The notes below the pieces were generated by a model. The model did no database searches. It worked only from the letters and a program-made list of their open reading frames with translations, and was not told where the DNA came from. Of a DNA stretch of 32,683 nt, positions 1-32,683 are shown in pieces. A program made the position numbers and the translations under genes. Origin of the DNA: Eubacteriales bacterium (lineage in GTDB: Bacteria > Bacillota > Clostridia > Saccharofermentanales > UBA5734); contig JAQVJP010000017.1 of assembly GCA_028695145.1 (NCBI GenBank), positions 1-32,683 on the forward strand, given 5' to 3'. The first letter of the stretch is position 1, and each line of letters opens with the position of its first letter.

Positions 1-1
1 T

Positions 2-1450
2 TGGATTGTCGCAACCAAGATTGATGAATATGCCTGGCTGTTTGTAGCCATCGGTTTCGTCATGATGTTCTTCATGAAAAAACCAAAAATCAAATATCTT
101 GGTCAGATAATTTTTGCTTTTGGTTTGTTGTTTGTTGGACTTAACAGCATGGGCGCGGCCATGAAGCCTCTTGCCAAGAGCGAAGCTTTTGCCGATTTAT
201 TGTTAAACATCAAGGATGTACCGGTTCTTGGTGTGGTAGTCGGTGCTATTTCAACAATGATTGTACAGAGTTCATCAGCCGCGATCGGTGTCTTGCAGAC
301 GCTTGGCAGTACACCTGTTGACGATCTTGGCACACCGCTGATCTCTCTATATCAGGCAATACCGATTCTTCTGGGCAGTAATATCGGTACAACTATAACC
401 GCCATTCTCGCGACAATCGGTGGTTCAAGGGATGCCAAGAGGGCAGCCACAGCTCACGCTGTATTTAACGTTGTAGGTTCGGTAGCTTTTGTCTTCTTAT
501 TAAGGCCTTACACCCACTTTGTAAATTTCATCCTTGGTGTTCTTGGTGTTGAGCGCATTGCTGATGGCAACACAGGAATCGCCGGCATGGTCACACCTAT
601 CGCCAACTCGATGCGAGAGAGCATAGCTATTTCACACACAGTCTTCAACGTTGTTAATACTTTGCTCTGGCTGCCATTCATCTGGCTGATGGTCAAGCTG
701 GTTACTAACATCGTCAGAGGAGAGGATCCTGTAGTTCAGAAGAAACTGGCCTTCATCGATTACAAGGTTGTCAATAGTCCGGCTATAGCTATCGATCTGG
801 CAACACAGGAGCTGGCGCGCATGACTGAGATAGCTACTACCATGACTCAGGACGCACATCAGATTATCACCAAATATGACAAAGAACTTGAAGTCAAAAT
901 ATTCGCCAATGAAGATACGCTTGATTATCTTGAAAACGAGATTGTACGTTATCTATCGCATATATTCCAGTCTTCAGTTATCACAGAATCCGACTCCGTG
1001 AGAATCGCCGGACTTATGCATGCCACTAATGATATTGAACGTATAGGCGATTATTGCAGCAATATCTGTGATACAGCTCAGGGTATGAATGAGAAAGGCC
1101 TCGGTTTCTCCGGGCAGGCAAACTCAGAGCTCGACGAGGCATTTGCTCTGGTTGAAAAAATTGTTACAGAAACGGTAAAAGCTCTGCGCGACACTGATCT
1201 GGTCATCGCCGGCAAGATAATGAGTCATGAAGACGAGATCGATACTATGGAAGATAAGCTTCGTGAGAGTCATATGGATCGTTTGAATAATGGTGAATGC
1301 GATCCGAAAACAACAGTTATTTTCCTCGAACTGCTGCATACCATGGAACGTATCGGTGATCACTGCCAGAATATCGCTGAAGTTGTCGTTAGCGGCGGTC
1401 AATATCGTGTTCATGGATATATCGATGATCATAAACATCACAACCGCTGA
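2..1450 (+). CDS. Na+/phosphate cotransporter family protein with C-terminal PhoU-like domain (5' truncated)
   Basis: The reading frame is open from base 2, so the gene begins upstream of the window; only about 482 C-terminal residues are present. The membrane half carries the Na/Pi-cotransporter repeat signature: an internal VQSSSAA motif (the QSS hallmark) followed by a GSNIGTT stretch, with hydrophobic segments around the visible start and near residues 150-250 of the fragment. The other QSS repeat expected in this family must lie upstream. From about residue 260 on the sequence is soluble and helical with two repeats containing ERIGDYC and ERIGDHC, typical of PhoU-like bundles. Family members couple inward Na+ to phosphate uptake at the cytoplasmic membrane. 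The gene is followed by a bidirectional terminator. The family call is secure; phosphate as the substrate is inferred from the family. Confidence 0.9.
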   Translation, partial: WIVATKIDEYAWLFVAIGFVMMFFMKKPKIKYLGQIIFAFGLLFVGLNSMGAAMKPLAKSEAFADLLLNIKDVPVLGVVVGAISTMIVQSSSAAIGVLQTLGSTPVDDLGTPLISLYQAIPILLGSNIGTTITAILATIGGSRDAKRAATAHAVFNVVGSVAFVFLLRPYTHFVNFILGVLGVERIADGNTGIAGMVTPIANSMRESIAISHTVFNVVNTLLWLPFIWLMVKLVTNIVRGEDPVVQKKLAFIDYKVVNSPAIAIDLATQELARMTEIATTMTQDAHQIITKYDKELEVKIFANEDTLDYLENEIVRYLSHIFQSSVITESDSVRIAGLMHATNDIERIGDYCSNICDTAQGMNEKGLGFSGQANSELDEAFALVEKIVTETVKALRDTDLVIAGKIMSHEDEIDTMEDKLRESHMDRLNNGECDPKTTVIFLELLHTMERIGDHCQNIAEVVVSGGQYRVHGYIDDHKHHNR

Positions 1451-1541
1451 TGCCCACAGAAGACACAAGGTCACGCACAGCTAACGTCATTGCATAATTC
1501 AAGCATACGCATGAAATAACAATAATAATCACTGCTTTTTA

Positions 1542-1574
1542 AAAGGCTTCCGTTCTAAAATGACGGAAGCCTTT
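1542..1574. terminator. Bidirectional rho-independent terminator between the convergent transporter and pcrA genes
   Basis: A perfect 12-bp stem (1542-1553 with 1563-1574, core GGCTTCCGT) has a 9-base loop. T runs follow on the plus strand, and A runs precede it, giving T runs on the minus strand, so it can serve both convergent genes. Confidence 0.85.
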
Positions 1575-1603
1575 TTCATACAGTATTAATTTATCTCTAT
1601 TTC

Positions 1604-4150
1604 TTATACTTTGGTAAGTGGAGCCATTTTTGCCATCAGTCTCTTGATACCCTGTTTCTCAAACTCAATTACGAGAATCGCGTCATTGGCAACCGGTGTA
1701 ATCTGTTCGATTCTGCCGACACCAAACTTCTGATGCTTAACCTTATCGCCGCGCTTCAATGTAGAGGGATCAATCCCTTGTTTCTTATCGGCGGTCGGTT
1801 TGGAATTTGTGTAAGATGCCACCGGAGACATCTGACCGGACTGACCAAAACGTCCACTGCCGGAATTATTGCCAGTTGCAGAACCTGATCCGGTATAATT
1901 GCCAAATCCATTTGTCGAGCTTCTGCCTCCTGCAGCAGGTGCAGGTCCCCCTGGGAACTGTACACGTGCTCTACCGGCTGGTTGATTGGAGTGGTTGGCA
2001 TAAGCCTCATGAGAAGCGGCACGACTCTCTCTTGAGCCACCGATCTCTTCAAGATATTCCGCAGGTATTTCCATAACAAACTGCGAAACACGAAAAGCCT
2101 GTGTCTGTCCGAAAATCAATCTGGATCTTGCGGTTGAAATATATAGTTTTTGTCTTGCTCTGGTAATAGCGACATATGCCAGACGACGTTCTTCTTCAAT
2201 CGCGGCCTCGCTCTCAAGCGACCTATATCCAGGGAATAAGCCTTCTTCAGCACCAATCAGGAAAACAGTATCAAACTCAAGACCCTTGGCACTATGAATA
2301 GTCATAAGGCGCACATAGTCCTGATCCTTGTCATCATCCATCTCAGCATAGAGCGTGGCACGCTCAAGATAAGATGTAAGAACAGAAGGCAGAGTCTCAT
2401 CGGCGTTTTCCAGATCTTCAGCTGCCGCTATATCAGGATTCTCACGCACATTCTTCAACTGTTCAATATAACTTGAGTTAAACTCAACCGCATCTGACAA
2501 TAACTCCTTCAAGTTCTCAATACGATCTACCGAATCACTGACAGAAGATTTTTCCTGCTGATCAATAATCTCCTGTATCAACCCTGTGTCATTTTCGACA
2601 GCTTCTATCAACTCGGCCAAAGTCAGTGAATCAGCAAGCATTTTCTTACGAAAATCAGCGATCATCTCAGAAAACAGCAGCAATCTGCCGCTCGCTCTCG
2701 CAAGTTCAGGGTAGCGGTCGGACTTGGCACAAACCTCAAGCGGTGCCATACCGGTCTGTGCGCTGATAGCGTCAACAGCAGCAACGGTGGCATCACCTAT
2801 CCCTCTGCGTGGAGTATTAATGATCCTGGCAAAAGACAATCTATCTTCAGGTATAAGAATTAGTCTTAAATACGCCAGAACATCTCTGATTTCTTTACGA
2901 TCGTAGAATCGAGTGCCACCAAATATGCGATAAGGTATACCCTGCTCTCTCAGCGCCGACTCAAGATTACGAGACAGAGCATTTAATCTGTACAAAATCG
3001 CGATCTGACCATAGGGCTGTTCATGCGTAGATTTTTCCGCGCACCTGACAATTTCTCTGGCAACAAACCTCGCCTCTTCACTATGATCACCACTGCGATA
3101 GAAAGTAATCAAGTCACCATCTGGTAACTCCGTTCGCAGCTGTTTTGATTTACGGCCACGATTATTTTTTATAACCGCGTTAGCAGCCTGCAGCACATTA
3201 TTAGTTGAACGATAATTCTGTTCAAGCTTGATAACCGTACAGTTTTTGAAGTCCTTCTCAAAATCGAGAATATTCTGAATATTCGCTCCACGGAAACTAT
3301 AGATTGACTGATCGTCATCACCGACTACACAGAGATTTTTATGTACTGCTGACAGCAGATGCACAAGTTTATACTGGGCGTGATTAGTATCCTGATACTC
3401 ATCAACAAGTATATAATTAAAACGATTCTGATAATCAGCAAGAACATCCTCATTATTCTCCAGCAGTCTGACAGCTTCGAAGAGAATATCATCAAAATCC
3501 ATACTATTATTTTGCTTAAGGATTTGCTGATATAACTTATAGACCTGCGCAACCTTCTCTTGTACAAAATCAGATCCGGCTTCTCTGGCAAACTGTTCGA
3601 CACCGGTAAGTGCGTTCTTAGCTGTACTAATACGGCTGTGCACCATCCTCACGGGGAATTTCTTGTCATCAATAGATAATTCTTTGTAACACTGTTTTAC
3701 AATCCGCTGTTGATCATCACTGTCAAGAATTGTGAAATGCGAAGTATAACCGAGTCGTTCAGCATAACGGCGCAGTATACGCAGCAGCATCGAGTGAAAA
3801 GTACCTATCCACATCGAAGAACTGACATGCCCTACCAGAGCCTCAATTCGGCTCTTCATCTCAGCAGCAGCCTTATTGGTAAAAGTAATTGCCAAAATCG
3901 ATGACGGCCGCACATGTTTAACCTGTACCAGCCAGGCAATGCGATGAGTAATAACTCTGGTCTTGCCTGAACCCGCACCCGCAAGTATCAACAAAGGCCC
4001 ATCCTGATGCTGTACAGCTTGTGATTGTTGTCTGTTCAGACCATCAAGCAAGCGTTCTGAAACGCTTGATTTCTCTTCTTTTGCGGCAAATTCACCACTG
4101 CCGGTGTCAGAACCGCTCTCGTTCATAATCAGTTGATCAAATAAATCCAT
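1604..4150 (-). CDS. pcrA: ATP-dependent DNA helicase PcrA/UvrD (superfamily 1A)
   Basis: This 3'-5' helicase acts in DNA repair and in clearing replication/transcription conflicts. All SF1 motifs are visible in order: Walker A GAGSGKT (about residues 58-64), motif Ia with TFTNKAA, motif II VDEYQDTN, motif III GDDDQSIYSFRG, motif IV QNYRST, motif V TIHSAKGLEF and motif VI VAITRA. A Gly/Ser/Asn-rich linker then leads to a C-terminal KHQKFGVGRI segment typical of the PcrA/UvrD tail that contacts RNA polymerase. The frame is open to 4279, but I start at the ATG at 4150, which has GGAG about 9 bases upstream; this gives 848 residues. The extra length over a usual PcrA (about 720-780) sits mostly in the N-terminal leader and the low-complexity linker. 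The gene is monocistronic, with a TATAAT about 40 bases upstream. Confidence 0.95.
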   Translation of the reverse strand: MDLFDQLIMNESGSDTGSGEFAAKEEKSSVSERLLDGLNRQQSQAVQHQDGPLLILAGAGSGKTRVITHRIAWLVQVKHVRPSSILAITFTNKAAAEMKSRIEALVGHVSSSMWIGTFHSMLLRILRRYAERLGYTSHFTILDSDDQQRIVKQCYKELSIDDKKFPVRMVHSRISTAKNALTGVEQFAREAGSDFVQEKVAQVYKLYQQILKQNNSMDFDDILFEAVRLLENNEDVLADYQNRFNYILVDEYQDTNHAQYKLVHLLSAVHKNLCVVGDDDQSIYSFRGANIQNILDFEKDFKNCTVIKLEQNYRSTNNVLQAANAVIKNNRGRKSKQLRTELPDGDLITFYRSGDHSEEARFVAREIVRCAEKSTHEQPYGQIAILYRLNALSRNLESALREQGIPYRIFGGTRFYDRKEIRDVLAYLRLILIPEDRLSFARIINTPRRGIGDATVAAVDAISAQTGMAPLEVCAKSDRYPELARASGRLLLFSEMIADFRKKMLADSLTLAELIEAVENDTGLIQEIIDQQEKSSVSDSVDRIENLKELLSDAVEFNSSYIEQLKNVRENPDIAAAEDLENADETLPSVLTSYLERATLYAEMDDDKDQDYVRLMTIHSAKGLEFDTVFLIGAEEGLFPGYRSLESEAAIEEERRLAYVAITRARQKLYISTARSRLIFGQTQAFRVSQFVMEIPAEYLEEIGGSRESRAASHEAYANHSNQPAGRARVQFPGGPAPAAGGRSSTNGFGNYTGSGSATGNNSGSGRFGQSGQMSPVASYTNSKPTADKKQGIDPSTLKRGDKVKHQKFGVGRIEQITPVANDAILVIEFEKQGIKRLMAKMAPLTKV

Positions 4151-4190
4151 TAGCATACTCTCCAAAACAATTGTTCTGCTATTATACAGG

Positions 4191-4196
4191 ATATAC
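4191..4196 (-). promoter_or_regulatory. Candidate -10 box for pcrA
   Basis: TATAAT on the minus strand lies about 40 bases before the chosen pcrA start. No convincing -35 hexamer lies at the right distance, so support is partial. A terminator-like hairpin lies just upstream, which suits a separate transcription unit. Confidence 0.4.
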
Positions 4197-4224
4197 CGGC
4201 AAAAGTGTAGTCGAACACGCTCAG

Positions 4225-4255
4225 AAAAGGGGTCGGCCATCAGCTGACCGACCCC
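4225..4255 (-). terminator. Rho-independent terminator downstream of hpf
   Basis: An 8-bp perfect GC-rich stem (4229-4236 with 4248-4255, arm GGGGTCGG) with an 11-base loop is followed on the minus strand by TTTTCTG. It lies about 110 bases past the hpf stop and before the pcrA promoter. The short T run makes it moderate rather than strong. Confidence 0.6.
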
Positions 4256-4367
4256 CGCGCAAGGATCATAAATTCTCACGGATTATTAATTACAAATTTG
4301 AAACAACACCAACAAGAATTATGTTTATCTATGATTAATTGCGGTGTACCGACCTGATAGGATTAAA

Positions 4368-4907
4368 TCAATACTCCGGTTCAATCAGGCCGTAATTTCC
4401 ATCCTTGCGCTTGTACACCACACAAACCTTATCAGTATCCATATCGAGATAAAGAAGGAAACTGTGCCCAAGCATTTCCATTTGCAAAACAGCTTCATCA
4501 GCATCCATCGGAGACAGAGCAAACGATTTGCGTTTGATAATGGCACTCTCTTCAAGCTCTTGCTCTTCTGGAGTGATTGCTTCAGTCTTCAGGTATTCCT
4601 TCATATAAGCATAGTCATGAATTCTCTTCTCAATTTTTGTCTTATGTTTGCGGATCTGGCCTTCCATTACCTCAACTGCCTGATCCAGAGCAGTGAATAC
4701 ATCATCAGCAACAGACTCAGCTCTGTAAAAATGATTTTGGATTTTCAAGGTAACCTCTATGCATTTAAGCTCCGCTTCCGGTCTCACCTTGACATTGGCA
4801 GTTGCCTCATCACCAAAAAACCTATTGAATTTCCCGAGTTTTTCCTCTATTCTTCTCTGCAGCTGGTCTCCTACCTTGATTCCTTTTCCTTGAACGTTGA
4901 TCTTCAT
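4368..4907 (-). CDS. hpf: Ribosome hibernation promoting factor, long form
   Basis: This small protein binds the 30S decoding region when growth slows, and the long form promotes 100S ribosome dimers. The N-terminal part (starting MKINVQGKGI) has the beta-alpha-beta-beta-beta-alpha pattern of the S30AE domain. After a charged linker, the C-terminal part (from about residue 120, containing KSFALSPMDADEAVLQME and ending in YGLIEPE) matches the dimerisation domain of long HPFs. I start at the ATG at 4907, where family homology begins and AAGGGAG lies 8 bases upstream, giving 179 residues. An in-frame ATG at 4946 also has a good site (AGAGGAG, 6 bases) and would add 13 residues. The gene is monocistronic and divergent from the glycosyltransferase. 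Confidence 0.93.
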   Translation of the reverse strand: MKINVQGKGIKVGDQLQRRIEEKLGKFNRFFGDEATANVKVRPEAELKCIEVTLKIQNHFYRAESVADDVFTALDQAVEVMEGQIRKHKTKIEKRIHDYAYMKEYLKTEAITPEEQELEESAIIKRKSFALSPMDADEAVLQMEMLGHSFLLYLDMDTDKVCVVYKRKDGNYGLIEPEY

Positions 4908-4981
4908 GATGACTGCTCCCTTCTGAATCTTATTTTTGTCTCCCATCTTATGCTCCTCTCTACTCCATAAGACTTATCTAT

Positions 4982-5050
4982 ATTATAAACAATTATAGAA
5001 GAGTACACGTAACAGACAAGACTGTTAAAAACTTGTCAGTTTGATATAAT
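4982..5050. promoter_or_regulatory. Divergent promoter region between hpf and the glycosyltransferase gene
   Basis: For hpf (minus strand) there is a TATAAT at 4992-4997 with TTGTCT at 5014-5019 (16-base spacer), plus a second TATAAT at 4982-4987. For the glycosyltransferase (plus strand) there is TATAAT at 5045-5050 with CTGTTA at 5022-5027 (17-base spacer). The two -35 elements lie within 10 bases of each other, inside an imperfect inverted repeat (5012-5020 with 5032-5040, 8 of 9 bases pairing), so the two promoters may compete or share a regulator. Inferred from sequence only. Confidence 0.5.
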
Positions 5051-5075
5051 GATAGTGTTGTGCTGGAGGTATGAC

Positions 5076-6044
5076 ATGACAAAATTTGATATTTCACTGG
5101 TAGTTCCGCTCTACAATGAAGAGGAAGTTATCGCCAGTACTCATGAACGACTTATGCGTATGATAGACAGCCAGGAGCTGTCTTTTGAACTTATATACGT
5201 TAATGACGGCAGCAGAGACAGAACCGCCGCGATTGTTCGAGAGTTCTGTGATCAAGATACTCGGGTAAAAATGTTAAGCTTCTCACGCAATTTCGGTCAC
5301 CAAATTGCCATCACAGCCGGTATGGATCATTCATCCGGCGAAGCGGTTGTTATAATTGACGCCGATCTGCAGGATCCACCTGAGATTATACCTCAGATGA
5401 TCGATTTATGGAAACAAGGCTATCAGGTAGTATATGGCAGAAGGGTACAGCGCAAGGGAGAGACTCGCTTCAAAAAATGGAGCGCACGCGTTTTCTACAG
5501 GCTGCTGCACAGCCTGACTGATGTTGATATCCCGGTAGATGTTGGAGACTTCAGACTTATCGATGCCTGTGTAAAAGACGCGCTGCTTAATATACCAGAA
5601 CACAATCGTTATGTACGCGGCCTGATAAGCTGGCTCGGCTACAAACAGACCTTTGTCGATTATGTGCGCGAACCACGTTTTGCCGGAACTTCAAAATATC
5701 CTTTTGCAAAAATGCTTCGTTTAGCAGCTGACGGCATCGCTTCTTTTTCCTATAAGCCGCTGAAACTTGGCATAAGTCTTGGCATTATACTATCAATATT
5801 CAGCTTGTTGCTTGCTTTTGCCGTGTTTATATCCAGACTTTTTGACCTCGTCTGGATGGAGCCGGGTTATGCCTCTCTTATGTGTGTTATCCTCTTTTTC
5901 TTCGGGATTGTTTTAATCATGCTCGGAATAATTGGTGAATACATCGCAAGAATTTTTGAAGAGGTAAAAGGCAGACCTCTGTATATAATCTGTGACAAAC
6001 AAGGAAATTTTGCTGAGAATAAGCGAGTGCGGGCTATCGAATAA
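5076..6044 (+). CDS. Family 2 glycosyltransferase, polyisoprenyl-phosphate sugar transferase type (DPM1/GtrB-like)
   Basis: This is a predicted membrane-anchored transferase moving a sugar from a nucleotide donor to a polyprenyl phosphate on the cytoplasmic side. The GT-A domain shows PLYNEEEVI at residues 11-19, VNDGS at about 42-46, and a metal-binding IDADLQDPPE with the Asp-x-Asp at 95-97, followed by DVGDFRLID. Two transmembrane segments follow (about 235-258 and 270-295), the usual build of GtrB/CsbB/ArnC-like enzymes; 322 residues is the usual length. I start at the ATG at 5076 because GGAGG lies 6 bases upstream, although the frame is open from 5049. Its stop is 6 bases from the convergent cdd stop with no terminator between. 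The donor sugar cannot be read from the sequence. Confidence 0.9.
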   Translation: MTKFDISLVVPLYNEEEVIASTHERLMRMIDSQELSFELIYVNDGSRDRTAAIVREFCDQDTRVKMLSFSRNFGHQIAITAGMDHSSGEAVVIIDADLQDPPEIIPQMIDLWKQGYQVVYGRRVQRKGETRFKKWSARVFYRLLHSLTDVDIPVDVGDFRLIDACVKDALLNIPEHNRYVRGLISWLGYKQTFVDYVREPRFAGTSKYPFAKMLRLAADGIASFSYKPLKLGISLGIILSIFSLLLAFAVFISRLFDLVWMEPGYASLMCVILFFFGIVLIMLGIIGEYIARIFEEVKGRPLYIICDKQGNFAENKRVRAIE

Positions 6045-6050
6045 GTTGAA

Positions 6051-6437
6051 TTATTCAAGGTGGAAGCTCGCGGGCAGCAGCTGCTCCATAGTCAGTATTT
6101 CGTATTCACCATCCGGCCTTGCTGATAATAAACGAAAATCTTCAGCTGAGAATTCTGACATTACTTGCCTGCAGATGCCACACGGCCGACAGTAATCATC
6201 ACTGTCACAAACCACTGCCAGAGTTTTTATCTGCTTTGCACCTTCAGAAATGGCCTTAAAAATCGCTGTTCGTTCAGCGCAGCAAGTTGCGCCATAGGAT
6301 GAGTTTTCAATATTACAGCCCGTAAATAAATTGTTTCTATCATCAAGCAGAGCCGCGCCAACTCTAAATCTGGAATATGGAGCATACGCCTGTTCGCGTG
6401 CTGCTATAGCCTGTTTGACCAGTTCATTGTCCTGCAT
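6051..6437 (-). CDS. cdd: Cytidine deaminase (zinc-dependent, homotetrameric type)
   Basis: This pyrimidine salvage enzyme converts cytidine and deoxycytidine to uridine and deoxyuridine. At 128 residues it has the length of the short tetrameric class. It shows TGCNIEN at residues 39-45, the catalytic C53-A-E55 motif and the second zinc motif C86-G-I-C89; three cysteine zinc ligands are typical of this class. The ATG at 6437 is preceded by GGAGG, but at a long distance of about 10 bases. A 20-codon leader frame with its own good ribosome binding site overlaps the start (see findings). A TG-C-TACAAT extended -10 lies at 6503-6508 on the minus strand. Confidence 0.94.
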   Translation of the reverse strand: MQDNELVKQAIAAREQAYAPYSRFRVGAALLDDRNNLFTGCNIENSSYGATCCAERTAIFKAISEGAKQIKTLAVVCDSDDYCRPCGICRQVMSEFSAEDFRLLSARPDGEYEILTMEQLLPASFHLE

Positions 6438-6536
6438 ATCTACACAACCTCCATGAAATCACATTTTTTATGAATATAATAGTCATAAATTCTCCTGACG
6501 ATATTGTAGCATATAGAATCATAATACAACTTGAAC

Positions 6537-6570
6537 AAAAACAGCCTGCGATATAAATACCGCAGGCTGT
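6537..6570 (-). terminator. Rho-independent terminator downstream of gap
   Basis: A perfect 10-bp stem (6541-6550 with 6561-6570, arm ACAGCCTGCG) has a 10-base loop and is followed on the minus strand by a T run. Confidence 0.85.
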
Positions 6571-6609
6571 TCAGCAATTCTATAACAAATTACTTATTCA
6601 GTAACTATA

Positions 6610-7740
<1,131 letters not shown>

Positions 7741-7748
7741 TCATTTCA

Positions 7749-7777
7749 ATTTTATTCGAAATTCACATATTTTTCAA
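7749..7777 (-). promoter_or_regulatory. Sigma-70-type promoter of gap
   Basis: On the minus strand TTGAAA (7772-7777) and TAAAAT (7749-7754) are separated by exactly 17 bases, about 60 bases before the gap start. The transcribed leader contains a small hairpin (ACCC/GGGT) before the ribosome binding site. Confidence 0.65.
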
Positions 7778-7830
7778 CCTGTTGCATGTAACATGGAGAT
7801 ATAAATAGCCATACCATAAGCGCTGTTCAC

Positions 7831-7847
7831 TTGTGCATAATGCACAA
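7831..7847. promoter_or_regulatory. Perfect 17-base palindrome in the gap/DUF1858 intergenic region, candidate operator
   Basis: The arms TTGTGCAT and ATGCACAA are perfectly complementary around a central A. It lies about 55 bases upstream of the gap -35 and about 135 bases before the DUF1858 gene. The TTGTG...CACAA ends resemble redox (Rex-like) or CRP/FNR-family half-sites, but the spacing (17 overall) matches neither exactly, so the binding protein is unknown. The rest of 7687-7981 holds only the gap promoter and the DUF1858 ribosome binding site as far as I can see. Confidence 0.45.
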
Positions 7848-7981
7848 ATCACAAACTTTATTTAAGTTACATCTCATAAGTAGCGGCTCGTAACCTGAAA
7901 AACACGTGTAACATTCGGCATTATGCGAAATTCTTCAAATGTGTATCATAAAACTTAGAAAAATATTAACGAGGTACAGAT

Positions 7982-8215
7982 ATGGACGACAAAATAATTA
8001 ATTTAGATAACACAGTATTCCAAATATGCAGCGAATATCCTGAAGCCCAAGAAGTTATGGTACATCTTGGTTTCACCGATATCGTTAAACCTGGCATGCT
8101 GACAACGGCCGGCAGAATTATGACTCTGCGCAAGGGAGCTAAGATGAAACGAATTGAGCTCGCTGATATTCGCTCGGCCTTCGAAAAGGCAGGATTCACT
8201 TTTACCGGTATTTAA
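7982..8215 (+). CDS. Stand-alone DUF1858-domain protein
   Basis: This 77-residue soluble protein is made almost entirely of one DUF1858-like domain. It has the family pattern of an N-terminal I-x-L-D-x-x-V start, a helix with CSEYPEA, then LGF, and KPGMLTTAGR leading into a basic KGAKMKR stretch. Related domains are found alone or at the N-terminus of DUF438 and hybrid-cluster-associated proteins in anaerobes; their function is not established. The only cysteine is C16 in the first helix, so the two-cysteine redox version is not present. GAGG lies 7 bases before the ATG. The gene is divergent from gap and convergent with pckG, with a shared terminator. An imperfect 16-base repeat straddles its stop codon. 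Confidence 0.8.
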   Translation: MDDKIINLDNTVFQICSEYPEAQEVMVHLGFTDIVKPGMLTTAGRIMTLRKGAKMKRIELADIRSAFEKAGFTFTGI

Positions 8216-8266
8216 TGTTTTTACCGGCATTTAAAAATTACACAAATTGAAATAATGTTTATAAAA

Positions 8267-8292
8267 AAGGATGCCCAAGTTCGGGCATCCTT
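8267..8292. terminator. Bidirectional terminator between the DUF1858 gene and pckG
   Basis: A perfect 10-bp stem (8267-8276 with 8283-8292, core GGATGCCC) with a 6-base loop is flanked by an A run on the left and TTCTCTTTTT on the right, so it works on both strands. Confidence 0.85.
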
Positions 8293-8319
8293 CTCTTTTT
8301 ATTATAATAACTGTTTTTA

Positions 8320-10116
8320 TTAAGCCTTAAGACGTGCTTCAAGAGCCTCAAGCTGATTTGCCAGCTCTTTTGGCAATTTCTCACCGTAAGTAGCATAATG
8401 CTCTTTTACGGATTCTACTTCAGCAAGCCATTCTTCAGCATTAACTTCAAGCAGCTTGTTCATTACGTCAGTTGTGACATCGAGACCTTCTGTATCGATA
8501 CCATCAACAGCAGGCATATAGCCGATAGCTGTCTTAACAGCATCAACCTTACCTTCGAGGCGCTCAACGATCCACTTAAGAACACGACTGTTCTCACCGA
8601 ATCCAGGCCACATGAACTTACCATTCTCGTCTCTGCGGAACCAGTTAACGTAGAATACCTTCGGCAGCTTGTCTGGTGTTGACTTAGTGCCGATATCCAG
8701 CCAGTGCTGGAGATAATCACAGATATGATAGCCACAGAAAGGAAGCATGGCAAAAGGATCACGACGGACCTGGCCAACCTTACTTGTGATAGCAGCAGCT
8801 GTGATTTCTGAACCCATGATAGAACCAAGGAAAATACCATGATTCCAGTCGAAGCTCTCATGGATAAGAGGTACAGTAGTCTTACGACGACCACCAATCA
8901 AGATAGCGTCGATCGGAACACCGGCAGGGTCTTCCCAGTTAGGTGCGACTGAAGGACACTGTGAAGCAGGAGCGGTGAAACGAGCGTTCGGATGAGCGGC
9001 AGGAGCCTCTGCGGTTGCAGGATTCCAGTCATTGCCCTTCCAGTCGATCAGGTGCTCAGGTGCTTCTACACCCATACCTTCCCACCAGATATCATTATCA
9101 TCAGTTTTCGCGACATTGGTAAAGATAGTATTCTTATCGATACTGCGCATAGCATTGTAGTTTGAGCTGTCTGATGTACCAGGAGCAACACCGAAGAAAC
9201 CAGCTTCAGGGTTGATGGCATATAGACGTCCGTCCGAGCCAAACTTCATCCAGGCAATATCATCACCAACTGTCTCGACCTTCCAGCCGGGAATGGTTGG
9301 AACAAGCATAGCCAGATTGGTTTTGCCGCAGGCACTTGGGAAAGCACCGGCGATGTATTTTACATCACCTTCAGGACTTGTCAGCTTGAGGATCAGCATA
9401 TGCTCAGCCAGCCAGCCTTCATCACGAGCCTGAACGGAAGCGATTCTCAAAGCGAAGCATTTTTTGCCAAGCAGAGCGTTTCCGCCGTAACCTGAACCGT
9501 AAGACCAGATAAGTCTCTCATCAGTGAAATGGCTGATATATTTCTGTTCAATCGGAGCGCAAGGCCACGGTACATCTTTTTGGCCTTCTTCAAGAGGAGC
9601 GCCAACAGAATGCAGACATGGAACAAACTCACCGTCTTCACCGAGAACATCAAGAACTGCAGAACCCATACGTGTCATTATGCGCATATTAACAACAACA
9701 TATGCACTATCGGTAATTTCAATACCAATTTTGGAAATAGGAGAACCTATAGGACCCATTGAGAAAGGAATAACGTACATTGTACGACCTTTCATACAGC
9801 CGTTGTACAGACCCTTCATTGTTTCTTTCAACTCAATAGGATCAATCCAATTATTAGTTGGACCGGCATCTTCCTGTTTGGCAGAAGCAATATAGGTACG
9901 GTTTTCTACTCGGGCTACGTCTGAAGCATCACTGCGGAAAAGATAGCAACCTGGACGCTTATTTTCATCAAGTTTCTCTGCTGCACCGGCAGCAACCATT
10001 TCCTCAAGCAAACGATCATTCTCTTCCTGAGAACCGTCTACCCAGTAAATTTTGTCAGGCTGACACATTTTTGCAACTTCATCAACCCATGCTTGCAATT
10101 TCTTGTGTTTAATCAT
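8320..10116 (-). CDS. pckG: Phosphoenolpyruvate carboxykinase (GTP)
   Basis: This enzyme interconverts oxaloacetate plus GTP with PEP, CO2 and GDP. In anaerobes it serves either gluconeogenesis or PEP carboxylation toward C4 acids. The 598-residue length and the P-loop [10 protein letters not shown] (about 258-267) identify the GTP class, whose cysteine-containing kinase-1 loop differs from the ATP class. [17 protein letters not shown] and FGVAPGTS are further family stretches. The start ATG at 10116 has AAAGGAG 7 bases upstream. The leader holds a small hairpin (10149-10164), and a larger palindrome overlies the -35 position, pointing to regulated expression. It lies downstream of the lacI gene on the same strand, but a separate promoter is likely. 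Confidence 0.97.
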
Positions 10117-10173
10117 GTAAAGACTCCTTTCGGTTTTGGCCTTTCAAACCTGCGAAAACGCAGGATAAGAAGC

Positions 10174-10214
10174 ATTATATACAGACAAACCGCTCGACAT
10201 TCTTGTTGTCGAGC
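10174..10214 (-). promoter_or_regulatory. Candidate pckG promoter with palindrome over the -35 position
   Basis: A minus-strand TATAAT (10174-10179) has no recognisable -35. The expected -35 position (around 10197-10202) instead lies inside a perfect 8-bp inverted repeat (10192-10199 with 10207-10214, arm GCTCGACA, 7-base gap). This suggests operator control of pckG. The same hairpin could also weakly terminate the upstream lacI transcript, although no T run follows it. Confidence 0.45.
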
Positions 10215-10292
10215 AGATGTCCAACCTGAATGCTATCATATTGCACTGGCAAATTCAACAGTTAAGGGACTTTCTCCTATTATTGCAAGAAG

Positions 10293-11339
10293 TTATGAGA
10301 ATATATTCATAACACTGGAACGTTCCACCAACTTTATTCCCAATTCGAGTAATCTGCTGCATTCTTCCTTTGACTGCGCGGAAGCAAGCAATTCACGCAC
10401 AGCAGCCACTCCAAGTTCCTGCTTAAAAACATGAATCGTGGACAGTGCAGGACTGACCGCCTGACAAATTGGTGTATTATCCATGGCAATAATCGATACA
10501 TCAAATGGTACCTGTATTGATTTTTCCTGAAGCGCACGTACAGCACCAGCAGCGATCATGTCATTGGCCGCGAAAAAAGCTGTGGGCAGTGGTTTATTCT
10601 GCGCAAGCCAGCCAAGCATATCTCTATGACTGCCTTTTACTGTAGGTTCAACACTGACTACCCATTCCGGTCTGATCGGCAGACCTGCCTGAGACAGTGC
10701 TTCTCGATAGCCGAGCCAACGATAATGCATATTATTGAATTCAGTGCTGCTGTTTATAATACCAATCTGCTGATGACCGTTAGCAATCAAGTGTTTTACA
10801 GCAGTATATCCGGCTTCTGTATTGTTGATTGTCACGCTGCTCAGATTACTTCCGCGAAAATAACTATCAAGAAGTATCAAAGGTGCCTGGGCACTTACGA
10901 GCAGCTCAAGATCATCAGAGCTCATTTCCGTGGCCAAAATTATATTTGCGACCTGCTTGTCTTCAAGCAGTTGTTTCATACGCCTGCGGTCATCCTGTTC
11001 ACGACCCATGATCTGAGCAAACAGCAATTCAAACCCCTGTCTGTTGCATTCATTTTCAATTCCGTTCAATAATTCGGCAAAAAACGGGGTATCCTGGACA
11101 ACAAGACCATGACGCCTGAATTTAATCACTCTAATCGCTCTGATATCTCTAAGCGGGCGATTAAGCGTACTCTTTTGATTATGCTCAAAATAGCCAAGCT
11201 CTCTGGCTATAGTTAAAACCTGTCGACTTGTCTCCTCGTTGACACCACGCTTGTTATTTAGCGCATTGGAAACAGTAGCAAGTGACACTCCCGCCAGATC
11301 CGCTATTTTTTTAATTGTTGGTTTATTCTTCTTTTCCAT
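10293..11339 (-). CDS. LacI-family transcriptional regulator
   Basis: A LacI-type helix-turn-helix occupies about residues 9-30 (TIKKIADLAGVSLATVSNAL). A periplasmic-binding-protein-like sensor domain follows, with VVQDTPFFAELLNGIE, ANDMIAAGAVRAL and DVSIIAMDNTPICQ. At 348 residues the length is normal. The hinge between the two domains is unusual: the standard A-x-x-L-R hinge-helix pattern is replaced by STLNRPLRDIRA. A V-x-D-T-P-F-F version of the sensor start is one I recall from regulators near pentose/xylan genes (memory, unverified). It lies just after the transketolase/kinase/isomerase operon on the same strand, separated by a terminator and its own promoter, so it is the natural local repressor. 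AAGGG lies 7 bases before the ATG. Confidence 0.92.
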   Translation of the reverse strand: MEKKNKPTIKKIADLAGVSLATVSNALNNKRGVNEETSRQVLTIARELGYFEHNQKSTLNRPLRDIRAIRVIKFRRHGLVVQDTPFFAELLNGIENECNRQGFELLFAQIMGREQDDRRRMKQLLEDKQVANIILATEMSSDDLELLVSAQAPLILLDSYFRGSNLSSVTINNTEAGYTAVKHLIANGHQQIGIINSSTEFNNMHYRWLGYREALSQAGLPIRPEWVVSVEPTVKGSHRDMLGWLAQNKPLPTAFFAANDMIAAGAVRALQEKSIQVPFDVSIIAMDNTPICQAVSPALSTIHVFKQELGVAAVRELLASAQSKEECSRLLELGIKLVERSSVMNIFS

Positions 11340-11406
11340 GCCGGCTGCCCTTCTGTTTTATTGAATTAGAGCTCAAATCGAGAGCTTCTACCAGATTTCT
11401 ATAGTC

Positions 11407-11435
11407 ATTATAATAATCTTGAGTCTGTTTGTCAG
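11407..11435 (-). promoter_or_regulatory. Sigma-70-type promoter of the lacI-family gene
   Basis: On the minus strand CTGACA (11430-11435) and TATAAT (11407-11412) have a 17-base spacer, about 70 bases before the start codon. No copy of the AACG-A-CGTT element of the sugar operon promoter is seen here, so autoregulation through the same site is not supported. Confidence 0.65.
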
Positions 11436-11460
11436 GATTTTTCCTCAGATTAACTTCTAT

Positions 11461-11497
11461 AAAAAAACCGGGAAAAGACTGTGGCCTCTTCCCGGCT
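11461..11497 (-). terminator. Rho-independent terminator after the isomerase gene
   Basis: On the minus strand a GC-rich stem (CCGGGAA pairing with TTCCCGG, extended by a bulged AGA/TCT) is followed by seven T residues at 11467-11461. It separates the sugar operon from the lacI-family gene. Confidence 0.8.
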
Positions 11498-11515
11498 TTT
11501 CTTATTGCCTATGTA

Positions 11516-12919
11516 TCAGCTGTGGCGGTAAACGTCCCAGCCAAGATACTTGCCAATAGCTTCTTCAAGCACATCAGCGCAGCTGGATTGGCTAATCGCG
11601 ATATGATGCTCGAAGCCCTGCTCACATATGTACTTCATAAGACCATTCATGTTATCAACCTTACAAACAGTTATGCCGCCAAAAGTATCGAGCGGATCAT
11701 CGGTGAACTCGCCTTCACCAACATAACAACGAATTTTTCCTTCGCAGTCATCCGTAGAAATGCGCAGATAAGTCATAGGTCCCGGTGCGACTCGGCCCTT
11801 GCAGGCACCGAAGCAATTTTCAACACCGAGAGTTGTTGAGAGGACATCAAGATAACCGATTTCGGGGGTTTTCTCGAAGACACAGCTCGGGAAATTGGAA
11901 CAATGGACATTGATGCACTTGTCTGGTTCGCTGCCATAATTGTTATTCCAGTCCTGCAGCATCGGAGGTACACCGCCTGCCAGCAGCAGAGCCTGCATGC
12001 TGAGCGCGCCCATAACATCCATCTCGCAAGCACTTGGTTTACCGCGCATTCCCATCATGCTCATAGGCAGACAAGTAGCTACACCATAATCAGTTTCAAC
12101 TGCGTCCCAGCACTGAACAGCAGAAGACGTACATTCATTATCATCGACATATGATTCTATAGCTATGCTGAGACGAGCTTCATGATCGATCTGCTCAGGA
12201 GAAGCATCATTACTGACATTACCATATTCTTTAATCTCAGCAATCTTCGCGTCAATCAGTGATTGATCATTGATGCTGCGAGCATGATGCAGGATCATTG
12301 ACATATCAACAACTGAGACGTTGATACCTGAACGCTGCAATAGTTTCTCACTGTAACGTACAGTATGGAAAGCGTCAGGTCTGGCACCAATCGCAGCTAT
12401 GCGGGCATTTGTCAGACCTTTTACCACATCACAGACTGAAGCGAATTTCTTAACATCGGCTTCAAACTCTGGACTATTTACTTGACAGGTATGTTTCTCA
12501 GTCAGAGAGAATTTTATACCACATTGGCGGAAATTGTTACAAACCGATATTTTACCGCAAAAAGCATCACGGCGATTTGCCAGATCAAGTTTATCGAGTT
12601 GATCATTACTGGCTTGAATCAGTATCGGCACATTGAGCTTAGCTTGAGTGATAACCTCAGTTACACTTAGTTCGTCTCCGAAGTTCGGCATGCTGATAAT
12701 GATTCCATCAATTTTCGCCGCGTTTTCACGAAACAGCCGCGCGCATTTACGAGCATCCTGAATAGTTTCAACACCGCCGCCCTTTGTTTCATTCTCCGTC
12801 AGCACAACACTGTCATGTCCCCATTGCGCGAGACAGTCTACCAACTCTTTACGACCGGCAGCAACTACATGATCCGGGAAAAATGACCTGTTACATACGA
12901 TCAATCCAAAAGTAGCCAT
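11516..12919 (-). CDS. L-fucose/L-arabinose isomerase-family protein, substrate unknown
   Basis: This 467-residue protein belongs to the FucI/AraA-like aldose-ketose isomerase superfamily. The N-terminal half has the alternating beta/alpha pattern. The C-terminal half has the family's conserved positions: E299 in SACEMDV, D323 in LQDWNNNYG and H339 in VHCSNFP. These are probable Mn2+ ligands by pattern, an assignment made without an alignment. The protein is notably rich in cysteine, fitting an anaerobe. It is the last gene of the operon after the kinase (62-base gap), with GAGG 7 bases before the ATG. It is shorter than classical FucI (about 590), matching the shorter FucI-like group often left as L-fucose isomerase-related. 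The substrate could be a pentose, a tetrose or a deoxy sugar. Confidence 0.85.
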   Translation of the reverse strand: MATFGLIVCNRSFFPDHVVAAGRKELVDCLAQWGHDSVVLTENETKGGGVETIQDARKCARLFRENAAKIDGIIISMPNFGDELSVTEVITQAKLNVPILIQASNDQLDKLDLANRRDAFCGKISVCNNFRQCGIKFSLTEKHTCQVNSPEFEADVKKFASVCDVVKGLTNARIAAIGARPDAFHTVRYSEKLLQRSGINVSVVDMSMILHHARSINDQSLIDAKIAEIKEYGNVSNDASPEQIDHEARLSIAIESYVDDNECTSSAVQCWDAVETDYGVATCLPMSMMGMRGKPSACEMDVMGALSMQALLLAGGVPPMLQDWNNNYGSEPDKCINVHCSNFPSCVFEKTPEIGYLDVLSTTLGVENCFGACKGRVAPGPMTYLRISTDDCEGKIRCYVGEGEFTDDPLDTFGGITVCKVDNMNGLMKYICEQGFEHHIAISQSSCADVLEEAIGKYLGWDVYRHS

Positions 12920-12981
12920 AATTTTACCTCTTTTCTCTAATGTTTTTCTTATCTTCTTAACTGAATACAGTTTAAACTATT

Positions 12982-14445
12982 TCATTTGAGCATCACTCTG
13001 CGAACAGCTTCTTTCCAGCCGTCAGTCAATTTTTCAGACTGCTCTCGTGTCAATGAAGGTCTATAAACTTTTCCCGATTGCTGCCAGGCAGCGATGCTCT
13101 CCTGATTTTTGAAGAAACCAAGTGTCAGTCCACACATATAGGCAGCACCCAATGCTGAAATCTCCTGAGCTATACTACATCTTACTGGGCAACCAAGGAG
13201 ATCGGATTGAAACTGCATAAGCACAGTACTTCTGGTTGGTCCACCATCAACTCGCAGTTCAGCGATACTTACACCCATCGCTTCAACTACAGCGTGATTC
13301 TGATAAGCAATTGATTCAAGTGCCGCTCGGGAAATATGACGACGCGTGCAGCCTCTTGACATACCAACTATAGCGCCTCTGGCATCACTATCAAAATAAG
13401 GAGCTCCAAGTCCGGAAAAAGCCGGAACAAGGTAAACACCTTCAGTTGAGCTGATTCCTTCAGCAAGCTCGTCAATTTCCTGTGGACTCGATACGAGTTC
13501 GAGTTCATTGATCAACCAGTTAAGAGTATCGCCTGAACTGGTAACATTACCTTCAAGCACATAGTTGATCTCACCACGCCACCCCCAAGCAAGCGAAGCA
13601 GCAATACCTACAGGTGGTTTTGCATAAGAGCTACCGTTGTTAAGCATGATGCTCGAACCTGTACCGTAAGTTGCTTTTGCCATACCAGGCTTCAGACACC
13701 CCTGGCCGAAGAGAGCAGCATGCGAATCACCCATAACGCCAGCAATCGGCAGGCGACGGCCAAACAGTTTCTCTAACGTATTACCAAAAACCGCGTCAGA
13801 AAATTCAATCTGCGGCAGACAACTTAACGGAATATCAAACAACTCACAGATCTCCTGATCCCAGGTAAGTGTATGCAGATTAAACAACTGTGTTCGACTG
13901 GCGTTAGAGTAGTCTGTTTTAAAACTCTCACCACCGGTCAGGCGAAATACGAGATATGCGTCAACTGTCCCGATACAGGCATCTCCGGTTAAGGCTTTTT
14001 GCTTAAGACCGGGAACATGCTGAAGCAGCCAGGCGGCTTTTGCAGCCGGATAATAAGCTGACAACTGAAGACCTGTTCTTGCCCTGATCATTTCTCCGTG
14101 TTCACTTAGATTCTCGCAAATACCGGCACCGCGCTGGCATTGCCAGACCACAGCGGGCGCAAGAGGTTTTCCCGTAGCTCGATCCCAGGCAACAGTTGTT
14201 TCCCGCTGATTTGAAATCGCGATTCCATTTATTTCATCAAGTGAAACTCCTGCCTGCTCCGGTAATCTGGAGATTAGCTTCACAACATTCTGCCATATTT
14301 CCTCGGCATCGTGTTCAACCCATCCGGGCGCCGGATAGTATTGTTTATGGTTGATCGAGTCTTTTGCCGTGATAAATCCTTGTTCATCCGACAGGAGAGC
14401 TTTTGTACCGGCTGTACTCTGATCAATAGCCAAAATAAACGACAT
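12982..14445 (-). CDS. FGGY carbohydrate kinase, glycerol-kinase-like
   Basis: This 488-residue ATP-dependent sugar/polyol kinase has the ASKHA fold. The phosphate-1 loop DQSTAGTK lies at residues 8-15, and NASRTQLFNL, GDSHAALFGQ (from 239), TYGTGSS and FSGLGAPYFD follow. The positions contacting glycerol in E. coli GlpK (Arg83, Glu84, Tyr135, Asp245) have apparent counterparts R81, E82, Y131 and D240, so it is closer to glycerol kinase than to xylulokinase. However, the loop after the Tyr reads YYPAAK instead of the GlpK-type FSGTK, so a different small polyol or ketose is possible. The start is the ATG at 14445, with GAGG 8 bases upstream, 10 bases after the previous stop; the longer open frame would overlap tktC. 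No glycerol facilitator or GlpD neighbour exists, which argues against routine glycerol use. Confidence 0.88.
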   Translation of the reverse strand: MSFILAIDQSTAGTKALLSDEQGFITAKDSINHKQYYPAPGWVEHDAEEIWQNVVKLISRLPEQAGVSLDEINGIAISNQRETTVAWDRATGKPLAPAVVWQCQRGAGICENLSEHGEMIRARTGLQLSAYYPAAKAAWLLQHVPGLKQKALTGDACIGTVDAYLVFRLTGGESFKTDYSNASRTQLFNLHTLTWDQEICELFDIPLSCLPQIEFSDAVFGNTLEKLFGRRLPIAGVMGDSHAALFGQGCLKPGMAKATYGTGSSIMLNNGSSYAKPPVGIAASLAWGWRGEINYVLEGNVTSSGDTLNWLINELELVSSPQEIDELAEGISSTEGVYLVPAFSGLGAPYFDSDARGAIVGMSRGCTRRHISRAALESIAYQNHAVVEAMGVSIAELRVDGGPTRSTVLMQFQSDLLGCPVRCSIAQEISALGAAYMCGLTLGFFKNQESIAAWQQSGKVYRPSLTREQSEKLTDGWKEAVRRVMLK

Positions 14446-14455
14446 TATGCTTACC

Positions 14456-15409
14456 TCATCCCAGTTTTTTGAGCAGCAGCTCAGCCTGCTCGGCAATATT
14501 ATCGGCCGTAATGCCATAATGACGGAAAACCTCAGGACTTGATCCTGTCACGATATTTTCATTAGGCAGAGCGATTTTCTTGATCATCTTCGGATTATGC
14601 TCAGAAAGAAGAGAAGCGACAAGACTACCCATTCCGCCGTTAACACTATGTTCTTCAACAGTTACAACCGCCTTACAGCCTGCAGCAACTCGCAAAATTG
14701 TCTCTTCATCAAGTGGCATCAGCGTATGCAAATCAACTACTGACGCGGAAATACCGGCTGCAGCTAATTTTTTTCCTGCGTGCCAGGCATGCCAGACTGT
14801 TTCGCCACAAGCAAATATAGCGACATCGCTTCCCTGCATCAGCTCGATCGCTTCGCCAATTTTGAAGTCAGGAGCAAGCTTACTCTCGCCTTCCGGGCCG
14901 TATAAATCCGGCACTGCTCCTCTGCCCATTCTCACATAAACAGGTCCTTCATGAACTGTAAGAGCTGCGGTCATCTGTTTTGTTTGCCAAGCGTCAGCAG
15001 GCAGTATAACAGTTAAGCCGGGAACAGCAGTCATCGTAGCGATATCCTGTAAACTATGATGACTTGTGCCGAGAGCACCATAACTGACACCGCCGGAAAT
15101 ACCAATAACCTTGACATTACTGTTTGAGTACGCGACATCTACCTTAACTTGTTCAGCACTACGCATGGAGTAGAAGCAGGCCGGGCCGGCAACAAATGGT
15201 TTAAGACCGGCATTAGCCAGGCCGGCAGCCATACCGACGCAATTCTGTTCAGCAATACCAACCTCGATAAACTGCTCTGGCAGCTCTGCGGCGAAATCAC
15301 CAAGCATAACTGAACCTCGAGAGTCTGTACATAAAACAACGACATTTTTATCATTCTTGGCTTGAGCAAGTACTTCCTGTGAAAAAGCCTGTCTGCAAGG
15401 GATACTCAT
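14456..15409 (-). CDS. Split transketolase, C-terminal subunit
   Basis: This 317-residue protein corresponds to the pyrimidine-binding and C-terminal domains of transketolase. The catalytic Glu lies in the GIAEQN motif (about residue 53 on), followed by GPACFYSMRSAEQ and GTSHHSLQDIA. The C-terminal regulatory domain runs from about residue 190 (VAIFACGE, VDLHTLMPLD). It must pair with the N-terminal subunit encoded just upstream; the start overlaps that gene's stop as ATGA, so translation is coupled. Split transketolases are common in Firmicutes, Thermotogae and Archaea. In this operon it may act on a product of the isomerase and kinase rather than in the general pentose phosphate pathway. 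Confidence 0.93.
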   Translation of the reverse strand: MSIPCRQAFSQEVLAQAKNDKNVVVLCTDSRGSVMLGDFAAELPEQFIEVGIAEQNCVGMAAGLANAGLKPFVAGPACFYSMRSAEQVKVDVAYSNSNVKVIGISGGVSYGALGTSHHSLQDIATMTAVPGLTVILPADAWQTKQMTAALTVHEGPVYVRMGRGAVPDLYGPEGESKLAPDFKIGEAIELMQGSDVAIFACGETVWHAWHAGKKLAAAGISASVVDLHTLMPLDEETILRVAAGCKAVVTVEEHSVNGGMGSLVASLLSEHNPKMIKKIALPNENIVTGSSPEVFRHYGITADNIAEQAELLLKKLG

Positions 15410-16230
15410 TTTCCCACCTCCGTTTTATCTAAATCGGCAAGAGCCTGAGCGAGTTGTTCATCACTTGGCACTCCATGATGCCACTTGGCAACATTTTCCA
15501 TAAACGAAACGCCTTTGCCTTTTGTAGTGTTGGCAATGATCATATGTGGTTTGCCATTTGTCTGCGGGAAACTCTTCATCAAACTGATCAAGCCTTCAAT
15601 ATCATGACCATCAGCCTCAAAAACCTGCCAGCCAAAAGCTTCCCATTTGGCCTTGAGCTGTTCAAGCTTCATGACATCCTCTGTAGATCCACTGATCTGA
15701 AGACCATTACGATCAATTATCGCTGTGAGATTATCAAGCTCATAATTAGCAGCAGCCATAGCACCTTCCCAGACGCTGCCCTCAGCCAGCTCCCCGTCTC
15801 CCATAAGAACATAAGTCTTATAAGCACGGCCGCTTTTCTTAGCACCAAGCGCCATGCCAACGGCCGCCGGCAGACCATGGCCAAGCGCTCCGGAGCATAT
15901 TTCGATTCCTGGGACTTTGTTTGTTGGATGCCCAATAAGACGCGAACCGTATTTGCTAAAAGTCATCAGTTCTGCCTTCGGGAAGAAGCCAAGATCCGCA
16001 AGAATACAAAGGTAGCCTTCCACAGAGTGACCTTTGCTCAATACAAATCTGTCCCGATCGGCCCATTTAGGTTCAGATGGTTTAATATTCATGATTCCAT
16101 AATGCAGAGCAACAAGAATATCCGTACTTGAGAGAGCTCCACCGGTGTGCCCGGTTTTAGCCTCATAAATCATGTTCAGAAGTTCTTTGCGCCGTTCTGT
16201 AGCAATTCTTCTGTAATTTGTAGTAGACAT
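15406..16230 (-). CDS. Split transketolase, N-terminal (thiamine diphosphate-binding) subunit
   Basis: This 274-residue protein is the N-terminal half of transketolase. The ThDP/Mg site motif starts at GDGELAEGSVWEGAM and ends at DRNGLQ. SKGHSVEGYLC near residue 70 and GALGHGLPAAVGMALGAK near 120 are family hallmarks. It moves two-carbon ketol units from ketoses to aldoses once assembled with the C-terminal subunit. It is the first gene of the sugar operon, with AGGAGG 5 bases before the ATG and a near-consensus promoter about 50 bases upstream. Why the genes are split and which sugars are used cannot be read from sequence. Confidence 0.94.
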   Translation of the reverse strand: MSTTNYRRIATERRKELLNMIYEAKTGHTGGALSSTDILVALHYGIMNIKPSEPKWADRDRFVLSKGHSVEGYLCILADLGFFPKAELMTFSKYGSRLIGHPTNKVPGIEICSGALGHGLPAAVGMALGAKKSGRAYKTYVLMGDGELAEGSVWEGAMAAANYELDNLTAIIDRNGLQISGSTEDVMKLEQLKAKWEAFGWQVFEADGHDIEGLISLMKSFPQTNGKPHMIIANTTKGKGVSFMENVAKWHHGVPSDEQLAQALADLDKTEVGK

Positions 16231-16278
16231 TTCTTCCTCCTATAAAACTGCGCTTCGCAGTCAATCTTCTATAATCTG

Positions 16279-16307
16279 ATCATAATTAAACGACGTTAAA
16301 ATGTCAA
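16279..16307 (-). promoter_or_regulatory. Promoter of the transketolase/kinase/isomerase operon with candidate LacI-family operator
   Basis: On the minus strand TTGACA (16302-16307) and TATGAT (16279-16284) have a 17-base spacer. The 9-base palindrome AACG-A-CGTT (16289-16297) is centred at 16293, the exact middle of the spacer, and the flanking bases add partial symmetry. A strong promoter with a CG-containing palindrome between its boxes is a typical LacI-family repression layout. The link to the nearby regulator is inferred. Confidence 0.7.
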
Positions 16308-16359
16308 CTAAATTTATATAATGTTTTACCTAAAAGTTTTATATACAAGTTCAAGCAAC

Positions 16360-16393
16360 AAAAAAGACTGTAGTCTATTATCAACTACAGTCT
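16360..16393 (-). terminator. Rho-independent terminator after the shikimate-dehydrogenase-like gene
   Basis: A perfect 10-bp stem (16365-16374 with 16384-16393, arm AGACTGTAGT) and a 9-base loop are followed on the minus strand by a T run. It ends the six-gene operon and insulates the sugar operon promoter. Confidence 0.85.
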
Positions 16394-16447
16394 CTTGGCA
16401 CATAACAAAACTATACGGTCTTTAGATTATTCAGTCAGGCTATAAAC

Positions 16448-17293
16448 TCAGGCAAAAGCTTCTGCCAGGGCTTGTTTCATAACCTCGATAGAAGGTTCTG
16501 CACCAGTCCAGAGTTTATAAGCTATTGCTCCTTGATAGACCAGCATTGCAAGTCCATCATAGATAACAGCACCGCGCTTTTGAGCTTCCTTCAGAAATGG
16601 TGTTATGGCCGGATTAGGTATGATATCTTGAACAATCATACCCGGCTTAATATCATCAAGTCTGATATCCGGATAATTTTTATCAGGATATAAGCCTACG
16701 CTTGTAGCGTTTATAAGAATATCACAGGCAGGGATTCTGACACCATCAGCCCATGGAATAAAATCTGCCTGACAATCTGTTTTCTTATTTAGCAAATCAC
16801 GAAGTGATTGACCCCTATCAGCATTTCTGTTAATAATCGATATCGATGAACACCCGGCAAGCGCACTCTCTACAGCTACTGCCCGGCCGGCTCCACCGGC
16901 CCCAAGTATCACAAGATGTTTACCCTTAAGATCAATTCCTCTCTGCTTCATTCCCTCAACAAAACCTTTGCCATCGGTATTGGTACCAATAAGCTTATCC
17001 TCATCACGATAGACAGTATTAACAGCACCTATCAATTCTGCGCTCTCAGTAATTTCATCAAGCAAAGGAATAATCGCAGTCTTATGCGGAATCGTCAGAT
17101 TAATACCATCGAAATTCATTGCCCTCATACCTTGGACAGCTGCAGGCAAATCTTCAGGTTTTACCAACAATGTCAAATAGCGCCAGTCAAGTCCTGCAGC
17201 CTGAAAAGCAGCTTCCTGCATAACAATCGTCGGGTTTTCATCTACCGGATAACCGAACACTCCGGTCAATTTAGATCTGAAACTCTTAACCAT
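16448..17293 (-). CDS. Shikimate dehydrogenase family protein with atypical substrate motif
   Basis: This 281-residue protein has the AroE fold: catalytic Lys71 in NLTIPHK, Asp107 in NTDGKGF, Asn92 in GAVNT and the dinucleotide loop GAGGAG at 131-136. Typical AroE carries a Ser-x-Ser-Pro just after the first strand to bind the shikimate carboxylate; here the place reads VDENPT (about 17-22). I recall a group of AroE-like oxidoreductases with this version in Firmicutes and Actinobacteria whose substrate is not clearly shikimate. It is the last gene of the six-gene operon. Its ATG (17293) overlaps the ATPase stop by one base (TGATG), with AGGAGG 8 bases upstream. It may still be the biosynthetic enzyme, as no other aro gene is visible to compare. 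Confidence 0.85.
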   Translation of the reverse strand: MVKSFRSKLTGVFGYPVDENPTIVMQEAAFQAAGLDWRYLTLLVKPEDLPAAVQGMRAMNFDGINLTIPHKTAIIPLLDEITESAELIGAVNTVYRDEDKLIGTNTDGKGFVEGMKQRGIDLKGKHLVILGAGGAGRAVAVESALAGCSSISIINRNADRGQSLRDLLNKKTDCQADFIPWADGVRIPACDILINATSVGLYPDKNYPDIRLDDIKPGMIVQDIIPNPAITPFLKEAQKRGAVIYDGLAMLVYQGAIAYKLWTGAEPSIEVMKQALAEAFA

Positions 17294-18006
17294 CAAGCGT
17301 TACCTCCTGTTTTTGCCACATATTTATCTACATCAAGATTAATTCTGCCATCTTTGATTTCCAGAATTCGATCAGCTTTTTCCGCGATTCTCTGATCATG
17401 CGTGATAATAATAAAAGTTGATTTGATTTCCTGATTTATTTCCCGCAGCAAAGTGTAAATTGATTCTGTAGTTTGTGAATCAAGATTGCCAGTAGGTTCA
17501 TCTCCGAGAATAATTTTAGGTTCGTTTATAAGGCTGCGCGCAATCGCGGTCCTCTGTTGTTGTCCACCGGAGAGATCAGTGGCCAGATTGCTCTTTACGC
17601 GTGATAAACCGACAAGGTCTATCAACTCAAGCGCCCGCTTCTTATCACGATCGTCAATTCTACCCTTGCGAATCAAAGCAGGCATCAGAACATTCTCCAG
17701 AACAGTAAATTCCGGCAGCAGATAGTGAAATTGAAAAATAAAACCGATTGTCTGATTCCTAAGCTCAGCCAGCTGATCTTTTGTCATGCTTGCGGTTTTT
17801 GTGCCATTTATGACTACTTCGCCGCTGGTCGGCCTGTCAAGCGTGCCCATAATATTCATTAGAGTAGACTTGCCGCTACCTGACTCACCAATAACTGCGT
17901 TAAATGAACCAGCTTCAAAGGCAAGATCAATATCAAAGAGAACCTGCGTCTTGATTTTCTCACCATAAACCTTATTAATACCTGATAATTTTAACAACTC
18001 AGCCAT
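17293..18006 (-). CDS. ABC transporter ATP-binding protein, LolD/MacB family
   Basis: This 237-residue ATPase shows Walker A GESGSGKS at residues 40-47, the Q-loop region, LSGGQQQR as the signature and LGDEPTGNLD as Walker B with its catalytic Glu. The MNIMGTLDRPTSGEV stretch after Walker A is typical of the LolD/MacB/FtsE group, which drives mechanical movement of an FtsX-type permease rather than classical uptake. The start overlaps the end of the permease gene by 8 bases, so the pair is certainly translated together. Its partner is the adjacent permease; the cargo is unknown. Confidence 0.94.
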   Translation of the reverse strand: MAELLKLSGINKVYGEKIKTQVLFDIDLAFEAGSFNAVIGESGSGKSTLMNIMGTLDRPTSGEVVINGTKTASMTKDQLAELRNQTIGFIFQFHYLLPEFTVLENVLMPALIRKGRIDDRDKKRALELIDLVGLSRVKSNLATDLSGGQQQRTAIARSLINEPKIILGDEPTGNLDSQTTESIYTLLREINQEIKSTFIIITHDQRIAEKADRILEIKDGRINLDVDKYVAKTGGNA

Positions 18007-19156
18007 TTTTAATCACCTCAATCGGATTAAGCTTAGAAGATTTGCGTGCCGGTATGAACGCGGCAAGTGTCGCGGCAATGATCGCTATAAACATCGACAC
18101 AAAGACAAATACCGGATCAAAATAAAAAGGTACCAGCGATGACCCATCAGGATTTTTTACAAACACGGAAAAAGACCAGTTCAGCAGAAGCCCGAGGCCG
18201 GTGCCTATTATTGAGCCAACAGTACCAAGAATCAATCCCTGTGCCAGAAAAATCCAGCTGGCCGCACGATCTTTTATACCCATCGCCTTAAGAATTCCGA
18301 GCTGTCGCGATTTCTGAACTACCGAAATAGCCAAAACTGAGCTTATACCGAGAAGAACAGCCAACAGCACAAAAACCTGTATCATATAGCTGGAGGCAGA
18401 TTGACCTGACAGTCCACTCAGAAGCGACGCGTTTTGATCCTTCCAGTTTGTTATTTTCTGCTCTTCTGATAATAAACCAGACCAGCCAGCAGCTATTGTA
18501 TCTGCCGAGAAGACGTCTTCTATCTGTATTTCAATACTGCTCAGCTGATTATCAGCAGAAAAGAGCTCCTGTACAGCTATAAGATCTGATATCGCCCATG
18601 ATTCATTGATAGAAGATACTTGTAAATCAAATATTCCAGAAACTGTTAACTCGCTTGATTTACCTTCAGGATTAACAGCGGTTATCATATCGCCCGGTTC
18701 AATTCCGGTTTCCGCGGCAAGTGCTGAACCAAGTAAAATTTCTGAAGAATTTGCGGGCATATCTCCTTCGACAAGTGATTCACTGAAACGATAGATACTA
18801 TCTGCCTGATCAAGCTCGAAACCACGAAATAGAAGAGGCCACGTCTCGTCTTCGTACACCATAAACCCGGAATTACTATACGATACAGCTAATTTATCAG
18901 CTTGTTCATCTGCAGTAAGCTGAATGATAAGATCATCATCGCGTTCAAAATAACGTGCGCTGCCGGCAGGCTCAACCGTAATGTGGGAAGATCGTCCAAT
19001 AGTATTGTCAACAAGAGAGCGCTGTAGACCATCGATCAGCGAGCCAATGAATATCTGTACAGAAACGCCGATTGTTATTCCAAGCAAAATAAGTATAGTC
19101 TGTCCACGGCTTGACTTGAGAAACCGCCAGGCAATACGAAACGATAAACCGCTCAT
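17999..19156 (-). CDS. FtsX/MacB-type ABC transporter permease
   Basis: This 385-residue membrane protein has the type VII ABC permease layout. TM1 is at about 17-40, followed by a large extracytoplasmic MacB-like domain (about 45-250), then three TM segments (about 255-282, 300-325 and 345-370). The cytoplasmic motif QKSRQLGILKAMG after TM2 and the closing PARKSSKLNPIEVI are characteristic. With the LolD-type ATPase it should form a mechanotransmission complex that extrudes or releases lipids, peptides or lipoproteins. I start at the ATG at 19156 (AGGAGG 7 bases upstream); the frame extends only by a TTG. It sits 2 bases after the B12-domain gene's stop. A single permease gene implies a homodimer. 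Confidence 0.92.
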   Translation of the reverse strand: MSGLSFRIAWRFLKSSRGQTILILLGITIGVSVQIFIGSLIDGLQRSLVDNTIGRSSHITVEPAGSARYFERDDDLIIQLTADEQADKLAVSYSNSGFMVYEDETWPLLFRGFELDQADSIYRFSESLVEGDMPANSSEILLGSALAAETGIEPGDMITAVNPEGKSSELTVSGIFDLQVSSINESWAISDLIAVQELFSADNQLSSIEIQIEDVFSADTIAAGWSGLLSEEQKITNWKDQNASLLSGLSGQSASSYMIQVFVLLAVLLGISSVLAISVVQKSRQLGILKAMGIKDRAASWIFLAQGLILGTVGSIIGTGLGLLLNWSFSVFVKNPDGSSLVPFYFDPVFVFVSMFIAIIAATLAAFIPARKSSKLNPIEVIKNG

Positions 19157-19158
19157 AA

Positions 19159-19815
19159 TCAAGCCTCCTCGTCATTTTTTATCTGAAGCAAATCTGACAA
19201 AATTCCGTCAACGCCAAGAGAAGCGCAGCTGTCCGGAGTACCGCTGCAGGCGCTGCCGCCGGCAAGCAGCTCCACAGGATAATCCAACTCAGATCTTATT
19301 CTTGTAACAGTTCTCTTGGCGGCAAAAAGGTTAAAAGAATTTGTGATGCTTATGACAACAGTTTGTGGCCTAAGCTGTTTAAGCGCGTTGATCAAAGTCA
19401 GAATAGGTGTGCGGGCTCCAAGATAATAGGTTTTATATCCGGCAATAGTATAAAAATCGAGCACCATACGTGCTCCCATATCGTGCTGTTCTTCTTCAGG
19501 ACAGAAAATCAAAACACTTCTCTGACTTCCGTTAGCAACTTCGGACGGTTTCTCATTTCTGGCTCGCAGAACATAGGGATAAGATGATTCAATTACAGCT
19601 CGTACTATTGCTGACTGCATATGCTCTCGCCAAATCATACTATCCTGCTCTTCTTCAGGAAAAACAAGTCGATTAAGGGCAGGTGTGAGTATTTCCAGAT
19701 ACAACTGTTCAATCCCTATTTCCTGTCTGTCAAGAGCAGTCAGGCACAACATAACAGCGGACTCTCTATCCAGATTATCGAGAGCCGCCGCAAATTCACT
19801 ATACAGTTTTTGCAT
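19159..19815 (-). CDS. Stand-alone cobalamin-binding-domain protein
   Basis: This 218-residue protein has two parts. Residues 1-90 are a helical cap like the B12-binding-2 domain, with a W62-R-E64-H65 motif near its end. Residues 98-210 are a Rossmann-like B12-binding domain with E109-x-H111-D-x-G114, where the His would be the lower cobalt ligand, then ITNSFN and AGGSACSG. The arrangement recalls the sensory halves of CarH/LitR photoreceptors and the corrinoid proteins of methyltransferases. There is no DNA-binding domain, and no methyltransferase gene is nearby. It lies inside the ABC-transporter operon, with AGGAGG 7 bases before the ATG. It may be a cobalamin- or light-responsive regulatory subunit or a corrinoid carrier; the role is open. 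Confidence 0.82.
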   Translation of the reverse strand: MQKLYSEFAAALDNLDRESAVMLCLTALDRQEIGIEQLYLEILTPALNRLVFPEEEQDSMIWREHMQSAIVRAVIESSYPYVLRARNEKPSEVANGSQRSVLIFCPEEEQHDMGARMVLDFYTIAGYKTYYLGARTPILTLINALKQLRPQTVVISITNSFNLFAAKRTVTRIRSELDYPVELLAGGSACSGTPDSCASLGVDGILSDLLQIKNDEEA

Positions 19816-19840
19816 ATGATATCCTCCTGATCAACTATTA

Positions 19841-20191
19841 TCAGCTTAGTAGTTTGAGAACAGTCTCAGGCAATGGAGACTGCTGTGCTTTTAATATGTC
19901 GGCACTCTCCATATTCATATCTTGTTTAATTTCGTTAAGCAACTGCCTGACACGCTCAAAAGGCAAAGGTTCATTCGCGTCACGCACTTCATAGTGGATT
20001 CGTTCAGGAACTTCACCTGTGCTATCAACATAATAATGACTAATCTCATCACCAATTGGATGACTCTTGACCGGTAAGAAGCCTTCAGAAACTTGTTTAC
20101 GCTCATCTGCTTCTTTCGCGCGCCTGCGGGTTGTAGAATTATTTATCTTGTCAGATAAGAAATTGTTGCTGTTTCCAGGAATAATTTTCAT
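19841..20191 (-). CDS. Hypothetical protein, 116 residues
   Basis: I do not recognise a family. The protein is hydrophilic and charged, with no membrane segment or signal peptide. A basic stretch TTRRRAKEADERKQ lies near residues 20-33, a segment ISHYYVDSTGEVPERIHYEV near 50-70 looks like beta strands, and an amphipathic helix with ERVRQLLNEIKQDM follows at about 77-92. The start is the ATG at 20191, with GAGGAG 8 bases upstream; a GTG three codons earlier overlaps the previous stop. Coding is supported by its tight place in the operon: 5 bases after the pRiA4b-type gene and 25 bases before the B12-domain gene. Its function is unknown. Confidence 0.75.
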   Translation of the reverse strand: MKIIPGNSNNFLSDKINNSTTRRRAKEADERKQVSEGFLPVKSHPIGDEISHYYVDSTGEVPERIHYEVRDANEPLPFERVRQLLNEIKQDMNMESADILKAQQSPLPETVLKLLS

Positions 20192-20196
20192 ACCAT

Positions 20197-21294
20197 TCAC
20201 TCCTCACATACGGCCTTGCGAAATCTCGTTTCACTATCCTCATCCTCAATTACCTGTAAACATCTTTGTCTAACTTCAGCTGGTATAACAAGCACCGGAT
20301 AGAAATCCTCAGGAGTCTGCCGCATTGGCACAGGCATTTGTTTACGATCAAGATCCGCCAATTCATAAACATAACCTCTGACTTTTAATTCATCAACTAT
20401 TTTAATGATATCTTCCCGATTTTTCAGGCACTCCTGATACCTTTCCAGCTCAAATGGTATATCAGATTCATGGTTGGCAATTAGATAACACAACAGTTGA
20501 TGATCTGAAATTGATTCATTCTCTTCAACATGCATAAAATCATATACAGAAGCTATAATGTCAGCCGTAAGTGAAGTAATCAGATCTTCCTTATTCAACC
20601 TGCTCCAGTTCCGGGTTTTATGCAAGCGGCCAACAGCACGCAGCACAAGCATTTTCTGTCGTGTCAGACAGCTATACAATCGCCACTCATAGGGATTGGT
20701 GTACTGATAACGTCTATATTCCGGCAGAAGCAGCGCGAGCCTGATATTAATCTCATCAAGATCAGGCTCGATCAATTCAAAACTCTCATCCGCAGGAGCC
20801 GAACCACGCGCCTTGATACAGCAAGGATAAATAACTGTTGGCTCCTTCGGCAGAACACGTTCAAAAACGACATCATGTTCCCAGTTTTCTTCAAAATCGT
20901 AAGTATAGACTCCACGTTCAAACTGGGAAAAAATATCAGTCAACCGTGTCATCTGTTCACTTCTGAGCTCAACATTGTTTTTTGTATCGCTCATCATCTC
21001 AAGCTCATTTTGTGATTCGATCCGCACCTTGCCGCCAAAAACAAAATTATGTGGGTTTTTATCATCCCATTCGAAGGTTGCTTGAATCACAGCATGAAGG
21101 CCGGCGAAGCTCCAATCATCCGGAACAAGGACACGCCTCCATACAGGAGCGGGAGTATGCCTGAGCTGAATCTTGAACTGCAGGACAGAGACCCCAGTGT
21201 TAACTCCGCCATCAAACTCTCTCGCCATATTGAGAATATTTTGTTTTCTGCTGGTTTCAATGGCATTTCTGATCATACGACCACCCCATTTCAT
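20197..21294 (-). CDS. pRiA4b ORF-3-family protein with C-terminal extension
   Basis: The N-terminal part (about residues 30-170) matches the plasmid pRiA4b ORF-3 family: a strand with QFKIQLRHTPAPVWRRV, LHAVIQATFEWDD, PHNFVFGG, YTYDFEENWEHDVVFE, then YPCCIKARGSAPADES. This family is found in many bacteria but has no established function. Residues 170-365 form a charged helical extension I cannot assign. It is the first gene of the six-gene operon, starting about 50 bases after the terminator of dacA. The start is uncertain: the ATG at 21294 has only weak Shine-Dalgarno support, and the in-frame ATG at 21276 has GGTGG close by. The sequence between dacA and this gene is A/T-rich with no clear promoter boxes. 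Confidence 0.82.
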   Translation of the reverse strand: MKWGGRMIRNAIETSRKQNILNMAREFDGGVNTGVSVLQFKIQLRHTPAPVWRRVLVPDDWSFAGLHAVIQATFEWDDKNPHNFVFGGKVRIESQNELEMMSDTKNNVELRSEQMTRLTDIFSQFERGVYTYDFEENWEHDVVFERVLPKEPTVIYPCCIKARGSAPADESFELIEPDLDEINIRLALLLPEYRRYQYTNPYEWRLYSCLTRQKMLVLRAVGRLHKTRNWSRLNKEDLITSLTADIIASVYDFMHVEENESISDHQLLCYLIANHESDIPFELERYQECLKNREDIIKIVDELKVRGYVYELADLDRKQMPVPMRQTPEDFYPVLVIPAEVRQRCLQVIEDEDSETRFRKAVCEE

Positions 21295-21342
21295 ATTCTC
21301 AGCACTTGTTAAAATAATATCTATAACAATATATTGACATAG

Positions 21343-21373
21343 AAAAACAGCCGACGCAAGATGATTCGGCTGT
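21343..21373 (-). terminator. Rho-independent terminator after dacA
   Basis: An 8-bp stem (21347-21354 with 21366-21373, arm ACAGCCGA) and an 11-base loop are followed on the minus strand by five T residues. It separates dacA from the six-gene operon. Confidence 0.8.
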
Positions 21374-21399
21374 CAATCAGTTAAATGTCTCACAATTAT

Positions 21400-22845
21400 T
21401 TATACCGGACGATTATTACGATCAACTCTTCCGGGAGATACACCATACTTACGGCGAAGACGCTCAAGCTTACGTCTTCTGCGCTGACGTCTCCAAATCT
21501 TGTAAATAACAGCCAGAACCAATATAAACATAATAATACCTGCGGCGATGAGAGCTTTTGCCAGAATATCCACCATAGCACTCTTGTCATCCACATTATT
21601 ATCGGTATCTTGAGTATTGCTGCTATTGCCTGATTGCGGCTTGACGCTGGAACCACCAAGCTCTTCCTGTACAGTTATTTCCAGAGAGCTGACAGCAAGA
21701 GAACTATACATAATTGAGTTGTCTGACTCTTCATTAATAAAAAACGCGGCGCTGGCTGATTCTTCCTCAGTTATTTGTTCTGGAATATCGTATTCTATCG
21801 AGATGTCCTTCTCAGTTAGACTCTCATGCAAATAGAAACTAACATCCTCGGATGCGTAGCAAACAGTTTCAGTGTTAACGCCTTCAGTGTTTTGCCCGCT
21901 CACTTTCTTAACAATACTCGAGGCCGGAATGGTCACCTGACGGAAATGATCGTAACCATAATCAAACAGTGCCGTTGTGTCATTATACTTGTCATATTTA
22001 CCATATGATTTCAGCACAACAGCTATCAGAACGCGACCATTTCGGTTAGCCGCAGTCACAAGTGTATGTCCAGCTTGATCAGTGTAACCAGTCTTACTGG
22101 CAATAATGCCATCATATTCTATGATGCCATTAACAAGACAGTTAGCACTGTTGAGACAACGTGTTTCAGGCTGTTTATTTGTCGGAGGAATCTCGTATCT
22201 GATTTCACTAAACAGCTGCAAGAAATCTGGAAGCTGGACAGCTTCGCGCATAATCAGCGCCATATCGTGAGCCGTTGTATAATGTTCATCATCCGGCAGA
22301 CCATGAGCGTTAACAAAATGGCTGCCCTCAGCACCCAGCTGTGAAGCGCGTCTGTTCATCAGCTCAGCAAACCCATCCATGGAGCCACCAATCGCCTCAG
22401 CTATACCATTGGCAGCATCGTTGCCGGAAGCAATAGACAAACCATACAATGCCTGCTCCAGTGTAATCTGCTCATCAGTATCAAGAGCGATATGCGATGA
22501 ACCACGCTCAATCGAAAACACGGCTTCTTCACTCATTGTCAAATGCTGATCAAGCCGTCCATTTTCAAGCGCCAGCAACGCGGTCATAATTTTCGTAATG
22601 CTTGCTGGATACATGCGTCTGTCCATACTCTTTTCGTACAAAATCTGACCGGTCGACGCATCCATCAGAATTGCCGCTTCCGACATTATCTGCGGTGGTT
22701 GGACAGCATTTTCATCAGCTTCTGTCTCATCAGCAGCCAACGGTGTCGGTGACAGTTCCGGAGCTTGTGCCGTAACAGAACCAATCAAAAAATAAATCAT
22801 ATATAAAACAATCAAAACACTGGCAAAAGTCTTCTTCATACGCAT
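21400..22845 (-). CDS. dacA: D-alanyl-D-alanine carboxypeptidase (PBP5/DacA-type)
   Basis: This penicillin-binding protein trims the terminal D-Ala of peptidoglycan stem peptides outside the membrane. A signal peptide covers about residues 1-27. The active-site triads are S82-I-T-K85, S140-G-N142 and K251-T-G253, in a peptidase S11 domain (about 50-290). A beta-rich C-terminal domain follows, then a Ser/Asn/Asp-rich linker, one TM helix (about 428-452) and a very basic tail with RRQRRRRK. A C-terminal TM instead of an amphipathic helix anchor is common in Firmicutes DacF/DacB-like proteins. The start is the ATG at 22845 (AGGA 9 bases upstream); another in-frame ATG lies at 22839. It is monocistronic. 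Confidence 0.95.
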   Translation of the reverse strand: MRMKKTFASVLIVLYMIYFLIGSVTAQAPELSPTPLAADETEADENAVQPPQIMSEAAILMDASTGQILYEKSMDRRMYPASITKIMTALLALENGRLDQHLTMSEEAVFSIERGSSHIALDTDEQITLEQALYGLSIASGNDAANGIAEAIGGSMDGFAELMNRRASQLGAEGSHFVNAHGLPDDEHYTTAHDMALIMREAVQLPDFLQLFSEIRYEIPPTNKQPETRCLNSANCLVNGIIEYDGIIASKTGYTDQAGHTLVTAANRNGRVLIAVVLKSYGKYDKYNDTTALFDYGYDHFRQVTIPASSIVKKVSGQNTEGVNTETVCYASEDVSFYLHESLTEKDISIEYDIPEQITEEESASAAFFINEESDNSIMYSSLAVSSLEITVQEELGGSSVKPQSGNSSNTQDTDNNVDDKSAMVDILAKALIAAGIIMFILVLAVIYKIWRRQRRRRKLERLRRKYGVSPGRVDRNNRPV

Positions 22846-22894
22846 CCTGTTCAATCCTGCAGTTCATTCACTGTCAGGTGATTTACTCTTGAAG

Positions 22895-22900
22895 ATTATA
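22895..22900 (-). promoter_or_regulatory. Candidate -10 box for dacA
   Basis: A minus-strand TATAAT lies about 50 bases before the dacA start, directly after the T run of the preceding terminator. No clear -35 hexamer is present. Confidence 0.4.
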
Positions 22901-22915
22901 ACGCAATATACGGGC

Positions 22916-22952
22916 AAAAAAAACCGCCCGCAGAGAATTATACTCCACGGGC
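22916..22952 (-). terminator. Rho-independent terminator after the DUF2680-like gene
   Basis: On the minus strand GCCCG-tg-GAG pairs with CTC-tg-CGGGC around an A/T loop and is followed by GG and eight T residues (22923-22916). A second CGGGC just beyond the T run could pair alternatively with the same GCCCG. Confidence 0.8.
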
Positions 22953-23019
22953 AGCAGTCATTTTTTGTCATAATTAATCATTCGAGAATTATTAAGTAGT
23001 TAATAACTATCTGCAGTTT

Positions 23020-23523
23020 TTACTCGGCAAGACATACACCGGTGCCATTTCCACCACCGCGTCTCATACCTTGACCCATTTGTCCGGCACCTTTGCCGGC
23101 ACCTTGACCATTCTGTGAACCTGAGCCATCCTGATTAAGTTTGAGTCTGAGACCATTTTCTCCCATCGCTTGCTGGCAAGCTTCCGGGTCACCTTCGCAA
23201 GCTGCTCTTCTCTCTTCAATTTGAGCCACTCTTGCGTCAGCTTCTTCCTGAGTCAAAGCACCCTGATCAACAGCTTCTGCCAGGCGTTCAGTCTGAACCT
23301 GCTGTCTTGCGCTGATAAATTCATCAAGCACATCAGCTTCTGCAGCCTGTACTCCATAACCATTACCAGATGTTCTGGCCTCCTGGATTTCTTCTTCAGT
23401 TTTCCCTGTAAGCTCAGCCAGAGCCGCTGCCGGTCCCTGCCATTCAGCCGCATAGGAAATTGCTGTCAGTGAGACAACTGCTGCTACCATAATCATTAAT
23501 ACTACCGCGATTTTTTTCTTCAT
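23020..23523 (-). CDS. Secreted DUF2680-like protein
   Basis: This 167-residue exported protein has a basic start (MKKK), a hydrophobic core and a likely cleavage site after AISYA at about residue 26. The mature part has LAELTGKTEEEIQEA, then a helical segment with RLAEAVDQGALTQEEADARVAQIEERR. This is the short repeated pattern of DUF2680/YckD-like proteins, loosely comparable to the Spy/CpxP helical fold. The tail is rich in Gly, Gln, Met and Arg (GQMGQGMRRGGG) and ends near a Cys, suggesting metal binding or flexibility. The start is the ATG at 23523 (AAGGA 8 bases upstream); the upstream frame lacks signal-peptide logic. It is divergent from a two-component system whose likely binding repeats cover its promoter. 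Its function is unknown. Confidence 0.82.
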   Translation of the reverse strand: MKKKIAVVLMIMVAAVVSLTAISYAAEWQGPAAALAELTGKTEEEIQEARTSGNGYGVQAAEADVLDEFISARQQVQTERLAEAVDQGALTQEEADARVAQIEERRAACEGDPEACQQAMGENGLRLKLNQDGSGSQNGQGAGKGAGQMGQGMRRGGGNGTGVCLAE

Positions 23524-23586
23524 TGTTCTCTTCCTTTCTTGTGCAAACCGTGTTGGCTTGCGTTTGTTGTTTCTGTTTATGTTTTC

Positions 23587-23637
23587 ATGATAAAGCAATA
23601 TTGTGTTGAATTTGTGATAGATGAATTTGAGATTGTG
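23587..23637. promoter_or_regulatory. Promoter of the DUF2680-like gene with TTGTG direct repeats, candidate response-regulator sites
   Basis: A minus-strand TATCAT (23587-23592) serves the secreted-protein gene but has no consensus -35. Its -35 zone (about 23610-23615) is covered by TTGTG repeats (read on the plus strand) at 23601, 23612 and 23633, spaced 11 and 21 bases and so on one face of the helix. OmpR-family regulators bind such direct repeats and often replace a missing -35. Inference from layout only. Confidence 0.5.
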
Positions 23638-23655
23638 AAGGAGTATAATGATCGC

Positions 23656-24336
23656 ATGATTAGAATTCTTCTTGTAGATGATGATAGTAAAATACGTGAT
23701 ATGGTCACCGAGTATTCACAGGCTGAGAGCTGGCTTTTTGATAAGGCGGCTAATGGCATTGAGGCGCTCAGATTAATGGAGAAGCACTCTTATAATCTGA
23801 TTATACTCGATGTTATGATGCCTGGACTTGATGGTTGGGGCACGCTCAGGAGAGTTCGTCAAGACAGCGATATTCCCGTAATTATGTTGACCGCAAGAGA
23901 TGAGGAGTACGATCGATTGCTTGGTTTTGAGCTTGGCGCGGATGACTATATAGGCAAGCCGTTCAGTCCGCGGGAATTGATCGCACGTATAAAAGCACTA
24001 CTCAAGAGATCAGGTGCTTATGATACGGTCAGGGAAGTTATTGAAGCGCGGAGTTTATTTATTGATACTTCAGCCCGACAAGTCAAACTTGCTGATAACA
24101 CGCTGACACTTACGCCGCGTGAATATGATCTGCTGGCTTTTATGGCAGCAAGGCCGGGACAGGCTTTTACCAGAGACCAGCTGTTAAACCATGTCTGGGG
24201 GATAGATTATGTCGGTGATGCCAGAACAGTTGATTCGCATATTAAGAGTTTAAGAGAAAAACTGGGGCCGGAACGAGAGCTAATCGCTACAGTTTGGGGC
24301 ACAGGATATAGATTTGAAGGCGGTAAAAATAGATGA
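23656..24336 (+). CDS. OmpR-family response regulator
   Basis: This 226-residue regulator has a receiver domain with acidic residues D8-D10, phosphoacceptor D52 in LDVMMPG and K101 in IGKPFSP. A winged-helix output domain follows (about 130-225) with LTPREYDLL, DQLLNHVWG, DARTVDSHI and GTGYRFE. I start at the ATG at 23656, where family homology (MIRILLVDDD) begins, although the frame is open from 23539. The ribosome binding site AAGGAG sits 12 bases upstream, unusually far. A 3-codon frame starting at 23648 lies between and overlaps the start as ATGA. The gene overlaps the kinase gene by 4 bases. Likely targets are the divergent DUF2680-like gene and itself. Confidence 0.95.
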   Translation: MIRILLVDDDSKIRDMVTEYSQAESWLFDKAANGIEALRLMEKHSYNLIILDVMMPGLDGWGTLRRVRQDSDIPVIMLTARDEEYDRLLGFELGADDYIGKPFSPRELIARIKALLKRSGAYDTVREVIEARSLFIDTSARQVKLADNTLTLTPREYDLLAFMAARPGQAFTRDQLLNHVWGIDYVGDARTVDSHIKSLREKLGPERELIATVWGTGYRFEGGKNR

Positions 24337-25721
24337 CTCGCAGGCAGATAAGCGGACAGACAACAAATGGATTCAGACACATTGGCACAAGATTATTCGC
24401 TGCTTTTCTGACTATGGCGGCACTCACAATCGCGGTACTGTGGTTTGTCCAGGTTGTACTGCTTCGTGACAGCTATGTCGACAGCAAAATAGAAACCGTC
24501 GAGCAGGCTTTGTTATCAGGCATAGATACAACGGAGAAAATAACAGCTTTCGAAGAAAAAACATCTGCGGCTTTACTTATTTTTGATAACGAACGAAACC
24601 TGGAATACAGGTCTCAGGGCTTGCCCATGATGGGCATGATGCAGCGGGTTGTATCGGATATGCTGCCGCTTGAGAACAGGCGGTTGGAATATATTGAAAC
24701 AGCACATACGGCCGTACGTTATGCGGTACTTGGTCAGCCGCAGGAAGATGGTTCAGCTGTTTTTGCTGTATTCTCATTGGCAGATACTGACGAAGCGGCC
24801 AGACTATTAAGACAACAACTCTGGCTGATGACTGCCCTGCTGCTTATATTAGCAGCAATTATATCGGCCTGGCTCTCAACACGTTTCTCTAAGCCGATAC
24901 GCGCGGTTACTTCTGCGACTGGTGAACTCGCTGATGGCAATTATGATGTTAAACTATCTATTGAATCCGCTGATGAAATCGGCCGCATGACAGAGGCCTT
25001 AAACCACTTGGCAGATCGCCTTAAGAGTAATGACAGACTGCAGCGTGAACTGTTCGCCAATGTCTCACATGAGCTAAAAGCCCCGCTGACTATTATTAGA
25101 GGATACACTGAAACAGTTAGAGATGTTTCCTGGCAGGATGAGCGTCGGCGCAACAAGCACCTTGAGCTTATTATCAGCGAAACTGACAGACTCAAGCTTA
25201 TAGTGCAGGATATTCTTGATTACTCACAATTGCAGGCTGGCACCATCAAACTTAAGCAGGACAAATTCGAACTGCGCCCGCTAATTGAAGCTATGGCAGA
25301 TAAGCTGACACAGGCAGCACAGCAACGTGACCTAACAATCAGCATCGATGGGGACGATCAGACAATCGTATTTGACCGCAAGAGACTTGAACAAGTCTGT
25401 TTCAATTTAATGCTGAACGCTATTCAATACGCCGCGCCGGCGACAGAAATACGCGTCGCTCTAAACAAGCATTCCGGCACAGGCAGCCGGCGTCTTGTGA
25501 GACTGACAGTCAGTAACGAAGGCCATACCATACCTCCCGAAGAACTTACAAAAATCTGGGACCGATACCATCGCGCTGAATCAATCAGCGCTGACAACGT
25601 AGTGGGAACCGGACTCGGACTTGCTATCGTCAAGAGCATCCTCGAACAAAATAAGACGGCCTATGGTGTTGAGAGCCAGGCCGGTCTTACAACTTTCTGG
25701 CTGGATCTGCTTGTTATTTAG
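24333..25721 (+). CDS. Membrane sensor histidine kinase
   Basis: This 462-residue kinase is translationally coupled to the response regulator (ATGA overlap). TM1 is at about 20-44 and TM2 at about 163-183, enclosing an extracytoplasmic sensor of about 118 residues. The HAMP domain (about 184-236) leads to the H-box with phosphoacceptor H246 in NVSHELKAPL. The ATPase domain follows, with N-box NLMLNAIQYA, IWDRYHRAE and GTGLGLAIVK; a DxGxG-type G1 box is not well preserved. The sensor contains a methionine patch PMMGMM (about 98-103), which could bind Cu+ or Ag+ as in CusS-like sensors, and a copper operon lies directly downstream. The 3' end overlaps the convergent csoR gene by 8 bases. Confidence 0.94.
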   Translation: MTRRQISGQTTNGFRHIGTRLFAAFLTMAALTIAVLWFVQVVLLRDSYVDSKIETVEQALLSGIDTTEKITAFEEKTSAALLIFDNERNLEYRSQGLPMMGMMQRVVSDMLPLENRRLEYIETAHTAVRYAVLGQPQEDGSAVFAVFSLADTDEAARLLRQQLWLMTALLLILAAIISAWLSTRFSKPIRAVTSATGELADGNYDVKLSIESADEIGRMTEALNHLADRLKSNDRLQRELFANVSHELKAPLTIIRGYTETVRDVSWQDERRRNKHLELIISETDRLKLIVQDILDYSQLQAGTIKLKQDKFELRPLIEAMADKLTQAAQQRDLTISIDGDDQTIVFDRKRLEQVCFNLMLNAIQYAAPATEIRVALNKHSGTGSRRLVRLTVSNEGHTIPPEELTKIWDRYHRAESISADNVVGTGLGLAIVKSILEQNKTAYGVESQAGLTTFWLDLLVI

Positions 25722-25977
25722 TAAGCTTATCCATCAAGACCAGTATTTCATTAATTTTCTCTTCCTCATTGCCACTGGCAAAAGCTTCCCGAACGCAGTT
25801 TTGCAGATGAGCTTTCACAACTTCCCGATCCGCTTTGCGCAGGATTGCCTGAACTGCAAGCAGCTGATGTGATACATCCATACAGTAGCGGTCATCTTCG
25901 ACCATTTTAAGCAAGCCGTCTATCTGGCCACGTGCTGTTTTCAGAAGTGCAGTTATTTTCGCATGATCAGCTTTCAT
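25714..25977 (-). CDS. csoR: CsoR-family copper-sensing repressor
   Basis: This 87-residue all-helical repressor binds DNA when metal-free and releases it on Cu+ binding. C32, H57 and C61 reproduce the spacing (25 and 4) of the Cys-His-Cys copper site in characterised CsoR proteins. The N-terminal ARGQIDGLLKMVE helix is the family signature. It is the last gene of copA-copZ-csoR, coupled to copZ by an ATGA overlap, so it is autoregulated if the operator upstream of copA is its target. Frmr/RcnR nickel or formaldehyde sensors have different ligand sets, so copper is the best call. Confidence 0.92.
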   Translation of the reverse strand: MKADHAKITALLKTARGQIDGLLKMVEDDRYCMDVSHQLLAVQAILRKADREVVKAHLQNCVREAFASGNEEEKINEILVLMDKLTK

Positions 25978-26216
25978 CCGAAGATACCTCTTTTCTCCTC
26001 AATCGAAATCGGCTCATATCCAGCCTCTCGTACCGCAGACAATAATCTTTCGTCAGTGATATCGGCCTCCTCAAGTTCAATTTTAGCAATCTTCTTCTTG
26101 AGGTCCACCTGAGCTATAACGCCTTCTATAGCGTTGAGAGACTTCTCGACTCTGGCCTGACAGTGGCCGCAGCTCATGCCTTCAATTTTCATAATTTTCT
26201 TAACTGTTTTTGCCAT
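25974..26216 (-). CDS. copZ: CopZ-like heavy-metal-associated copper chaperone
   Basis: This 80-residue HMA domain has the GMSCGHCQ metal motif (M-x-C-x-x-C) and the ferredoxin-like beta-alpha-beta-beta-alpha-beta pattern; it delivers Cu+ to the ATPase or to CsoR. I start at the ATG at 26216 (AAGGA about 11 bases upstream). An in-frame ATG at 26252 has no ribosome binding site and would add only a polar leader. It lies 59 bases after copA and overlaps csoR by 4 bases. Confidence 0.9.
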   Translation of the reverse strand: MAKTVKKIMKIEGMSCGHCQARVEKSLNAIEGVIAQVDLKKKIAKIELEEADITDERLLSAVREAGYEPISIEEKRGIFG

Positions 26217-26275
26217 AGTTAATTCATCCTTTCTATAATTGCCATTTGTCATTTAGATTGTCGTTTGTCACATAT

Positions 26276-28546
26276 TTAACTTTTAAATCTTCTTAACCTA
26301 AGAGCGTTCAGTACTACGCAGACCGAACTCATACTCATAGCAGCGGCAGCAAACATGGGGCTAAGCTGCCAGCCGGTAAACGGTATAAGCAGCCCAGCCG
26401 CCAATGGAATTCCGGCTGTATTGTAGAAAAAAGCCCAAAATAGATTCTGCTTAATATTCCTAATCGTACTGCGGCTCAGCTTAATAGCGGTAACAGCATC
26501 ATTTAGATCACTGCGCATCAGAACCAGATCAGCTGATTCAATCGCGATGTCGGTACCAGCACCTATCGCCAGACCTGCATCTGCACGAACAAGTGCCGGT
26601 GCATCGTTGATACCATCGCCAACCATGATTACCTTTTTACCTTGTCTTTGCAGATTCTGAACAACTTCATCCTTGTCAGCCGGCATAACTTCAGCCTCTA
26701 CCCTGTCGACTTTGGCCATTCTGCCAATGGCTTCTGCGGTTCTTCTATTATCCCCGGTCAACATAATGACTTCCATGCCAAGTTTCTTCATAGATTTAAT
26801 AGCAGCCGCACTACCCGATTTGATGACGTCGGCAACAGCTATCAACCCCTGAACATCTTTCCCTCTGGCAAATATCAGAGGGGTTTTACCTTCATTTGCA
26901 AGTCGTTCAAGATCAGTCTGCCATTTGGAAATATCTATATTCTGTTCTTCCATCATTGCCTGATTTCCAGCGAACCATCTTTCATTATTAAGCATAGCAC
27001 TCAATCCTCTGCCGGAAATCGCCTGATAGTCGGTAACATTTTCAAGTAAAGCACCACGTTTTTCAGATTCTTTGATAATCGCTCGAGCCAACGGATGTTC
27101 TGAAGGTCTTTCAAGTGCCGCGGCACAAGCAAGAAATTCATCTTCATCGATATTTTGATCTGCGATAATATCTGTCACGACTGGTTTACCTTCTGTTATA
27201 GTTCCTGTTTTATCAAGTACTATTGAATTAGCCTGGTGGAGTATTTCAAGAACCTCAGCTGATTTAAACAACATACCGTTTTTGGCACCGATACCTGTTC
27301 CTACCATGATGGCAACAGGTGTGGCCAGACCAAGTGCGCACGGACAGGAGATAACAAGTACAGCAATCGCGATAGATAGAGCAAACTCAAAACTCTGCCC
27401 CATGAGCAGCCAGGTAACAAAAGCGATTAACGCTATACCGATGACCGTAGGAACGAAAACCCCACTAATCTTATCGGCTAATCTGGAAATTGGAGCCTTG
27501 GATGAAGAGGCCTCCTCAACCAATTGAATAATTCTGGCAAGAGCAGTGTCTTCGCCAACACGAGTAGCTTCAAACCTGATGTATCCGCTCTGGTTAATAG
27601 ATGCAGCCGCCACACTATCACCCTTATTTTTTTCCACCGGCATACTCTCACCGGTAAGTGCTGACATATCAACAGCAGTTTTACCCTCAATAATTACACC
27701 ATCAACAGGTACCGCGCCACCTGGTTTGACAACAACGATATCTCCTTGTTTAACCTGATCTACAGGAATCTCTATCTCCCTATTATCTCTGATAACCGTG
27801 GCCATTTTTGGCGCAAGATCAATAAGCCGCGAGATTGCCTCAGAAGTCTTCCCCTTGGATCTTGATTCAAGATATTTACCAAGCGTAATTAGTGTTAGAA
27901 TCGTTGCCGCTGATTCGAAGTACAAGTCCATTGAATACTTCATAACAAGTTCCGGTAAATCATGTCCTAAACCGTAGCCAATGCGATAGATAGCAAAAAC
28001 ACCATAGACAATCGCGGCACCGGAGCCGATCGCGATAAGGCTGTCCATATTAGGATGTTTTTTCCAAAGAGCCTTAAGTCCATTACGGAAAAAACTAAAA
28101 TTCACCATGGCTACCGGCAGAGTCAGTAATAGTTGAGTCATGGCAAAGGTAATCTCATTACCGCTGCCATGCAACCAGCCAGGAAGCGGTAATCCGGCCA
28201 TATGCCCCATTGAAATGTACATCAGAGGTACAAGAAACAAAAAAGATACAATCAACCGCAACTTCATTTGCTTTTCCGCTTCAGCAATGTGACTGGTTCC
28301 TAATCGGTCTTTTGTTGCGGCGTTTTCAACTGTAGCACCTGCCGCGGAGGCCGAATATCCCGCGTCACTTACTGCTTTCTCAATCAATTCCGGTGTCAGA
28401 ACCTCCTCATCAAAATCAACTTGCATATTATTAGCAAGAAGATTAACCGAAACACGGGTCACTCCCTGAAGCTTCGACACTTCTCTTTCAACAGCAGCTG
28501 AGCATGCGGAACAAGTCATTCCCTGTACATCATATTTCTTTTTCAT
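26276..28546 (-). CDS. copA: Copper-exporting P1B-type ATPase CopA
   Basis: This 756-residue Cu+ pump exports copper across the membrane. One N-terminal HMA domain with GMTCSACS (C12, C15) is followed by eight expected TM helices. The transport-site motif is SCPCALG, the phosphorylated Asp lies in DKTGTITEGKP, the P1B marker is SEHPLA, and the hinge motif is GDGINDAP. The start is the ATG at 28546 (GAGG 8 bases upstream); the longer open frame runs through the operator and promoter and is not coding. It is the first gene of copA-copZ-csoR. A single HMA domain is normal for many clostridial CopA proteins. Confidence 0.96.
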   Translation of the reverse strand: MKKKYDVQGMTCSACSAAVEREVSKLQGVTRVSVNLLANNMQVDFDEEVLTPELIEKAVSDAGYSASAAGATVENAATKDRLGTSHIAEAEKQMKLRLIVSFLFLVPLMYISMGHMAGLPLPGWLHGSGNEITFAMTQLLLTLPVAMVNFSFFRNGLKALWKKHPNMDSLIAIGSGAAIVYGVFAIYRIGYGLGHDLPELVMKYSMDLYFESAATILTLITLGKYLESRSKGKTSEAISRLIDLAPKMATVIRDNREIEIPVDQVKQGDIVVVKPGGAVPVDGVIIEGKTAVDMSALTGESMPVEKNKGDSVAAASINQSGYIRFEATRVGEDTALARIIQLVEEASSSKAPISRLADKISGVFVPTVIGIALIAFVTWLLMGQSFEFALSIAIAVLVISCPCALGLATPVAIMVGTGIGAKNGMLFKSAEVLEILHQANSIVLDKTGTITEGKPVVTDIIADQNIDEDEFLACAAALERPSEHPLARAIIKESEKRGALLENVTDYQAISGRGLSAMLNNERWFAGNQAMMEEQNIDISKWQTDLERLANEGKTPLIFARGKDVQGLIAVADVIKSGSAAAIKSMKKLGMEVIMLTGDNRRTAEAIGRMAKVDRVEAEVMPADKDEVVQNLQRQGKKVIMVGDGINDAPALVRADAGLAIGAGTDIAIESADLVLMRSDLNDAVTAIKLSRSTIRNIKQNLFWAFFYNTAGIPLAAGLLIPFTGWQLSPMFAAAAMSMSSVCVVLNALRLRRFKS

Positions 28547-28572
28547 TATTCTCACCTCTAAGTCTTTACCTC

Positions 28573-28630
28573 CACCCCAGGGGGGGTATCTGGTAAATAA
28601 AGTATAAGGACTGTTTCCTTGTTTTGTCAA
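28573..28630 (-). promoter_or_regulatory. copA operon promoter with CsoR-type operator
   Basis: On the minus strand TTGACA (28625-28630) and TATACT (28601-28606) are 18 bases apart. Just downstream, over the expected transcription start, lies the G/C-rich pseudo-palindrome at 28573-28589 (ATACCCC-CCCT-GGGGT on the minus strand), which resembles known CsoR boxes. Repression by CsoR bound at the start site is the expected mode. Confidence 0.75.
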
Positions 28631-28646
28631 ACACTGGAACAGTCCT
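28607..28646. repeat. Inverted repeat around the copA -35 element
   Basis: AGGACTGTTTCC (28607-28618) and GGAACAGTCCT (28636-28646) pair over 11 bp with one bulged T and a 17-base gap that contains the -35 box. It may be a second operator, or a weak terminator for mgsA overlapping the cop promoter; on the minus strand it is followed by a loosely T-rich stretch. Confidence 0.5.
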
Positions 28647-28707
28647 CACTCTCAGTTGTTAAACTAATGTACCTATAGTGACGAAAACATTCCAAATAGC
28701 TTATCGC

Positions 28708-29187
28708 TTACTTCAACTGTTCAATCCTATCCTGAATAGTTTTGTTATAGTTAACAACTCTTCTTTCATATTCTGAGCTCATATAAGTTGAGGTCAGCAA
28801 GAAGTCAGCTGTAGCACGATTATTAGCGATTGGAATATCATAAACTACAGCAATTCTCAGAAGGGCTTTGACATCAGGGTCATGTGGTTGAGCCTCAAGC
28901 GGATCCCAAAAGAAGACCACAAAATCTACAGCACCTTCAACTATTCGTGAACCAATCTGCTGGTCTCCACCAAGAGGGCCGCTGTTATATGCTTTTACCG
29001 GTAGTGTTGTCTGTTCAGCTATCAATCGGGCGGTTGTGCCGGTACCGCACAGAAAATGACTCTTGAGGATGTCAATATTATCCTGCACCCATTCCACCAA
29101 TTCCTGCTTCTTGCTGTCGTGAGCGATCAATGCAATCTTCTTCTGCCTGCCAATGGTAAAAGTAATATACTCGTCTTGTATTATCAT
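28708..29187 (-). CDS. mgsA: Methylglyoxal synthase
   Basis: This enzyme converts dihydroxyacetone phosphate to methylglyoxal and phosphate, a bypass that relieves sugar-phosphate build-up. The 159-residue protein shows IAHDSKK (H23), CGTGTTARL, SGPLGGDQQIG with D75, FFWDPLEAQPHDPDVKAL (H102) and NRATADFL, matching the E. coli enzyme's catalytic Asp71/Asp101/His98 regions. I start at the ATG at 29187 with AGGAGG about 4 bases upstream; an ATG at 29205 lacks a good site. The gene has a good promoter of its own and no co-transcribed partner, and no glyoxalase gene is visible in the window. Confidence 0.95.
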   Translation of the reverse strand: MIIQDEYITFTIGRQKKIALIAHDSKKQELVEWVQDNIDILKSHFLCGTGTTARLIAEQTTLPVKAYNSGPLGGDQQIGSRIVEGAVDFVVFFWDPLEAQPHDPDVKALLRIAVVYDIPIANNRATADFLLTSTYMSSEYERRVVNYNKTIQDRIEQLK

Positions 29188-29244
29188 ATTTCCTCCTGTA
29201 ATCATTATTTTCTTTTCTTTAATTTCAAATAAACTTGTGGCCTT

Positions 29245-29273
29245 AGTATACTATTCATCTGTAAGCTTGTCAG
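29245..29273 (-). promoter_or_regulatory. Sigma-70-type promoter of mgsA
   Basis: On the minus strand CTGACA (29268-29273) and TATACT (29245-29250) have a 17-base spacer, about 60 bases before the start. In the rest of the 29188-29427 spacer I see only an A/T-rich palindrome at 29371-29387. Confidence 0.65.
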
Positions 29274-29427
29274 TAGGATGACAGCCGCTAAGAGTGAATT
29301 TGGATTTATGATAACCCAAATTGATGGTTCAATAAACCAACATTACATATTTTTTACCAAACAACGTCTCATAATATTCAATATTATGTTATATTATTGT
29401 TATTATCTTATATCATGGAGGTAGAAT

Positions 29428-30156
29428 ATGAATTTGTCTGCTGAAAATCTCATAAACAAAACGAAGGCACAAATCTCGGTTCTCGGAGATTCTGTACTCA
29501 AAGGAATTATTCTCAATCAACGCGGACGTTATGAAATATTACCATCAAACTGTGCTGCTGAAATGAATAAAAAAAGTAATATAATAATTAATAACAAGTC
29601 CCGTTTCGGCTGTACTATTACAAAAGGCTGGCAAATGCTGCAAAAGACACTGGACAGTGGTATAACATATGATTATATCGTTCTCGAGTTCGGTGGTAAT
29701 GACTGTGATTTTAAATGGAACGAAGTAAGTGATAATCCTTCAGTTGAACATAAACCGAGAACTTCTCTCACTGAATTTATTGCTACCTATCGCTTGATGA
29801 TCGAAACACTTATCAAGCATAAAATTAAGCCTGTTCTTGTTTCTCTGCCACCGGTAAACGGTCAGAAATACTTGGATTATCTTGTAAGCCAAGGTCTTAG
29901 CCGAGAAAATCTCCTTCACTTCCTGCATGAGCCTGAGACTATTTATCGTTATCACGAAGCTTATTCACTGGCCGTTACACGTCTGGCAGGCGAATATAAT
30001 TGTGCTTACGCGCCAGTACGTGAAGAGTTTTTAGACAAGTGGAATCAGCCTGATTTTCTCTGTGCTGATGGTATACATCCAAATGAATCAGGACATCGAT
30101 TGATGCAAAACGTTTTCGAAAACATGAGCATGAATCGTAACCAGCAGCACCTATAA
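29428..30156 (+). CDS. SGNH/GDSL-family hydrolase
   Basis: This 242-residue esterase/lipase-like protein has block I LGDS (Ser22), block III GGND (89-92) and block V DGIHPNESGH with D214 and H217 as the probable catalytic Asp-x-x-His. A block II Gly is plausible in SRFGCTI (about 58-64). There is no signal peptide, so it is likely cytoplasmic; substrates in the family range from lipids to acetylated sugars, and none can be chosen here. GGAGG lies 6 bases before the ATG. The gene stands between divergent mgsA and the HD-GYP gene. The 105-base gap to the latter has only a weak hairpin, so read-through is possible. Confidence 0.88.
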   Translation: MNLSAENLINKTKAQISVLGDSVLKGIILNQRGRYEILPSNCAAEMNKKSNIIINNKSRFGCTITKGWQMLQKTLDSGITYDYIVLEFGGNDCDFKWNEVSDNPSVEHKPRTSLTEFIATYRLMIETLIKHKIKPVLVSLPPVNGQKYLDYLVSQGLSRENLLHFLHEPETIYRYHEAYSLAVTRLAGEYNCAYAPVREEFLDKWNQPDFLCADGIHPNESGHRLMQNVFENMSMNRNQQHL

Positions 30157-30169
30157 AATCGTCACGGTT

Positions 30170-30194
30170 TGGCAGTTTAAGCTGGCAGATTTTT
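30170..30194 (+). terminator. Weak terminator-like hairpin after the SGNH hydrolase gene
   Basis: TGgCAG and CTGgCA pair with one mismatch around a 6-base loop, followed by ATTTTTATT. The stem is short, so termination may be partial and the downstream HD-GYP gene may be partly co-transcribed. Confidence 0.3.
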
Positions 30195-30261
30195 ATTCGA
30201 TATATAACATGTTAGGTACTTGTGACAAAAATGACTGACAAGTGGAGATATTGAATAAATA

Positions 30262-32271
30262 ATGCCAAATAGTAATAAAGATTTTCGCAAAATAATATTG
30301 GTCAGATTGGTGGCTTTTGCCATTGCCGCGGTTATTTTCATGTTGCTGTATGTTGGACTTATTATGTCCGGCTCAGCCGCGGAAAACAATACAGTGCAGC
30401 TGGTAAATATTCTTGGGCGCCAGCGTATGCTGACTCAGCAGATGGCCAAGGACTCCAACAGGGTCTTCGCGCTTGTACAGGCGCAATACAGCGGAACAAC
30501 CGAGAGTCCACAGGAAATAATTGAGCAGGCAAAATCGGACAGCCGTAAGAGTCTGCAAATTGCGATTACTGAGTTTGATCAGGTTATAACAGGCGCGGTA
30601 ACTGGTTTTTTCAAGCTGGAAAATTCTGAAATTAAGCTTGACGCTGAAGACGAGAGCCTCAAGTTGATAGTTGATAGTATAAGCCAGAAGTGGCAGGCTT
30701 ACAAAAACGCCGTACAAACTATCATTGATTTAGATACATACGATAGCAAACTCGCAGAAGCTATAATTTATATAAATGCCAATAATATCGAATTGATGCA
30801 ACAAAGCGACGATTTTACCAATCAGATTATCAGCAAACAATCACAAATAGCAACCAACAACAACAGGTTAGCTTATATTGTACTTGGTATTTCCCTTCTG
30901 ATTCTTCTCGGTGGTATGTTTTGGTTATACCAATTTATAATTTATCCTCTCGATGAACTCTATCATCAGCTATCACTAAATGGTCTGGGAGGGGTCAGCA
31001 GCAGGCGGCATCGCATCCCGCTTGGACGAACATCACGTGAAATGATCAGTGAAGTAAGTTCTGCTTTTGATCGGCTGCGCAGCTTAATAAAACTGATCGA
31101 GAACGTCAACAAAAATGTTTCATTTGAAGAAGTTCTGCAGTTTATTTATATGACTTTTTCAGCATATGTTCCATACTCATATATAGGAATCGCTCTGCTC
31201 AAGGAAAATGATACAGTACTGGAAGCAAGTTATGGTATTTGTGGTAATGATCTTACAACTCTGAGAGAAAACCTTGAAGGTACAAGAATAGAGATTAACA
31301 AAACAAGTCTTGAAAACATAATAGCGAACAATGAGGTCAGACTTATAAATGACTATAGTTCGTATATGCGTGGCAAAAAAATCAGGCCTTATTCGCAATT
31401 TCTGCTTGACGCAGGCATAAAATCTTCAATAACACTGCCGCTGAGCAGTAATGAACGCAAGCTCGGAATAATATTTTTCTCAAGCACTCAGAAGGATGCT
31501 TATGACGAAAATCATCTGGCCTTCTTGCAGACTCTTACCAACAGTATAGGTATAAGTTTCGAGAAGAGTATTTTTATTGATCAACTTCTGTATAGTTCAA
31601 TTTTGGCTATGGCCAGGTTGACAGAGGCAAGGGATGAAGATACCGGCGATCATCTTGAACGCATTAAGCATTATTCACGAACAATCGCCATCTGGCTGCG
31701 GGAAGCAGGATTTTATCGAGACATTTTAACAACCGCATATATAGATGATCTTGCAAGATTCAGCCCGCTTCATGACATTGGTAAGGTCGGAGTCCGTGAT
31801 GGTATTTTACTTAAACCCGGCAAGCTTACAGATGAAGAATTTACTGAGATGAAAAAACATACTGACTATGGAGCAAGTGTTCTCGATATTGCCGAACAAC
31901 AAATGCGGCAGACTGGACGAAGCATGTTTGGCATAGGCATTGAAATAGTTAGTTCTCATCATGAAAAATGGGATGGCAGCGGCTATCCGCGTGGTTTGTC
32001 AGGATATGATATACCTTTATCTGCAAGAATTGTAGCTATAGCTGATGTTTTTGACGCTCTAACAAGTAAGAGACCATACAAGGAAGCGTATGCTTTTAGC
32101 ACGGCTGTACAAATAATGCAAAATGGGTGCGGTAGCCATTTTGACCCGCAAATTCTGGATATCTTCTTATCGGATTTAGTTAGATTGGAAGAGGCTTATA
32201 AGGCAATTCAAGAAAAATCACAAAACCTTACATTTGAGAGAAACGAGCTGTCAGCTGAATTTGACAACTGA
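30262..32271 (+). CDS. Membrane-bound GAF and HD-GYP domain protein with PilJ/NarX-like sensor
   Basis: This 669-residue protein is a predicted cyclic-di-GMP phosphodiesterase. TM1 is at about 11-35. The extracytoplasmic sensor contains GRQRMLTQQMAKDS (about 52-65), the conserved helix of PilJ/NarX-type four-helix sensors. TM2 is at about 203-225, then a linker, a GAF domain (about 285-435) and an HD-GYP domain (about 445-640). HD-GYP residues are H464, H504-D505 in HDIGK, HH at 566-567 and GYP at 574-576 in DGSGYPRGLSG, so the metal and GYP motifs are intact. A helical tail ends the protein. The start has only a distant GGAG (14 bases upstream), but an in-frame stop just before the ATG fixes it as the earliest possible. 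Confidence 0.92.
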   Translation: MPNSNKDFRKIILVRLVAFAIAAVIFMLLYVGLIMSGSAAENNTVQLVNILGRQRMLTQQMAKDSNRVFALVQAQYSGTTESPQEIIEQAKSDSRKSLQIAITEFDQVITGAVTGFFKLENSEIKLDAEDESLKLIVDSISQKWQAYKNAVQTIIDLDTYDSKLAEAIIYINANNIELMQQSDDFTNQIISKQSQIATNNNRLAYIVLGISLLILLGGMFWLYQFIIYPLDELYHQLSLNGLGGVSSRRHRIPLGRTSREMISEVSSAFDRLRSLIKLIENVNKNVSFEEVLQFIYMTFSAYVPYSYIGIALLKENDTVLEASYGICGNDLTTLRENLEGTRIEINKTSLENIIANNEVRLINDYSSYMRGKKIRPYSQFLLDAGIKSSITLPLSSNERKLGIIFFSSTQKDAYDENHLAFLQTLTNSIGISFEKSIFIDQLLYSSILAMARLTEARDEDTGDHLERIKHYSRTIAIWLREAGFYRDILTTAYIDDLARFSPLHDIGKVGVRDGILLKPGKLTDEEFTEMKKHTDYGASVLDIAEQQMRQTGRSMFGIGIEIVSSHHEKWDGSGYPRGLSGYDIPLSARIVAIADVFDALTSKRPYKEAYAFSTAVQIMQNGCGSHFDPQILDIFLSDLVRLEEAYKAIQEKSQNLTFERNELSAEFDN

Positions 32272-32399
32272 TTTACTTGATATTTATTGCTATGATGTCT
32301 ACAATTGGATATGCTGATTTGCATAAGAAAGCTTCTATAAATTGATACATATTAACGGTTCTTTAGTTTATGGAAGACATGACTTCGCAGGTGAACATA

Positions 32400-32683
32400 A
32401 TGAAAAAGCTTCTTCAGTTGTTTCTTCATCGAGCAGTATTGGTCAGCCTGCTGATCGTACTCCAAATTGTAGTACTCATCTTAGTTCTGTCATATTTTAA
32501 TACTTATTTTGTCGGGTTCTACTGGTTTTCACTGATCATCAGTGTCCTTGCCGGATTGTTCATAATGAACAGCAAGAGCAATCCCGCTTATAAGCTCGCC
32601 TGGATGGTACCACTTCTATTGTTCCCGGTTTTTGGCGGACTGTTTTACATTGTTTTCGGTAACAATAAACTGAGCAAAAGAGA
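32400..32683 (+). CDS. cls: Cardiolipin synthase, N-terminal part (runs off the window)
   Basis: The first 94 residues contain two TM helices (about 13-32 and 40-58), followed by the PLDc_N-type motif NPAYKLAWM and then FPVFGGLFYIVFGNNK. That combination is the hallmark start of bacterial cardiolipin synthases, which join two phosphatidylglycerols in the membrane; the two phospholipase-D HKD domains would lie beyond the window end. The start chosen is the ATG at 32400 with AGGTGA about 5 bases upstream. An in-frame ATG at 32379 has GGAAG too close. It follows the HD-GYP gene by about 130 bases, in which I see no clear terminator. Confidence 0.85.
   Translation, partial: MKKLLQLFLHRAVLVSLLIVLQIVVLILVLSYFNTYFVGFYWFSLIISVLAGLFIMNSKSNPAYKLAWMVPLLLFPVFGGLFYIVFGNNKLSKR

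Follow-up and report, generated by a model that had tools for sequence, protein, structure and literature searches.

D-Apiose, a branched sugar, occurs in plant cell walls and is the boron-binding sugar of pectin RG-II. Its degradation follows an established pathway in which apiose is converted to apulose, apulose to apulose 4-phosphate, and the latter to dihydroxyacetone phosphate (DHAP) and xylulose 5-phosphate (MetaCyc PWY-8089, D-apiose degradation I). Apulose 4-phosphate is a ketose and cutting it between C2 and C3 leaves DHAP, which is why an isomerase, a relative of glycerol kinase (GlpK) and a transketolase go together. Carter et al. reportedly described the reactions of the D-apiose pathway in 2018, with the enzymes tested biochemically. 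The genes aptA, aptB and aplK have been named in E. coli SE15, and strains of E. coli and E. fergusonii bearing the cluster grow on D-apiose, whereas K-12 does not (PMC13001218). The E. coli cluster is reported to lack apsI and has two SDR genes instead (PMC13001218). Clusters in Sodalis, Rahnella and Klebsiella encode AptA, AptB and AplK proteins about 78, 75 and 71% identical to those of E. coli, together with the same RbsABC-DUF2291 transporter.

We analysed a stretch of 32,683 nucleotides (hereafter, the window) from a draft genome of 2.77 Mb in 223 contigs, and consider it very probable that it carries an AptAB/AplK-type operon for the use of D-apiose. The link from the window to apiose runs through the sequences of the E. 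coli SE15 cluster, and the module matches the D-apiose pathway by the clade of its transketolase, its active-site residues and its glycosidase neighbours. The first-pass annotation had seen no obvious known substrate and had left the choice open between a pentose and a tetrose; this evidence favours D-apiose instead.

The genes all lie on the minus strand. An AptA-like N-terminal transketolase subunit of 274 aa (TKN; 15406..16230; Pfam Transketolase_N, 157.7 bits) is encoded first, and its gene overlaps through ATGA that of a 317-aa AptB-like C-terminal subunit (TKC; 14456..15409; Transket_pyr and Transketolase_C). About 10 nt separate the latter from the gene of a 487-aa AplK-like (D-apulose) kinase from the GlpK branch of the FGGY family (12982..14445; FGGY_N/FGGY_C), and 62 nt separate this from the gene of a 467-aa aldose-ketose isomerase of the AraA/FucI fold, the proposed D-apiose isomerase (11516..12919; Fucose_iso_C). 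A LacI-family regulator gene (10293..11339; LacI and Peripla_BP_3 domains) follows, and then a PEPCK gene. A tight operon with a LacI gene had been proposed at first pass; all five reading frames and their couplings were found as described, except that the kinase start, given at 14517 in a longer mechanical reading frame, is corrected to the internal ATG at 14445.

The promoter-like element TTGACA-17 bp-TATGAT, read from the sequence (16279..16307, minus strand), contains in its spacer an imperfect palindrome, ATTTTAACGTCGTTTAATT, which is a weak candidate for the LacI operator and has no evident counterpart 5' of the operon in L057, a relative within the genus. A terminator-like hairpin with a T-run, also read from the sequence, occupies the gap between the isomerase and LacI genes (11461..11500, minus strand), so the LacI gene is probably transcribed separately from the operon. 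A similar hairpin is found at the matching place behind the isomerase gene in L058, from the same genus. Relatives of the regulator adjoin the module in L041, L043, L044, L186, Listeria and Monoglobus. Upstream of the operon (16448-19162), aroE (shikimate dehydrogenase) overlaps an ABC ATPase/permease pair, unusual company for this gene.

The locus resembles D-apiose degradation I (ApsI, AplK, AptA/AptB) in having an AptB-clade split transketolase, AplK-type kinase residues, one isomerase and its own regulator. It differs from the enteric apiose clusters in its regulator, which is of the LacI family rather than the SorC-like "sugar-binding transcriptional regulator", and in its uptake genes: no transporter adjoins the operon in the window, as the first-pass annotation had remarked, whereas RbsABC-DUF2291 is adjacent in the enteric clusters.

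A cross-genome search for the four-gene set, proposed along with the idea of a single dedicated catabolic module built on isomerase-kinase-transketolase logic, recovered the set in many unrelated genomes and upholds that idea. The order TKN-TKC-kinase-isomerase recurs within the genus (L057, L058), in the window's family and order (L041, L044, L043), in other Clostridia (L017, L018, L083, L085) and in Thermotogota (L128, L129, L130, L134). Two family or order relatives on short contigs (L059, L042) keep it from TKC onwards, L081 keeps it with an apiosidase-like gene inserted between TKC and the kinase, and the transketolase is fused in L019. The module genes are also present, in differing orders, in Listeria (L061), Monoglobus (L062) and Sodalis, Rahnella and Klebsiella (L066-L068). 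Such a spread over Clostridia, Thermotogota, Listeria and Enterobacterales rules out chance adjacency. On a Streptomyces plasmid (L065: 3184-14907), AptA-, AptB- and AplK-like genes accompany a TIM-barrel protein in the place of the isomerase; the neighbours include GH28, GH95 and beta-L-arabinofuranosidase genes, and the region looks like a pectin locus.

The N-terminal subunit in the window shares 46-49% identity with E. coli SE15 AptA and 61-64% with its Listeria homologue, the C-terminal subunit 36% with SE15 AptB and 50% with its Listeria homologue. A tree was computed from 43 C-parts, 18 from modules and 25 others, mostly from relatives of the window genome and including that genome's own second split transketolase. 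The 18 module C-parts, with those of the window and E. coli AptB among them, form one clade (support 100/99) outside which the other 25 fall, and every one of 200 bootstrap trees needs a single change of the module label. Where ordinary transketolases have GEDGxxHQ, the window subunit reads SYGALGTSHH; the module C-parts conform to [SA]YGxLxx[ST]H[HT], most of the other compared C-parts to GEDGxxHQ. The window N-terminal subunit has LGHG and WHHxVP and the module N-parts have LGHG and WHH, against LGQG and HG in the compared ordinary transketolases. We take these replacements to be the loss of D469 and H461 by canonical TktA numbering, two residues that touch the acceptor hydroxyl and phosphate. 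By transfer from that numbering, they speak for an unusual substrate, which fits a suggestion made at first pass, where comparison with TktA had been proposed.

The kinase, 42% identical to SE15 AplK, reads GDSH...GTGSS where GlpK reads GDQQ...GTGCF. GDS or ADS (the Listeria form) together with GTGxS was present in 24/24 module kinases, E. coli AplK among them, whereas all five GlpKs retained GDQQ and GTGxF and none had the serine replacements. The replaced positions are Q246 and F270 by E. coli GlpK numbering, next to glycerol, and two small serines would free space for the additional ketol arm that apulose carries. The kinase tree separates module kinases from GlpK at modest support (86/58). 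GDSx/GTGxS in the kinase and SYGxLxxxHH in the transketolase are sequence marks by which apiose enzymes may be told from glycerol kinases and ordinary transketolases.

A PDB sequence search with the window isomerase returned no relative. We therefore give its fold as judged from an AlphaFold model built with nine sequences (pLDDT 86.9), which aligned to L-arabinose isomerases over 430 residues (Z 31.3, rmsd 2.9, VIA-align), to 4r1o with a Foldseek E-value of 2.8e-24, and to D-arabinose/L-fucose isomerases with Z of 26-27. The model thus gives the protein the AraA/FucI fold over its full length. It is 44-45% identical to the isomerase in the apt clusters of Sodalis, Rahnella and Klebsiella. Two isomerase types occur in the modules, one in the window, enteric and Thermotoga loci and the other, only 26% identical, in Listeria and Monoglobus; the Listeria isomerase lies on a separate branch and is 26-28% identical to the window's. 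The label "beside AptAB" requires five changes in the isomerase tree, so the substrate cannot be named from the isomerase alone, and its subfamily, members of which also adjoin AraD, GH51 and XylB-like kinases, is not apiose-specific. What links it to apiose is its company, namely the enteric clusters whose AptA, AptB, AplK and transporter are close to those of E. coli; on these grounds we propose it as the D-apiose isomerase. A 36% identical paralogue is encoded elsewhere in the window genome (contig C16, L050: 3149-7129), in an operon with a class II aldolase and an FGGY kinase; this arrangement also occurs in L046 and L047, is conserved in the family and may represent another sugar route.

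Seven lineages have PF13204 ("Apiosidase") genes next to the module, namely Listeria, Monoglobus, a Thermotoga, the genus of L017, L018 and L083, and L043, L044 and L081. For 7 of the 14 lineages, which are our own grouping, the chance of such adjacency was 2.6e-13 by a rough binomial with a 0.5% background, a figure derived from a frequency of roughly 0.5 PF13204 genes in each genome. Further PF13204 neighbours of module genes were found in L185 and L186, the latter with the order TKN, TKC, LacI (45% identical to the window's), apiosidase-like protein, kinase and a GH78-like gene. The L017 protein matches PDB 5msy/3kzs (2.6e-135) and 8t9w, named "Apiosidase". The window genome has two PF13204 genes, neither on the operon contig: one, on contig C111, lies with two GH43 genes and an esterase and belongs to the DUF5060/DUF5605 branch, and the other, on C97, lies with a binding protein and GH95.

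As for uptake, contig C164 of the window genome encodes CUT1 permeases that share 51-52% identity with the ones adjoining the L017 module; taken together with a hydrolase, the identity to the L017 neighbours is 51-58%. This CUT1 system is a candidate transporter for the window genome. Contig C121 ends in 127 bases that overlap exactly with the beginning of C164, but the last reading frame of C121 looks chimeric, and the LacI gene there was therefore set aside as evidence. In the Sodalis cluster, the best PDB match of the binding protein is 5ibq (1.7e-128), which we take to have been solved with D-apiose.

The genes were assigned from homology, residues and context, and from these we infer the enzyme activities, the inducer and the transporter. 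Hydrolases encoded elsewhere in the genome would release apiose from pectin or glycosides, and a transporter encoded away from the operon would take it up. The isomerase would convert D-apiose to D-apulose, and the GlpK-like kinase would use ATP to phosphorylate one of the two CH2OH arms, giving D-apulose 4-phosphate. The two-subunit, thiamine diphosphate-dependent transketolase would then cut this between C2 and C3, leaving DHAP, and move the two-carbon ketol to glyceraldehyde 3-phosphate to form xylulose 5-phosphate. In the absence of apiose or a derivative, LacI probably keeps the operon repressed. The pathway is already known and its logic ordinary; the gain lies in linking the Thermotoga and Listeria clusters to apiose and in the residue marks. 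A module annotated in databases as glycerol kinase, fucose isomerase and transketolase thereby becomes, in Clostridia, Thermotogota and Listeria, an apiose pathway that can be tested.

The evidence points to D-apiose also for the matching Thermotoga and Listeria clusters. The Thermotoga locus (L128/L129) shares the TKN-TKC-kinase-isomerase order with the window and has LacI last, and differs in carrying RbsABC, rbsK, rbsD and, separating the isomerase gene from the LacI gene, one for an apiosidase-like protein. Its full order (rbsK, rbsD, rbsB, DUF, rbsA, rbsC, TKN, TKC, kinase, isomerase, apiosidase-like, LacI) presumably matches TM0960-TM0949, in agreement with the first-pass remark that Thermotoga has the same set beside a ribose-type ABC transporter. 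In Klebsiella aerogenes (L184: 4985-6506), the apiose kinase is annotated in the public record as "Uncharacterised pentose kinase TM0952", which links the E. coli-type and Thermotoga clusters. The Listeria cluster resembles the window in its four enzymes and LacI and has an apiosidase-family gene inside it, but differs in its isomerase type, PTS transporter and gene order. In Listeria monocytogenes (L061: 4004-13086) it comprises LacI, isomerase, TKN, TKC, a GlpK-like kinase, PTS and DUF4038 genes and, annotated as glycerol kinase and transketolase, is predicted to be an apiose or apioside cluster. A wider scenario, to which we give even odds, is that AraA/FucI-fold enzymes were recruited more than once as apiose isomerases, swapping with each other, with TIM-barrel proteins (Streptomyces) and with SDR pairs (E. 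coli) around a constant kinase-transketolase core, and that Thermotoga and Listeria are apiose eaters.

The isomerase leaves some room for a route for another aldopentose (ribose, arabinose or similar), in which isomerase and kinase would yield a pentulose phosphate and the transketolase would feed the pentose phosphate pathway. Its modelled fold is nearest to L-arabinose isomerase, and relatives 46-48% identical to it in Thermotogota (L131, L133, L135, L136) lie beside AraD or a GH51 arabinofuranosidase, names assigned here, like that of the aldolase, by reading the sequences; in the Thermotoga module, rbsK and rbsD are joined by a binding protein that matches PDB 2fn8, which we take to be the T. 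maritima ribose-binding protein. The relatives in arabinose context, however, use XylB-like kinases (25-27% identical to the window's) and lack the split transketolase, whereas both the transketolase and the kinase of the window carry the replacements common to apiose enzymes. The window genome also encodes a separate full-length transketolase, and another aldopentose would leave the apiosidase-family neighbours unexplained. We consider this route improbable for the window; the Thermotoga version may have a broader pentose role, given the ribose genes and ribose-binding-type protein in its cluster. The four Thermotogota relatives in arabinose context may serve as substitutes for AraA.

Ordinary glycerol or dihydroxyacetone metabolism, with the isomerase placed by chance, is very unlikely. 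The kinase does score above the GlpK subfamily cut-off (575 vs 498 bits), but it falls below that of the glycerol kinase equivalog TIGR01311 (552.3 vs 590.35 bits) and lacks the glycerol-contact residues of GlpK; a separate true GlpK is encoded on contig C180, and members of different phyla share the four-gene set. By sequence, the window kinase is not an ordinary glycerol kinase. Least likely of all is the sulfo-transketolase pathway for sulfoquinovose (SqvD, SqwGH), which likewise joins a related isomerase to a two-subunit transketolase that makes xylulose 5-phosphate by ketol transfer to glyceraldehyde 3-phosphate, and whose SftI (NF048012) is the sole NCBIfam match of the isomerase, but at 77.6 bits against a cut-off of 700, and which acts on a sulfonate without requiring a sugar kinase, has RAFDR in its SF transketolases where the window has R-S-F-S-R at the aligned places (read by eye from alignments), and finds no sulfonate genes in the window.

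Further split transketolases came to light. The second one of the window genome (contig C126, L052: 141-5277) is of the ordinary GEDG type and lies directly behind a CUT1 ABC transporter consisting of a binding protein and two permeases. The split-transketolase C-parts of two relatives (L162 and L163, on G026:C18 and G023:C24) are each reported with one in-frame TGA.
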